54,235 nt of DNA from Oscillospiraceae bacterium (GTDB lineage: Bacteria > Bacillota > Clostridia > Oscillospirales > SIG530): positions 1 through 54,235 of the forward strand of contig SVND01000011.1 in assembly GCA_015067075.1 (NCBI GenBank), given 5' to 3'. The notes under the pieces are model-generated. The model made no database searches. It saw nothing but the letters and a program-made list of their open reading frames with translations, and was not told where the DNA came from. Below are positions 1-54,235 of the stretch, in pieces; within the stretch, counting starts at the first letter, position 1; every line of letters begins with the position of its first letter. A program made the translations under genes and the position numbers.

Positions 1-134
1 CCCCTTTAGGGGCAAGCCGGTGAAGGTCGCGCGGTTGGCGTTCCTTTCGATGAGCCTATAGGCTCGGCCGGTTCTATGCCCTAAGGGGGCTTGTGCAAGC
101 CACCGGCACGGCCGGTGGTCATGACTTGTCGCAA
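1..134 (+). ncRNA. Structured GC-rich block, possible IS605-type omega-RNA/right end
   Basis: There is no ORF, but base composition is far more GC-rich than what follows, and perfect inverted repeats are packed together: CCCC/GGGG (1-12), the palindrome GAGCCTATAGGCTC (52-65), GCCC/GGGC (78-90), GCTTG/CAAGC (89-100) and CCACCGGC/GCCGGTGG (100-118, loop ACG). The ending GGTGGTCATGAC resembles right ends of IS200/IS605 elements, where the TnpB guide RNA scaffold overlaps the element end. This fits the IS605-like left end at the other edge of the window. The family assignment is from memory and inference; the structure is seen directly. It could instead be another structured RNA. Confidence 0.4.
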
Positions 135-159
135 TAATTTATCTTTTTGAACATATTGC

Positions 160-188
160 TTGACAAAACAAAAATATTGTGATATACT
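160..188 (+). promoter_or_regulatory. Sigma-A promoter of the rpiR-OPA operon
   Basis: TTGACA (160-165), 17-bp spacer, TATACT (183-188), with an extended -10 TG at 180-181. The start site would be near 195, leaving a leader of about 45 nt before the GTG start at 241. Confidence 0.8.
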
Positions 189-240
189 CATTCAAGCATA
201 CTGAAATGATTGTGAAAAAATCAAAAAAAGGGGAATGGAA

Positions 241-1089
241 GTGGAGAAAAATTTACTTAATAAGCTGAGAAGCAATTTTGAATATATGAGCGGAGTTGAA
301 AAAAAGATAGCTGATGTTATTCTTGACAATCCGAAAAGATTTATTTCCCTTTCCATGGTGGAGCTTGCGGAGCTGGCGGGAGTGTCGCAGGGCAGTATAA
401 TCAACTTTGCCAATAAATTTGCGGGCGGAGGATATCCTGCGCTCAAGCTGAAGATAGCTGCTGATATGTCGGATTACGATAAGGAGCTGTTCAGCGTCGT
501 CGAGGAAACGGACGGCGTTAAGGATGTATTGCGAAAGATTGCAAAGGATTCTTATACGGCGCTGAAAAACACGGAGGTTATAAACAACGAGGGTAGCTTA
601 AAAAACGTAGCTGATCTTATTTTGAAGGCAAAAAAAGTGGAGATATACGGCGTGTATCGCTCGGCGATAGTTGCTAACGACTTTTATTTTCAGCTTTTGA
701 CGCTGGGCATACCTGCTGTTTTTGTCGGTGACGTTTTAACGTGTGCGGTTTCGGCGTCGCTTTTGGAGAAGGACTGTCTTGTTTTTGCCGTTTCATCGTC
801 GGGTAAAACGAAAGATATCATTGATGCTGTCAAAATTGCGAAGAAAAATGAAGTGCCCGTTGTGTGCTTGACCTCCAATAAAAACTCACCGCTTGCAAAA
901 ATATCGGACGAGATTTTATTGACGGCGTCAAGCGGAAATACACTGACGGGTAAAGCGAATGAAGTGCGCTTGGCTCAGCTTACGATAACGGATGCGCTTT
1001 GCGCCTATTTGCGTAGCAGAATAGATGAAAATGAAGAGAAGTATTTCAATATGAGTGAGATAATTGCGTCCCACAGCATAAAGGATTAA
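241..1089 (+). CDS. MurR/RpiR-family sugar-phosphate transcriptional regulator
   Basis: This is a cytoplasmic DNA-binding regulator of about 282 residues. The N-terminal ~77 residues form an RpiR-type HTH (segments LSMVELAELAGVSQGSI and NFANKFAGGGYPALK). Residues ~110-245 form a SIS phosphosugar-binding domain with the SSSGKTKD loop and VCLTSNKNSPLAKISD. The family senses phosphosugars and regulates adjacent catabolic or uptake genes. I prefer the GTG at 241: AAAGGGG (227-233) lies 7 nt upstream, while the in-frame ATG at 235 is almost on top of it. The gene is followed 10 bp later by an OPA-type transporter, so the likely ligand is the transported sugar phosphate or a derivative (inference). 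Confidence 0.85.
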   Translation: MEKNLLNKLRSNFEYMSGVEKKIADVILDNPKRFISLSMVELAELAGVSQGSIINFANKFAGGGYPALKLKIAADMSDYDKELFSVVEETDGVKDVLRKIAKDSYTALKNTEVINNEGSLKNVADLILKAKKVEIYGVYRSAIVANDFYFQLLTLGIPAVFVGDVLTCAVSASLLEKDCLVFAVSSSGKTKDIIDAVKIAKKNEVPVVCLTSNKNSPLAKISDEILLTASSGNTLTGKANEVRLAQLTITDALCAYLRSRIDENEEKYFNMSEIIASHSIKD

Positions 1090-1099
1090 GGTGGAAAAA

Positions 1100-2323
1100 A
1101 TGAAATTGAATGAAAAAACGAAAACGGCTATTATGCTGGGAACGCTTTGCTCGGTTGCGTATCTCGGCGTTTACATAGCAAGAAACGTGCTCAGCGCCGT
1201 AACGCCTGCGATGATTGAGGGAGGCTTTACGGAGGAATATATCGGGCAGGTATCGTCACTTTATTTTATCTTTTACGCCGTAGGTCAGCTGATAAACGGT
1301 ATAATCGGCGATAAAATAAAAGCGCGCTATATGATAAGCCTCGGTCTCTTGCTGGCAGGTATAAGCAATTTTGTGTTTTCACTTGTTGCACAAAGTCCCT
1401 TTGCGGCGACGGCGGCATACGCCATGACGGGATTTTTCCTCGCCATGATATACGGCCCGATGACGAAGGTCGTTGCTGAAAACACGGAGCCTATCCACGC
1501 CGTAAGATGCAGTCTCGGCTATACGTTCTCGTCTTTTTTCGGCTCTCCCATAGCGGGCGTATTGGCGATGTTTTTGGCGTGGCAAAGCGTTTTCGCCGTC
1601 AGCAGTGCCGTGCTTGCGATAATGGCTGTAATAGTTTTTGTGTGCTTTTTGAGCTTTGAAAAGTCGGGCAGAATAAAATACGGTCAGTATAAGGTTGTAA
1701 AAACTGATGAAAGCGGCGAAAAGGTCACCTTTACGGAGCATATCTGCGTGCTTATAGAGCATAGGATGATAAAGTTTTCCCTTGTGTCCATCTTAACGGG
1801 AATTGTCAGAACGTCAGTTGTGTTCTGGCTTCCCACATACATATCGCAGGCGCTTGATTTCACCGCCAAGGAGTCGGCGGGAATATTCACCGCGGCGACG
1901 CTGGCAATTTCGTTTACGACCTTTATAAGCATATTTATTTATGAAAGATTGGGAAGAAATATTGACGTAACGCTGCTACTGATGTTCGCGTGCTCGGCGC
2001 TGTTTTTCGCAGGTGTATTTTTCATCAAGCTGCCGATAATCAATATAATTTTAATGGTTCTTGCTATCATGTCGGCAAACGGCGCGGCGACGATGCTTTG
2101 GAGTGTATACTGTCCCAGCCTTCGTGACACGGGAATGGTGTCGGGCGCAACGGGCTTTTTAGACTTTTTAAGCTATATGGCGGCGGCGACGGCGAATATT
2201 CTATTTGCAAACGCCGTTTCCGAGATAGGCTGGAATAACCTTATTATAATCTGGATAGGTCTTATGCTCTTGGGAACGGTGCTTTCCCTTCCGTTTAAAA
2301 GAAAAGAAAAAAGAGAAAATTAA
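1100..2323 (+). CDS. MFS transporter, OPA (organophosphate:phosphate antiporter)-like
   Basis: This is an integral membrane protein of about 407 residues with about 12 hydrophobic segments. The N-terminal pattern YIARNVLSAVTPAMIEGGF followed by GQLINGIIGDKIKARYM matches the OPA branch (UhpT/GlpT/UhpC-like) of the major facilitator superfamily, which exchanges sugar phosphates or glycerol phosphate for phosphate. The start is taken as ATG 1100 because AAGGTGG (1088-1094) sits 5 nt before it; a GTG at 1091 lies inside that ribosome-binding site. Co-transcription with the RpiR regulator supports a phosphosugar substrate. The substrate cannot be read from sequence. Confidence 0.8.
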   Translation: MKLNEKTKTAIMLGTLCSVAYLGVYIARNVLSAVTPAMIEGGFTEEYIGQVSSLYFIFYAVGQLINGIIGDKIKARYMISLGLLLAGISNFVFSLVAQSPFAATAAYAMTGFFLAMIYGPMTKVVAENTEPIHAVRCSLGYTFSSFFGSPIAGVLAMFLAWQSVFAVSSAVLAIMAVIVFVCFLSFEKSGRIKYGQYKVVKTDESGEKVTFTEHICVLIEHRMIKFSLVSILTGIVRTSVVFWLPTYISQALDFTAKESAGIFTAATLAISFTTFISIFIYERLGRNIDVTLLLMFACSALFFAGVFFIKLPIINIILMVLAIMSANGAATMLWSVYCPSLRDTGMVSGATGFLDFLSYMAAATANILFANAVSEIGWNNLIIIWIGLMLLGTVLSLPFKRKEKREN

Positions 2324-2435
2324 AGCTTTACAACGGTTATAGAAAGTCGTAATAGTGTTACTTCGCACTATTTCGCTCCCAAATCAACGATTTGGGAACA
2401 AATTTTCATGGGAAAATTAACTATATTTATTACAG
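2324..2435. repeat. Cluster of three short perfect hairpins after the OPA gene
   Basis: This non-coding stretch contains AATAGTG/CACTATT (2351-2372), CCCAAATC/GATTTGGG with a 3-nt loop (2378-2396) and AATTTTC/GAAAATT (2401-2418), followed by the terminator-like stem at 2436-2461. It resembles a small palindromic dispersed element inserted or retained behind the operon. No protein is encoded. Confidence 0.5.
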
Positions 2436-2467
2436 AAGGCTCCCTCGTCAAAGGGAGTCTTTATTTA
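2436..2467 (+). terminator. Probable terminator of the rpiR-OPA operon
   Basis: The stem AAGGCTCCCT/AGGGAGTCTT (one G-T pair) has loop CGTCAA and is followed by TTATTTAT. The CTCCCTCGTCAAAGGGAG core is also typical of repeats scattered in Clostridia genomes, so it may be part of a repeat that doubles as terminator. Confidence 0.5.
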
Positions 2468-2521
2468 TACTGTATTTTATCCATCCGCCGTCGCAGCACA
2501 GGCATTCTTGAAAAACAAGGG

Positions 2522-2555
2522 CAAAAAAATAATGGCTGTCTTTTTGACAGCCATT
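2522..2555 (-). terminator. Rho-independent terminator of the OB-fold lipoprotein gene
   Basis: Perfect 10-bp stem AATGGCTGTC/GACAGCCATT (2531-2555) with a 5-nt loop. Read on the minus strand it is followed by ATTTTTTTG. It lies 13 bp after the stop codon at 2569. Confidence 0.85.
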
Positions 2556-2568
2556 GAGTATGCTTTTA

Positions 2569-3312
2569 TTATTTTACTGTTACTGCTGTGATGTGGGGAT
2601 TTACGCCCGCATACCAATAGAGGAAGCCTTCCATATCGATAACGTCGCCAACCTTAAGGTTCTTAACTGCGGCGTAAACGTCTGTTGTGTTATCGCAAAG
2701 GTAGGACTCAACTGTGAACGTATAAGTTGTTCCGTTCAAAGAAACGTTGAAGTAAAGGTCGTCGCCGTCCTGACCGGAGCCGTCCCACTTGTAAAGGAAA
2801 GCGGCGTCACTGCCTTCAGCAGCAGGCTCAACTGTCATGCCCTTGAATGCAACGTATTCGTTCTGGTGCTTGATAAGGTCTTCAGTACCAAGAAGGGAAG
2901 TTACATCGAAAATGGGAGCAACGTAGTTGCCTTCGAGAAGCTCAAATGTACCGTCAGCGATTTCGATTTCACCGGAGAAATCAGCCTTATAGCCTGTAAC
3001 TTTGATCTTTGCGCCTTTTTCAAGCTTTGCATAATCTTCTTCAGAGCAAGCGACGTTGTAAATGAAATATGCGCCGTCAGCATCCTGAGCGTAAATAGTA
3101 GCCTTGTTGTCCCACCAGGACTGCTTTGCCTGAACGTAAGCTTCGATAACGACTTCGTCGTCGATAGCGGCGGCAATGTATTCATCGTGAGTCATAACGC
3201 CTTCGGATTTTACGGAAGGATCGTCAGCGGGTGTGTTGTTGCAAGCTGCGAATGCCATTACAAAAACGAGGGCGAAAAGCAGAGCAAATACTTTCTTCAT
3301 TGTTGTTTTCAT
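2569..3312 (-). CDS. Secreted lipoprotein with OB-fold-like domains, function unknown
   Basis: The product has 247 residues and an N-terminal lipoprotein signal: positive start, hydrophobic core, lipobox FAAC with Cys23, so it is probably anchored on the outer face of the membrane. The mature part reads as two beta-rich segments, roughly residues 50-120 (VVIEAYVQAKQSW, KIKVTGYKADFSGEIEI) and 135-245 (VAFKGMTVEP, GDVIDMEGFLYWY). These have the look of OB-fold domains used in bacterial lipoproteins to bind small ligands or polymers. AAAGGAG precedes the ATG at suitable spacing. It has its own promoter (3359-3386) and terminator, so it is not simply the last gene of the ABC operon. Specific function is not recognised. 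Confidence 0.7.
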   Translation of the reverse strand: MKTTMKKVFALLFALVFVMAFAACNNTPADDPSVKSEGVMTHDEYIAAAIDDEVVIEAYVQAKQSWWDNKATIYAQDADGAYFIYNVACSEEDYAKLEKGAKIKVTGYKADFSGEIEIADGTFELLEGNYVAPIFDVTSLLGTEDLIKHQNEYVAFKGMTVEPAAEGSDAAFLYKWDGSGQDGDDLYFNVSLNGTTYTFTVESYLCDNTTDVYAAVKNLKVGDVIDMEGFLYWYAGVNPHITAVTVK

Positions 3313-3358
3313 TGTTTGGATCTCCTTTGTTTTTTCTTACTTTAAAAGCATGTTAATA

Positions 3359-3386
3359 ATTATACATAATTTTTCGAAAAAGTCAA
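3359..3386 (-). promoter_or_regulatory. Promoter of the OB-fold lipoprotein gene
   Basis: On the minus strand TTGACT (3386-3381), 16-bp spacer, TATAAT (3364-3359). The -35 lies just after the stop of the upstream solute-binding protein gene. It is part of a long inverted repeat AAAAAGTCAA...TTGACTTTTT (about 3378-3413) that may also weaken read-through from the ABC operon. Confidence 0.65.
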
Positions 3387-3398
3387 GATATAATTCGA

Positions 3399-4997
3399 CT
3401 ATTTTTTGACTTTTTTTATTTTTTGTAAAATTACATATACAATAATGATTACCCAAGCGGCAATAATAGCGGAAATAAGCCATACGGCTGTTTGCGGAAG
3501 CTTGCCAAGGTCTGCAGTTCCGCCTGATACGTTAGTGAGACGGTTGAGCCTGTAAAGGGAAGTCATGTCGAAATACAGCTCGTTTATATAGCTGTCGTCG
3601 ACAGTTTGCTTGCGGCGAATGGATTTTGTCACGTTTTCGATCATCTGTCCCGCCGCATCGCGCAAGGAGGCGGAGCCGTTGAAAACAGGCGTTACAAACG
3701 TGTTGTCGATATTATCCAAAAGAAGCTTTGTAGCTTTTAATTTAACGTCGTAATAAAGCTTGTTGTCTTCGCCTGCACGCGACAGATAATCCGTATATTC
3801 ATCGGAGTTTTGTGCCTTTGACGTTACGGGAACGTAGCCTTCAGTCTGGGAATAAGCAATTTGTACGTCGTTTGTCAGCAAAAACTGAACGAAAAGCCAA
3901 GATGCGAGCACCTCGTTGGAATCGTCTTTATTGAAAATACATACAGACGGTCCTTGTGAGATCATTTTCGGCTCATCGGGATCGAACTGTGGAACAGGCA
4001 TTACAGCCGTTTCAAAGCGAACGAGGTTTTCCTCGCTGATGTCGGAAAGGGGCGCATCCGTGCCCATCCAGGTAGCACCTGCGGTGGAGTCGATGGCGAA
4101 AACGCATTGACCTGCATTGAGAAAGTTTGCGGGATAGCTTGATATTTTAAAGGTGGAAAAAGCGCCCGTTTTAACGTGGTCTGCAACGGTGAGCAAAAGC
4201 TCCTTTGTTGTGTCGTTAAAGATGTTTATCTCGCCGTTTTCCGTTGAGTATCCGCTTCCTTTTTGCTTTATCATCTGGATCATCATATTGTCCGTAGACT
4301 TGTAGATAAAGGGTATCATTACCTTTTGCCCGTTTACAGCAAACGTGCCGTCTTCATTTTTTTGCGCGGCTTTGTCGGCAACCTCCCAAATGAAATCCCA
4401 AGTGAGCTTTTCGGGAAGCGTGTAGCCGAGCTTTTCAACGTATGTTTTGTTGATATAGCAAGCCTCCGTGGAGCGCATGAAGGGCAGAGCGTAATAATGG
4501 CCGTCGAAGGCGCATTCGCTTAAAAATTTCGGAATTATTTCCTCTTGAGTCGGTGCATCGAAAAGCACTTCACTTCCGCCAAAACCGTATTTTTCGTCTG
4601 CAAACAGCTGGTCGAGAGGAACGACTGTGTTTGTTCCCGTAAGATAAGTTGCGATATGGTCGGGATAGGTGATGCAGACGTTAGGCGTGGTGTTTGTGGA
4701 AATGTTGGTGATAACGTCGTTGTAAATACGGCCGTAATCGGTGTAAAGGCGAAGATTTACGGTTACGTTGGGGTAAAGCGCTTCGAAATCGGAGATAGCC
4801 TTTTTGTAAATGTCAACCTGCGTTTTATTCGTGTCGTTTTTTGCCCAAAAGTTTATCTCGTAATCCCTGGAAGTGTCAAACTCTTCGGGAATTTCAAAGA
4901 CCTTCATGCCCTTTGAGCCGTGGCACGAGGTCAAGGTCAAGGCGAGGAAAACGGCAGTGAAAGTCAGCGCAAATGCACGTTTGAAAATGTTTTTCAT
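3399..4997 (-). CDS. Carbohydrate ABC transporter solute-binding lipoprotein with C-terminal TM helix
   Basis: This 532-residue protein is of the family-1 extracellular solute-binding type. The N-terminal signal ends in lipobox LTSC (Cys25). The two-lobe body includes YEINFWAKNDTNKTQVDIYK, FEALYPNVTVNLRLYTDYG and the hallmark VFAIDSTAGATWMG. It captures a sugar or oligosaccharide for the permeases encoded just upstream. Its ATG overlaps the permease stop by 4 bp, with an AGGAGG ribosome-binding site inside that gene. It is about 90-100 residues longer than typical. The extra C-terminus ends in a clear hydrophobic helix (AVWLISAIIAAWVIIIVYVI) and a KIKKVKK tail, so it may be anchored at both ends. 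That is unusual for this family. Confidence 0.85.
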   Translation of the reverse strand: MKNIFKRAFALTFTAVFLALTLTSCHGSKGMKVFEIPEEFDTSRDYEINFWAKNDTNKTQVDIYKKAISDFEALYPNVTVNLRLYTDYGRIYNDVITNISTNTTPNVCITYPDHIATYLTGTNTVVPLDQLFADEKYGFGGSEVLFDAPTQEEIIPKFLSECAFDGHYYALPFMRSTEACYINKTYVEKLGYTLPEKLTWDFIWEVADKAAQKNEDGTFAVNGQKVMIPFIYKSTDNMMIQMIKQKGSGYSTENGEINIFNDTTKELLLTVADHVKTGAFSTFKISSYPANFLNAGQCVFAIDSTAGATWMGTDAPLSDISEENLVRFETAVMPVPQFDPDEPKMISQGPSVCIFNKDDSNEVLASWLFVQFLLTNDVQIAYSQTEGYVPVTSKAQNSDEYTDYLSRAGEDNKLYYDVKLKATKLLLDNIDNTFVTPVFNGSASLRDAAGQMIENVTKSIRRKQTVDDSYINELYFDMTSLYRLNRLTNVSGGTADLGKLPQTAVWLISAIIAAWVIIIVYVILQKIKKVKK

Positions 4998-5869
4998 CCT
5001 TTTGTACCTCCTCGCGCAACGCCCTCCATGACTTTCTTGCGGAATATGAGAAAGAGCACTATAAGGGGCACTGATATGACGACGACTGCCGCCATCATGG
5101 CAGGGATATTTTCACGGCCGAATCCGCTTTCTCTTATGGCTTGTATACCGTTTGATACGAGAAAATGGGTGGGATTATCGGTGATAAGACGCGGCCAAAC
5201 GTAAGAATTCCAGCATTCGATAACCTTTAAAATGGTTATGGTGATAAGCGTGGGCTTACAGATAGGGATCATAACGCGGACAAGATATTTGAAGTCGGAC
5301 GTGCCGTCCACCTTTGCCGCATAGTAAAGCTCGTCGGGTATCTGTGCAAAGTTTTCCTTTAAAAGATAAATGTAAAAAACAGATACGACGGAGGGCAGAA
5401 TAAGCCCCGTAAAGGTGTTCCGCATATCAAGATTTGTTATGGTGGTGTAATTGGTGATAATAACAAGCTCGTTGGGGATCATCATAAGGGACAAAAATAA
5501 GGTGAAAAGAAGGTTTTTGCCCTTGAAATCGAGCCTTGCGAAAGCGAAGGCGGCTGGGATGATGACAATGAGCATTACGGCAGTTGTAATAACGGTGAAA
5601 ATAAGCGTGTTGAGAAAGTAGCTGCCCAAGGGTACGGCGGTGAAAGCCTCCGCATAGTTTTCAAGGGTGGGCGACAGGGTGAAAAACTTCGGAATATATT
5701 CCGTGTTATAAGAGCCGTAGCTTTTTATGGAGGTGAGGATCATCCAATAAAACGGAAACAGCACGAGAATGCCCCAAAAGCCAAGAAAAATATATATGAT
5801 TATATTAAGTGCCTTCTTTCTCACGTCGGCTCTTTTTTCGATCTTATCGTAATCAAGTTGATTTCCCAT
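4994..5869 (-). CDS. Carbohydrate ABC transporter permease (MalG type)
   Basis: This inner-membrane permease has 291 residues and about six transmembrane segments. The cytoplasmic EAA loop (residues ~180-206, ELYYAAKVDGTSDFKYL through IPICKP) docks the ATPase. The N-terminal pattern LFPFYWMILTSIK and a short C-terminal tail mark it as the MalG/UgpE-type partner. The stop overlaps the ATG of the solute-binding protein. It lies 18 bp after the MalF-type gene, so the two are surely co-transcribed. Confidence 0.93.
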   Translation of the reverse strand: MGNQLDYDKIEKRADVRKKALNIIIYIFLGFWGILVLFPFYWMILTSIKSYGSYNTEYIPKFFTLSPTLENYAEAFTAVPLGSYFLNTLIFTVITTAVMLIVIIPAAFAFARLDFKGKNLLFTLFLSLMMIPNELVIITNYTTITNLDMRNTFTGLILPSVVSVFYIYLLKENFAQIPDELYYAAKVDGTSDFKYLVRVMIPICKPTLITITILKVIECWNSYVWPRLITDNPTHFLVSNGIQAIRESGFGRENIPAMMAAVVVISVPLIVLFLIFRKKVMEGVARGGTKG

Positions 5870-5887
5870 TTTACTCAGCTCCTTCCG

Positions 5888-6778
5888 TTAATAATGAACG
5901 TGCTTTTTGCTCACCAGAAGATTTATGCAGGTGATAGTCAAAACTATGGCAAAAAGTACGATAGCCGCCGCAGAGGCGTAAGAGGGGAAGCCGCCGCTGT
6001 TGCCGTAAAGCATATCGTAGATATATCCGACGATAGTGTTCATTTCAGCGGCGTTAAGGTCCGTACCGAAAAGCGCAACGGCGTCGCTGTACGCCTTGAA
6101 TGCGCCGATAAAGCCCGTTATTATAAGGTAAAATACCATGGGTGATATCATGGGGAGCGTTATGCGCGTAAAGGTGCGAAGGCGCGATGTGCCGTCAACC
6201 TTTGCGGCGTTGTAATAATCCTGCTTTACGGAAGCCAGCGCGCTTGTAAGAATGAGGATCTTAAAGGGCATAACTACCCAAACGGTGTAAAAGCACAAAA
6301 CGAACATTTTTGCCGCATAAGGTCCGTCGATGAAGTTTACGGAGCTCATACCAAAAAAGTTTATAATAAGATTTACCAAGCCGTCGGTATAGGGTGTTTT
6401 TTTGAAAAGTATCATGAAAACAAGACCGACAGCCAGCGTATTTGTAACGTAGGGGAGAAAGTACACAGTCTGAAACAGGTTGCGAAGGGGCTTGATCGAG
6501 CTTAAGCCCAGGGAGATGAGCAAGGCTATTCCCGTTGAAATGGGAACGGTGAAAAGCACGAGAATAAAGGTGTTTTTCACTGCCTGCAGAAAATACGGGT
6601 CGTGGAGAATATATGAATAATTATACGTTCCAACGCCGAAAAACGTTTGCGAGGCGGAGTTGTAGCCCTCCTCAAAGGAGTAGATAAAAACGTCGATAAG
6701 GGGGTATACCATAAACACGCCGAGGAAAATGATGGCGGGTAAAAGGTACAGCCATGCTTTGTAATTTTTATTGTCCAT
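5888..6778 (-). CDS. Carbohydrate ABC transporter permease (MalF/UgpA type)
   Basis: This permease has 296 residues. Its N-terminus (YKAWLYLLPAIIFLGVFMVYP) and EAA loop (QDYYNAAKVDGTSRLRTFTRI with LPMISP) are typical of MalF/UgpA-type subunits without the large periplasmic loop. With the MalG-type subunit it forms the transmembrane channel. It lies between the ATPase gene (11-bp gap) and the second permease gene (18-bp gap). GAGGG precedes the ATG. Confidence 0.93.
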   Translation of the reverse strand: MDNKNYKAWLYLLPAIIFLGVFMVYPLIDVFIYSFEEGYNSASQTFFGVGTYNYSYILHDPYFLQAVKNTFILVLFTVPISTGIALLISLGLSSIKPLRNLFQTVYFLPYVTNTLAVGLVFMILFKKTPYTDGLVNLIINFFGMSSVNFIDGPYAAKMFVLCFYTVWVVMPFKILILTSALASVKQDYYNAAKVDGTSRLRTFTRITLPMISPMVFYLIITGFIGAFKAYSDAVALFGTDLNAAEMNTIVGYIYDMLYGNSGGFPSYASAAAIVLFAIVLTITCINLLVSKKHVHY

Positions 6779-6789
6779 TTTTACGCCCT

Positions 6790-7893
6790 CTATTTCGTTT
6801 CAAAGTAAATTCGCTTTTCCGTTTCTTTGCTGAAAACAAGCACCTTGTGGGGCTTGAGAGCAAAGCGAACGTCGGCAGAGCTTACGTTTACGCTGCTGTC
6901 GGAGCTTACGATGGCGCGGATAACGGGAGCGTGGCAAGCGGGATTTGAGCAAACGATGCTGATATCTCTGCCCATGACCTCAACGCCGCTTAAATTGCAA
7001 TGAAACGCGCCGTTATCATCCAAAATGAAGCCCTCGGGGCGAATGCCGACGTATACGGGTTCATCCTCACAGCCGTTTACGTCAAGCACGGCGTCGTCAC
7101 CGATATAAAGCTTACCACCGCTTATGCGGCCGTCAAAAACGCTGATTGGCGGTGTGCCGAGGAATTTTGCGACAAACAGGTTTACGGGGTCGTCATACAC
7201 CTGCTGAGGCTTGCCGATCTGCTGAAGGATACCGTCTTTCATAACGACTATCATGTCGGAGATGCTCATTGCCTCCTCCTGATCGTGGGTTACGAAAATG
7301 GTGGTGATGCCTGTTTCCTTTTGTATGCGCTTTATTTCCTCGCGAGTTTGGAGGCGAAGTCTTGCATCAAGATTTGACAAAGGCTCGTCAAGCAAAAGCA
7401 CGCGGGGCATTTTCACAAGGGCGCGGGCAATTGCGACGCGCTGCTGCTGACCGCCTGAAAGCTCCGCAGGCTTGCGGTCCATAAGCTCGTCTATCTGAAC
7501 GAGCTTTGCAATGGCGTAAGCCTTTTCTTCCATCTGCGCCTTTGTAAGCTTGTCCTTTCCCTTGAGATTGCCGAGGGGGAACATGATATTTTGCTTTACA
7601 GTCATGTGGGGATACAGAGCGTAATTTTGGAAAACAAGTCCTACACCGCGGTTTTCCGCAGGAAGCTGAGTTACGTCGTCATCGCCGAAGTAGATCTTGC
7701 CCTCCGTCGGCTTTTGCAGACCGCAGATAAGGTTGAGCGTCGTGCTTTTACCGCAGCCTGACGGACCGAGCAAGCCGATAAGCTTGCCGTCGGGTATCTC
7801 AAAATTGAAATTGTTGACGGCTACAACGGGCTCAGGAGATTTTTTGTTTCGGCTTGGAAACTTTTTTGTCAAATTTTCTAAAACGATCTTCAT
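6790..7893 (-). CDS. Carbohydrate ABC transporter ATP-binding protein (MsmK/UgpC/MalK type)
   Basis: This ATPase has 367 residues. It contains Walker A GPSGCGKST, Q-loop FQNYALYPHM, signature LSGGQQQRVAIARAL, Walker B LLLDEPLSNLD and switch His in FVTHDQEEA. A C-terminal TOBE/OB-like regulatory region (~240-367) is typical of MsmK/UgpC/MalK. The ATG at 7893 is preferred: AAAGGAA precedes it, and the longer in-frame start at 7962 lies upstream of the promoter -10. It is the first gene of the four-gene operon ATPase-MalF-MalG-binding protein. Having its own ATPase makes this a complete importer. Confidence 0.93.
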   Translation of the reverse strand: MKIVLENLTKKFPSRNKKSPEPVVAVNNFNFEIPDGKLIGLLGPSGCGKSTTLNLICGLQKPTEGKIYFGDDDVTQLPAENRGVGLVFQNYALYPHMTVKQNIMFPLGNLKGKDKLTKAQMEEKAYAIAKLVQIDELMDRKPAELSGGQQQRVAIARALVKMPRVLLLDEPLSNLDARLRLQTREEIKRIQKETGITTIFVTHDQEEAMSISDMIVVMKDGILQQIGKPQQVYDDPVNLFVAKFLGTPPISVFDGRISGGKLYIGDDAVLDVNGCEDEPVYVGIRPEGFILDDNGAFHCNLSGVEVMGRDISIVCSNPACHAPVIRAIVSSDSSVNVSSADVRFALKPHKVLVFSKETEKRIYFETK

Positions 7894-7950
7894 TTCATCA
7901 TTTCCTTTGATGTTTATTATGATTGTATAATTTTTCACATAGTTTTTATA

Positions 7951-7979
7951 ATTATAGCACAATAAAGTGATTTTATCAA
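7951..7979 (-). promoter_or_regulatory. Promoter of the sugar ABC transporter operon
   Basis: On the minus strand TTGATA (7979-7974), 17-bp spacer, TGC-TATAAT (extended -10, -10 at 7956-7951). The start site near 7944 leaves a leader of about 50 nt. It is divergent from the promoter at 7999-8027; the -35 boxes are 20 bp apart, so a shared regulator could act on both. Confidence 0.75.
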
Positions 7980-7998
7980 GATATATTGAAAAAATGTG

Positions 7999-8027
7999 TT
8001 GAAAAATATAATAAGAAATGGTAGAAT
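7999..8027 (+). promoter_or_regulatory. Promoter of the PP-loop/flavodoxin cassette
   Basis: TTGAAA (7999-8004), 17-bp spacer, TGG-TAGAAT (extended -10, -10 at 8022-8027). The predicted start site (about 8034) lies downstream of the ORF's first in-frame ATG (8018), which supports translation from ATG 8063. Confidence 0.7.
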
Positions 8028-8062
8028 TAAATACATATACGTTGCTGAAAAGGAGAAGGGCT

Positions 8063-9463
8063 ATGAAGAGTATTTATACGCTTCAAAACAGATGGCGTAT
8101 TGAAGAAAAAGGTCTATACTATTACGGTTTGCGCTGTGGAGAAAATATGTTCAAAAACAGTATAGCTGTTTCTACAAAGCAAAGACATATTCTGAAGCTA
8201 TTGCCAAAGTCTCTTTCAGAAAATGAGATTAAAATATTAAAGCCGCTTATTGATAAAAATATTATTGTTAGGCAAACGGAGCTTAAACAAACACCAACAA
8301 GTATCCGAAATGCTCGTTTTTGCAAAAAATGCTGTGCCAACGATTATATTATTCCGGGAATGGAGTTTGATGAGGATGGCCTTTGCCCGATGTGCAAAAC
8401 AGAAAATAATGTTAAAGAACTGAAAAGTGTAGTTCCCATAATGAACGATATCCACGTAGCAAAAAAATCAAGATTTGATGTGGCTGTCTTTTACACAGGA
8501 GGAAAGGATTCGACGTTTTTACTCTATTACTTTGCTAAAGTTAAAAAGCTTCGTGTTCTGGCTCTTACTTGGGAAATACCTTTTATGTCGGATTGCGCGA
8601 GGAAAAGTATAGAAAATGCGAAAAAGCATTTTGATAATGTGGAGTTTTTAACGCGGAGAATAAACGACGATGATTTGAAAAAGATATATAGAAAGCTTTA
8701 TGAACTGAGCGGAAATACATGCGCATGTCCGTCTTTGGCGTACGTACTTTTTTACAGCGAAATGGTCAATGAACGCGTACCGTATTTTTTTGCGGGAAAT
8801 GAGCCTGTACAAATGTTGGGGCTTTATTATAACCATATGGCGCCTAAGCTGGCGTACAGTATTACGGAAAATAAGCTTATGTGTGCACTGATAAATTTGG
8901 GGAGGATATTTACCCTGCATCCGCCATTAAGACGAGGACAAATACAGACTCTCATGACAATGAAACAACTGGCATACGGTGACCATCCCATCAAAAAAAT
9001 TTCGGGTTATACAAATTCCCTTGTATCAAATGTTGTTGAAGCTATTCATCAGGTGCCGCATATTTTGTATCCGCTGAAAAAAAGCATTAAACGCTCGTCT
9101 TTGACAGGGAATATTCCTGCATTTGTACATGTTGATATGAATGAGATATGCGGTGGAAAATATGATTGGAATAAGGTAAAGGATATACTGATAAAAGAAT
9201 GCGGCTGGTCAGAGCCGACCGATGATAAAAAAGCACTTCATACAAGCTGTCAGATCGAAAAATGCAAGGATCATTCGCAGTTTGTCAGATTCTATAATTG
9301 CGAAAGTAAAATAATTCCGTTCAGCGCTTTGGAAATATCCTTGGCAAGCCGTAATTGCGGCAGAACGAAAGAGGAAATGCTTTATGAAATGGAAAATCTG
9401 CTTGGTTTTTCTTTGGATGCACCGCATGAATGCGGGATAATGATTGACTATTTTATGAAGTAA
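8063..9463 (+). CDS. PP-loop (alpha-ANH) ATPase with Zn-ribbon, amidotransferase/thiolation-like, substrate unknown
   Basis: This protein has 466 residues. Residues ~135-250 are an adenine-nucleotide alpha-hydrolase domain with the PP-loop YTGGKDSTFLL (Gly146-Ser150), which would adenylate a carbonyl group for attack by ammonia or sulfide. Before it is a four-cysteine ribbon, C87xxC90...C108xxC111, in the context PGMEFDEDGLC, as in N-acetyl-sugar amidotransferases (WbpG/PseA type). Many further cysteines (220, 222, 363, 380, 396, 401) suggest metal or sulfur chemistry. Residues ~30-70 read like a small winged helix (STKQRHILKLLPKSLSENE...LIDKNIIV), reminiscent of PqqD/RRE peptide-binding domains. 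ATG 8063 has AAAGGAG 8 nt upstream. A flavodoxin-ferredoxin gene follows after 21 bp. The real substrate (sugar, tRNA, peptide) is unknown. Confidence 0.7.
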   Translation: MKSIYTLQNRWRIEEKGLYYYGLRCGENMFKNSIAVSTKQRHILKLLPKSLSENEIKILKPLIDKNIIVRQTELKQTPTSIRNARFCKKCCANDYIIPGMEFDEDGLCPMCKTENNVKELKSVVPIMNDIHVAKKSRFDVAVFYTGGKDSTFLLYYFAKVKKLRVLALTWEIPFMSDCARKSIENAKKHFDNVEFLTRRINDDDLKKIYRKLYELSGNTCACPSLAYVLFYSEMVNERVPYFFAGNEPVQMLGLYYNHMAPKLAYSITENKLMCALINLGRIFTLHPPLRRGQIQTLMTMKQLAYGDHPIKKISGYTNSLVSNVVEAIHQVPHILYPLKKSIKRSSLTGNIPAFVHVDMNEICGGKYDWNKVKDILIKECGWSEPTDDKKALHTSCQIEKCKDHSQFVRFYNCESKIIPFSALEISLASRNCGRTKEEMLYEMENLLGFSLDAPHECGIMIDYFMK

Positions 9464-9484
9464 CGCAAAAAAGAGGAGACTGAG

Positions 9485-10171
9485 ATGGAGAGGATATATT
9501 TCTTTTCCCCTTGCGGGCACAGTAAGGCGGTTGCGGAGTTTTTGAAATCAAAGCTGGACGCTGAGACTTACGATATACTGCATATTTCCGATGAAAATAT
9601 GACGGCTGATACAGCTGTTGTTGTTTTTCCTGTGTATTGTCAGAACATTCCTGAAAAAGTTACAAAGTTTTTACTTAAGCTCAAGGCGCATTTCGTTGCG
9701 GCTGTGGCAGTATACGGAGGAATATCATACGGGAATGTGATATGGGAAACGCAAAGGCTTGTGGGATATAAGCTTATTGGTGCGGCATGCGTGCCGAGCG
9801 GTCATACATATTTGCGCGAAAGCGGAAATGTTGAATTGAGCAAGCTTGAGGTGTTTATTGAGCGAGTGCGTAAACCTCAAATTATAAGAATAGCTCGGGA
9901 GAAAAAGAATATTTTTGCCGATTTTTTTCCCGAATGGCGAAGTAGGATCGGAGTTAAAATCAAAAAAAGCGGAAGATGCAATAATTGCGGAAAATGCATC
10001 AAAGAGTGCACAAGCGGAGCAATGACGGATGAAGGTATTACAGGGCGGTGTATAAGATGCTTGCACTGTGTGAATGTATGTCCGCAGAAAGCACTTGATT
10101 TCTCCTTGAATCCATTGCTGGTACTATACCTTAAGCAAAAAAGAAAAAATGAATGGAAGCTATATTTATAA
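9485..10171 (+). CDS. EFR1-type flavodoxin fused to 2[4Fe-4S] ferredoxin
   Basis: This 228-residue electron carrier has an N-terminal flavodoxin-like domain (~1-150; phosphate-loop region FFSPCGHSKAVAEFL, then VVVFPVYCQNIP). A C-terminal bacterial ferredoxin domain has two complete 4Fe-4S motifs: C165-C168-C171-C175 and C189-C192-C195-C199, each followed by the usual Cys-Pro/Thr and Gly-Ala or Lys-Ala turn. GAGGAG precedes the ATG. It is the second gene of a two-gene unit closed by a strong terminator, so it probably supplies electrons to, or is reduced together with, the PP-loop enzyme reaction (inference). Low GC and A-rich codons match its partner and differ from the flanks. Confidence 0.85.
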   Translation: MERIYFFSPCGHSKAVAEFLKSKLDAETYDILHISDENMTADTAVVVFPVYCQNIPEKVTKFLLKLKAHFVAAVAVYGGISYGNVIWETQRLVGYKLIGAACVPSGHTYLRESGNVELSKLEVFIERVRKPQIIRIAREKKNIFADFFPEWRSRIGVKIKKSGRCNNCGKCIKECTSGAMTDEGITGRCIRCLHCVNVCPQKALDFSLNPLLVLYLKQKRKNEWKLYL

Positions 10172-10206
10172 AAAAGAGTATGTACCGAAATACATACTCT
10201 TTTGAT
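10172..10206. terminator. Bidirectional terminator between convergent genes
   Basis: Perfect 13-bp inverted repeat AAAAGAGTATGTA/TACATACTCTTTT (10172-10203) with loop CCGAAA. It starts right at the stop of the flavodoxin gene and ends 5 bp from the stop of the convergent lipoprotein gene, with A and T runs on both sides. Confidence 0.9.
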
Positions 10207-10207
10207 T

Positions 10208-11683
10208 TTATTCGCCGAATAAAAGTGTCAGCGCATTGTTGTATATTTCCCGGGTAATAACGCGCTCGCCGTTTTCGCGCTGTAAATATCCCATGGCATC
10301 GTAGCCTGCGTTGTCGGTAACGACCCAGACTGCCGCCTGTAAAGTGGGAAAGCTTGCCTGTGATTTTACTGCCGTGTCAACAAGTGCGCGCAGAGTTTTA
10401 CCGCGCGGAAGCGTGATTGCGCGCTGAGGTGTAAAAGTGACAGTATCGTCGGGGACGATAAGCTCGATATTCAGACACGCTGTTTTAAGGGAAAGCTGAT
10501 GGGTAGAGCCTGCGGGAAGCAGGATGGACGTATCCTCGTAAAGAAGCATATTTTGTACGCCTTTTACGTCGGGAGTGAGCCATGTGCAGCTGTCGATATA
10601 CAACGTAAAGTCGTATTGGCTTGTGTTAGACACTGTAAAGCTCATAAGGTTTACAGCCTTTCCGCGCAGCTCGTAGGTGATAAGACCCATTTCGCTGAGG
10701 GTGAAAATATCGGCACCGTTCATTCTCACGTTGGTAAGTCCAATAAGATCGCGCTCGTCGCGAGAGCTGAGCTCGTCCTTGCCGAGAACTGTGAAAACAG
10801 CCAAGGCTTCTTCTAAATTTCCTCCGTCAAAGCAGGCACAACCGTAAGTGTATGCGTCGTCTGCCGACTTAATTGCGGCTCTGCCCAGATCTACGCCGTT
10901 ATCTAAAAGTATGCCGTAGAAAATCGAGGAAACGTCAAAATCCTTTTTTGAAAAAGATGCGTTTGCTTTTTTTGTAAGTGCCGAGATGAAATATTCGCGA
11001 CTGTTTTTATAATCGCCGAGATCGCTCAATATCATTGCGGCGGCTTCGTACTTTCCTTCGTCATACAGCAAAAGGGCTTTTGTGTACTCGTTTTCCATGG
11101 AGATATCATAAGCCTTTTGCGCCATCTGTACGCTGTCTTTAAAATCGCCCAAAAGGTCGAAAATGACGTATGCGGACGGGTAATCTCCCGATTCAAAAAG
11201 TATCATGCCGTCTTTGTAAGTATAGCAATCAACGCAGTATTCGGAAAGCTCTTTACTGTCTTTATATGTATAGATCTGATTGTAAAGCTCCGTAGCCTCC
11301 ATGTATTTTTCTTCATCGCAAAGCTTTGCCGCGGCAATATAGATAGCTTCGTTTCTGCACATAGCTCCCTTATCGGCGCTGTCGGAATATTCAGCCAAAG
11401 CTTCAAACAAAGCGGCGGCTTCGTTATAGAGAGAAGCTTCTTTTGCCGCCTCCGCTTGAGCAAGCTTTTCGCAGGCGAAATGATAATCGATCTGCTTTAT
11501 CATGTCGGAGCTTGTGCTGTAATCCTCGATCTCGGCAAAGGCGCTGCGCGCTTCGCTGTAATTCCCTTCGTCGTAAAGGGACATAGCGCTTGAAAACTTG
11601 AAATAATCAAAAACTGAGCAGGAGGAGAGCAAAAAAACTGATAAAATTGTTAAGGAAATTAACAAATATTTAAAATTCTTCAT
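10208..11683 (-). CDS. Lipoprotein with TPR-like repeats
   Basis: This 491-residue lipoprotein has a signal ending in lipobox LLSSC (Cys22). Residues ~30-310 carry about seven TPR-like helical repeats with the recurring pattern G-[NKD]-Y-x-x-A...F-x-x-L-x-D-Y-x-D-S (for example EGNYSEARSAFAEIEDY, SGDYPSAYVIFDLLGDFKDS, EGKYEAAAMILSDLGDYKNS). This is a repeat type common in Clostridia surface proteins. The C-terminal ~170 residues form a beta-rich domain of no recognised family. It is likely an extracytoplasmic scaffold or binding protein. The ribosome-binding site is weak (TAGGG). The gene is downstream of fba, separated by that gene's terminator. Confidence 0.75.
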   Translation of the reverse strand: MKNFKYLLISLTILSVFLLSSCSVFDYFKFSSAMSLYDEGNYSEARSAFAEIEDYSTSSDMIKQIDYHFACEKLAQAEAAKEASLYNEAAALFEALAEYSDSADKGAMCRNEAIYIAAAKLCDEEKYMEATELYNQIYTYKDSKELSEYCVDCYTYKDGMILFESGDYPSAYVIFDLLGDFKDSVQMAQKAYDISMENEYTKALLLYDEGKYEAAAMILSDLGDYKNSREYFISALTKKANASFSKKDFDVSSIFYGILLDNGVDLGRAAIKSADDAYTYGCACFDGGNLEEALAVFTVLGKDELSSRDERDLIGLTNVRMNGADIFTLSEMGLITYELRGKAVNLMSFTVSNTSQYDFTLYIDSCTWLTPDVKGVQNMLLYEDTSILLPAGSTHQLSLKTACLNIELIVPDDTVTFTPQRAITLPRGKTLRALVDTAVKSQASFPTLQAAVWVVTDNAGYDAMGYLQRENGERVITREIYNNALTLLFGE

Positions 11684-11697
11684 AATACCCTAAAAGG

Positions 11698-11733
11698 ACA
11701 GCCGTAACAAAAGGGGACTTTCATTACGGCTGT
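11698..11733 (-). terminator. Probable terminator of fba
   Basis: Inverted repeat ACAGCCGTAA/TTACGGCTGT with a 16-nt loop. On the minus strand it is followed by CCTTTTA. The T tract is short, so some read-through into the lipoprotein gene is possible. Confidence 0.6.
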
Positions 11734-11758
11734 ATCTGTAGTAATTAAGTTATTCTGA

Positions 11759-12700
11759 TTACAGAGCAGACTTGCCGGAAGAACCGAGAACCTCTCTGAG
11801 CTTATGCTGAACAAGGCCCTTGATAGCTGTTCTTGCGGGAGAGAGATACTGTCTGGGATCAAAGTGCTCGGGATGCTCGTTGAAGTGCTTGCGGATGGAA
11901 GCAGTCATAGCAAGACGAAGGTCGGAGTCGATGTTGATCTTGCAGACAGCGCTTCTTGCAGCCTGGCGAAGCATTTCTTCGGGGATACCGATAGCGTCGG
12001 GCATCTTGCCGCCGTTTGCGTTGATGATGTCAACGAATTCGGGGATAACGGAGGATGCACCGTGGAGAACGATGGGGAAGCCGGGGAGTCTCTTGCTTAC
12101 TTCGTCAAGGATGTCGAAGCGAAGCTGAGGCTTCTGGCCGGGTTTGAACTTGTAAGCGCCGTGGCTTGTTCCGATTGCGATAGCAAGGGAGTCAACGCCT
12201 GTCTTTGTTACGAATTCTTCAACTTCTTCGGGACGTGTGTAGGAAGCGTCTTCAGCGCTTACGTTAACAGCGTCTTCGATACCTGCAAGTCTGCCGAGCT
12301 CGCCTTCAACAACAACGCCCTTGGAGTGAGCATAGTCAACAACGCGCTTTGTAAGCTCGATGTTATCCTTGAAGGAGTGCTTGGAGCCGTCGATCATAAC
12401 GGATGTGAATCCGCCGTCGATGCAGGATTTGCAGATTTCAAAATCTTCGCCGTGGTCAAGGTGAACGCAGATCTCAAGACCTGTATCTTCGATAGCAGCT
12501 TCGATAAGCTTCATAAGGTAACCGTGCTTAGCGTACTTTCTTGCGCCTGCGGAAACCTGAAGGATAAGGGGAGATTTCTCTTCCATAGCAGCTTCGGTGA
12601 TACCCTGGATGATCTCCATGTTGTTTACGTTGAACGCACCGATTGCGTAGCCGCCCTTATAGGCGTCTTCAAACATTTTTTTGCTCGTTACTAACGGCAT
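11759..12700 (-). CDS. fba: Fructose-1,6-bisphosphate aldolase, class II
   Basis: This 313-residue Zn-dependent aldolase interconverts fructose-1,6-bisphosphate with dihydroxyacetone phosphate and glyceraldehyde-3-phosphate in glycolysis. Visible hallmarks are VCVHLDHGED (catalytic Asp and Zn His), GFTSVMIDGSKHSF, VEGELGRLAG, AIAIGTSHGAYKF and VLHGASSVIPEFV, plus the C-terminal KINIDSDLRLAM phosphate-binding segment. Length and order match the FbaA-type family of Firmicutes. AAAGGAAGAG lies before the ATG. The gene is monocistronic, with its own promoter and terminator. Confidence 0.97.
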   Translation of the reverse strand: MPLVTSKKMFEDAYKGGYAIGAFNVNNMEIIQGITEAAMEEKSPLILQVSAGARKYAKHGYLMKLIEAAIEDTGLEICVHLDHGEDFEICKSCIDGGFTSVMIDGSKHSFKDNIELTKRVVDYAHSKGVVVEGELGRLAGIEDAVNVSAEDASYTRPEEVEEFVTKTGVDSLAIAIGTSHGAYKFKPGQKPQLRFDILDEVSKRLPGFPIVLHGASSVIPEFVDIINANGGKMPDAIGIPEEMLRQAARSAVCKINIDSDLRLAMTASIRKHFNEHPEHFDPRQYLSPARTAIKGLVQHKLREVLGSSGKSAL

Positions 12701-12935
12701 GAATATCTCTTCCTTTCAAAGGTGCTTGGCATAAAAAGCCAAACTACCCGATAATAAAATTTTATTGATACTATTTTAACAAATTACGAGCAAAAATACA
12801 AGTGGAATTTTTATTTTTATGATGATTTTTTTAAAATTTGTTTAAATTGCACTAAAATTTAAAGTTTTAAAGCTAAAAATTTGCCGTTTTTTCGCTTGAA
12901 ATCAGGCTGTTTTTGTGGAAAAATGAAAAATACAT
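12701..12935. other. Leader/promoter region upstream of fba, otherwise AT-rich spacer
   Basis: The stretch holds the fba ribosome-binding site, a small TTGGC/GCCAA hairpin (about 12726-12742), the promoter at 12773-12801, and then AT-rich sequence without coding potential up to the terminator of the PBP gene. Confidence 0.6.
12773..12801 (-). promoter_or_regulatory. Promoter of fba
   Basis: On the minus strand TTGTAT (12801-12796), 17-bp spacer, TGT-TAAAAT (extended -10, -10 at 12778-12773). The predicted leader is about 65 nt. Confidence 0.65.
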
Positions 12936-12975
12936 AAAAAAGCACCTATGATATTGCTTTATCATAAGTGCTTTT
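12936..12975 (-). terminator. Terminator of the PBP1A-like gene
   Basis: Stem AAAAGCAC-c-TATGATA/TATCATA-a-GTGCTTTT (12938-12975) with one mismatch. On the minus strand it runs into TTTTTTATG. It lies 13 bp after the stop at 12988. Confidence 0.85.
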
Positions 12976-12987
12976 GATGTGATTTGA

Positions 12988-15732
12988 TTAGCCGAAGGGC
13001 CATATCCAGTCGGGCTGGACGGGTGTTGGCGACGGTGTGGGGGTGGCGGGGAAAATGGCTCTGCCGTGGTAAGCGCAGGGGAAGTTCATAGGCGCTGACG
13101 CTTTTGTAACGGCGTATGTGGTCGTACCGCCTGCGTAAAGGGAAGCGAAGGTGGGCTGATCGTATATTTCGGGGATGGTCTGCCACGACGGAAGCTGTAA
13201 ATAGATATATTGGGCGTCGTCTGTATAAATATACAGCGGCACTTCAACAAGCTTATAAAGCTTACCGTTTATGGTGGTCGTCTTCGTTCCCGGCTCAAGC
13301 ACTTCGTTTTCCTTGACGAGCACCGTGTCGAATTTTGTCGCAGGGAGATCACGCCTGTAATTCAAAAGCGCAACCGTTCTGCAGACCTCGTCGGGACAGC
13401 CCTCGTGGGCAATTCTGTTGGAAATATTACATACCTTGACGGGAATATGTCTGTCGCAGGGCTCGGAAGGCTCTGTGCCCTGAACGAAATAGCCTGTTTT
13501 TATGCGATTGCCGCGGGGGTCCATCTTACAGTAGTCGCAGGGCATTTTACCGCTGTCAACACAGTATTCAGCGGTGATTATCTTCGGTGAATACTCGTCG
13601 AAATCCCTGGCGTCAAGGTCGGCGTGGATCTTTTCCATGACAGCCTTCCAAAGCTTGAGCGCGGGGTTGCCTGAAACGCCCTTTATTTCGTCGGGCTTGT
13701 CGTAGCCGAACCACGTTGCCGCCGTATAATAGGGGGAATAGCCGACGAACCATCTGTCCTGGTCGTTGGATGTGGTACCCGTCTTACCTGCAAGGGGGAT
13801 ATCCTTGCGGAAAACGGCGGAGGTACCCGTACCCTCGGTGGTAACGGTGCGAAGCAGGGAATGAACGATGTTCGCAGTTTCCTCGCTCATGGAAACGAAG
13901 GTCTCAATGTTTTTCTCCATGACCGTGTTGCCTTCGCTGTCGGTGATATGGGTATAGGTGTGGTATCCGTTATAGATGCCCTGATTTGAGAAAGTGCAGT
14001 ACGCGGAGCATATTTCCGCAGGGGACATACCCTTTGTCAAGCCGCCCAGCGCCAAGGGCGCGGGAAGCATATCGCTTGTCGTCGTACCGTTTGAAAGGGT
14101 GTACGTTTTATATACGTGGTCAAAGCGGAAGCTTTCCGTCAAAAATTCAAAAGAGGTCTCAACTCCGAGCATATTATTTACGATATAACCGGGAACTGTG
14201 TTACAGGATATTTCAACAGCCTCCTGAACCGTCATAAGCCCGTAATAATCGGTGTAATAGTTTTTTGGCCACATACTTGTTTCCTCAAAAATGACGGGTA
14301 CGTCGTCGAGGACCGTGCAGTACGTGATATAGCCCAGCTCAATTGCGGGTGCAAAAGCGGAAAGTGGTTTTATCGTTGAGCCTGAGGGCAGGTAGGAGTC
14401 GATGGCTCTGTTGAGGGCAAGGTCGTATTCCTTCTCACCTCTGCCTCCGATAACACCCTTGACAGCGCCGCTATACTGATCCATGACTATCATAGCCGCC
14501 TGCGGAGCTTCACCCTTTGAGGAAACGACGTCGGGGAAGTTTGCATCGTCTGTGAATATCTCCTCCATAGCCGTTTGCACATTCATGTCGAAGGTGGTAT
14601 AAATTCTCAAGCCGCCCGAATAAAGAAGCTTTCGAGCCATTGCCTTAGAGTATCCCTTTTCGTTTTGCAGATCCTCCAGAACCTCAAATATAACGGCGTC
14701 GACGGCGTAGCTTTGTTTGTTGGAGGTCTTTATGGGCGTATCGTCGTCGCTTTGCTTTTTACCGACGAAGACAAGCTCCTGCGCCAAGGCTTCGTCGTAT
14801 TCCTCCTCGGAGATCATGCCAAGCTGGCGCATCTTCCAAAGAACGTCCTGCTGACGCTCCTTGTTGTTTTCGGGATAGATAAGGGGATTGTACTTAACGG
14901 GATACTGAGTTATTCCTGCAATAGCCGCACATTCAGCGAGGGTAAGCTCGGAAACGTCTTTGCCGAAATAGGTGTAAGCGGCAGATTGAACGCCGTTACA
15001 GCCTGCACCGAGGTGGATAACGTTCATATACGCTTCCAAAATGACCTTTTTATCGTATTCGTTTTCAAGGTAAAGAGCGCGGGCGATCTCACGGATCTTT
15101 CGCGTAGCCTTTACGTCGCGGTCGTTCGTTACGTTTTTGATGAGCTGCTGAGTTATGGTCGAGCCGCCAAAGTCGCTTCCGCCGAAAACAAAGCTGAGGG
15201 ATGCACCTAAGGTACGCTTCCAGTCAACGCCGCTGTGTTGCCAAAAACGCTCGTCCTCAATGGCTATAAATGCGTTGCCCATATCCTTGGGAATGTCGTC
15301 GTATTCAACCCAAATTCTGTTTTCCTCGGAATAAAGGCGTTGCATCTCGTAAAGCGAGCCGTCATCGTTTACAGCGTAGATGATGGACGTTTCGTTGAGA
15401 GCAAGGTTCGATATATCGGTCTTAATTATCGGCACGATGTAATCGTTGATGTAAACGGCAAATGAGGACAGAACCACAGAGCCCGCGATAAGCCCGATAA
15501 GCACGAAGGTAACGATGGTGTTGAGCACGAACTTAACTATCCAGCCAAAGATAGCGGCAATTACCTGACCGAAGGTCGCTTTGTTTTTCTTTTTGCGCCT
15601 TTTCTTTTTTCGTTGAGGGGAATCACTGCGCATGGGGCGGCGCTGACTGCCGTCAGCTTGAGGCGGACGCTGTCTGCGAGGAGGCGTAGGCTCACCGCTG
15701 CCCGATGTATTTTTTATTTCATTATCGTTCAA
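12988..15732 (-). CDS. Class A penicillin-binding protein (PBP1A-like)
   Basis: This bifunctional peptidoglycan synthase has 914 residues. A Pro/Arg/Lys-rich cytoplasmic tail (~1-50) is followed by one TM helix (~65-95), then a GT51 glycosyltransferase domain (AIEDERFWQHSGVD, GGSTITQQLIKN, RKIREIARAL, LEAYMNVIHLG). The transpeptidase domain has SXXK in PSGSTIKPL, SXN in SCNTV and KTG in AGKTGTTSNDQDRW. The C-terminal ~200 residues contain Cys pairs and end in a Pro/Thr-rich tail. The start codon is TTG (15732-15730): AGAGG sits about 8 nt upstream and no better ATG exists before the conserved part. It is followed by its own terminator and is divergent from the BofC-C-like gene. Confidence 0.93.
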   Translation of the reverse strand: MNDNEIKNTSGSGEPTPPRRQRPPQADGSQRRPMRSDSPQRKKKRRKKKNKATFGQVIAAIFGWIVKFVLNTIVTFVLIGLIAGSVVLSSFAVYINDYIVPIIKTDISNLALNETSIIYAVNDDGSLYEMQRLYSEENRIWVEYDDIPKDMGNAFIAIEDERFWQHSGVDWKRTLGASLSFVFGGSDFGGSTITQQLIKNVTNDRDVKATRKIREIARALYLENEYDKKVILEAYMNVIHLGAGCNGVQSAAYTYFGKDVSELTLAECAAIAGITQYPVKYNPLIYPENNKERQQDVLWKMRQLGMISEEEYDEALAQELVFVGKKQSDDDTPIKTSNKQSYAVDAVIFEVLEDLQNEKGYSKAMARKLLYSGGLRIYTTFDMNVQTAMEEIFTDDANFPDVVSSKGEAPQAAMIVMDQYSGAVKGVIGGRGEKEYDLALNRAIDSYLPSGSTIKPLSAFAPAIELGYITYCTVLDDVPVIFEETSMWPKNYYTDYYGLMTVQEAVEISCNTVPGYIVNNMLGVETSFEFLTESFRFDHVYKTYTLSNGTTTSDMLPAPLALGGLTKGMSPAEICSAYCTFSNQGIYNGYHTYTHITDSEGNTVMEKNIETFVSMSEETANIVHSLLRTVTTEGTGTSAVFRKDIPLAGKTGTTSNDQDRWFVGYSPYYTAATWFGYDKPDEIKGVSGNPALKLWKAVMEKIHADLDARDFDEYSPKIITAEYCVDSGKMPCDYCKMDPRGNRIKTGYFVQGTEPSEPCDRHIPVKVCNISNRIAHEGCPDEVCRTVALLNYRRDLPATKFDTVLVKENEVLEPGTKTTTINGKLYKLVEVPLYIYTDDAQYIYLQLPSWQTIPEIYDQPTFASLYAGGTTTYAVTKASAPMNFPCAYHGRAIFPATPTPSPTPVQPDWIWPFG

Positions 15733-15773
15733 TTGATATTCCTCTTTCGAATAATAATATTTATCTATTGTAT

Positions 15774-15782
15774 ATTATAGCA
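15774..15782 (-). promoter_or_regulatory. Extended -10 promoter of the PBP1A-like gene
   Basis: On the minus strand TGC-TATAAT (15782-15774). No good -35 hexamer is present 17 bp upstream (CTTTAT), so the TG extension probably carries recognition. Confidence 0.5.
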
Positions 15783-15882
15783 CAAATTTGCAGAAAATAA
15801 AGCTATAAATTCATTTTTTTCGGTGCTAAATTGTAAGAAATTCATCAAAAGCGCGAAAAAATAAGAGAGAAAGGTGTAATTT

Positions 15883-16251
15883 ATGGCAGAAGAAGCTAAA
15901 AAAGACAAAATTCGAAGAGGTATTTCTGTTGGCATAATAATGCTTTTTGCATCGGCGATAGTGTTTTTGTCCGTTGTTTACAATGCGGGGATATGGCAAT
16001 GGCAAAGCGGAAATGACAGCACGGTAGGCGTGCGGGAATACAGCGCAGGTGAGCTTGTGCCGATGCCGCCCTATCTTCTTAAGCAATGCGGAAGCTACAT
16101 CGGTATTTTTGTTTTCGGCGAGGAGGAGCCCTTTGCTTACATTGATACGAATGTGGAAACACTTCCGAAGCTTGACAGAACGATGCTGAAGGTAGGAATA
16201 AAAATAGAGACAAAAAGTGAGCTTGCCGAAGCGGTTGAGGATTTTTCGTGA
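15883..16251 (+). CDS. Small membrane protein with BofC C-terminal-like domain
   Basis: This 122-residue protein has a charged N-terminus, one TM helix (~14-34) and an extracytoplasmic part. The C-terminal half, YIGIFVFGEEEPFAYIDTNV followed by LPKLDRTMLKVGI and ELAEAVEDF, matches the small domain found at the C-terminus of BofC and of many one-TM clostridial proteins (a 'LP..D...L..GI.....EL...ED' pattern). GAGAAAGG precedes the ATG. BofC itself inhibits SpoIVB in Bacillus spore formation; whether this protein acts in sporulation is not shown. The domain call is from pattern memory. Confidence 0.65.
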   Translation: MAEEAKKDKIRRGISVGIIMLFASAIVFLSVVYNAGIWQWQSGNDSTVGVREYSAGELVPMPPYLLKQCGSYIGIFVFGEEEPFAYIDTNVETLPKLDRTMLKVGIKIETKSELAEAVEDFS

Positions 16252-16310
16252 TCCAAAGCCGCTTTTTTCATATTTTTTTGCGGAAAGCTGATTTATATGC
16301 AAACATTTGC

Positions 16311-16339
16311 TTGCAAAAGCGAACAAAATAGTATATAAT
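16311..16339 (+). promoter_or_regulatory. Promoter of yycH-yycI
   Basis: TTGCAA (16311-16316), 17-bp spacer, TATAAT (16334-16339). The start site near 16346 leaves a short leader with AAAGGA before ATG 16373. Confidence 0.7.
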
Positions 16340-16372
16340 TAAATAAATATATTTATGAAAGGATGGGCACAG

Positions 16373-17827
16373 ATGAAAAGAATAGCCGAGCATTTAAAAA
16401 ATATCACACTTGCCGTTTTGTTTGTGCTTACCCTTGTACTTGTGACACAGCTTTGGATGCAACGCGGCTTTGACGTTTCCGACGAGGGCTTGCCGCCGAA
16501 ATACAGCGGAACGCTGTTTGAAAAAATGTTCAATTATTTTTCCGATTCCAATGAAGGTGAAACGGAGCTTATTATCGGCAAGCTGAAGGAAAAACAGCTT
16601 AAGCCGTATATTGTGGGAAAAAAGCTGAACAAAACCGTATACTGCTCCGACTTTACCGAAAAAAGCATCAATGAGTGTGCGAAGGAAGCTTTTTCGATAC
16701 TAAAACAGCTTCTTTCGTCTGCACGGCAAAGCGGACTTACGGAAGGCGAAAATGCTTTCTTTACGTGGTTTGATGCTTTGAAAAATGAAGGGATATATAT
16801 AGATTTCGGAAAAGAGATCCCCATTATTGTTTTACGCGCATTTTTGGCTGTAAACAGCTTTGAGCTTGATGATCACGAGATACGGTATATTTATATCGTG
16901 CGCACCGATAAAGGCGCTACGGTATATTTGACAAACAAAGATAAAAGTGTGACGGCTTTTATTGAATGCAATGATAATATTACGGATAAGGAATATACGG
17001 AGCTTGATGAAAAGCTTGCGGCGGCATCAATGCGCGGAATGTTTGTTTTTGATGCGGATGATGAGGCTGAGCTTGAAAATACGGTTGCGGAGCAAACGCT
17101 TTTGCTTTTGCAAACGGGACTTCCGGAATTCAGCATAAAAAAAGATGAATTTTCGCTGTTTTATTTGCTCGATGACTCTATCATTGATGCGAATACGAGC
17201 ATTATAAATACCGTTTTATCTGCATTTGGATATAACATACACAATCTTAACAGCTATCAGCTTGACAGGTCTATGATCTACGTTCAGCGCGATACGACCG
17301 TTCGTATTTATGAAGACGGACGGATACTTTATAATGCACAATCTGAATCCAACGGTCTTTCCGTTGTATCACTGCTCGGCACGTTGGCAGGCGGCACGAT
17401 GGATGTGGGGCAATACGCACGCGCGGCTTACTCGCTGATATTACAGCTTGATCAAAGTTTTATCGGAGGCACGGGCGCGACGGCTGAGCTTATTAAGACT
17501 GTATACGATGAGAGTGATCGGAGATTCGATTTTTATTTTGGTTATAATTCAGGCGGTATCGCCATTGAAAATGAAAAGGGATATCATATTAAAATATCGA
17601 TCAAGGATGGATATATTACAGAAGCTGATATAGCGCTTTGCGGCTATTCCATGCTCGATAGAAGCGGAAGAATTCCTGCTACGTCAACTGTGTTTATTTT
17701 TAACGATGAAAGCGCTGAAGAAACTATGTACGTTGAGGATGCCATGCTTTACATGAACGAAGCATCTGAAAATGAAGATAAACTGATATATCCTCAATGG
17801 GTGATAACGGCAGGTGACGGGCGATGA
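16373..17827 (+). CDS. yycH: YycH-like regulatory membrane protein
   Basis: This protein has 484 residues, with an N-terminal TM helix (LKNITLAVLFVLTLVLVTQLW) and a large extracytoplasmic part, as in YycH, the membrane partner of WalK. The identification rests on this architecture and on the immediately following yycI-like gene (4-bp ATGA overlap), rather than on a strong motif. In Bacilli, YycH and YycI bind and restrain the WalK sensor kinase controlling wall metabolism. ATG 16373 is chosen over 16355 because AAAGGA is placed 9 nt before it and 16355 is only about 9 nt from the predicted start site. No walR/walK is present in the window. Confidence 0.65.
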   Translation: MKRIAEHLKNITLAVLFVLTLVLVTQLWMQRGFDVSDEGLPPKYSGTLFEKMFNYFSDSNEGETELIIGKLKEKQLKPYIVGKKLNKTVYCSDFTEKSINECAKEAFSILKQLLSSARQSGLTEGENAFFTWFDALKNEGIYIDFGKEIPIIVLRAFLAVNSFELDDHEIRYIYIVRTDKGATVYLTNKDKSVTAFIECNDNITDKEYTELDEKLAAASMRGMFVFDADDEAELENTVAEQTLLLLQTGLPEFSIKKDEFSLFYLLDDSIIDANTSIINTVLSAFGYNIHNLNSYQLDRSMIYVQRDTTVRIYEDGRILYNAQSESNGLSVVSLLGTLAGGTMDVGQYARAAYSLILQLDQSFIGGTGATAELIKTVYDESDRRFDFYFGYNSGGIAIENEKGYHIKISIKDGYITEADIALCGYSMLDRSGRIPATSTVFIFNDESAEETMYVEDAMLYMNEASENEDKLIYPQWVITAGDGR

Positions 17828-18672
17828 AATGGACACATGTTAAAACTCTGCTCATAGCTATGCTGATAATCGTTGACGTTTTCATCGGGATCCAACTTTA
17901 TTTCAACAAAGCATCGAAAGAAAAAATGAGCACGGATACCTTTGAAACGGCAAAGCAGGTCCTTGCTGAAAGAGGTCTTAAAATCAGCGGCAACGTGGAA
18001 AATGCTTATAGCGAGCTTGGCGCTGTCAAATTCAACGATATCGATACGTCAATATCCCTTGCGGCACAGCTACTTTTGGGAAAATGTACCCTTGAAGCTG
18101 ATGAAAACGGAAAAAGGCTGTCAAACGGAATATCGTATATTAAGTATGACAGTCTTGGAAATATTGAATATATAAATAATGAAATCGAAAACGTACCTGC
18201 GTCCGCCGCAGAGGCACAGCGTCATGCGTCGCGGTTTTTCTCGGATATAGGCTTGCCGCCCACATATTATGAGCTGGGACAGGTGACGGAGGAAATACAG
18301 CAAACAGTAATAACTGTAAAGCAGATGATAGATCAGACACCTGTAATAGGTGCACAGCTTGAGCTTACAGTTTGTCGAGATGGAATCAAAGCGGCTAAAG
18401 GTATCTGGTTTTTCGGCACGCTTGAATTTATGTCGGCAAGCGAAAGGGATATGCTTAATATGCTGTTTGCCGTTGCTGATTTTTATAAAGGCAGAAAAGT
18501 AACGATGGAAAATGCGCAACAAGGGTATTACCGTATGTACAACACCATAGAGCGAGAGATCGAATCGATCGTGCTTGGCTGTGCGTGGAGGGTTGAAACG
18601 GATATAAGCAACATCATATTCAGCAGCGTGACGGGACAGATAGTCTTTGTTGAGGAAAAACAGGGAGATTAG
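17824..18672 (+). CDS. yycI: YycI-like regulatory membrane protein
   Basis: This protein has 282 residues. Its N-terminus (MKWTHVKTLLIAMLIIVDVF then IGIQLYF) is the YycI signature: a short W-containing cytoplasmic start and one TM helix. The extracytoplasmic domain carries features like EAQRHASRFFSDIGLPPTYYEL, typical of the YycH/YycI (PepSY-like) fold. It overlaps yycH by 4 bp and so is translationally coupled. Its stop codon overlaps the stop of the convergent mgtC-like gene (18669-18672), with no terminator between them. Confidence 0.75.
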   Translation: MKWTHVKTLLIAMLIIVDVFIGIQLYFNKASKEKMSTDTFETAKQVLAERGLKISGNVENAYSELGAVKFNDIDTSISLAAQLLLGKCTLEADENGKRLSNGISYIKYDSLGNIEYINNEIENVPASAAEAQRHASRFFSDIGLPPTYYELGQVTEEIQQTVITVKQMIDQTPVIGAQLELTVCRDGIKAAKGIWFFGTLEFMSASERDMLNMLFAVADFYKGRKVTMENAQQGYYRMYNTIEREIESIVLGCAWRVETDISNIIFSSVTGQIVFVEEKQGD

Positions 18673-19364
18673 TCGGTAATTACGGCGAACACAACTGTGT
18701 CAACGGCGCATATCTTATCAATAAGCTCCTGCTCCGTGTCGCCTTTTTTGCAAGGCACGGTGGCTTCGATGCCGATATTTCCCGAAGCTGAGCTTTTAGG
18801 CGCTTTTATGTCGATATTCCGAAGCGAGATGCCGTTGCCCTTGAGATTTTCCAAAACCTCGTTCGTATTATCGAGACCGTTTATCTCAAAATAAACTGTA
18901 AAGCTCGATTTTCCTGCGGAGATGAGCTTGTCAAAGCTTTTAAACCGCGACATGACGATTATCATAATAAGCGTGCATATAAGCGCGCCCTCGTAAAAGC
19001 CTGCGCCTGTGGCAAGGCCGATGGCAGCTGTGCTCCAAAGCCCTGCGGCAGTCGTAAGACCGCGCACGTTGTGAGCGTGGGTGACCATGATGGTGCCTGC
19101 GCCGATAAAGCCTATGCCTGAAACGACCTGCGCCGCCATGCGCAAGGGATCGGAGCTGAAGCGGAGCACCTCGACGGAGAAAAAGCCCGTCAAAACGACC
19201 ATCGCCGCGCCAATGCAAACTAGAATGTGTGTGCGAAATCCTGCGGCGTGTCCGTTTCTTTCACGTTCAAAGCCAATAGCGCCGCCCAGCAAAAAGGCAC
19301 AGACTATCCTTATTACTACTGAATAAATATTAAATTCCCGTAAAAACTCCATTATCTCCGCCAT
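18669..19364 (-). CDS. MgtC/SapB-family membrane protein
   Basis: This 231-residue protein has four to five N-terminal TM segments with the family core RIVCAFLLGGAIGFERE, GFRTHILVCIGAAMVVL, QVVSGIGFIGAGTIM and GLTTAAGLWSTAAIGLA. A C-terminal soluble ACT-like domain (~155-231) follows. MgtC-type proteins are linked to Mg2+ limitation and ATPase inhibition in some bacteria; the transported or regulated ligand here is unknown. ATG 19364 has a full AAAGGAGG 7 nt upstream, better than the longer in-frame start at 19394. Confidence 0.9.
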   Translation of the reverse strand: MAEIMEFLREFNIYSVVIRIVCAFLLGGAIGFERERNGHAAGFRTHILVCIGAAMVVLTGFFSVEVLRFSSDPLRMAAQVVSGIGFIGAGTIMVTHAHNVRGLTTAAGLWSTAAIGLATGAGFYEGALICTLIMIIVMSRFKSFDKLISAGKSSFTVYFEINGLDNTNEVLENLKGNGISLRNIDIKAPKSSASGNIGIEATVPCKKGDTEQELIDKICAVDTVVFAVITD

Positions 19365-19423
19365 GGAAAAGCCTCCTTTACTTTTTAAAGACATATTTTA
19401 ACACATGAGCGGCGATTTGTCAA

Positions 19424-19463
19424 TATAAAAAGAGAACCTGAGCGAAAAGCCCAAGCCCTCTTT
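19424..19463 (-). terminator. Terminator of the DUF378 gene
   Basis: On the minus strand an imperfect stem AAAGAGGGCTTGGGC/GCTCAGGTTCTCTTT (19463-19429, loop TTTTC) is followed by TTTATATT, just after the stop at 19468. Confidence 0.65.
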
Positions 19464-19467
19464 GTCG

Positions 19468-19674
19468 TTACATATCGGTTTCGATTATCTCTCTGTCGCG
19501 GAAGAGAAGCGAAATACACCAAATACCCGCAAGTCCGACGATAGTGAAAACTATACGGCTTACTATTGAGCCTTGACCGCCTAAAAGCCAGCTGACTGCA
19601 TCGAAGCCGAATATTCCGATACTACCCCAGTTCAGCGCGCCGATAACGGCGAGCGAAAGAGCTAATTTATCCAT
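19468..19674 (-). CDS. DUF378-family small membrane protein
   Basis: This 68-residue protein has two TM helices. The family pattern LAVIGALNWGSIGIFGFD (NWG motif) followed by RIVFTIVGLAGIWCI matches DUF378 (YuzA-like). Function is unknown. ATG 19674 is preferred to the much longer in-frame extension because AAGGAAGG precedes it and the family is always short. It is monocistronic with its own terminator. Confidence 0.85.
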   Translation of the reverse strand: MDKLALSLAVIGALNWGSIGIFGFDAVSWLLGGQGSIVSRIVFTIVGLAGIWCISLLFRDREIIETDM

Positions 19675-19808
19675 TTGGTATCCTTCCTTTTGTGTTACTT
19701 TTGAAATGAGATCTGATGATTTCATTACCGATATTATTATCATTTCTTTTCGCCGCAATATGCGTGGAAGAATTAACAAAAATTTTTTTTGAGAAAGGTC
19801 TATAGAAT

Positions 19809-20231
19809 ATGAGAATTTTAGGGATAGATCTGGGCGACGTGAGAACGGGGCTTGCGTTGTCTGACCCGACTGAATTTTTAGCATCTACGGCGGGTACGAT
19901 AAAAGAGAGCGATCTTACCGTTTTAGCGAAAAAGGTTGCTGAATTTATTAAAGAGAGAGAAGTCGGCAAGGTGGTTATCGGCTTGCCGCTGAATATGAAC
20001 GGAACGAAAGGACCACGCGCCGAAAAGACGGAGGATTTTGCCTCGCGCCTTAAAAGATACACTGACGTTCCCGTGGATTTTATGGACGAGCGTCTTACGA
20101 CTGCCGCGGCATACACCTTCATGAACCAAGGTGAAAAGCGCGGCAAAAAGCGCCGTGAAACCGTGGATACGGACTCGGCGGCGATAATTTTGCAAAATTA
20201 TCTCGATAAGTCACGGGCACAACGAAAGTAG
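19809..20231 (+). CDS. ruvX: Holliday junction resolvase-like RuvX/YqgF
   Basis: This 140-residue RNase H-fold nuclease is implicated in 16S rRNA 5' processing and Holliday-junction resolution. Motifs are LGIDLGDVRTGLA (catalytic Asp7), IGLPLNMNG, DERLTT and a C-terminal VDTDSAAIILQNYL that provides the last acidic residue. GAGAAAGG precedes the ATG. The last 21 bp overlap tail-to-tail with the M14 peptidase gene. Confidence 0.93.
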   Translation: MRILGIDLGDVRTGLALSDPTEFLASTAGTIKESDLTVLAKKVAEFIKEREVGKVVIGLPLNMNGTKGPRAEKTEDFASRLKRYTDVPVDFMDERLTTAAAYTFMNQGEKRGKKRRETVDTDSAAIILQNYLDKSRAQRK

Positions 20232-21113
20232 CATCGGTGCAAGCTTGCGGTAAATACTCCCGAAATCACAAAGCGGCAAGGGGTTTTGTCCAAGTCCTAT
20301 CTCAATTGTAAAGGCAGGACGGTCGAATTTATCTATAAACCAATCCTTAAATCCGCTGTAAGAGGCGATACCGTCGGGCTTGCTTAGCGTATAGCCGCTT
20401 GCGCTTGCCATGGCGTGGGCGTATTTGCGTGCGCCGCGAGGAATGTGACCGCAATAATCGTAATATATCTCCTCGCCTTGGCTATGCAGGGCGACGGCAA
20501 CGTCGATCCCGTTTTTTCTTACAAAATCACATATTGCCGCAACCTCGGGCTCGCTTTCGGGAAAGCTTCCGCCGTAGCGCGAGGGGCAGGGAGCCGTTAC
20601 GCCGTAGCTCGGTTCAAGCTCCTTTGCGATATAAAAGCCCGCGTCGTAATTGTGGTTAAGGTCAACGCCTCTGCCGTTTGCTTGCCAATGGGTAAAATCC
20701 GTGCTGCCGCCGTTCATGGCAAGGATGCGCTCGTAAAAAAAGCTTTCCTTTGAAAGTCCGTTTACGGCGAGGCAAACGCCGTCGGGATTTACCATCGGCA
20801 TGAGAAAAAGCGTGTACTTTTTTAAAATAAGGCGGCAATTGTAGCCGAATAAGCTCAGCCCATCCTCTGCGGCTTGGCAAAACGCGTTGCAAAAATTCAA
20901 AAGCTGCATGGAAGTCATCCATTCACTGCCGTGATGGGCGGCGTTTATGAAAACGGTGCGATGACCTTTACCCAGCCGTACCATATGAAGCTGTCTGCCG
21001 AAGATGCTTTTGCCGATATCGAAAAAACAGGCAAAGGGAAACTCCCATTGCATTTGCGCAAGGTGCTCTGAAAGCAGATTGTAGTCCATGGGTATATTTG
21101 TGTTTATGCGCAT
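20211..21113 (-). CDS. M14-family zinc carboxypeptidase, peptidoglycan-peptide type
   Basis: This 300-residue metallopeptidase has Zn ligands in AAHHGSEWM (HxxE) and a later His in ALHSQGEEIYYDYCG, substrate-binding NGRGVDLNHNYD, and catalytic Glu in FTIEIGLGQNPL. This is the layout of gamma-D-glutamyl-diamino-acid peptidases (MpaA/ENP1-like). No signal peptide or TM helix is seen, so it would act in the cytoplasm, plausibly on recycled wall peptides (inference). It is convergent with ruvX and divergent from the nudix gene. Confidence 0.85.
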   Translation of the reverse strand: MRINTNIPMDYNLLSEHLAQMQWEFPFACFFDIGKSIFGRQLHMVRLGKGHRTVFINAAHHGSEWMTSMQLLNFCNAFCQAAEDGLSLFGYNCRLILKKYTLFLMPMVNPDGVCLAVNGLSKESFFYERILAMNGGSTDFTHWQANGRGVDLNHNYDAGFYIAKELEPSYGVTAPCPSRYGGSFPESEPEVAAICDFVRKNGIDVAVALHSQGEEIYYDYCGHIPRGARKYAHAMASASGYTLSKPDGIASYSGFKDWFIDKFDRPAFTIEIGLGQNPLPLCDFGSIYRKLAPMLLSLCP

Positions 21114-21185
21114 AATATGTATCCCCCGAAAAATAACTTTGAAGATCAGCTATACCAATTATACGCAGGAAAGGAAATGATAAGA

Positions 21186-21731
21186 ATGAATTTTGAAGAA
21201 AAGCATATCAGCAGTGAATATAAATTTAAGGGCAGAGTTTTTAACGCGCGCGTAGATAAGGTGCTTTTGCCCAACGGCAAAGAGGCGACGCGCGAGATAG
21301 TGGAGCATAACGGAGGCGTTTGCATCGTTGCGGAGGACGGGGATGATATCTACCTTGTAAAGCAATTCAGATATGCCTTCGGCAGACTTATTTATGAAGT
21401 GCCTGCAGGAAAGCTTGAAAAGGATGAAGACCCGCGCGAGGGTGCTCTTCGAGAGCTTAAAGAGGAGATAGGCGCAACGCCGGAAAGCTTTGAATTTCTC
21501 GGCAGGATCTGTCCGTCCGTCGGATATTGCAAGGAAATGCTGTATATCTACCTTGCAAGAGGACTTAAGGTGACGGAAAATTCCCCCGATGAGGATGAAT
21601 TTTTATCCATCGAAAAATTACCGCGTGAAAAAATATATGAAATGATAGAAAACGGCGAGATAGACGATGGAAAGACCATTGCCGCAATGTTTTATTACGA
21701 AAGGAAGCGACAGCATGAAAAGACAAGATGA
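21186..21731 (+). CDS. nudF: NUDIX hydrolase, ADP-ribose pyrophosphatase type
   Basis: This 181-residue enzyme has a canonical Nudix box from the Gly of AGKLEKDEDPREG through RELKEEIG. The N-terminal FEEKHISSEYKFKGRVFNAR and VDKVLLPNGKEATREIVEH match the ADP-ribose pyrophosphatase (NudF) subgroup, which hydrolyses ADP-ribose to AMP and ribose-5-phosphate. ATG 21186 aligns with family N-termini; ATG 21177, three codons earlier, is the alternative (AGGAAAGG lies upstream of both). It is the first gene of an operon with lexA, whose start lies inside its 3' end. Confidence 0.9.
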   Translation: MNFEEKHISSEYKFKGRVFNARVDKVLLPNGKEATREIVEHNGGVCIVAEDGDDIYLVKQFRYAFGRLIYEVPAGKLEKDEDPREGALRELKEEIGATPESFEFLGRICPSVGYCKEMLYIYLARGLKVTENSPDEDEFLSIEKLPREKIYEMIENGEIDDGKTIAAMFYYERKRQHEKTR

Positions 21732-22314
21732 CGAGCTTAAAAAACGTATATATGATTTTATCGCTGACAGCCTTCGCAAGGAGGGTATTCCGCCCACAGT
21801 CCGTGAAATATGCCGATACTGCGGAATAAAATCCACGTCCACCGCGTATCAGTACATAAACAGATTGGCGGAGGAGGGGCTTATTGAAAAGCCTGCGGGT
21901 AAAAAGCGCGCCATTACGTTGCCGTCGGCAACGATGCAGTCAGGCGTATCTTACGTTCCCCTCGTCGGAAAGGTCGCTGCAGGCATCCCCATACTCGCCA
22001 TTGAAAATATTGATGGATATATACCTTTCAGCGGAGGGTATGACAGCGGCGAGCTGTTTGCCCTTACGGTAAGCGGTGACAGTATGATAGAGATCGGTAT
22101 GTACGACGGCGACACCATAATCTGCAAGCAAGCGTCTACGGCATACAACGGAGAGATAGTCGTTGCCCTCGTTGACGACAGCGCTACCGTAAAGCGTTTT
22201 TACAAGGAAAACGGTCATTTCAGGCTTCAACCCGAAAACAGCAGTATGGAGCCCATAATCGTTGACAGCGTAAGTATTTTGGGAAAGGTTATAGCGCAGA
22301 TAAGGTTTTATTGA
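21715..22314 (+). CDS. lexA: LexA repressor
   Basis: This 199-residue SOS repressor has an N-terminal winged HTH (IPPTVREICRYCGIKSTSTAY), an autocleavage site Ala89-Gly90 in GKVAAGIP, and a catalytic dyad Ser123 (SGDSM) and Lys160 (DSATVKRF), all intact. It represses DNA-damage genes until RecA-stimulated self-cleavage. ATG 21715 has AAGGAAG upstream. It overlaps the nudix gene by 17 bp in another frame, so it is co-expressed. No SOS box was convincingly found in the short upstream region. Confidence 0.93.
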   Translation: MKRQDDELKKRIYDFIADSLRKEGIPPTVREICRYCGIKSTSTAYQYINRLAEEGLIEKPAGKKRAITLPSATMQSGVSYVPLVGKVAAGIPILAIENIDGYIPFSGGYDSGELFALTVSGDSMIEIGMYDGDTIICKQASTAYNGEIVVALVDDSATVKRFYKENGHFRLQPENSSMEPIIVDSVSILGKVIAQIRFY

Positions 22315-22315
22315 T

Positions 22316-22810
22316 ATGAGCAAAAGAAAAGAACATATAAATTATAAGGGGATATTCCCCGAAAATTTAAAAAAGATAAATTTGGTCACGAGCATTTTAG
22401 GCGGTGTATTTTTTCTTGCACTGCTTGCCTTTGCCGTAGCCATTTCCGTAATAGGCGTGTCGTTTTTAACGGAGCTTTATGAGTATAAGGCTACCGCGTG
22501 GATAGTGCTTTGGGAGTTTGTGATCCTTTTGGCGCTGGCACTCGTATTTATATATGAATTTATATATATAAAGAGCACTTTTACAAAGGAGAAAAAGCTG
22601 TCGCGCACGTTTGCAAGCATATATATAGGAATTTCCCTTGTACTTGCCGTTGCCGCCGCAGTTATATTCGCTCTTATACCGTCCACGGAGGTGGGAGCAG
22701 TAATAAAAATTCTGTGCGGAGCATTGTTTGCCGAGTCGGCAATACGAATGGTAGTTATGATGATGTTTTCCGTATCACTTGATGCAAAAGAGAAAAGGAG
22801 AAAAAGATAA
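22316..22810 (+). CDS. Four-TM membrane protein of unknown function
   Basis: This 164-residue protein has four hydrophobic segments (about 25-50, 62-85, 98-120 and 128-152) separated by short charged loops, and a basic tail KEKRRKR. No family is recognised. It begins one base after the lexA stop and its stop overlaps the prmA ATG, so it lies inside the nudix-lexA-prmA operon and is probably expressed with it. Confidence 0.7.
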   Translation: MSKRKEHINYKGIFPENLKKINLVTSILGGVFFLALLAFAVAISVIGVSFLTELYEYKATAWIVLWEFVILLALALVFIYEFIYIKSTFTKEKKLSRTFASIYIGISLVLAVAAAVIFALIPSTEVGAVIKILCGALFAESAIRMVVMMMFSVSLDAKEKRRKR

Positions 22811-23778
22811 TGGATTGGATAGAGATAAAAATTACAAGCAAAAGCGGCGAGGTTTTGGAATACCTTGCTGAAATTCTGTCGGAGATAGGTATTCAAAGCG
22901 TTGAAATTTGCGACTTTGCCGATTTTGACAACGTCGTTCAAACACATATTCCTTATTGGGATTTCATCGACGAAAATGAATATGACAGAAGAAAAAAAGA
23001 ACAGCCCCATATCAAGGCTTATGTATCGGATAATGAATTTGGTAAGGAGCTTTGTGAAAAGGTCGTTTTCGCCATGGCTGAGCTTAAAAAGATTGATGAA
23101 AACGGCGATTACGGCGAGCTTTCAGTTGAAACAAGAAGCGTAAACGACGAGGATTGGGCGAATAATTGGAAGCAGTATTATAAGCCATTCGAGCTTGGTG
23201 AAAGATTTATTATCAAGCCCGAATGGGAGGTCGTTGACAGAGCTGACAGAGTTGTTATTAACCTTGATCCTGGCAGACTTTTCGGCACGGGTATGCATCA
23301 GACGACACAGCTTTGTCTTTGCGCTCTTGAAAAATATACGAAAGCAGGGAACAGCGTGCTCGACCTTGGCTGCGGAAGCGGTATTCTTGCCATCGGCGCA
23401 AAGCTTTTGGGTGCAGGCAAGGCGGTTTGCGTTGATATTGACCCGAACGCCACGGAAACAGTTGAAGAAAACGCAAAGCTCAACGATATTGACGATATCA
23501 GCGTCGTTGTGGGTGACGTGGCAGGAGATAAGGCTGTTTACGACAGCATTGCTACGCAAAAGTACGATATAATCACGGCAAATATCGTTGCCGACGTTAT
23601 TATTGCAATAGCGCCGACGGTACAGACGCTTTTGGCTGATGACGGCGTTTTCATTGCAAGCGGTATTATTGCGCCGAGAAGCGAAGAGGTTATAAAAGCC
23701 ATCAAGGACAGCGGACTTGTGATAAAGGAAACTGCGCAAAAGGATGATTGGATGCAGATAACGGCGAAGCTGTCATGA
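22810..23778 (+). CDS. prmA: Ribosomal protein L11 methyltransferase
   Basis: This 322-residue SAM-dependent enzyme trimethylates ribosomal protein L11. An N-terminal ferredoxin-like substrate domain (~1-110) is followed by PrmA landmarks WANNWKQYYKPFELG, IINLDPGRLFGTGMHQTT, SAM motif VLDLGCGSGILAIGA, and ITANIVADVI (NxxxD/N catalytic loop). Length fits the clostridial family. Its ATG overlaps the preceding stop by one base; its end overlaps the radical SAM gene by 4 bp. Confidence 0.95.
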   Translation: MDWIEIKITSKSGEVLEYLAEILSEIGIQSVEICDFADFDNVVQTHIPYWDFIDENEYDRRKKEQPHIKAYVSDNEFGKELCEKVVFAMAELKKIDENGDYGELSVETRSVNDEDWANNWKQYYKPFELGERFIIKPEWEVVDRADRVVINLDPGRLFGTGMHQTTQLCLCALEKYTKAGNSVLDLGCGSGILAIGAKLLGAGKAVCVDIDPNATETVEENAKLNDIDDISVVVGDVAGDKAVYDSIATQKYDIITANIVADVIIAIAPTVQTLLADDGVFIASGIIAPRSEEVIKAIKDSGLVIKETAQKDDWMQITAKLS

Positions 23779-24668
23779 CGGAGCTTATCTGCAAACAATG
23801 TCCGCGCCGATGCGGAGCGCTCCGAACGGCTGAAAAGGGTGAGGGCTACTGTAAAATGCCGCTGCTTCCGAAGGCGGCGAGAGCATCGCTTCATATGTGG
23901 GAGGAGCCGCCCATATCGGGTACACGCGGATCGGGCACAGTTTTTTTCAGCGGATGCGTGCTTGGCTGTGTTTTTTGCCAGAACGAGCAGATAAGCCACG
24001 GCGGCGAAGGAAAGGTAATAAGCGTTGCCCGGCTTCGTGAAGCTATTGACAAGCTTGTGGAAAACGGAGCGCACAATATAAACCTTGTAAATCCCACTCA
24101 TTACGCCCATATTCTGCCCGAGCTTTTGACGAAGCCAACGCGACTTAACGTGCCCGTCGTCTATAACAGCGGCGGCTACGAAAACGTTCATACTCTTAGA
24201 AATTTGCAGGGACTTGTGGATATTTATCTTCCCGATATCAAGTATTACAGCGGCGAGCTTTCAGCAAGATACAGCAAGGCTGAGGACTACTTTGAAAGGG
24301 CGATAGAGGCTGTGCAGGAAATGTACAGACAGGTTGGCAGGTGCGAATTTGACGAAAACGGCATAATGAAAAAAGGCGTTATCGTAAGACATCTCGTTTT
24401 ACCGAATGCATGGCGCGACTCCATAAAGGTGTTTGAAAAATTAAAGGAGCTTTTCCCGAACGGCGAGGTGGAAATATCGGTCATGTCCCAGTATACGCCC
24501 TGCGGAAAGCTTGATAATTACCCCGAACTTAAAAGACGGCTTACGAGCCTTGAATACGATAAGGTCGTAAAATTTCTCGTGGAAAACGATATGACGAAGG
24601 GTTATATGCAGGACAGACGCTCCGCAAGCGAGGAGTATATCCCGCCCTTTGACCTTACGGGAATTTAA
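23775..24668 (+). CDS. Radical SAM protein, PflA-like
   Basis: This 297-residue protein has radical-SAM cluster Cys61-Cys65-Cys68 (SGCVLGCVFCQN) and an N-terminal cysteine-rich segment C6xxC9xxxC13...C26 (CKQCPRRCGALR..GYC), as in the PflA-like proteins related to the AmmeMemoRadiSam radical SAM component. Later conserved parts are NLVNPTHYAHI, VYNSGGYE and DIYLPDIKYY. The substrate is unknown. It starts with an ATGA overlap with prmA and is the last gene of the operon. Confidence 0.85.
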   Translation: MTELICKQCPRRCGALRTAEKGEGYCKMPLLPKAARASLHMWEEPPISGTRGSGTVFFSGCVLGCVFCQNEQISHGGEGKVISVARLREAIDKLVENGAHNINLVNPTHYAHILPELLTKPTRLNVPVVYNSGGYENVHTLRNLQGLVDIYLPDIKYYSGELSARYSKAEDYFERAIEAVQEMYRQVGRCEFDENGIMKKGVIVRHLVLPNAWRDSIKVFEKLKELFPNGEVEISVMSQYTPCGKLDNYPELKRRLTSLEYDKVVKFLVENDMTKGYMQDRRSASEEYIPPFDLTGI

Positions 24669-24856
24669 TTGAATTATATCGCCCAAACGCAAGAAAATCG
24701 TTTGCGATTGCAGCTCATACGGAGGTTTGGTGACAACACCTCATCAGTCAATTCGTGACAGCTGTCTCGCTGCGGCTCGGTCACGCTTACGTTCTGACAG
24801 TCGCACAGGACTGTCATTCATTACCCTCAAGGGGAAGCCTTTCAAAAATTACAACG
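24669..24856. repeat. Intergenic dispersed repeat copy
   Basis: There is no ORF. 24762-24822 is 92% identical (56 of 61) to 47879-47939. Its core TGACAGTC/GACTGTCA (loop GCACAG) is a perfect hairpin, and the outer CTGTC/GACAG pair gives a larger palindrome. Flanking pieces (ACCTCATCAGTCA; CCCTCAAGGGGAAGCCTTT) are of the kind often seen in intergenic repeats of Clostridia. It looks like a MITE-like or REP-like element downstream of the radical SAM gene. Confidence 0.7.
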
Positions 24857-24900
24857 AAAAAAGAAGATTCGCCCAAATAGAGCGAGTCTTCTCTTTTTTA
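24857..24900. terminator. Bidirectional terminator between convergent genes
   Basis: Stem AAAAAGAAGATTCGC/GCGAGTCTTCTCTTTTT with loop CCAAATAGA and A/T runs on both sides. It serves the radical SAM gene (plus) and the lipid kinase gene (minus). Confidence 0.85.
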
Positions 24901-24931
24901 TAGTGATATTCTTTTCGTCTGTTTTCGTGTT

Positions 24932-25840
24932 TTATGCCTTTGGGAAAACGAAGCGGAGCGCTTTCGGCATTATTTCAAAAACTGCGCTGTCGCTGTATTC
25001 CACGTTGCCGTCGTATTGCACGGCGACCTTTTCCTTTCCCTGTATCTCGATCCTTTTACCGCGGATATACGTTACGTATTTTTTCAGCTTTTCAATATGA
25101 GTGCCTTTTTTATATGTATCCAAAAATGAAAGGATCAAAAAGGGTGAAACGGACTTGATAAGGATAAAATCAAGAAGCCCGTCGTCCAGCCTTGCGTAAG
25201 GGGAGGGATAAAAGCTTCCACCGTAAAAGCAACCGTTTGCGGCGGCGCAAAGAAGGTGATTTCCCGTGATCTGCTGTCTTCCGTTTTCGCCGTCAACGGT
25301 GATGTTGAATGGATTTTTCAGCTTTGTAAAAAGGCAGATAAGAAGGGAAAGCATATAAGCCGCCTTGCCGGGCATAAAGCGTGAATACTTATTTACCTCG
25401 GCGCAGATAGTGGCATCAAAGCCGACGGAGCTTATATTAACTCCGACGTTGTCATCGCCGACGCTGTACATATCAATGACTCTTTCCTCGCCGTCAATGA
25501 CCTTTTCAAGCTCATAAAAGGCGCTTTTCTCCCTACCGCCCATTTTGACAAAATCATTGCCCGAGCCGCAGGGAATAACCGTTACAGCGGCGTTTTTGTA
25601 TTTATACATTCCGCGAACGACCTTGTTAAGCGTGCCGTCACCGCCGACGGCGTAGATGCGCACGTCCTCGCCGCTTTGGGCAACCTTTTCCGCGATCTCG
25701 CTTTCGTGACCTGCATATTCCGTCACGTAAATATCGAATTTTTCGGCTTTTTCAGCAAAAAAGGAAAGGATCTTTGCTTTAATTTCGGAGACCTTGTTGC
25801 CTTTACCTGCCTTGGGATTGATTATAAATACGTGTCTCAT
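24932..25840 (-). CDS. Diacylglycerol kinase-family lipid kinase (YegS/DagK-like)
   Basis: This 302-residue soluble kinase begins with FIINPKAGKG, has the nucleotide-binding signature AVGGDGTLNKVV, then PCGSGNDFVK and the C-terminal domain motif ARLDDGLLDFILIKSVS. Such enzymes phosphorylate diacylglycerol or related lipids for phospholipid turnover. It lies 24 bp downstream of the rlmL-like gene and is co-oriented, so probably co-transcribed. Confidence 0.9.
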   Translation of the reverse strand: MRHVFIINPKAGKGNKVSEIKAKILSFFAEKAEKFDIYVTEYAGHESEIAEKVAQSGEDVRIYAVGGDGTLNKVVRGMYKYKNAAVTVIPCGSGNDFVKMGGREKSAFYELEKVIDGEERVIDMYSVGDDNVGVNISSVGFDATICAEVNKYSRFMPGKAAYMLSLLICLFTKLKNPFNITVDGENGRQQITGNHLLCAAANGCFYGGSFYPSPYARLDDGLLDFILIKSVSPFLILSFLDTYKKGTHIEKLKKYVTYIRGKRIEIQGKEKVAVQYDGNVEYSDSAVFEIMPKALRFVFPKA

Positions 25841-25864
25841 TTTTACTTCCTTACCGCAAAAATA

Positions 25865-26977
25865 TTATTTGAAATATTGATAAAGGTCGCATTTTATCAT
25901 ACCGTTATAAAGCTTGCGCTTTTTATCGGCGCGTTTGCCGAAGTAAAGCTCAAACTGCTCGTGGGAGGTAATAACGAAATATTTCCAATTGTCAAGCCTT
26001 GCGAAGACCGTGCCCATTTCCTTGTAAAGCTCGGCGCAATGGGCGGAGTCGGAAAGCCTTTCACCGTAGGGCGGATTGCAGATTATCATACCGCGCGGTG
26101 TATCGCTGTGCATCGCCTTAACGGGCAAAACATCTGTTTTAATAAGCTTTGCAACGCCTGCGCGCTGTGCGTTGAGACGGGTAAGCTCGATAGCCTGAGG
26201 GTCAATATCCGTCGCCGTTATATCACACTCACGCAGGGAGATCGCGTCCAGGGCATCGGCTCTTGCGTGCTGCCAAGCACTGCTGTTAATAAAGGGAAGG
26301 CGTTCGCCGTCGAAGCGTCTGTGAAGTCCGGGTGCCATATTTGCGGAATACATGGCGGCTTCTATGGCGATAGTGCCTGAGCCGCAAAAGGGGTCCCACA
26401 GGGGAATTGCCGCTTTGTAATGAGCAAGCTTTACCATGGCGGCGGCAAGCGTTTCGCGAAGAGGTGCGGCGTTGCCCTGCGGACGGTAGCCGCGCTTATG
26501 AAGGGCGATGCCCGATGTATCTATCATGATCGAGGCAACGTCGTTTATTATGGAAAACTGAAGCTGTACCTTGTTTCCCGTTTCAGGGAAATAGGCAAGG
26601 TGATATTTTGATTTAAGGCGCTCAACAGCTGCCTTTTTAATTATTTTCTGACAGTCGGGAATGCTGAACAGCTTTGAGCGAATGGAATGACCCTTTACGG
26701 GAAAAGCCGAATCCTTCGTGATGTAATTTTCGAGGGGGAGCGCCTTAACGCCTTCAAAAAGGTCGTCAAAGCTTTCAGCTTTAAACGAGCCGAGCAGTAT
26801 CAGCACGCGCTCACCTGTGCGTAAATTGATGTTAGCCTTTGCCAAAAGCTCCTCGTCGCCTGAAAAGGCTACTCTTCCGTCATATGCGCATACGTTTGAA
26901 GCTCCCATCATTTTAAGCTCGTCGGCGCAAAGCCCCTCAAGCCCGAAAAGACAGGGAACGATGTAGTTAAATACCAT
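25865..26977 (-). CDS. THUMP-domain RNA methyltransferase, RlmL/YpsC type
   Basis: This 370-residue protein has an N-terminal ferredoxin-like/THUMP region (~1-155, PCLFGLEGLCADELK...) and a C-terminal Rossmann methyltransferase with WDPFCGSGTIAIEAA, TATDIDPQAIELTRLNA and the N6/N2-type motif ICNPPYGERL. Family members methylate 23S rRNA guanosine 2445 (RlmL N-terminal part) or are called YpsC in Bacillus. It lacks the second methyltransferase half found in enterobacterial RlmKL. Confidence 0.9.
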   Translation of the reverse strand: MVFNYIVPCLFGLEGLCADELKMMGASNVCAYDGRVAFSGDEELLAKANINLRTGERVLILLGSFKAESFDDLFEGVKALPLENYITKDSAFPVKGHSIRSKLFSIPDCQKIIKKAAVERLKSKYHLAYFPETGNKVQLQFSIINDVASIMIDTSGIALHKRGYRPQGNAAPLRETLAAAMVKLAHYKAAIPLWDPFCGSGTIAIEAAMYSANMAPGLHRRFDGERLPFINSSAWQHARADALDAISLRECDITATDIDPQAIELTRLNAQRAGVAKLIKTDVLPVKAMHSDTPRGMIICNPPYGERLSDSAHCAELYKEMGTVFARLDNWKYFVITSHEQFELYFGKRADKKRKLYNGMIKCDLYQYFK

Positions 26978-27114
26978 AGTGATCTCCGTTTCATTTGCTT
27001 ATCTCATATCATTTTACGATAAATTTTCGCTTTCGTCAATAAAAATCTGTACAAAACTTTAAAAATGTGATAAAATCTAATAAAAGAATAAAAATAACGG
27101 GAAAATTCAAGTGT

Positions 27115-27840
27115 ATGCTTAAGGAAAATGAAACTTTAGACGATATATTAATAAAGGATTTCAAGATCATTCAGCAAAAGGGAGGCTTTCGCTTCGGTAC
27201 GGATGCCGTGCTTTTGGCGGAATACGCGGGGATAAAGCAGGGTGAAACGGTGATGGACCTTTGCACGGGCAACGGCATTGTACCTATTTTGCTGTGCGCG
27301 AAAAAAGAACCGAAGTACGTTTGCGGTCTTGAAATTTCAGAAAACGCCTGCGATATGGCAAGGCGGTCAGTAAAGCTTAACGGCATTGAGGATAAGGTCG
27401 AGATAATTTGCGGAAACGTTTGCGATTACCGCAAATTTGAGGCGGGGAGCTTTGACGTCGTTACGGCAAATCCGCCTTATCGCAAGGCGAACGACGGAAT
27501 GAAAAGTCCGGATAAAATGAAGGCGGCGGCGCGTCACGAGGTCTTTTGCGAGCTTGAGGACGTGGTGTCGGCGGCAGCTTGGCTTTTGAAAAGCGGTGGC
27601 AGATTCGTAATGGTACACAGAACGGAGCGCATGGCTGAAATTTTTGCGGTGATGATAAAGCATAGGCTTGAGCCAAAGCGTATGCGCCTTGTGTGCCACG
27701 ATAAAAACGCTTTGCCGCGGCTTTTTACAGTTGATGCACGCAAGGACGGCGCAACGGGACTTGTCACCGATATGCCGCTTTACGTAACGGATGAAAAGGG
27801 AGAAAAAACACCTGAAATGGAGGCTGTTTATTTTGGATAA
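27115..27840 (+). CDS. tRNA1(Val) A37 N6-methyltransferase-like (TrmN6/YabB)
   Basis: This methyltransferase has about 241 residues. It contains GGFRFGTDAVLLAEYA (the family's N-terminal signature), SAM motif VMDLCTGNGIVPILL, acidic loop CGLEISENACDMA and catalytic NPPY (VVTANPPYRK). It modifies N6 of a tRNA adenosine by family analogy. An ATG at 27115 is preferred; an in-frame GTG at 27067 would lie in or before a weak promoter-like TGATAAAAT. Ribosome-binding signals are poor for both, so the start is uncertain. It is coupled to rsmI by an 8-bp overlap. Confidence 0.85.
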   Translation: MLKENETLDDILIKDFKIIQQKGGFRFGTDAVLLAEYAGIKQGETVMDLCTGNGIVPILLCAKKEPKYVCGLEISENACDMARRSVKLNGIEDKVEIICGNVCDYRKFEAGSFDVVTANPPYRKANDGMKSPDKMKAAARHEVFCELEDVVSAAAWLLKSGGRFVMVHRTERMAEIFAVMIKHRLEPKRMRLVCHDKNALPRLFTVDARKDGATGLVTDMPLYVTDEKGEKTPEMEAVYFG

Positions 27841-28663
27841 AATTTCGCTTTACCTTGTGGGAACGCCCATAGGTAACTTGGGAGATATGACTTACAGAGC
27901 TGTTGAAACGCTGAAAAGCGTGGATTTTATCGCCGCGGAGGATACGAGAGTATCAATTAAGCTGCTCAACTATTTTGACATAAAAAAGCCCCTTGTAAGC
28001 TACTATGAGCATAATAAGCACGCAAGCGGAGAAAAGCTGCTTGAGCGCATGAAAAACGGCGAGGTCTGCGCACTTATAACCGACGCAGGTATGCCTGCCA
28101 TATCAGATCCGGGCGCTGATATCGTAAAAATGTGCATAGATGCGGGGCTGACCGTATCCGTTATACCCGGTGCTTGTGCCGCAGTTTCAGCCCTTGCAAT
28201 ATCGGGAATTGACACGACGCGCTTCGTTTTCGAGGGCTTTTTATCCACAGCGAACAAAAGCAGACTTAAAAGGCTTGAGGAGCTTGCAACGGAAACGAGA
28301 ACGATGATCTTTTACGAAGCCCCCCATAAGCTTGTAAAAACGCTTTCGGATATGCTGAAAAAATGGGGCGACAGAAAAATAACGCTTGTCCGCGAGCTTA
28401 CGAAAATTCACGAGCAGGCTGTATACACAAGCTTTTCCGAGGCGCTGGATACGTATAGCGAGGCAGAGCCGAGGGGGGAATTCGTTATGATAATTGAAGG
28501 CGCAAAGGAAGACGACGGTTGTTTTTGGGCTGAAATGACCGTTGAAGAGCATTTGAATTACTATCTTGAAGGCGGTATGTCGAAAATGGATGCCGTAAAA
28601 CAGACGGCGAAGGACAGAGGCGTGCCGAAAAATGACGTATATAAAATCGCGCACGAGATATAA
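27833..28663 (+). CDS. rsmI: 16S rRNA (cytidine1402-2'-O)-methyltransferase
   Basis: This 276-residue tetrapyrrole-methylase-fold enzyme has LYLVGTPIGNLGDMTYRA, FIAAEDTR, LITDAGMPAISDPG and SVIPGACAAVSALAISG, all RsmI hallmarks. It 2'-O-methylates C1402 in the ribosomal P site. The start is a TTG at 27833: GGAGG lies 9 nt upstream inside trmN6, and the conserved family N-terminus begins directly there. The ATG at 27791 would add 14 residues foreign to the family. Confidence 0.93.
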   Translation: MDKISLYLVGTPIGNLGDMTYRAVETLKSVDFIAAEDTRVSIKLLNYFDIKKPLVSYYEHNKHASGEKLLERMKNGEVCALITDAGMPAISDPGADIVKMCIDAGLTVSVIPGACAAVSALAISGIDTTRFVFEGFLSTANKSRLKRLEELATETRTMIFYEAPHKLVKTLSDMLKKWGDRKITLVRELTKIHEQAVYTSFSEALDTYSEAEPRGEFVMIIEGAKEDDGCFWAEMTVEEHLNYYLEGGMSKMDAVKQTAKDRGVPKNDVYKIAHEI

Positions 28664-28688
28664 TATTTAAAATATTATTATATAATAA

Positions 28689-28717
28689 TTGACAATTTGT
28701 GTATTATGTGATATACT
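28689..28717 (+). promoter_or_regulatory. Strong sigma-A promoter of the yicC-prkC housekeeping operon
   Basis: TTGACA (28689-28694), 17-bp spacer, TGA-TATACT (extended -10, -10 at 28712-28717). The 11-mer TGTGATATACT at the -10 is identical to that of the promoter at 160-188. The start site near 28724 is about 27 nt before the yicC ATG. Confidence 0.85.
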
Positions 28718-28750
28718 ATAAGATGCAGAATTATTTAATCAGAGGTCGTT

Positions 28751-29629
28751 ATGTTAAAAAGTATGACAGGCTACGGAAGAGCCAAGGAAAATATTAACGG
28801 AATTGATATGCTTTTCGAGATCCGCTCCGTAAATTCCCGCTTTCTTGAATGCAACGTGCGTATGCCGCGCGCTTACGGTTATCTTGAAGAGCCTATAAAA
28901 AAGTATGTTCAAAAGCATATTTCACGCGGAAAGGTCGATATATCCGTCGGTATCGTGCCGACTGAGGGCGACGCCGTTCAGATAAGGCTCAATAAGCCCC
29001 TTTTGGATGGATACGTTAAGGTGCTTCGCTCCATAAAAGATGAATACGAGCTTAAGGATGACGTCACTCTTTCTTTGCTTTCTCGCTACAACGATGCGTT
29101 TGACGTGCAAAAACAGGACGAGGACAGAGAATGGATAGCGTCAAGCGTTTTTGCCGCCGCCGATATTGCCCTTAAGGAGTATGACGAGATGCGCTCTACA
29201 GAGGGCAAGCGTCTTTACGACGACCTTACGGAGCGTATCCACCTTATAACCGATGCCGTTGAAAGAATTGAACAGCGATCGCCGAGGACCGTTGCGGAAT
29301 ATGCGGAAAGACTTAAAGAGCGCATAAACGAGATGCTTGACAGTGTGACCGTTGACGAGGCAAGACTGTTGACGGAGGTTGCAATTTATGCTGACAGAAT
29401 ATCCGTTACCGAGGAGATAGTCAGACTTAAAAGCCATATAGCGCAGTTTGATTCCATGATAAACGAGGAAAAGCCCACGGGACGAAAGCTCGACTTTTTG
29501 CTTCAGGAAATGAACCGCGAGATAAATACTATCGGTTCAAAGGCGAACGACCTTGAAATTGCAAAGGACGTTGTCGATACGAAGGCTGAGCTTGAAAAGA
29601 TACGTGAACAGATCCAAAATATAGAGTAG
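28751..29629 (+). CDS. yicC: YicC-family endoribonuclease
   Basis: This 292-residue protein begins MLKSMTGYGRA and ends with the conserved LDFLLQEMNREINTIGSKA, DLEIAKDVVDTKAELEKIREQ. These are the two family blocks. YicC proteins are RNA-degrading enzymes in several bacteria. In Firmicutes the gene regularly precedes remA and gmk, as here. Confidence 0.95.
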   Translation: MLKSMTGYGRAKENINGIDMLFEIRSVNSRFLECNVRMPRAYGYLEEPIKKYVQKHISRGKVDISVGIVPTEGDAVQIRLNKPLLDGYVKVLRSIKDEYELKDDVTLSLLSRYNDAFDVQKQDEDREWIASSVFAAADIALKEYDEMRSTEGKRLYDDLTERIHLITDAVERIEQRSPRTVAEYAERLKERINEMLDSVTVDEARLLTEVAIYADRISVTEEIVRLKSHIAQFDSMINEEKPTGRKLDFLLQEMNREINTIGSKANDLEIAKDVVDTKAELEKIREQIQNIE

Positions 29630-29641
29630 GAGTTGGCTGAT

Positions 29642-29902
29642 ATGAAGCTTATAAATGTTGGTTTTGGAAACATGGTTTCAGCGGCGAGAATAGTGACCAT
29701 CGTCAGCCCTGAAAGCGCGCCCATAAAGCGTATCATTCAGGATGCGAAGGACAGAGGAAATTGCATCGACGCCACTTACGGAAGAAGAACGCGCGCCGTT
29801 ATCATAACGGACAGTGACCACGTTATTCTTTCCGCCGTTCAGCCCGAAACGGTTGCCAACAGATTCTACGATGAGGGAGAGGAGATGTCGGATGATGAGT
29901 AA
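29642..29902 (+). CDS. remA: RemA-like extracellular matrix regulator (DUF370)
   Basis: This 86-residue protein has the family core [36 protein letters not shown], and [19 protein letters not shown]. In Bacillus subtilis RemA is a DNA-binding activator of matrix genes. ATG 29642 is chosen because AGGAG (29628-29632) sits 9 nt before it; an upstream in-frame TTG has no site. The gene overlaps gmk by 8 bp. Confidence 0.95.
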
Positions 29903-30512
29903 AGGCACTTTATTTGTCATTTCCGCCCCGTCGGGAAGCGGAAAAAGTACGCTTATTAAAAATATCCTTGCCAGCCGCAGAAACACCGTTTTCTCCGTGT
30001 CCATGACTACGAGAAAGCCTCGCGGTGAGGAAAAGGATAAGATAGATTACCATTTCGTGACCAAGGATTATTTCAAAAGCCGCATAGAGGTTGATGATTT
30101 CCTTGAGTATGCGGAGTATTGCGACGAGTTTTACGGTACACCGAGGACCTTCGTTGAGATGAATATCGAGCAGGGTAACGACGTTATCCTTGAGATAGAT
30201 ACTCAAGGTGCAAGACGTATTCGCAGCGTATGTAAGGATGCCGTTCATATTTTCGTCATGCCCCCGTCCTTTGAGGTGCTTGAACAGCGCCTGCGCGACA
30301 GGGCGACGGAAACTGAGGAAAAGATCCAAAAGCGTTTGTATACGGCGCGAAGCGAAATGACAAGAGCAGATGAATACGATTATATCGTAATAAACGACGA
30401 TCTGCAGGAGGCGACGATGAAGATGCTCTCCATCATGTCAGCTGAAAAGAATAAAACCGAAAGAATGAAAGACAAAGTTAGTCATTTAATAAATAAGGAG
30501 AATGTGAACTGA
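29895..30512 (+). CDS. gmk: Guanylate kinase
   Basis: This 205-residue enzyme converts GMP and ATP to GDP and ADP. P-loop [14 protein letters not shown]-binding [34 protein letters not shown] and [12 protein letters not shown] are all intact. The start is ATG 29895 (ATG 29892 immediately before is equally possible), inside the end of remA. Confidence 0.96.
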
Positions 30513-30513
30513 T

Positions 30514-30939
30514 ATGCTGCACCCGAAAATGAATGAAATAATTGCAGAACAGAAAAACAGATATTCCGTTGTCGTTGCAACGGCAAAGAGAGCAAGATAC
30601 CTTGCCGAAGAAGCTTACGACAACAACGAGGAGCTTTCCGAAAAGCCTATTTCCTTGGCTATTAAGGAGTTTGAAGCAGGCAAGCTTAAGATAATTTCCG
30701 GCGAGGAAGCCGTTGCAAAGCGCCTTATGCGTGAAGAGCTTAAGCGCCGCCGTGCGGAAGAAGCCGCTCAGCGTGAAGCAGAGCTTGCTGCGGTTAAGTT
30801 TAACGACGATGAGGATGAAGCCGCTGAAGGTGAGCATGAGGAAGGCGGCGAGGATGAATTGCTCGGATCCCTTGACGCTATTTTCGCTGAAGGCGAAAGC
30901 GAAGAGGTAGCCGATGAGGATGAGGAGAAAGACGAATAA
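30514..30939 (+). CDS. rpoZ: RNA polymerase omega subunit with long acidic tail
   Basis: This protein has 141 residues. The first ~75 match omega (MLHPKMNEIIAEQKNRYSVV, ATAKRAR, KPISLAIKEFEAGKL), which helps RNA polymerase assembly and beta-prime folding. The remaining ~65 residues are a highly charged, mostly acidic tail (KRRRAEEAAQREAE, then DDEDEAAEGEHEEGG and DEDEEKDE). The tail is much longer than in the ~70-90-residue canonical subunit. The position gmk-rpoZ-priA supports the call. Confidence 0.9.
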   Translation: MLHPKMNEIIAEQKNRYSVVVATAKRARYLAEEAYDNNEELSEKPISLAIKEFEAGKLKIISGEEAVAKRLMREELKRRRAEEAAQREAELAAVKFNDDEDEAAEGEHEEGGEDELLGSLDAIFAEGESEEVADEDEEKDE

Positions 30940-30942
30940 GCT

Positions 30943-33393
30943 ATGAGATTTGCGTCTGTTTACGTTGAAAATGCGGTCATCGGCATGGATAAGGCATACG
31001 ATTACCGTATATCAGACGAGCTTGCCGAAAAGGTTTTGCCTGGTGTAACGGTAACCGTTCCCTTCGGTAAGGGCAATAAAAAACGCTTCGGTATTGTTGC
31101 GGCAATATCGGATAAAACAGACGTGGCAAGAACAAAGCCCGTATTGTCGGTGGATGAAAGCCGAGTAAGGTACAGCGAAAATGAAATGTCCCTTATCCTT
31201 TGGATGAAAAACCGATATTTTACTACATTTTATGAAACTGCTTCGGCGACGTTCGGAGCAGTTAAGGGCATTACAGCAACAGCGGTATATACCATAAACA
31301 GCCTTGAGCAGGACGTATCACAGCTTGATTTGCCCTTGCTTGAGGTTTTGCGTATTTTTGAAGAAAATGGCGGCACAATGACGGAGGCGGAGCTTTCCGA
31401 AAAGCTCACACCGCAACAGAGCGAAGCTTTAAGTGAGCTTGTCTTTTCAGGCTATATACAATGCGAAAGCAAAAGCGAAAAAGCCGGCCTTGATCTTACG
31501 GTGAAGACCGTGCGCCTTGCGATGGAGCAGGGGGAGATAGAGGCTTGTCTCGGCGAAAGGAAGCTTACGAAAAATCAGGAAAAGCTTATTGAGGTGCTTG
31601 CTGTCAAGGGTGCAATGACCGTGCGCGAGATCGAGTATTACTGCGGCGTAAAGCTGTCCACGGTAAAGACGCTTGAAAAAAAAGGAATAGTTCAGATCTT
31701 TGACGAGGAAGCCTACAGAAACCCATATAAAAACATACAGCGCAATGAGCTGAAGCCTTTATCGCCCATGACGGAGCATCAAAAAGCTGTTTACGATGAA
31801 ATGGAAAAGCAGTTTTTACAGCGCAGACCGTCGGCGGCGTTGCTTTACGGCGTAACCTCAAGCGGTAAAACGAGAGTTTACCTTGAGCTTGTTGCAAAAG
31901 CTCTTGAGCAGGGCAAAAGCGCAATCGTGCTTTTCCCTGAAATCGCGCTTACAACGCAGATGCTCTCCCTGTTTTTCGACGCCTTCGGAAGCCGTGTTGC
32001 CGTACTCAACAGCCGTCTTTCCGTCGGCGAGCGCTACGATGAGTGCAAGCGGATACGAAAGGGACTTGCTGACGTTGTTATCGGAACACGCTCTGCCGTG
32101 TTTGCTCCCGTGAAAGACCTTGGCGTTATTATAATCGACGAGGAGCAGGAGCATACTTATAAATCGGAGCAAAATCCCCGTTATCACGCCCGTGACGTTG
32201 CGCGCTTTCGCTGTGCAAACGAAAAGGCATTGCTTGTTTTGGCTTCCGCAACGCCGAGCATTGAAAGCTACTATAACGCCGTAAGCGGAAGATACACGCT
32301 TTATAAGCTGGGCAAGCGCTTCGGAGGAAATCCTCTGCCAAAGGTAGTGATAGCTGATATTAAACAGCAAATGCTTGATGGCGGCTCGCAGATCATCGGA
32401 ACAACGCTTAAGCGTGAGCTTGCGGCGACGCTTGAAAAAGGCGAGCAGGCTGTTATATTTATAAACAGGCGCGGGTACAATACCTTTGTATCGTGCCGTG
32501 AATGCGGTCATGTGCAAACGTGCCCGAATTGCAGTATTGCGCTGACGTATCACGAGGCAAACGACAGGCTCATGTGTCATTGCTGCGGATATTCCACGGA
32601 AAATATATCAAAATGCACGGAATGCGGCAGTGAATACGTTAAATACAGCGGTGTCGGCACACAGCGTGCCGAGGCTGAGATATTAAAGCTGTTTCCCATG
32701 GCGCGTATACTGCGCATGGACGCCGATACCACCGGCGGCAAAGAGTCCCACGAAAAAATACTGTCTGCGTTCAAGCAGGGAAAAGCCGATATCCTTATAG
32801 GCACACAGATGGTGACAAAAGGACTTGATTTTCCGAAAGTAACCCTTGTCGGCGTGCTGTCGGCGGACGGTATGCTGTACAGCGACAGCTTCATGGCTTT
32901 TGAGCAGGCGTTTTCCATGCTGACGCAGGTGGTCGGCAGAGCGGGACGCGGCGAGAGCGAGGGAAGAGCCGTTATTCAGACGACGATGCCAGAAAGCGAA
33001 GTGATAAAAGCGGCTGTAAAGCAGGATTACGAAGGCTTTTTCGCAACGGAGATAAATATGCGCCGTCAAATGCACTATCCGCCTTTTTGCGATATATGTC
33101 TTGCGGTGCTCTCCTCCGAAAAAGAGGAAAGCGCATCAAAGGCAGCTCAAGCCTTTTGTCAGCTTTTACAGCAGACGGCGAAAAAGCACAAGGTACCCAT
33201 ACATATACTCGGCCCGTCAAAGGCGGCTGTATACAAGGCGAATAATAAGTTCAGATATAAGCTTTTTGTGCGATGCCGCGCCGATAAATCGTTTCGCGAG
33301 GTTATGGAGCTTGTTATGAAAGCCCATTATTCAGAAAAAGCAAATAAGGATGTATCCCTTTCGGTGGATATAAATCCTTACGTCAATATATAG
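30943..33393 (+). CDS. priA: Primosomal replication restart helicase
   Basis: This 816-residue superfamily-2 helicase reloads the replicative helicase at stalled forks. An N-terminal DNA-binding domain begins MRFASVYVENAVIGMDKAYDY. Walker A is YGVTSSGKTRVYL and the DEAH-type box is IIDEEQEHTYKSEQ. Two zinc-binding groups (CRECGHVQTCPNC and CHCCGYSTENISKCTEC) are followed by helicase motifs TQMVTKGLDFPKVTLV and QVVGRAGRGE. It starts 3 bp after rpoZ. Confidence 0.97.
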   Translation: MRFASVYVENAVIGMDKAYDYRISDELAEKVLPGVTVTVPFGKGNKKRFGIVAAISDKTDVARTKPVLSVDESRVRYSENEMSLILWMKNRYFTTFYETASATFGAVKGITATAVYTINSLEQDVSQLDLPLLEVLRIFEENGGTMTEAELSEKLTPQQSEALSELVFSGYIQCESKSEKAGLDLTVKTVRLAMEQGEIEACLGERKLTKNQEKLIEVLAVKGAMTVREIEYYCGVKLSTVKTLEKKGIVQIFDEEAYRNPYKNIQRNELKPLSPMTEHQKAVYDEMEKQFLQRRPSAALLYGVTSSGKTRVYLELVAKALEQGKSAIVLFPEIALTTQMLSLFFDAFGSRVAVLNSRLSVGERYDECKRIRKGLADVVIGTRSAVFAPVKDLGVIIIDEEQEHTYKSEQNPRYHARDVARFRCANEKALLVLASATPSIESYYNAVSGRYTLYKLGKRFGGNPLPKVVIADIKQQMLDGGSQIIGTTLKRELAATLEKGEQAVIFINRRGYNTFVSCRECGHVQTCPNCSIALTYHEANDRLMCHCCGYSTENISKCTECGSEYVKYSGVGTQRAEAEILKLFPMARILRMDADTTGGKESHEKILSAFKQGKADILIGTQMVTKGLDFPKVTLVGVLSADGMLYSDSFMAFEQAFSMLTQVVGRAGRGESEGRAVIQTTMPESEVIKAAVKQDYEGFFATEINMRRQMHYPPFCDICLAVLSSEKEESASKAAQAFCQLLQQTAKKHKVPIHILGPSKAAVYKANNKFRYKLFVRCRADKSFREVMELVMKAHYSEKANKDVSLSVDINPYVNI

Positions 33394-33414
33394 GCAACGG
33401 AAAGGAAATGCAAA

Positions 33415-33888
33415 ATGGCAATCAGAAACATAGTTTTGGACACGGATGAGGTCTTGAGAAAAAAGTGCCGTCCCGTCGAGGTGATCGACGCGAAGGTGCT
33501 TACACTTATCTCGGACATGATAGATACGGTAAAAAAGGCTGACGGAGTCGGTCTTGCCGCGCCTCAGGTAGGCGTTTTGAAAAGGATCTTTGTTATAAAC
33601 GACCCTGCGAAAAAGAAGGTATATGAAATAATCAATCCCGAAATCGTAGCAACATCGGGCACACAGCAAACGGCTGAGGGCTGTTTGTCCGTGCCGGGTA
33701 AATACGGCGTTACAAACAGACCCATGAAGGTAACTATCCGCGGTATCGACAGAAACGGAAAAAAGGTCGAATACACGGAAGAGGGACTTATTGCAAAGGC
33801 GTTTTGCCATGAAACTGACCATCTTGACGGCATTTTATACACGGATAAGGTTATCCGTATGCTTTCACCTGAGGAGCTGGAAAACTAA
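33415..33888 (+). CDS. def: Peptide deformylase
   Basis: This 157-residue Fe/Zn enzyme removes the formyl group from nascent proteins. The three family motifs are intact: GVGLAAPQVG (from Gly44), EGCLSVPG (metal ligand Cys90) and HETDHLDG (His132, Glu133, His136). The stop shares one base with the fmt ATG (TAATG). Confidence 0.97.
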   Translation: MAIRNIVLDTDEVLRKKCRPVEVIDAKVLTLISDMIDTVKKADGVGLAAPQVGVLKRIFVINDPAKKKVYEIINPEIVATSGTQQTAEGCLSVPGKYGVTNRPMKVTIRGIDRNGKKVEYTEEGLIAKAFCHETDHLDGILYTDKVIRMLSPEELEN

Positions 33889-34799
33889 TGAGAGTTTTAT
33901 ATATGGGCACGCCTGATTTTGCCGTGCCTGCGCTCAAGCGCATAATCGCAGACGGCCACGAGGTAGTGGCTGTTGTAACTCAGCCCGACAAGCAAAAGGG
34001 CAGAGGTATGAAATTTGTGTTTTCGCCTGTAAAGGAGCTTGCCCTTACAGAGAACATCGAGGTTTTACAGCCCGTTACACTCAAGGACGGTGCTTTTGAG
34101 GCTGACCTTGTAAGGCTCGCACCTGACGTTATTGTCGTCGCCGCTTACGGAAAGATACTTCCCGAATATATTTTAAGCTACCCGAAATTCGGATGTATCA
34201 ATATCCACGCGTCGCTTTTGCCGAAATACAGAGGCGCCGCGCCTATTCAGTGGGCAATAATCAACGGCGAAAGTGAAACGGGTGTTACGGCGATGTATAT
34301 GGAAAAAGGTCTTGACACAGGCGATATGCTCCTTGTGAAAAAAACACCCATCTACAGCGAGGATAATGCAGAAACGCTTTTTGACCGCTTGGCTGAAATG
34401 GGCGCTGAGCTTATTTCCGAAACGCTTGTTTTGGCTGAAAAGGGCGAGCTTAAGCGAGAGAAGCAGGATGATGAAAAGGCAACTTACGCATCCATGATAA
34501 CGAAGGAAATGGGTAATATTGATTTTGGCAAGACTGCGACGGAGATATTCAATCTTACGAGAGGGCTGTATCCGTGGCCATGTGCATATACGGAGCTTGC
34601 GGGCAGACGTGTAAAGGTGCTGAGTGTTACACCCTATGACGGGGAAAAAACAGGAAAGAAAAACGGTGAAATAATCGGCGCAAATGGCGGCAAAATATTT
34701 ATCGCCTGCGAAAACGGCAAAATAGCTATAACGGAGCTTCATCCCGAAAACGGAAAGCGTATGACAGCGGCGGCGTTTTTAGCAGGAAATAAGCTTTAA
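33888..34799 (+). CDS. fmt: Methionyl-tRNA formyltransferase
   Basis: This 303-residue enzyme formylates initiator Met-tRNA with 10-formyl-THF. It contains MGTPDFAVPALKRI, TQPDKQKGRGMK, catalytic HASLLPKYRGAAPIQWAI and TGVTAMYMEKGLDTGDML, plus the C-terminal OB-like domain. It is coupled to def, the reverse step of the formyl cycle. Confidence 0.97.
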   Translation: MRVLYMGTPDFAVPALKRIIADGHEVVAVVTQPDKQKGRGMKFVFSPVKELALTENIEVLQPVTLKDGAFEADLVRLAPDVIVVAAYGKILPEYILSYPKFGCINIHASLLPKYRGAAPIQWAIINGESETGVTAMYMEKGLDTGDMLLVKKTPIYSEDNAETLFDRLAEMGAELISETLVLAEKGELKREKQDDEKATYASMITKEMGNIDFGKTATEIFNLTRGLYPWPCAYTELAGRRVKVLSVTPYDGEKTGKKNGEIIGANGGKIFIACENGKIAITELHPENGKRMTAAAFLAGNKL

Positions 34800-34842
34800 T
34801 GTGTTATATAAGGGAAAATTTGTTTTTCAGAAAGGTAACATA

Positions 34843-35556
34843 ATGTTTTCGTTTTTATTTTCAGGCTACTATTTTGACCATATGCTTGCGGAGCTTTTGT
34901 TTATCTTACCTGCCGCCATATTTGCAATATGGGCGAGCGCAAGGGTAAACTCCTCTTTTAATAAGTACAGCTCCGTCATGTCCCGCCGCGGTATCACGGG
35001 TGCGCAGGCGGCGCAGGCTATTTTACAGGCGGCAGGTGTTTATGACGTTCGCGTTGAATACGTGAAAGGAAATCTGTCCGACCATTTTGATCCCAAAGCA
35101 AATGTTATCCGCCTTTCGGACAGCGTATATTCCTCAAGCTCCGTCGCGGCAATAGGCGTTGCGGCTCACGAGGCGGGACACGCCATTCAGTATGCCCGTG
35201 CCTACGGACCCATAAAGCTCAGATCCGCCATAATTCCCGTGACACAGGTGGCGTCAAATATTGCGCTTCCCCTTATACTTTTAGGCTTTATTTTTCAGAT
35301 AAGCTTTCTCGTCCCCGTTGGTATTATCTGCTTTTCCGCGGCGGCTGTGTTCCAGCTTATAACGCTTCCCGTTGAGTTTAACGCATCGAAGCGTGCAATA
35401 GAAATGCTTGACGGACAGAATATACTTTACGATGACGAGCTTGCAGGGGCGAAAAAGGTGCTTTCGGCGGCGGCAATGACTTACGTTGCGGCACTTGCAT
35501 CGGCGCTGGCGAGCCTTTTAAGAATAATTTTCATTTTCGGAAGAAGAAACGATTGA
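34843..35556 (+). CDS. Zinc metallopeptidase, YugP-like membrane protein
   Basis: This 237-residue protein has an N-terminal TM helix, a soluble segment with SSRG-like MSRRGITGAQAAQAIL and HFDPKANVIRLSD, the zinc motif HEAGH (His109-His113) in VAAHEAGHAIQYA, and several C-terminal TM segments. It matches the YugP family of membrane-bound neutral zinc metallopeptidases, whose substrate is unknown. ATG 34843 with AAAGGT upstream is used; the earlier in-frame GTG at 34801 directly after fmt lacks a site. Confidence 0.88.
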   Translation: MFSFLFSGYYFDHMLAELLFILPAAIFAIWASARVNSSFNKYSSVMSRRGITGAQAAQAILQAAGVYDVRVEYVKGNLSDHFDPKANVIRLSDSVYSSSSVAAIGVAAHEAGHAIQYARAYGPIKLRSAIIPVTQVASNIALPLILLGFIFQISFLVPVGIICFSAAAVFQLITLPVEFNASKRAIEMLDGQNILYDDELAGAKKVLSAAAMTYVAALASALASLLRIIFIFGRRND

Positions 35557-35569
35557 TAGGAAAGAAAAA

Positions 35570-36889
35570 ATGACAGCGAGAGAAACTGCCGTAAAAACAC
35601 TTATACGATGCGAGCAAACGAAGGCTTACGCCTCGCTCGTGCTTGACAAAAAGCTGACGGACGGCGGTCTTTCCGATGTGGACAAGGCGTTTGCCACAAG
35701 GCTTGTTTTCGGTACACTTGACAATCAGATAAAAATTGACTACATTATCAGTGCTTTTTCAAAAATAAAGCTTGATAAAATGTCGCCTACGGTGCGCAAC
35801 AGCATCCGCGTGGCTGTTTTTCAGATATTTATGCTTGATAAAGTGCCTGACAGCGCCGCCTGCGATGAAGCGGTGGAGCTTGTGAAAAAAAGCAAGGACA
35901 AGCACGCAACGGGTTTTGTAAACGCCGTTATAAGAAATATCATTCGCGGCAAAGACAGCATAAAGCTTCCCGACAAGGAAAAGGAGCTTGCGCTGTATTT
36001 GAGCGTGAATTACTCCGTGCCCCTTTGGATAGTCGAGCTTTGGCTTGAGCAGTATGGCGACGTTGAGGCTATGCTTGCGTCAAAGGCGGAGCAAACGCTA
36101 AGCGTAACGGTGAATACGAGAAAAATTTCCCGTGACGATTTTATTGCAAGGCTTACTGAAAAAGGCTTTTCCGCAAAGGTGGGTGAGCTTTGTGAGCGCA
36201 CGGTACATCTTTACGATACGGGCAAGGTGGATAAGATATACGGCTTTGACGAGGGGCTTTTCTTCGTGCAGGATGAAGCGTCTGCATTTGCCGCTTCCTT
36301 GCTTTCCGCAGAAAAAGGCGATACGGTTATTGACCTTTGCGCCGCGCCGGGAGGCAAAACGCTTTATACGGCGGTGGATATGGACGATAGCGGAAGGATA
36401 TTGGCGTTTGATCTGCACGCAAATAAGCTTGGACTTTTGATGGGCTCGGCTGAAAGGCTCGGTTTAAGCTCCGTTTCTGCCAAGGCAGGTGACGGCAGAG
36501 CTGAAAACGCGGAGCTTTTGGAGCTTGCCGACAGGGTGATATGCGATGCGCCGTGTTCAGGGCTCGGCGTTATGGCGAAAAAGCCCGAGATAAAGATGAA
36601 AAGCTTTGACGAGATCAAAGGCTTGCCGCAGATACAGTATGAGCTGCTGTCCAACGCGGCGAAATACGTTAAAAAGGGCGGAACGCTCCTTTATTCCACC
36701 TGCACGCTCAATAAACTGGAAAACGAATACGTTGTAAAACGCTTTTTACAGGAAAACAAAAGTTTTGAGCCCCTTAGCTTTGACGCGCCGAAGGGACTCC
36801 GATACGATGAAGAAACGGGCAGTATAACGCTTTTGCCCAATGTTTACGGAAGTGACGGCTTTTTTGCCGCTCGGATGAGAAAAATATGA
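35570..36889 (+). CDS. rsmB: 16S rRNA (cytosine967-C5)-methyltransferase
   Basis: This 439-residue protein has an N-terminal NusB-like domain (~1-130; DKAFATRLVFGTLDNQ, KVPDSAACDEAVEL) and a C-terminal NOL1/NOP2/Sun methyltransferase with VIDLCAAPGGKTLY, ICDAPCSGLGVM and catalytic Cys in LLYSTCTLNKLENE. It methylates C967 of 16S rRNA. Its stop overlaps rlmN by 4 bp (ATGA). Confidence 0.96.
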   Translation: MTARETAVKTLIRCEQTKAYASLVLDKKLTDGGLSDVDKAFATRLVFGTLDNQIKIDYIISAFSKIKLDKMSPTVRNSIRVAVFQIFMLDKVPDSAACDEAVELVKKSKDKHATGFVNAVIRNIIRGKDSIKLPDKEKELALYLSVNYSVPLWIVELWLEQYGDVEAMLASKAEQTLSVTVNTRKISRDDFIARLTEKGFSAKVGELCERTVHLYDTGKVDKIYGFDEGLFFVQDEASAFAASLLSAEKGDTVIDLCAAPGGKTLYTAVDMDDSGRILAFDLHANKLGLLMGSAERLGLSSVSAKAGDGRAENAELLELADRVICDAPCSGLGVMAKKPEIKMKSFDEIKGLPQIQYELLSNAAKYVKKGGTLLYSTCTLNKLENEYVVKRFLQENKSFEPLSFDAPKGLRYDEETGSITLLPNVYGSDGFFAARMRKI

Positions 36890-37908
36890 CGGAACTTAAA
36901 TCATTGACATATGAACAGCTGCAGGAGCTTTTAAAACAGCTTTCTCAGCCGAAATATAAAGCGGATCAGGTGTTTTCATGGCTCTATCGCGGAGTAACCT
37001 CCTTTGACGAGATGAGCGATATTTCAAAAGCGCTCCGTGAAAAGCTGGCGGAATGCTCGGTTATAACGGTGCCGCAAATTGAGCGCAAGCTTGTCAGCGC
37101 CATTGACGGCACGGTGAAATACCTTTGGCGTCTTCACGACGGCGAATATGTTGAAAGCGTTGTTATGAAATACCATCACGGAAATACTATCTGCGTTTCA
37201 ACCCAGGTGGGATGCCGCATGGGCTGTGCATTTTGCGCATCCACAAAAAACGGTCTTGTGAGAAATCTCACGGCAGGAGAGATCTGCGATCAGGTCATTT
37301 TTGCGGAAAAGGATACGGGCGAGCGTATTTCCAACATCGTTTTGATGGGAATAGGTGAGCCTTTGGACAATTTTGACAACGTGATGACGTTTTTGAAAAA
37401 TATCAATCACGAAAAGGGAAAAAATATCGGCTACAGACATATTTCCCTTTCGACCTGCGGCTTGGTCGATAAGATATACGAGCTTGCAAAAATTGATATT
37501 CCCATAACGCTGTCGATCTCGCTCCATGCGCCGAACGATGAAAAGCGAAAAGCCATAATGCCTGTGGCGCGCAAATGGGACGTGGAAACGCTTTTGAAAG
37601 CGTGCCGCGACTACGTAAAGGTGACGACACGGCGCATCTCCTTTGAATACACCATGATACAGGGGCAAAACGACAGCCTTGACGACGCAAGAGAGCTTGC
37701 GAAAAGGCTTCGAGGATGTCTTTGCCACGTTAATCTCATTCCCGTCAATACCATTGCGGAGCGTGATTTTACAAGGTCGCGCAAGGATGCTATCGAAGCG
37801 TTTCGAAGCGAGCTTGAACGTCTCGGCATAACGGCTACGGTAAGACGTACGCTGGGTGCCGATATCAACGCATCCTGCGGTCAGTTAAGGAATAAAGCAA
37901 ACGGATAA
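36886..37908 (+). CDS. rlmN: 23S rRNA (adenine2503-C2)-methyltransferase
   Basis: This 340-residue radical SAM enzyme has the cluster motif in GCRMGCAFCAST (CxxxCxxC), GEPLDNFDNV, LSTCGLVDKIYEL, SLHAPNDEKR and a catalytic Cys near the C-terminus in GADINASCGQLR. It methylates A2503 of 23S rRNA and A37 of some tRNAs. It is translationally coupled to rsmB. Confidence 0.97.
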   Translation: MTELKSLTYEQLQELLKQLSQPKYKADQVFSWLYRGVTSFDEMSDISKALREKLAECSVITVPQIERKLVSAIDGTVKYLWRLHDGEYVESVVMKYHHGNTICVSTQVGCRMGCAFCASTKNGLVRNLTAGEICDQVIFAEKDTGERISNIVLMGIGEPLDNFDNVMTFLKNINHEKGKNIGYRHISLSTCGLVDKIYELAKIDIPITLSISLHAPNDEKRKAIMPVARKWDVETLLKACRDYVKVTTRRISFEYTMIQGQNDSLDDARELAKRLRGCLCHVNLIPVNTIAERDFTRSRKDAIEAFRSELERLGITATVRRTLGADINASCGQLRNKANG

Positions 37909-37939
37909 ATACTTTCACCTGAAAGGAAGGCACAAACCA

Positions 37940-38668
37940 ATGAAAGTTTATGCAAAAACCGACAAGGGAGTTGTCAGAAAGACAAATCAAGATGCATTCG
38001 CCGTGCGTGAAATGAAGGATGGCACAGTAATTGCCATCGTGTGCGACGGCATGGGTGGCGTAAACGGCGGAGAAGAGGCAAGCGCCATAACCGTTGACAC
38101 GGTAATTGATATTATCGCGTCCAAATACGACGGGGAAATGACGAAGGATGCACTTGAGACGCTGCTTGACGAGAGCATCTCCAAGGCAAACGAGCTTGTA
38201 AAAAGGGAAGCTGACAGAAATGAAAGTAAACGCGGTATGGGTACGACCGCTGTTGTTGCCGTGGCAAAAAATGACGAGGTAACCGTTGCTTTTGTGGGCG
38301 ACAGCCGCGCGTACATAATTTCACAGGACGATATCCGCATGATAACTCACGATCATTCCTTCGTTCAGGCGATGGTCGATATGGGACAGATAACTGAGGA
38401 AGAAGCGAAAATACATCCTCACCGCAATATAATTACCCGCGCAGTAGGAAGCGAGGATACGGTTGCAGTTGATATAAACACGGCAAAGCTTTCACAGGGT
38501 GAAATTGTGCTTATTTGCACGGACGGACTTTCGGGAAGCGTGGAAGCGGAGCAGATGGCTCAGATAATCAGAAACGATATGGAAAATTGTGCCGAGCTTC
38601 TTATAGAAGCGGCGATAAACGGCGGAGGCAGCGATAATATTACGGCTGTCGTGCTTTGTAATTTATGA
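37940..38668 (+). CDS. prpC: PP2C-family serine/threonine phosphatase (Stp/PrpC)
   Basis: This 242-residue metal-dependent phosphatase has DKGVVRKTNQDAF, CDGMGGVNGGEEAS, VAFVGDSRAYI, LICTDGLSGSV and GGSDNITAVV, the conserved acidic metal-binding set. It reverses phosphorylation by the adjacent PASTA kinase. AAAGGAAGG precedes the ATG. The gene lies 28 bp before prkC. Confidence 0.96.
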   Translation: MKVYAKTDKGVVRKTNQDAFAVREMKDGTVIAIVCDGMGGVNGGEEASAITVDTVIDIIASKYDGEMTKDALETLLDESISKANELVKREADRNESKRGMGTTAVVAVAKNDEVTVAFVGDSRAYIISQDDIRMITHDHSFVQAMVDMGQITEEEAKIHPHRNIITRAVGSEDTVAVDINTAKLSQGEIVLICTDGLSGSVEAEQMAQIIRNDMENCAELLIEAAINGGGSDNITAVVLCNL

Positions 38669-38696
38669 TATAACGAAATAATTTTCGGAGGATATA

Positions 38697-40664
38697 ATGG
38701 ACAGATACCTGAACACTGTTATAGACGGCAGATATGACATAAAACAAGTGATCGGTACGGGCGGTATGTCGATCGTTTATAAGGCGGTCGATTTAAGAAG
38801 CGGTCTTACGGTCGCTATAAAAATAATGCGCGATGAGCTTTCGCAAAATATGGAGTTTCGCAGACGCTTCATGACGGAGTCGCGAGCTGTCGCAATGCTT
38901 TCCCATAAAAATATCGTGCAGATATTCGACGTTTCAGTCCGCGACGATATCCAGTACATCGTTATGGAATGGGTAAACGGAATAACGCTGAAGGAATATA
39001 TCACGGCGAAGGGCAGACTCAGCGAGGAGGAGGCACTCCACTTCATGCGTCAGGCGCTCAAGGCGCTTGCCCATGCCCATGGAAAAGGCATTGTTCATCG
39101 CGATGTAAAGCCGCAAAATATAATGCTTTTGGAAAACGGCACTATAAAGGTGACGGACTTTGGTATTGCTAAAATTCTTACGTCGGAAACGCGCACCATG
39201 AGCGAAATGGCTATCGGCTCCGTGCACTATATAAGCCCCGAGCAGGTCAAGGGCGAGCGAGCCGACGAGCGAAGCGACCTTTATTCCGCAGGTATAATGT
39301 TTTATGAAATGCTTACGGGTAAAGTGCCTTTCGACGCCGATACGACTGTATCCGTTGCGCTCATGCAGATGCAAAACGAGCCGCAGCCCCTTGCGGAGAT
39401 TATCCCCGATATAAAGCAGGGGCTTGAGCAAATAGTAATGAAGGCTGTTGAAAAAAATCCAAACGACAGATTTTCGTCCGCTTGGGAGATGATAACGGCT
39501 ATTGATTCATATATCGAAAATCCCGATATGGTTTTTGATTATCTTACACCTGCACAAAGGCGTGAAAAACGGGAGCGAGAGGAAGCTATTCGCAGAAAAC
39601 AGCGCGCACAAAGGGAAGCGGAGGAACGCAGACACCGTTCGGTACAGAGCAAAAAAACTCCGCAAAAAACGAATAAAAAGAGCTATAGCGATACGAATGA
39701 AAAGCCGAAAACGCTTGCGCTTATCGTTTCAGGCGTAGTTACGGCGCTTTCCATTGTAATAATTGTACTGGCTGTAATTCTTATTTCCGATTTTTCGGCG
39801 GGAAACAATATCATCGGCGGTGATAATCCGACGGAGACCATTGCGCCTGAAAATATAAAAGCACCGCTTCTTGTGGGTAAATATTTTGACACACTTGCAC
39901 AGTCGTCGAAATATACCGTTGTGAAAACAAAGGAGCAGTACAGCGACGACCCCGTCGGTATGATAATCGAGCAGGATATCAAGGAAGGCACGTCCATCCT
40001 TGAAGGCACGGTCATAAACGTAACGGTAAGTATAGGCAAAAACCTTGTACTTATACCTGAAGTGCTTAACATGGAGTACAGAGAAGCGGGAATTATGCTG
40101 AAGCGCGATTACGGATTTGAGTATAAGCGCGAATATGAATTTTCCGATACCATAACGGAGGGCTACGTAACTCGCTGTGAGCCTGCCGAGGGTAGCTTCG
40201 TTGAGCCCGGTACAACGGTAACGCTTTTCGTAAGCAAGGGCAAAGAAACCTTTGTTATGCCGAGCCTTATCGGCATGACGGAGGATGAAGCCATTGATTA
40301 TATAATCGAGAAATTTGGCACAAATCCCGAGGTAATTAAGGTGAAATCCAACGAGCCGAAGGGTACTGTCGTCGGACAGAGTATTCAGGAAAATGAAACC
40401 TTTGAAAAGCGACAAGCCATAACCATTGAAGTTAGCATAGGTCCTGAAGACGTTATGCAGTATTTTTCATCCATAGCTATTCCTCTTCCGCAAAAGGACA
40501 GCGTATTTTTAGAAATATACGTTGACGGCGTGAAGGAATATGAGGAAACGGTTTTTGATACGAGTAGCGCGTATGTTTATACGGTATACGGCGCAGGTCA
40601 AAGATACGTTGAAATTTTGGTTGACGGCGAGCCGTATGCCACGAAGGTGCTGACGATAGAATAA
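38697..40664 (+). CDS. prkC: Membrane Ser/Thr kinase with PASTA repeats (PrkC/StkP-like)
   Basis: This 655-residue protein has a Hanks-type kinase domain (~12-270): Gly loop GTGGMSIVYKA, Lys42, HRDVKPQN (catalytic Asp136) and DFG (154-156). A basic juxtamembrane linker, one TM helix (~340-364) and three PASTA repeats (~385-578) follow, then a ~75-residue C-terminal beta-like domain. The extracellular PASTA part senses muropeptides or lipid II; the kinase adjusts growth, wall synthesis and, in spore formers, germination. GGAGG precedes the ATG. Its stop shares one base with rsgA. Confidence 0.96.
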   Translation: MDRYLNTVIDGRYDIKQVIGTGGMSIVYKAVDLRSGLTVAIKIMRDELSQNMEFRRRFMTESRAVAMLSHKNIVQIFDVSVRDDIQYIVMEWVNGITLKEYITAKGRLSEEEALHFMRQALKALAHAHGKGIVHRDVKPQNIMLLENGTIKVTDFGIAKILTSETRTMSEMAIGSVHYISPEQVKGERADERSDLYSAGIMFYEMLTGKVPFDADTTVSVALMQMQNEPQPLAEIIPDIKQGLEQIVMKAVEKNPNDRFSSAWEMITAIDSYIENPDMVFDYLTPAQRREKREREEAIRRKQRAQREAEERRHRSVQSKKTPQKTNKKSYSDTNEKPKTLALIVSGVVTALSIVIIVLAVILISDFSAGNNIIGGDNPTETIAPENIKAPLLVGKYFDTLAQSSKYTVVKTKEQYSDDPVGMIIEQDIKEGTSILEGTVINVTVSIGKNLVLIPEVLNMEYREAGIMLKRDYGFEYKREYEFSDTITEGYVTRCEPAEGSFVEPGTTVTLFVSKGKETFVMPSLIGMTEDEAIDYIIEKFGTNPEVIKVKSNEPKGTVVGQSIQENETFEKRQAITIEVSIGPEDVMQYFSSIAIPLPQKDSVFLEIYVDGVKEYEETVFDTSSAYVYTVYGAGQRYVEILVDGEPYATKVLTIE

Positions 40665-41542
40665 TGCAAGGAAAGATTGTTAAAGGAATTGGCGGAAGAT
40701 ACAGCGTTGCTTGCGACGGTGAAATATACGTTTGCAAGCCGCGAGGCGCGTTCCGCCATGAAAAGCAAACGGTGCTCGTCGGCGATGACGTTCAGTTTAA
40801 CGCTGACGGCGGTAACGATTGGCGTATTGATAAGATAGAAACAAGGAAAAATTCAATGGTGCGTCCGCCCGTTGCGAATATAGATTGCCTCGTTATCGTC
40901 GCCTCTGTTGCACCGCCCGTTGTTCCCGCGTTTATGATAGATAAAATGACTGCTATCGCCGTCCATAAGGGTATCGAGCCTGTGGTTTGCATAAATAAAT
41001 GCGATGCGGTTTGCGGCAAAGAGCTTTGCGATATTTATAAAAACATCGGTATGACAGCCTTTGCCGTTTCTGCTGAAACGGGGGACGGAACTGATGAATT
41101 GGCTGATTATTTAAGCGGCAAGGTTTCTGCCTTTACAGGTGCATCGGGCGTTGGTAAGTCGAGCCTTATCAACAGGATATTTTCTGATTACTGTACGCAG
41201 ACGGGTGAGATCAGCGAACGCATCGGCAGAGGTAAAAACACCACGCGCCATGTGGAGCTTTTCCCGATGAAAAATGGTGGGTACATAGCTGATACACCGG
41301 GCTTTACAAGTCTTGATATAGAAAAATGCGAGGTCATTTTAAAGGATGAGCTACCGTATGCTTTCCCTGAATTTGAGCAGTATATTCCCGATTGCCGATG
41401 GACAAGCTGTACGCATACGGTGGAAAAGGGCTGTGCCGTGCTTGACGCGGTTAATGAGGGGAAAATTGCACAAAGCCGCCACGAAAGCTACAAGGCGATG
41501 TATGAAAGTGCGAAAAATATAAAAGAGTGGACGCTGAAATGA
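40664..41542 (+). CDS. rsgA: Ribosome small-subunit-dependent GTPase A
   Basis: This 292-residue circularly permuted GTPase checks 30S maturation. An OB-fold (~1-65) is followed by a G domain with G4 INKCD before G1 GASGVGKSSL and G3 DTPGFTSLD. The zinc motif PDCRWTSCTHTVEKGC lies at the C-terminus. The gene overlaps thiN by 4 bp; the rpe gene often found between them is absent. Confidence 0.96.
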   Translation: MQGKIVKGIGGRYSVACDGEIYVCKPRGAFRHEKQTVLVGDDVQFNADGGNDWRIDKIETRKNSMVRPPVANIDCLVIVASVAPPVVPAFMIDKMTAIAVHKGIEPVVCINKCDAVCGKELCDIYKNIGMTAFAVSAETGDGTDELADYLSGKVSAFTGASGVGKSSLINRIFSDYCTQTGEISERIGRGKNTTRHVELFPMKNGGYIADTPGFTSLDIEKCEVILKDELPYAFPEFEQYIPDCRWTSCTHTVEKGCAVLDAVNEGKIAQSRHESYKAMYESAKNIKEWTLK

Positions 41543-42186
41543 GTATTTGCTATATTGTTTCCGCAGGTAAAATTGAAAAAGCGGAGCTTTTAAAGGTGGA
41601 AAAAAAGGCGGGCGACCTTGTGATCTGCGCAGACGCAGGGATAAAAAATGCAGAAAAGCTCGGTCTTAAAGCTGACGTAGTCGTGGGCGATTTCGACTCG
41701 TCGAGCATGCCTGACGCAGACAGCTACGGCGGAAATATAACTGTGCATCCTGCGGAAAAGGATGAAACGGACACTTTTCTTGCAATGAAAACCGGATACG
41801 ATATGGGTTATCGTAAATTTGTGTTTTTAGGTGCGACGGGAAAGCGCCTTGACCATACTTGGGCGAACGTAACGTTGCTTAAATGGCTTTGCAAAAACGG
41901 AGCTGAGGGCGAGATACGGGACGAGTACGTGCGTGTTTTCATGATGATGCCGCCGGGAGGCGAGATAAAAAGGACAGACGGATATAAGCTGTCCTTGTTT
42001 CCTTTTGACGAAGCGGCGGAAAATATCGTTTTACACGGAACGAAGTATCATGTAGAGGAAAAACGACTTGTTAACGACTTTCCCTTGGGCGTAAGCAATG
42101 AATTTGAAGAAGATACAGTGAAAATTGAGCTTGAAAAAGGCGCACTTCTTGTGATGCTGGCAACAGATGGGGAGGAATGGTCATGA
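41539..42186 (+). CDS. thiN: Thiamine pyrophosphokinase
   Basis: This 215-residue enzyme transfers pyrophosphate from ATP to thiamine. It contains ICADAGIKNAEKLGL, VVGDFDSSSMP, HPAEKDETDTFLA and FLGATGKRLDHTWANV, the characteristic TPK order. ATG 41539 overlaps the rsgA stop. It is the last gene of the conserved operon and overlaps the SGNH hydrolase gene by 4 bp. Confidence 0.94.
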   Translation: MSICYIVSAGKIEKAELLKVEKKAGDLVICADAGIKNAEKLGLKADVVVGDFDSSSMPDADSYGGNITVHPAEKDETDTFLAMKTGYDMGYRKFVFLGATGKRLDHTWANVTLLKWLCKNGAEGEIRDEYVRVFMMMPPGGEIKRTDGYKLSLFPFDEAAENIVLHGTKYHVEEKRLVNDFPLGVSNEFEEDTVKIELEKGALLVMLATDGEEWS

Positions 42187-43286
42187 ATTTAGATTATAAT
42201 AAGGTGCTGCGCGAGGCTGTAATAAGTGAGGGTAACGTGTCAAGACTTTTAAAGGTCTTTGACAAAGCAAGACGCGGCGAAAGCGTAACCGTCGGCGCTA
42301 TCGGCGGCTCTATAACACAGGGTGCGCACTCAACGAAAAAAGAAAATCAGTACATACAGCACGTTGGTGCTTGGTTTAAGCAGTATTTCGAAAACGATAA
42401 TATCACCGTTGTCAACGCGGGAATAGGCGCAACAAATTCCATGTACGGTATTTTCCGATGCGACAGAGATTTTCTTTCCAAGGGAATTGACGTTGCGATT
42501 ATTGATTTTTGCTGTAACGACTTTTTCGAGGACGAAACGGCAATGAGCGATTATGAAGCCGTTATCCGCAAAATACTTACAAGCGAGAAAAATCCGCCTC
42601 TTATTGCAATGTCCTTTACGACGGAAAGCGGTGACGATACCCATGCGCTCCATCATCCCACGTCCTATTATTATAATTTGCCCATGATTTCCTATGGCAG
42701 AGCCGTTCGCAAGTATTTGAACAGCGGCGAGCTGAAATGGAGTGAGCTGTCACCCGATACCGTCCACCCCAACGATTTTGGTCATAAATTGGCGGCAGAT
42801 ATGATAACGGCGTTTTTTGAAAGCGTTGATAAGAGCTTTGCAGGCGAGCGAGGCGAATATGTAATGCCTGAAAAGGTGCTAAATAAATATGTATATAATG
42901 CGCCGCGCCTTGTCTGTGCAAACGGCGAGGGTGTGACGGAGCTTGGCGGTTTTGAGATCTGCAAAACGCCTTACAGCGGTCTTGACGGCTACAAGGCAAC
43001 GTCAAAACAGCCCATAACCTTTAAGCTTAAATGCGAAAAGCTGGGTATATCTTTTTTGCGATGGAATACATACACCTTCGGCAAGGCGAGCGTCACCGTT
43101 GACGGCAAGCAGGTGGCCGTGCTTGACGGTCATTTTCCCGTCACTTGGGGAGGATTTTTGTGTACGAAAATGCTGGCGACAGACCTTGAAAACAAGGAGC
43201 ATGAGATAAAAATACAGCTTTGCGAGGAAAAAGCGGAAAAATCCACGGGTGAGGAATTTATGTTTTGTTATTTGCTTGCAGATTAA
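42183..43286 (+). CDS. Cytoplasmic SGNH/GDSL hydrolase with C-terminal beta domain
   Basis: This 367-residue protein has block I IGGSITQG (nucleophile Ser43), the Gly block VNAGIGATNS, the Asn block IDFCCNDFF and block V DTVHPNDFGH. It is therefore a serine esterase-type hydrolase, probably acting on acyl or acetyl groups of a carbohydrate-like substrate. The C-terminal ~120 residues look like a beta-sandwich (FLRWNTYTFGKASVTVDGKQ). No signal peptide is seen. ATG 42183 has GGGGAGG 8 nt upstream. It starts inside thiN and lies 18 bp before the glycyl-radical activase, so it links the housekeeping operon to the glycyl radical pair. Confidence 0.85.
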   Translation: MNLDYNKVLREAVISEGNVSRLLKVFDKARRGESVTVGAIGGSITQGAHSTKKENQYIQHVGAWFKQYFENDNITVVNAGIGATNSMYGIFRCDRDFLSKGIDVAIIDFCCNDFFEDETAMSDYEAVIRKILTSEKNPPLIAMSFTTESGDDTHALHHPTSYYYNLPMISYGRAVRKYLNSGELKWSELSPDTVHPNDFGHKLAADMITAFFESVDKSFAGERGEYVMPEKVLNKYVYNAPRLVCANGEGVTELGGFEICKTPYSGLDGYKATSKQPITFKLKCEKLGISFLRWNTYTFGKASVTVDGKQVAVLDGHFPVTWGGFLCTKMLATDLENKEHEIKIQLCEEKAEKSTGEEFMFCYLLAD

Positions 43287-43304
43287 GCCGTTTGGGGGAG
43301 CTAA

Positions 43305-44129
43305 ATGACAGGGACGATTTTTGACGTTCAGCGTTTTTCACTTCACGACGGGGCAGGGATACGGACGACTGTTTTTATGAAGGGCTGTCCCTTGCGCTGC
43401 GGCTGGTGTCATAATCCTGAAGGTTTGAGCGGAGAGCTTTGTGCACAGTTTTTTGAAGCTGAATGCATTGGCTGTAATCGGTGCGGAGGGAGACACGAGC
43501 TTGCTTTTGCGGAAAAATGCCCAACGGGTGCGCTGAAGGTATCAGGTGAAAAAATTGAGGAGCACCAGCTTTTGGAAAAGGTGCTTTGTGATGCTGAATT
43601 TTACGGCGATGACGGCGGAGTTACTTTTTCAGGAGGCGAATGCCTTTTGCAGGCTGACTTTGTGGCAAGGATGTTGAAGGCTGTAAAGGAAAATGGCTTT
43701 ACAACTGCTGTCGACACCTGCGGCTGTGTTCCGTGGACGAGTTTCGAAAAAACCTTGCCATATTGCGATACGTATTTGTACGATATAAAATGCGCTGACA
43801 GCGCACTTCACAAAAAATATACGGGCAAAAGCAACGAGCTTATTTTGGAAAATTTGCAAAAGCTGTCTGACAGCGGGGCGCGAATATGGCTGCGTGTGCC
43901 CGTTATCCCCGACGTGAACGACAGCGACGGGGAAATGGCGGAAATAGCAAAAATCGCAGGAAAAATCAACGCGGAAAAAATAACGCTTATGCCGTATCAT
44001 ACGCTGGGAAAGAGCAAGTACAAAACGCTGGGACTTACGCCTGCCTATGAAACGGAGAAGATGATAAGCGGACAAAGGATAGCACAGCTTAAAAAGATTT
44101 TTGACGGAAAAGATGCCGTCGTTGAATAG
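43305..44129 (+). CDS. Glycyl-radical enzyme activating protein
   Basis: This 274-residue radical SAM activase has its cluster at Cys28-Cys32-Cys35 (GCPLRCGWCHN) and begins GTIFDVQRFSLHDGAGIRTT, the family start. An insert carries one further 4Fe-4S set (Cys54, Cys57, Cys60, Cys72), where many family members have two. It also contains GVTFSGGECLLQ and LMPYHTLGKSKY. It abstracts hydrogen from the glycine of the enzyme encoded 9 bp downstream. Confidence 0.93.
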   Translation: MTGTIFDVQRFSLHDGAGIRTTVFMKGCPLRCGWCHNPEGLSGELCAQFFEAECIGCNRCGGRHELAFAEKCPTGALKVSGEKIEEHQLLEKVLCDAEFYGDDGGVTFSGGECLLQADFVARMLKAVKENGFTTAVDTCGCVPWTSFEKTLPYCDTYLYDIKCADSALHKKYTGKSNELILENLQKLSDSGARIWLRVPVIPDVNDSDGEMAEIAKIAGKINAEKITLMPYHTLGKSKYKTLGLTPAYETEKMISGQRIAQLKKIFDGKDAVVE

Positions 44130-44138
44130 GGTGAATTT

Positions 44139-46334
44139 ATGACAGAAAGAATTCGTTTTTTAAGGGAGCAGACGCTGACAAGTAAAAATAAGATTGCGCG
44201 CCGTCCCATACCTTTTCACTCAACGGCGAATGAAAAAGGCGGTATTCCCGTAAGAAAAGCCCTTGCACTCAAGTGGATGTTCGACACGATGCCCGTTTAT
44301 ATCGGCGAAAAGGAGCTTATCGTCGGCACGCGTACCTACTATCAGCCACACGCCGACAACGCCGACGGTCACAGTGTTTGCGACTACTCCCAATGGGCGT
44401 ACCCTGAATTTATAAACATCGCCGATATTGAAAAGTTCGGCGAAAACGCTTGCTATATGAATAAAACTCATTATACGCCGGATTTTGCCATGCTACTTGA
44501 AAAGGGCATTGGCGGTATCATAGAGCAAGCGCAGCTCCGCAAGGAGGATAAAACGCTTAAGGCGCAAAATATCGAATTTTTAGACAGTGTTATTATTGCG
44601 TATACGGGACTTAAAAATCTCGTTTTGAGATATGCCGACCATGCCAAACAGCTTTCGGACAATACGGATGACGACAATGAAAAAGCAAGGCTTTCCGAAA
44701 TTGAGCGCATTTGCCGAAAAATAAGTGAAGGCAAGCCTGACACCTTCCGCGAAGCCATACAGCTTTTGTGGTTTGGCCATCTCGGCACGATGATAGAAAG
44801 CTTTATTTTCATAAATTACGGCAGGCTTGATGTTATTTTGGGCAAATATCTTAAAGATACCCCCTTTGCCGAGGGTGAGGAGCTTATCGCTTGCCTTCTT
44901 TTAAAAATGTACGATCAGGCGGACCTTAACGATATGTCGGTACTGAATAAGCACGAAGGACAGCTTGTTATAACCCTTGGCGGAGTTGACGAAAAGGGTG
45001 AAAATGCCGTAAACGACGTTACGATGATGTTTTTGAATGCGGCATCGTTTACGAAGCTTCCCGAGCCTGAAATAAATTTGCGCATAAGCAGTAAAAATCC
45101 CCCTGAATTTCTTGACAAAGCGGCGCAAATGACGGTAGACGGCTGTAACTTTGTTTCCTATTATAACGATGACCTTTTTGTAGAAGCACTTATTTACGGC
45201 GGCGCAGAGGCGCAGGATGCAAGGTGCTACGGATTTGATCTTTGTCAGGACATAAATTTCCCAGGAAAAAGCTCATCGTGGGTGGTGCATAATATTTCTC
45301 TCGCCCATGAGCTTATGAATATGCTTTGCGAAAAGGACGATTTTGACAGCTTTGATGAGCTTTTGTCGTCGTTCAAAAGCAGAGTTGCAAAGGTTATCAG
45401 TGACGGCATAAATTGGTATAATGCAACGGGCGAGCATATGATGCTTTACCGTGACGGCAGGTATGACGAGTTTTTCCACGCTGTGAAGAACAAAGGAATG
45501 CCAACGAGCTGGGACGGAAGAAGCCCCATGTGTCCGCTTCCACTTTTGAGCGCGCTGTATCACGGCACGGTGGAAAACGCCGTAGATATGACGCTTGAGG
45601 GCTATATGCTTAAGCACCGTGGCTCCATGGTGGGCACGGCTGTGGAAGCCGTAAACTCCTTGGCGGCGATAAAAAAGGTGGTTTTCGAGGAAAAACAGTA
45701 CACACTTGAGCAGGTGGTTAAGGCTTGCAAGGAAGATTTTTTCGGTGAAGAAATACTGCGCTCGGTGCTGTGGAATGCGCCGAAATGGGGCAACGACGAT
45801 GAGTATGTGGACAGCATTGCAAAGGAGCTGCTTGAATTTTGCCTTGTCCGATTTAACGAGTGCCGTACTTTTTCAGGAGGCAGAGTTTTTTCGGGCATAC
45901 ATCAGCCCCATCCTGTGACAACGGGGCAAGGACTCATGGCAACGGCTGAAGGCAGACGTGCAGGAGCACCTGTGGCGGTAACCATGACAGCGGAAAACGG
46001 CACGATGAAAAACGGCGCTACTGCGGCACTAAAATCTGCATCTGTTTTTGATACGAAGCTTTTGCAGTGGAATTACTGCTGTATGGTCAACTATTATGCC
46101 TCTGTTTTTGCAGGGGAAAGCGGCAAGGACAATTTCAAAAAATTGCTTCTTACCTATTTTAAGCGCGGCGGAATGCAGCATCAGCCCAATGTTTTAGATG
46201 CAAACGAGCTTAAGAAGGCACAGCTTGAGCCTGAGCGATATAAGGACCTTGTAGTAAGGCTTTGGGGTGTTTCGGCGCATTTTGTGGATATCCCCAAGGA
46301 AATGCAGGATGAAATGATTGCAAGACTTTCATGA
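44139..46334 (+). CDS. Glycyl radical enzyme of unrecognised subtype
   Basis: This 731-residue PFL-like enzyme has the recognisable backbone MPVYIGEKELIVGTRTY, QLVITLGGVDEKGENAVND, DARCYGFDLCQDINFPGK, GRRAGAPVAVTM and the C-terminal glycyl loop RLWGVSAHF with Gly710 and PKEMQDEMIAR. The probable thiyl Cys369 is in LCQD where most family members have GCVE, so the acid/base position carries Asp371. The glycyl loop is RLWGV rather than RV-x-G-(F/W/Y). Substrate is unknown; it does not look like PFL, CutC, HypD or glycerol dehydratase by these motifs. The dedicated activase lies immediately upstream. Confidence 0.88.
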   Translation: MTERIRFLREQTLTSKNKIARRPIPFHSTANEKGGIPVRKALALKWMFDTMPVYIGEKELIVGTRTYYQPHADNADGHSVCDYSQWAYPEFINIADIEKFGENACYMNKTHYTPDFAMLLEKGIGGIIEQAQLRKEDKTLKAQNIEFLDSVIIAYTGLKNLVLRYADHAKQLSDNTDDDNEKARLSEIERICRKISEGKPDTFREAIQLLWFGHLGTMIESFIFINYGRLDVILGKYLKDTPFAEGEELIACLLLKMYDQADLNDMSVLNKHEGQLVITLGGVDEKGENAVNDVTMMFLNAASFTKLPEPEINLRISSKNPPEFLDKAAQMTVDGCNFVSYYNDDLFVEALIYGGAEAQDARCYGFDLCQDINFPGKSSSWVVHNISLAHELMNMLCEKDDFDSFDELLSSFKSRVAKVISDGINWYNATGEHMMLYRDGRYDEFFHAVKNKGMPTSWDGRSPMCPLPLLSALYHGTVENAVDMTLEGYMLKHRGSMVGTAVEAVNSLAAIKKVVFEEKQYTLEQVVKACKEDFFGEEILRSVLWNAPKWGNDDEYVDSIAKELLEFCLVRFNECRTFSGGRVFSGIHQPHPVTTGQGLMATAEGRRAGAPVAVTMTAENGTMKNGATAALKSASVFDTKLLQWNYCCMVNYYASVFAGESGKDNFKKLLLTYFKRGGMQHQPNVLDANELKKAQLEPERYKDLVVRLWGVSAHFVDIPKEMQDEMIARLS

Positions 46335-46400
46335 AATATGAATAAAAAAGGCTTTTTCGTAAAAAATAAAAGCAAACCTAAAGAAAGGAATGCTTATAAA

Positions 46401-47243
46401 ATGAAAAAGCTTTTTTCTATTTTTGCGGCGTTGTTAGCTGTGGCGGCGATGTCGTCAACTGCGGCGCAAAATCTGCTCCTTGCCACGGATGAGGTGAAAA
46501 CGGAGATAGGTGACAGCGCCTACATCGTTGATATCGTTGAAAACTATCAGGGAAAGCAGTTTGGCTCGTGGTCGAGCATCGGTAAACAGGTGTTTTCCGT
46601 TGATACGGAGACGAAAAAATTCGGTGAACAGTCGCTGAAAATATCAAATCCGTCCATCGGTCATTCCGCAATAAATCTGATGCTTCCGAAAACCCTTGAG
46701 CCGGGGAAAAGATACACCTTTCAGGCGTGGGTAAAAACACAAAAGGTACTCAGCCCGGAATGGGGTGCATCTATCGCTGTCGAGTATTACACCCTTGACG
46801 ACAAAGGCGCACAGTCGGTAATGCAGGGCGATTTCGGTGCAAGTGAGCGCATCACGGGAACGAAGGATTGGACGAAGCTGAGCCTCACTTTTACCGTGCC
46901 GACGCAGGCTAACGAGGGCGGTATAATTGCGCTTCAGCTTTGGAATTCTACGGGAACGGCTTGGTTTGACGGGCTTGCCGTAGTCGAGGGCGAAAACGCG
47001 GTGGATGACAGCTTGTTGGGCGGTGCGGATGTAAGCACGCCGACTAAGGCGGCAACGCCGACAAAGGCTCCGACAAAAGCGCCAACCGTGACGAAAACGG
47101 CAACGCCTACGGAAACAAATCCCGACACAGGTGAATCGCCCACACAGATGACGTGGTATATCATCCTTGCCATTATATCCTTGGCTGTGATCGTGTGGCT
47201 CGTTTGGTATTTCGCATCGAGAGCAAACAGAGACAAATACTGA
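46401..47243 (+). CDS. Secreted carbohydrate-binding-like protein with C-terminal anchor
   Basis: This 280-residue protein has a Sec signal peptide (~1-28, MKKLFSIFAALLAVAAMSS). Residues ~40-195 form a jelly-roll of CBM4/9-like style: FGEQSLKISNPS, TLEPGKRYTFQAWVKTQ, WTKLSLTFTVPTQ, TAWFDGLAVVEG. A Thr/Pro/Lys-rich linker of TPTKA-type repeats (~210-240) is followed by NPDTGESP, a TM helix and RANRDKY. The NPDTG plus TM plus basic tail has the layout of a sortase sorting signal, though no sortase is in the window; it may simply be a membrane anchor. ATG 46401 has AAAGGA upstream. Confidence 0.7.
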   Translation: MKKLFSIFAALLAVAAMSSTAAQNLLLATDEVKTEIGDSAYIVDIVENYQGKQFGSWSSIGKQVFSVDTETKKFGEQSLKISNPSIGHSAINLMLPKTLEPGKRYTFQAWVKTQKVLSPEWGASIAVEYYTLDDKGAQSVMQGDFGASERITGTKDWTKLSLTFTVPTQANEGGIIALQLWNSTGTAWFDGLAVVEGENAVDDSLLGGADVSTPTKAATPTKAPTKAPTVTKTATPTETNPDTGESPTQMTWYIILAIISLAVIVWLVWYFASRANRDKY

Positions 47244-47253
47244 TAAAATTGTT

Positions 47254-47292
47254 ATCGCCGCAAGCATTTCTACTTGCGGCGATATGTTTTTG
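47254..47292 (+). terminator. Terminator of the glycyl-radical locus
   Basis: Perfect 11-bp stem ATCGCCGCAAG/CTTGCGGCGAT (47254-47283) with an 8-nt loop, followed by ATGTTTTTG. It lies 11 bp after the stop of the anchored protein gene. It could also end a minus-strand RNA. Confidence 0.85.
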
Positions 47293-47640
47293 TTCATGAG
47301 AAGGGTGTTGGCAGCTACCTTCCCATGCAAAGTGAAAAATCAAGCCGAGGGGGAAAGGGCTTAATTTTTCGTCGGAATTTCACCGACCAAGAAGAGAAAG
47401 AGGAGCAAGCCCTGCTCGATACAAGGCTCGCCGTTATGCAAAGATCGGTGGGGGAATACCGATATTGCATTGCATAAATTCTATAAAAGGCAAAAAGAAT
47501 TTATGCGGTTTTGTTCAGCTCTGCTTATAAGGAAAAAATGTGTTATATAAGGAAGAATGAAAAAGAGATCGGAGGAAAGAAGAGCTGAACTGAAAGCTTA
47601 GTCAAAAGATTCGCACTCAAATCGACTTTTGCTTTGTGTC
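47254..47640 (-). ncRNA. Candidate structured non-coding RNA, about 380 nt
   Basis: There is no convincing ORF, but at least eight inverted repeats follow one another. They include GAAAAATcAAGCC/GGCTTaATTTTTC, GTCGG/CCGAC, GAGCA/TGCTC, TTATGCAA/TTGCATAA enclosing ATCGGT/ACCGAT, ATAAATTC/GAATTTAT, GTTCAGCTCT/AGAGCTGAAC (perfect, 58-nt loop) and CAAAAG..GATT/AATC..CTTTTG. An extended -10 promoter (47644-47672) faces into it from the minus strand, and the 11-bp stem at 47254 could end it. Strings ATTCCGA...TTAAGCC and TGGGAAGGTAG..TGCCAA on the minus strand faintly recall 5S rRNA. No known RNA class fits. Confidence 0.5.
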
Positions 47641-47643
47641 TTT

Positions 47644-47672
47644 ATTATAGCAGAAAATTGGGAAAAAACCAA
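47644..47672 (-). promoter_or_regulatory. Extended -10 promoter facing the candidate ncRNA
   Basis: On the minus strand TTGGTT (47672-47667), 17-bp spacer, TGC-TATAAT (-10 at 47649-47644). The -35 is weak, but the -10 is consensus with a TG extension. No ORF follows, which suggests an RNA product. Confidence 0.55.
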
Positions 47673-48019
47673 GGGAAAATCGTCGGCAAGTTTGTGGCAA
47701 AAATAAGGCAAAGAGAGGGAAAAGGTTAATAAATTATTAAGGAATTAAAACAAAAGACAACTGCCGCAGAACCTTGCCGCATTTTTTCCATCGCCTATAG
47801 GAACAGGCGTCTCGACGATCTAAAGGAAATGGATTACGGTTTTGTGAGATTACACATCACCACCGCCTGCGGCGGAGCCTGTCTCGCTACAGCTCGGTCA
47901 CGCTCACGTTATGACAGTCGCACGGGACTGTCATTCATTTTTAGGTAGCTATATAAAAGACTGAGGGAGAGATAAAATCACAACCTATGCTGTGACGGGG
48001 CACAACACCTATGTACTAA
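47673..48019. repeat. Non-coding spacer with dispersed repeat copies
   Basis: No gene is seen. 47799-47816 (GGAACAGGCGTCTCGAC) matches the repeat arm at 53832-53851 with minor changes. 47879-47939 is a 61-nt copy of the repeat at 24762-24822 (five differences), including the perfect hairpin TGACAGTC/GACTGTCA. Parts of two repeat families thus lie next to each other here. The rest is plain intergenic sequence. Confidence 0.65.
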
Positions 48020-48070
48020 AAAAGAAAGAGAGAACGAATCGGTTGATCCGAAAAGTTCTCTCTTTTTGCA
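48020..48070 (-). terminator. Terminator of the first Gfo/Idh gene
   Basis: Perfect stem AAAGAGAGAAC/GTTCTCTCTTT (48025-48065) with an inner CGG/CCG pair. The minus strand ends in TTTCTTTTTTAG, so it ends the operon whose last gene stops at 48110. T and A runs on both sides make it bidirectional. Confidence 0.85.
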
Positions 48071-48109
48071 TTGGCAATGAAATTAGATTCGGCCGTTTAG
48101 TACCGTATT

Positions 48110-49351
48110 TTAGCCCGGTTCGCCTGCGAGGAATTTACGTCTGACCTCTTCGTAGACCTCGTCTGGTATCTCCTCGTCGTTGTGGATGTTGTTTGGAACC
48201 CACATATCGCCTGCAATAGCCTTTACAGTGCAGAACGTATCGTTTCTGTAAGCGTCACGCTCTTCCTTAAGGCGAAGGTTGGGAACGCGCTGAGGTGCTC
48301 CGCCGTTTACGATGGAGCGATATGCCAAAATGCCGGGGATGCACATATCAACAGCCATATAAACGTCGATGCAATTTGCAAGTGCTTCCTTATCGCCGAG
48401 GCAAGCCTTAATGAAATAGTAAGTGGTGAAAAAGTCGCCGCCGCCGTGAGTTGCGCCTTCCGCCGCCTTATTTGTAAATTCGGGGGAATATTTTACGTGC
48501 TCGCCGACACAGTTTTTGTCGCTTTCTCTATAAACGTGGAGCTGTCCGCCGTCCCAGCGATCCGTCTCCATGGAGCCCTTAAGACCGTACATCTGATAGT
48601 TGATGGAGCCGGGCTCACGCTTAAGTCCGCCGTGAAGGCTCTTGACGATCGCGCCGTTTTCGAGGGTAACGATTTCCATGCCCGAGGTGCCTGCAGCTGT
48701 GCCGAGGTTGCGCATGAAGGGCGCGTTAGGTGTTTCAAAGCCCGAAACGGATACGGGACGAAGTCCTGTAGCGTAGATGATGGGACCGAGGGAATGGGTG
48801 CAATAGAAGGTGGAGTACATTGTGTTTCTCCAATGGTCCTTCTCGCCGTAGGTGATGCCGGGCCAGATGGAAGAGCAATCGTGAACGTATTCACCCTCCG
48901 CATGGGTCAGCTCGCCAATCTCGCCGCGGCGATAGATCTCGCGCATCTCGTATGTAGTATTAAAAAAGCAGTAATTTTCGGCGTAGCAATATATCTTGCC
49001 CGTTCTTTCAACGGCTTCGATAAGTGCTACAGCCTCAGCCAAGGTCGCGCAGGTGAGGCATTCACTCATAACGTGCTTACCGCTTTCCAGTGCCTTGATG
49101 GCGAAGGGAGCGTGTTCGTTGGCGTAGTTTGCCAAAACGACAGCGTCCATATCGTGCTTGAGAAATTCATCGTAATCGGAGTAGCCTGTAACGGTTACGC
49201 CTTTTTCCTTGGCGATGTTTACGCAATAATCAACGGATTCCTGCACCTTATCGCAAACAGCCACAAGCTCGGCTTCGTTGCTGTTAAGCGTTTCGTTTAC
49301 CATGCAAGAGCCTCGTCTGCCGCCGATAACGCCAATTCTTAATTTTGCCAT
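48110..49351 (-). CDS. Gfo/Idh/MocA-family protein, variant lacking the EKP lysine
   Basis: This 413-residue protein has an N-terminal Rossmann domain (LRIGVIGGRRGS, AELVAVCDK, AVVLANYANEHAPFAIKALES) and a C-terminal Gfo/Idh sheet domain. Such enzymes are usually NAD(P)-dependent sugar or inositol oxidoreductases. The catalytic EKP block is here SECL (Glu97-Cys98), followed by AENYCFF, typical of a sub-branch with altered active site, so ordinary dehydrogenase activity is not assured. ATG 49351 has GGGAGGAA upstream. Its own promoter and operator-like repeat lie in the 186-bp gap after the solute-binding protein gene. Confidence 0.85.
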   Translation of the reverse strand: MAKLRIGVIGGRRGSCMVNETLNSNEAELVAVCDKVQESVDYCVNIAKEKGVTVTGYSDYDEFLKHDMDAVVLANYANEHAPFAIKALESGKHVMSECLTCATLAEAVALIEAVERTGKIYCYAENYCFFNTTYEMREIYRRGEIGELTHAEGEYVHDCSSIWPGITYGEKDHWRNTMYSTFYCTHSLGPIIYATGLRPVSVSGFETPNAPFMRNLGTAAGTSGMEIVTLENGAIVKSLHGGLKREPGSINYQMYGLKGSMETDRWDGGQLHVYRESDKNCVGEHVKYSPEFTNKAAEGATHGGGDFFTTYYFIKACLGDKEALANCIDVYMAVDMCIPGILAYRSIVNGGAPQRVPNLRLKEERDAYRNDTFCTVKAIAGDMWVPNNIHNDEEIPDEVYEEVRRKFLAGEPG

Positions 49352-49392
49352 AATTATTCCTCCCTGAATTGAAGAATTTAAATTATTATATC

Positions 49393-49410
49393 GTTGTAAA
49401 AGCATACAAC
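49393..49410. promoter_or_regulatory. Operator-like inverted repeat at the Gfo/Idh promoter
   Basis: GTTGTA-n6-TACAAC, a perfect inverted repeat in the wider context TCGTTGTA...TACAACAA. It covers the predicted transcription start just downstream of the -10 at 49417-49422. The shape is similar to LacI/GalR or cre-type operators. The regulator is not in the window. Confidence 0.55.
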
Positions 49411-49416
49411 AATTAT

Positions 49417-49445
49417 ATTATTGCATATTTTTATTTGATTGTCAA
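49417..49445 (-). promoter_or_regulatory. Promoter of the first Gfo/Idh gene
   Basis: On the minus strand TTGACA (49445-49440), 17-bp spacer, TGC-AATAAT (extended -10, -10 at 49422-49417). Confidence 0.7.
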
Positions 49446-49537
49446 TAGGATTTTGAAAAAGTTTTATCAATAAAATGAAGCTTTTTTTCATGGAGTTTGA
49501 AGCGGCGAAAACAAACAAATTTGTCTCCGCAAAAATA

Positions 49538-50932
49538 TCATTCTTCCATAATGCCTGCGATAACGTCGTCGATTCTCGGCGCTATCTCTTCAGCAACTGC
49601 GCTCCAAGGCTCACCAAGGAGAGGACGGAACCAGATATCGCCCCAGAACTGACCCATTTCAAATGTTGTCCACGTCATAAGAACAGGTGTAAGACCGTCA
49701 CGGAGCTTCTGCTCCTGAACGTACATTTCCATTTCATAAGGGATACCCTTTTCTTCGAAAAATGCCTCGGCATCAACTTCTTCTTTATCGTGGTCATCGA
49801 GTACATCGTATCTTGCGGCATCCATCAAAGCCGCCGCGCCGTAGGGATTGGGAGCGTTTGCGCAAAGCATGTTTTCACCGAAGTACATACATGCATAATA
49901 GTTTTCGGAAGCAGGATCTCTCGGGAAGGGAACCCAAGCTATAGCATCGCGGGCGAACATATCCTTATATGTACCGCCTTGATAATACCAATAGCAGCCT
50001 ACCATCATAGCTATCTTACCCTGTGCGAAAGCTGTTCTGCCGTCACTTCCGTCGTACTCAACGCCTGCGTTAAAAAGGTCAACGGTAAAGTTAACTGCGC
50101 TTGCGATTTCAGGGCTGCGGATATTGTTTGTAACTGTGCCGTCGGGATTCATGGAAACGATATCTTTACCTGACGGATAAAGGAAAGCTTCTGTAAGCTC
50201 AATAGATACGCCCCAGATTTCGGGGATGCCGTCGCTGTCGGAGTCTGTTTGAACTGCACGGGCGCATTCGAGAAGCGTATCATATGTCCAGTTGCCTTCG
50301 TTGTAATATTCAACGGGGGATTTTACACCGAGCTCATCAAATATTTCAAGGTTTATCCACATACCGTCGCCGGCGTCTGTATTCATTTTTGTGCTAAGAC
50401 CGTAATGCTTGCCCTTGAAGAGAGTTGCGTCGAGACCTGTTTTAAGGTCAGTCCAAAGACCTGTGGAAAGGTCGATATAATCGTCCCAAGCAACGATATA
50501 GCCTTTGTTTGCAAGAGTAGGCTGGAAGGTGTCGTAACGGAAAATGTCGGGGGATTCGCCGCCCATAACGGATGAAACGAGCTTCGTTATTCTGTCAGCC
50601 GCGGCAACAACGTTTGTTTGCCATTTCATGTTGTAGATATCGCGGAAAGCATTTTCCTTATCCACAGCGGGCTGACCTTCTTCATAGTGGATCATGAAGG
50701 TAACTGTGTCGGACGTTACGGGGTAGTTGAGAAGTCGCCATTCGGGGTTACCGTTTGCACCGGGGTCGTTCATGTACTTGCCGCCTTCGGTGTAGTCAAC
50801 GGTTTGGGCTTGCGTAGGTGTTGCATCTGCGGAAGGAGTGGGAGTTGCGTCGTCGTTTGCGCCGCCTCCGTTACAGGCGACAAGGCTAAAGAGCATGAGA
50901 AGTGCGATTACGAGTGATAAAAGTTTTTTCAT
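49538..50932 (-). CDS. Orphan extracellular solute-binding lipoprotein (sugar ABC type)
   Basis: This 464-residue family-1 sugar-binding protein has a signal ending in lipobox SLVAC (Cys20). An acidic/Thr-rich linker with TPTPSADATPTQAQ is followed by the two-lobe body (NAFRDIYNMKWQTNVVAAADR, GESPDIFRYDTFQPTLANKGY, FAQGKIAMMVGCYWYYQGG). AAAGGAG precedes the ATG. It lies 24 bp after a Gfo/Idh gene but no permease or ATPase genes are next to it, so it either uses a remote transporter or acts as a sensor/binding protein. Confidence 0.88.
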   Translation of the reverse strand: MKKLLSLVIALLMLFSLVACNGGGANDDATPTPSADATPTQAQTVDYTEGGKYMNDPGANGNPEWRLLNYPVTSDTVTFMIHYEEGQPAVDKENAFRDIYNMKWQTNVVAAADRITKLVSSVMGGESPDIFRYDTFQPTLANKGYIVAWDDYIDLSTGLWTDLKTGLDATLFKGKHYGLSTKMNTDAGDGMWINLEIFDELGVKSPVEYYNEGNWTYDTLLECARAVQTDSDSDGIPEIWGVSIELTEAFLYPSGKDIVSMNPDGTVTNNIRSPEIASAVNFTVDLFNAGVEYDGSDGRTAFAQGKIAMMVGCYWYYQGGTYKDMFARDAIAWVPFPRDPASENYYACMYFGENMLCANAPNPYGAAALMDAARYDVLDDHDKEEVDAEAFFEEKGIPYEMEMYVQEQKLRDGLTPVLMTWTTFEMGQFWGDIWFRPLLGEPWSAVAEEIAPRIDDVIAGIMEE

Positions 50933-50956
50933 GTTTTTTCTCCTTTTTCAATTTTA

Positions 50957-52180
50957 TTAAAAGCCCCATTGCTTATGTGCCGCCGCAAGGTCCTCTTCGG
51001 ATGGTGCGTACGGTCTTGATGAGCAGGGGATATCGACGTTGCCGTTTTCATCGGGGAAGGGTGACAAAAAGTCATTTTCATATTTTACGCGATCCTCTTC
51101 CTTGCGGAAATCGGGGATATCATAGGGCTTGCTTCCCTCGAGGATACTGCGCCAACCGAGAATAGCGACGGATGCCATGGCTGTGGCACGGTAAACGTCC
51201 CAATAGGGCTGTTTATTTTCGCGAATGGCGTTAAAGAAGTTGAAAATTACCCAAAAATCGCCGCCGCCGTGACCGCCCTTAGCCGCAAGGTCGCCGTGGC
51301 TTTGCCACTGAGCCTTGTATGTGTTCCAATGTCCTACGTCATCGCTCGGGGGCGGAGCCCAATGGCTGTAGCAAAGGCGGACGCTTTCTTCGTCTCCGCG
51401 GACAGTTTCAGCGCTACCCTTTGTGCAAGAAAGGCGATACCAATTTCCGTGAGGCTCAAAGCCTGCACAGCCTGTCACGCGCATAACAGCGCCTGTATCT
51501 GTCTGGCAAAGCATTATTGCGCCGGAGTCGCCGCTGCGGAAAGCCGTACCTTTAAGATGGGTGGGGTTAAACGATGCCATACCTGTAACACGGACGGGCA
51601 TTGCATCTGTCATCTGCATAAGAGGAGCGAGGGAATGAGTTATGTAATAAGAGCGCGGTGTCCAGTTGCGCCAATGAAGCTCACCGGGCGCAAGGCTGTT
51701 TTTCTCCTCGGGACTTACTGTATGAACGTATTCGCCCTCAGCGTAAGCAAGCTCGCCCAATGTGCCGCCTTTGTAAAGGCGCTCAAGCTCCTGATTTGCG
51801 CACATTTGCGGATAGTTTTCAAGCAGAGAATAGATAGCGCCGCTCTTTTCAACGGCACGGCAAAGAGCAACGCCTTCGCCCATGGTGCAGTTGCTTGCGC
51901 ATTCGCTTAAAACATGGATGCCTTTTTCAAGGCAACGGACAGCGAAAGGCGCATGCTGATGGAAATAGTTGGAGAGCAAAACAGCTTCAAGACCTTCATG
52001 CTCAATAAAATCGTCGAAATTATTGTAACAAGCGATAGAAGGGCATTTGCTTTTCCAGTGGCTGAGTGTGTTTTCGTTCTTGTCGCAAATGGCAACGACT
52101 TCGCCGCCGCAATCATTTACGATGTCGATAAAAGCAGAGCCGCGTCCGCCGCCGAAAACACCGAGTTTGATTTTCTTCAT
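50957..52180 (-). CDS. Second Gfo/Idh/MocA-family protein, EKP lysine replaced
   Basis: This 407-residue paralogue of the product of the gene at 48110 has Rossmann start IKLGVFGGGRGS, LLSNYFHQHAPFAVRCLEKG, the altered catalytic block SECAS (Glu93-Cys94), LLENYPQMCAN and AYAEGEYVH. A Gly/His-rich GGHGGGDFW motif occurs in the C-terminal domain, as in its paralogue (THGGGDFF). It is presumably part of sugar or sugar-acid processing; the reaction is unknown. ATG 52180 has GAAGGAGG upstream. It is the first gene of the operon with the solute-binding protein. Confidence 0.85.
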   Translation of the reverse strand: MKKIKLGVFGGGRGSAFIDIVNDCGGEVVAICDKNENTLSHWKSKCPSIACYNNFDDFIEHEGLEAVLLSNYFHQHAPFAVRCLEKGIHVLSECASNCTMGEGVALCRAVEKSGAIYSLLENYPQMCANQELERLYKGGTLGELAYAEGEYVHTVSPEEKNSLAPGELHWRNWTPRSYYITHSLAPLMQMTDAMPVRVTGMASFNPTHLKGTAFRSGDSGAIMLCQTDTGAVMRVTGCAGFEPHGNWYRLSCTKGSAETVRGDEESVRLCYSHWAPPPSDDVGHWNTYKAQWQSHGDLAAKGGHGGGDFWVIFNFFNAIRENKQPYWDVYRATAMASVAILGWRSILEGSKPYDIPDFRKEEDRVKYENDFLSPFPDENGNVDIPCSSRPYAPSEEDLAAAHKQWGF

Positions 52181-52220
52181 GGTACAGTTCCTCCTTCGAA
52201 TCAAAAAATTCGAGCATAAA

Positions 52221-52235
52221 TTGCATTGATTGCAA
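52221..52235. promoter_or_regulatory. Operator-like inverted repeat at the second Gfo/Idh promoter
   Basis: TTGCA-n5-TGCAA, lying from about +1 to +15 of the transcript predicted from the promoter at 52243-52271, the same placement as the repeat at 49393-49410. Flanking AACCG fits a LacI-family site. A bound repressor would block transcription. Confidence 0.55.
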
Positions 52236-52242
52236 CGGTTAC

Positions 52243-52271
52243 ATTATAGCTTATTTTCTTTTTTTTGTCAA
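52243..52271 (-). promoter_or_regulatory. Consensus sigma-A promoter of the Gfo/Idh-binding protein operon
   Basis: On the minus strand TTGACA (52271-52266), 17-bp spacer, TATAAT (52248-52243). Both hexamers are perfect, the strongest promoter in the window, and plausible only with tight repression. Confidence 0.9.
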
Positions 52272-52385
52272 GCGTTAAATGACTTTTTTTTTCATAGATT
52301 TGAAATGTTTTTTCAGCGGGCAAAAAATAAAAAATATCTCCGATAAAAATTAAAGAAGTTCCAAGAAAAATACATGAAGTTTTAC

Positions 52386-52414
52386 TTGAAATGATATGAA
52401 ATATGGTATATAAT
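52386..52414 (+). promoter_or_regulatory. Promoter of the SGNH lipoprotein gene
   Basis: TTGAAA (52386-52391), 17-bp spacer, TATAAT (52409-52414). The start site near 52421 is followed by GAAGAAGGGATG and ATG 52441. It is divergent from the Gfo/Idh operon. Confidence 0.75.
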
Positions 52415-52440
52415 ATTAAAAAAGAAGAAGGGATGATTTT

Positions 52441-53763
52441 ATGAAGATCAAAAGCTTAATTTCCGTGCTTTTGGCGCTGATGCTCCTTATCGTACCTGCT
52501 TGTCAAGGCGGCGAGGCGGGCAATGATGAAAGCACACCAACACCCACCGTCGCTGACACGCCGACGGCAGAGCCTACTGACGAGCCAACACCGACTCCAA
52601 CGGAAGCTCCAACACCTACACCTGACCCGTTACAAGAATTAAAGGAGAAAAATAAAGTGTTTGACCTTGGATTATTTACTCAAAAGCTTTGGGAAGGCGA
52701 TACCGTCTACCATGAAGCTGTCGGATTTTTACAGGATTATGACGGAAGCATAAGAAGCGGCGAGCTTTTGTATACTCCCGATACCATCGTTTCCGTAAGA
52801 TCAAGCAAGCTTGACGTTGAATACGTTGAAGGCGTTGACTACGTCATTGAGGGCAAGCGAATCGTTTTGACGGAAAATTCCTCTATTCCTGTAATGCCGA
52901 GCGAAAAGTATTCGCCCTTTTACCCCGATGAAAACTTGGATTGGCTCATGTCTGAAATTGATTTTTACCGCTATATTGCCGTTGACGGCACTGTGCGCGA
53001 TTATCAGATAGACGTAACCTATACCCACAGCGAAAAGTGGGACGGATTTGTACCGCAATCCCAGATCGACAAGCTTCCCAAGACGAAGGCAAAGCTTGAA
53101 AATAACGAGCCGCTTAATGTGGTTTTCTACGGCGACAGCATTACTGCAGGCTGGGAAGCCAGCGGTGTTAACGAAAAGGTGCTTGACGTAAATACGCTCA
53201 AGGAGTTTACGCTCAGATCCACTCGCACACCCAACTGTCCGGCGTGGGCAAATCTCGTTGCAAAACAGCTTGGCGTTGCATACGATAACAGCAACGTTAC
53301 ATATATCAATCGCGGCGCAGGCGGATCGACGTCCAAATGGGGCGTGACAAACGCGGAGCAGCTCGTTGTTCCCACAGCGCCCGACCTTCTTATAATTGCT
53401 TTCGGTATGAATCAGGTCGGTCAGAGTGGCTCGTCCATCGCAAGTGAAATTGAAATGATAATTGATACGGTCAGGGAGAAATACCCCAATTGCGAATTTG
53501 TTATCGTTTCCACAATGGAAGCAAATACGGAGTGCCATTCCTTTGTAAATCACAAGCTTGCGGAGCAGGAGCAGGCGTATTTTGACCTGCAAAGTGCTCT
53601 TTCCGATTATCCTATTGCTGTAGCGCCCGTTCATTCCGTGTTCCATGCGCTTTATGATAACGGTAAGATCTATATGGATATTACGGGTAATAACCTTAAC
53701 CATCCTAACGATTTCTCCGTCCGCGTTTATGCGCAAACTATCCTTGCAACTTTAGGTGCATAA
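52441..53763 (+). CDS. Secreted SGNH/GDSL esterase lipoprotein
   Basis: This 440-residue protein has a lipoprotein signal with lipobox IVPAC (Cys21), then a Thr/Pro-rich spacer (~30-62, PTPTEAPTPTPDP) that extends the enzyme from the membrane. A beta-rich N-terminal domain (~70-210) precedes the SGNH domain: VVFYGDSITAGW (Ser233), NRGAGGSTSKWG, IAFGMNQVG and NLNHPNDFSV with the catalytic His. It probably deacylates an extracellular polysaccharide such as xylan or pectin (inference). It is monocistronic with its own promoter and terminator, divergent from the sugar-linked Gfo/Idh operon. Confidence 0.88.
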   Translation: MKIKSLISVLLALMLLIVPACQGGEAGNDESTPTPTVADTPTAEPTDEPTPTPTEAPTPTPDPLQELKEKNKVFDLGLFTQKLWEGDTVYHEAVGFLQDYDGSIRSGELLYTPDTIVSVRSSKLDVEYVEGVDYVIEGKRIVLTENSSIPVMPSEKYSPFYPDENLDWLMSEIDFYRYIAVDGTVRDYQIDVTYTHSEKWDGFVPQSQIDKLPKTKAKLENNEPLNVVFYGDSITAGWEASGVNEKVLDVNTLKEFTLRSTRTPNCPAWANLVAKQLGVAYDNSNVTYINRGAGGSTSKWGVTNAEQLVVPTAPDLLIIAFGMNQVGQSGSSIASEIEMIIDTVREKYPNCEFVIVSTMEANTECHSFVNHKLAEQEQAYFDLQSALSDYPIAVAPVHSVFHALYDNGKIYMDITGNNLNHPNDFSVRVYAQTILATLGA

Positions 53764-53775
53764 CAGCATATATTT

Positions 53776-53808
53776 AAGGCTCGCTTGTTCGGCGAGCCTT
53801 TGTTATAG
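53776..53808 (+). terminator. Terminator of the SGNH lipoprotein gene
   Basis: Stem AAGGCTCGC/GCGAGCCTT (53776-53800) with a 7-nt loop, followed by TGTTAT. It lies 12 bp after the stop codon. Confidence 0.8.
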
Positions 53809-53831
53809 GAGTTTTACCGCAAATCACCATA

Positions 53832-53921
53832 GTAGGGACAGGCGTATCGACTGTCCAAAAGTTGAGTTAAGCCTATTGCAAATGGCGTAGCGTTAGGCTC
53901 GTCGAGGACGCCGAGCCCTAC
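53832..53921. repeat. Palindromic dispersed repeat (MITE-like)
   Basis: The outer arms GTAGGGACAGGCGTATCGAC (53832-53851) and GTCGAGGACGCCGAGCCCTAC (53901-53921, quoted in two overlapping parts as GTCGAGGACGCCGAG and GAGCCCTAC) are imperfect inverted repeats of each other around a ~50-nt AT-rich centre. A partial arm occurs at 47799-47816. No ORF is inside. Similar units are common between genes in Clostridia. Confidence 0.65.
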
Positions 53922-54077
53922 GGGGTTACGGTCGATCGTCGGGGATAAATGCTCCGCACGGAGACTTTTTTACTGACAAAGCAGCTGTAAGCTTTGATGG
54001 GATTTTCCTCAATCGTAAATCATAATTTTCGTCAAAGCGTGCGGACAAGTTTAATGAATAAATCAAATAAAAGCGAA
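53922..54077. other. Non-coding stretch with a long-range hairpin
   Basis: There is no supported gene. GCTTTGA (about 53991-53997) pairs with TCAAAGC (about 54033-54039) around an AT-rich loop, upstream of a strong terminator. It could be a decayed gene end or a small transcript. Confidence 0.35.
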
Positions 54078-54116
54078 AAAAATAGTAGTACGGATCTCCG
54101 TGCTACTATTTTTATT
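54078..54116. terminator. Strong rho-independent terminator
   Basis: AAAAATAGTAG-t-ACGGA/TCCGT-g-CTACTATTTTT (54078-54113) with a 2-nt loop and a T-rich tail. A-rich on the other side, so it may work both ways. It is not associated with an obvious upstream gene. Confidence 0.8.
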
Positions 54117-54151
54117 GTAATAGCCAAGCTTTTCAAAGAAAAGGTTGGCGT

Positions 54152-54235
54152 GAAAACCACCAGCAGTGCTGGTGGTTCTAAAAAGCTTTAGCTATGAGTA
54201 GAAAAAGTATCCTCCTTTTGCTATAATAAGTGTAG
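54152..54235 (+). mobile_element. Probable left end of an IS200/IS605-type element (truncated by window edge)
   Basis: A perfect 11-bp hairpin AACCACCAGCA/TGCTGGTGGTT with a 1-nt loop (54155-54177) is followed by TTAGCTATGAG, then GTATCCTCCTTTTG and TGC-TATAAT (54219-54227, extended -10). IS200/IS605 elements have such subterminal hairpins recognised by TnpA, and an anti-RBS sequence (CCTCC) before the transposase start. The tnpA gene itself would lie beyond the window. Confidence 0.5.

Follow-up and report, generated by a model that had tools for sequence, protein, structure and literature searches.

A glycyl radical enzyme (GRE) gene of an Oscillospiraceae bacterium from the gut encodes a member of a clade that is supported as a distinct subtype inside the known GRE superfamily, rather than as a new kind of system, because the clade is monophyletic, reaches no equivalog cut-off, shares at most 28% identity with solved GREs and recurs at 34 further loci with invariant motifs. 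The gene lies in a 54,235-nt stretch of contig SVND01000011.1 (assembly GCA_015067075.1), hereafter the window, and had been described in the initial annotation as a GRE with atypical thiyl and glycyl motifs. GREs are sensitive to oxygen. In GRE chemistry, an activase forms a glycyl radical, a cysteine becomes a thiyl radical and a substrate C–H bond is attacked; many GREs of gut bacteria are orphans. The present enzyme is tentatively read as a functional GRE of an uncharacterised subtype, namely, a C–O-cleaving dehydratase or eliminase of a sugar-derived polyol, with a deoxy product that would pass to a kinase, DeoC and an aldehyde reductase.

Materials and methods

An alignment of relatives served as the query for a scan of 84,980 species genomes, which gave 34 loci of the clade, and conservation was assessed in an alignment of 25 clade members that are 42–62% identical to the query. 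A maximum-likelihood tree was constructed from the clade, three HypD sequences and one CutC sequence (over their cut-offs), YbiW, PflD, glycerol dehydratase and the further GREs encoded in the window genome. Gene co-occurrence was counted in an order sample of 394 genomes, 16 of which carry this GRE. Residue roles were assigned by alignment to H164, H281, S282, E435, D447 and Y640 of glycerol dehydratase.

Results

Catalytic motifs of the GRE and their conservation

The GRE gene (Table 1) is an exact open reading frame with an ATG start and 731 codons plus a stop, and the fold landmarks noted initially were recovered as PFL-like (PF02901; 347.5 bits against a cut-off of 24.3, 2.3e-103) and Gly_radical (PF01228; 59.1 bits against 22.2, 7.2e-16) Pfam domains, which place the protein in the GRE superfamily. 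In the alignment to the solved structure of glycerol dehydratase (1r8w), the thiyl loop Y-G-F-D-L-C369-Q-D aligns with GCVEP (YGIIGCVEPQKPGK opposite YGFDLCQDINFPGK) and the glycyl loop V-R-L-W-G710-V-S-A-H-F with RVAGYSA; DLIVRVAGYSAQF lies opposite DLVVRLWGVSAHF. The published GRE fingerprint is RVXG[FWY] (PMC11528403), and every clade member reaching this region reads R[LM]WGV, which differs at two positions; because the catalytic glycine is kept, this represents a variant and not a non-member. The aminoacyl radical enzymes, which are GRE-related and have an altered glycyl fingerprint, replace this glycine with Ala, Ser or Thr (PMC11528403), whereas here the glycine is kept and the surrounding residues are changed.

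L368, C369, Q370 and D371 are invariant in 25 of 25 clade members, and W709, G710, V711, S712 and A713 in each of the 24 sequences extending that far. H111, N506, H588-Q589-P590-H591-P592, W644-N645 and Q680-H681-Q682 are also invariant in the 25-sequence alignment, and an extra member of the same order at 38% identity (L097) contains FDLCQD, RMWGVSA, FHQPHP and MQHQPN. The same motifs are invariant at the 34 further loci wherever the loops are present. Because they are invariant among relatives, the altered thiyl and glycyl motifs are taken, on alignment evidence, as clade signatures and not as a sequencing error or a private oddity. The two motif positions had been proposed to set the substrate chemistry, which proved partly right; other pocket loops differ too, including HQPHP (588–592), QWN (643–645) and QHQPN (680–684), and the usual GGA.Y loop is lost. 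The predicted pocket is rebuilt at several further loops compared with glycerol dehydratase, HypD, CutC, YbiW and PflD.

Table 1 Features of the GRE locus in the window
Feature	Position	Strand	Basis or remark
SGNH/GDSL hydrolase, homologue of acetylesterase RiCE17 (PDB 6hfz)	42177..43286	+	18 nt before activase
Radical-SAM GRE activase, 274 aa, CPLRCGWC, shortened four-Cys ferredoxin-like insert	43305..44129	+	Domain and profile matches
Glycyl radical enzyme (GRE), LCQD/WGV subtype, 731 aa	44139..46334	+	Pfam domains, alignments, model, tree
His111 codon, aligns with His164 of glycerol dehydratase, clade-invariant	44469..44471	+	Alignments
Cys369 codon, predicted thiyl-radical site, context FDLCQD	45243..45245	+	Alignment to 1r8w, clade alignment
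Asp371 codon, position of the catalytic Glu of diol dehydratases	45249..45251	+	Alignments
HQPHP loop 588–592, clade-specific, aligns at Tyr640 of glycerol dehydratase	45900..45914	+	Alignments
QHQPN loop 680–684, clade-specific	46176..46190	+	Alignments
Gly710 codon, predicted glycyl-radical site, context VRLWGVSAHF	46266..46268	+	Alignment to 1r8w, clade alignment
Secreted/surface protein with CBM_4_9 domain	46338..47243	+	Pfam; starts 3 nt after GRE stop
Strong terminator-like hairpin with T-rich tail	47253..47284	+	Would end the unit

Placement among known GREs

In the maximum-likelihood tree, 26 clade rows fall on one side of one branch (support 100/100, stem 0.86), with HypD, CutC, glycerol dehydratase, YbiW and PflD on the other; the deeper branching order is not resolved. 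The GRE approaches none of the NCBIfam equivalog cut-offs for HypD, CutC, HpsG/HpfG, HPAD, indoleacetate decarboxylase and PFL, scoring 282 bits against 1100 for HypD, 257 against 1050 for CutC and 59 against 994 for PFL. Membership in any named GRE equivalog is excluded by these scores together with the tree, and membership in YbiW/PflD by the separation of the clade at 100/100 support. The distinct subtype suggested initially is upheld; clustering with a characterised subtype, which would speak against it, was looked for in the tree and the scores and did not occur. HypD shares the GRE eliminase fold and a related type of activase, but its GCVE and RVAGYS loops are not kept here; CutC likewise shares the eliminase fold.

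The AlphaFold2 model of the GRE (mean pLDDT 90.8, pTM 0.90) matched glycerol dehydratase and 1,2-propanediol dehydratases best in the PDB, over the whole chain, with a TM score of ~0.8 and 24–28% identity. Identity of 40–50% has been treated as lying under the level that separates most functionally distinct GREs (PMC11528403), and the clade is, by sequence comparison, far under this range against every characterised GRE compared here, the best-matching solved GREs reaching at most about 28%. The B12-independent glycerol and 1,2-propanediol dehydratases (PDB 1r8w, 9rco and 5i2g) are the best matches in both sequence and fold, and have in common with the clade the Cys and Gly sites, the equivalent of His164 and an activase. 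They differ in identity, in gene neighbourhoods and in the loops themselves: GCVEP is replaced by LCQDI and RVAGYS by RLWGVS, the Glu after the Cys is Asp371 here, H281/S282 correspond to I223/F224, Y640 to H588, and D447 is not kept.

Activase and transcription unit

The dedicated activase claimed in the initial annotation is confirmed: the gene lies 9 nt upstream of the GRE, CPLRCGWC is a CX3CX2C cluster motif, with the GRE-activase subfamily profile the product reaches 288 bits (cut-off 174; no equivalog cut-off is exceeded), and the two genes are adjacent in the window and in nearly all relatives. Main-clade activases retain one four-Cys ferredoxin-like half only and the deep members L061, L064, L067 and L097 have two, which suggests that an auxiliary Fe–S cluster was lost in the former.

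Gaps of 18, 9 and 3 nt and the hairpin behind the last gene suggest that the SGNH hydrolase, activase, GRE and CBM_4_9 protein genes form one transcription unit, in which the hydrolase is probably co-transcribed with the activase and the CBM_4_9 protein is probably the last gene. The Rfam scan of the window revealed no element, and the promoter scan gave no excess above shuffles. The description of RiCE17 (PDB 6hfz) is that of a 2-O-acetylesterase for plant cell-wall polysaccharide. Downstream, on the minus strand (48110–52204), Gfo/Idh/MocA oxidoreductases are encoded on either side of a 464-aa secreted protein, two in all; the secreted protein has no Pfam match and is possibly a solute-binding lipoprotein.

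Relatives and their gene neighbourhoods

The relatives are hosted mainly by Oscillospiraceae and other Clostridia MAGs from ruminant and other animal guts, and also by Merdivicinus, Merdimmobilis hominis, Christensenella intestinihominis and one Lachnospiraceae bacterium. DeoC, an FGGY kinase and an Fe-type alcohol dehydrogenase precede the activase–GRE pair in L038, L041 and L099, and L049 contains DeoC and FGGY kinase followed by activase and GRE. The operon kinase is closest to xylulokinases, and the operon DeoC is over its equivalog cut-off (195 against 117 bits). This kinase subfamily was found in 4 of the 394 order genomes, all of them among the 16 GRE carriers (hypergeometric 1.8e-6); counted by genus, the 3 kinase genera all fall within the 8 of 168 that carry the GRE (p about 7e-5). 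Canonical nucleoside salvage as the source of deoxyribose was considered and rejected: DeoC is common by itself, but it is the particular kinase subfamily that goes with this GRE. A decayed copy of the operon was observed in Merdimmobilis hominis An559 (L066, 8080–10993), with a DeoC fragment, an intact kinase, a truncated GRE and no activase.

Most clade members have no local DeoC/kinase module. The window genome has no DeoC beside the GRE and lacks the operon kinase subfamily (best match 33%), so its own substrate handling may differ. In genome G252, an operon of GntR regulator, kinase, DeoC and Fe-type alcohol dehydrogenase (L095, 2816–9884) lies beside a different, 709-aa GRE of another subtype, on another contig than the clade GRE, and no activase was found in the L095 stretch around it. 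This module may serve the other GRE, an arrangement that speaks for modules of this kind being linked to GREs yet weakens an exclusive link to the clade.

Further carbohydrate genes recur around clade GREs. The deep members L064 and L067 have an XylFGH-type sugar transporter, whose binding protein matches E. coli XylF at 2e-95, and a sugar two-component system around the GRE, and L067 also has XylB. In L057 and L068, the gene directly preceding the activase encodes a PfkB sugar kinase. GH78 alpha-L-rhamnosidases were detected in several loci, and GH29 fucosidases and GH28 or pectin-lyase-like proteins recur nearby; in L040 (6348–12187) a GH106-type alpha-L-rhamnosidase gene lies between activase and GRE. 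GH78 was present in 16 of 16 GRE genomes and 190 of 394 overall, a contrast that kinship inflates, and the association is weak once kinship is counted. In L039, L041, L045 and L063, an adenine deaminase directly follows the GRE and is followed by an oligopeptide-type (Opp) ABC transporter; this arrangement is limited to one syntenic lineage (one genus).

Other GREs of the host genome

The 2.3-Mb window genome encodes six further GREs of divergent subtypes (708–784 aa; contigs C12, C27 and C67; L001–L007), none of which is near a named equivalog cut-off. Two of them, 83% identical, are arranged in tandem next to a transporter of the branched-chain-amino-acid type. Another (L007, 1141–3345) has the thiyl context S-I-H-P-C-N-W-P-D, in which the Cys is neither preceded by the usual G nor followed by V-E. 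A GRE with the glycyl loop RIHGTFVNF (L003, 1033–3387) is preceded by a radical-SAM activase (L003, 3–1016) and followed by an FGGY kinase, and thus represents a second GRE/FGGY-kinase pairing in this genome.

Discussion

Proposed reaction

A carbohydrate-derived substrate, as hinted at in the initial annotation, is supported mainly by the kinase, DeoC, Fe-type alcohol dehydrogenase, XylFGH and rhamnosidase genes of the relatives; the window context cited at that time, namely, the RiCE17 homologue and the following CBM_4_9 gene, lends it less support. On this reading, the GRE probably takes an oxygen atom off a sugar alcohol of plant origin. The radical formation, reaction class, substrate and step order proposed here build on the observed residues, activase, fold, clade and neighbourhoods. 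The adjacent radical-SAM activase would generate a radical at Gly710, which would be passed to Cys369, and the Cys369 thiyl radical would abstract hydrogen from a polyhydroxylated sugar-derived substrate, probably held by the His/Gln-rich loops (H111, H588, H591, H681, Q370 and Q589). The C–O bond adjoining the new substrate radical would then be broken as in diol dehydratases, with Asp371 replacing the usual catalytic Glu.

In the clade, the GRE would yield a deoxy sugar, either free or as the phosphate. Since FGGY kinases accept polyols (glycerol) as well as ketoses, phosphorylation may come after the GRE step, on the deoxy sugar, or before it, on the polyol. DeoC would split 2-deoxypentose phosphate into glyceraldehyde-3-phosphate and acetaldehyde, and the Fe-type alcohol dehydrogenase would reduce the aldehyde, giving ethanol from acetaldehyde. 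Pentitols, for instance ribitol or D-arabitol, or their 5-phosphates are the most specific substrate candidates, and dehydration of the 1,2-diol terminus would yield a 2-deoxy aldose (phosphate); given DeoC and an aldehyde reductase, this is the simplest reaction in which every partner has a place. A route from pentitol to pyruvate and ethanol would be redox-balanced by stoichiometry, unlike one that begins with oxidation to a ketose. A literature search, to which most subscription journals were closed, yielded no paper on a GRE acting on pentitols. In its fullest form, the clade would comprise radical-mediated pentitol (or pentitol-phosphate) dehydratases that make 2-deoxypentose without ribonucleotide reductase and feed DeoC, giving glyceraldehyde-3-phosphate and acetaldehyde, as an undescribed redox-balanced anaerobic sugar-alcohol route in gut Oscillospiraceae and Christensenella, which we regard as a speculative and rather doubtful extension.

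Alternative explanations

Several lines of evidence support the polyol dehydratase reading: the catalytic Cys and Gly are kept in every member that reaches them, an activase is adjacent in nearly all, glycerol and 1,2-propanediol dehydratases match best in structure and sequence, the DeoC/FGGY kinase operon recurs with a kinase subfamily that tracks the GRE, and XylFGH and glycosidase genes lie near. The same structural matches, together with the rhamnosidases and fucosidases near many members and the GH78 genes in all GRE genomes, would also suit a divergent 1,2-propanediol (or glycerol) dehydratase disposing of the (S)-1,2-propanediol formed when L-rhamnose or L-fucose is fermented. We consider this unlikely, given the low identity, the change from Glu to Asp and from H281/S282 to I/F, and the separation from glycerol dehydratase in the tree; moreover, the neighbours examined included no recognisable gene for aldehyde dehydrogenase, phosphotransacylase or a microcompartment, and DeoC and the XylB-like kinase are left unexplained. 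The loss of H281/S282 and D447 weakens the polyol reading as well, as do the missing kinase subfamily in the window genome and the scarcity of local DeoC/kinase modules among members.

The operon gene logic of sugar phosphorylation, GRE, class I aldolase and Fe-type dehydrogenase is shared with YbiW/PflD, the GREs of anhydroglycolysis in the passage of PMC12441222 that cites Ma et al. (2024). An improbable, though coherent, alternative is accordingly the ring opening of an anhydro-sugar (phosphate), with the FGGY kinase in place of PTS, DeoC in place of FsaA/B and the Fe-type dehydrogenase in place of GldA. However, the clade is separate from YbiW and PflD, the motifs differ, and YbiW-type opening, with a 1-deoxyketose product, gives no 2-deoxypentose phosphate for the release of acetaldehyde by DeoC. 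The adenine deaminase and peptide-type transporter of one genus are unexplained by the polyol model and weaken it; they would fit a GRE whose substrate is not a carbohydrate or contains nitrogen, for example, one derived from purines or nucleosides, with the carbohydrate genes being incidental. That such a substrate applies to the clade is still less plausible, as the deaminase is confined to a single syntenic lineage and carbohydrate genes recur in several families and in deep branches. Motifs off the family fingerprint and the decayed L066 locus would be expected of an inactive or degenerating paralogue with relaxed active-site loops, but motif invariance over 42–62% identity and an intact activase adjoining the GRE in nearly all loci with sequence make this very improbable.

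Significance

To our knowledge, the discovery of each GRE subtype has added a further anaerobic reaction, as with choline, hydroxyproline, sulfonates and anhydro-sugars. The present clade has a clear signature (FxLCQD, RxWGV and HQPHP), widens the GRE annotation fingerprint, as RVXG[FWY] would miss it, and includes members in Merdimmobilis hominis and Christensenella intestinihominis records besides MAGs. The operon partners, namely, FGGY kinase, DeoC and Fe-type alcohol dehydrogenase, narrow the candidates to a few dozen testable compounds. If the proposed reading is true, polyol deoxygenation would extend anaerobic sugar breakdown by a new step.
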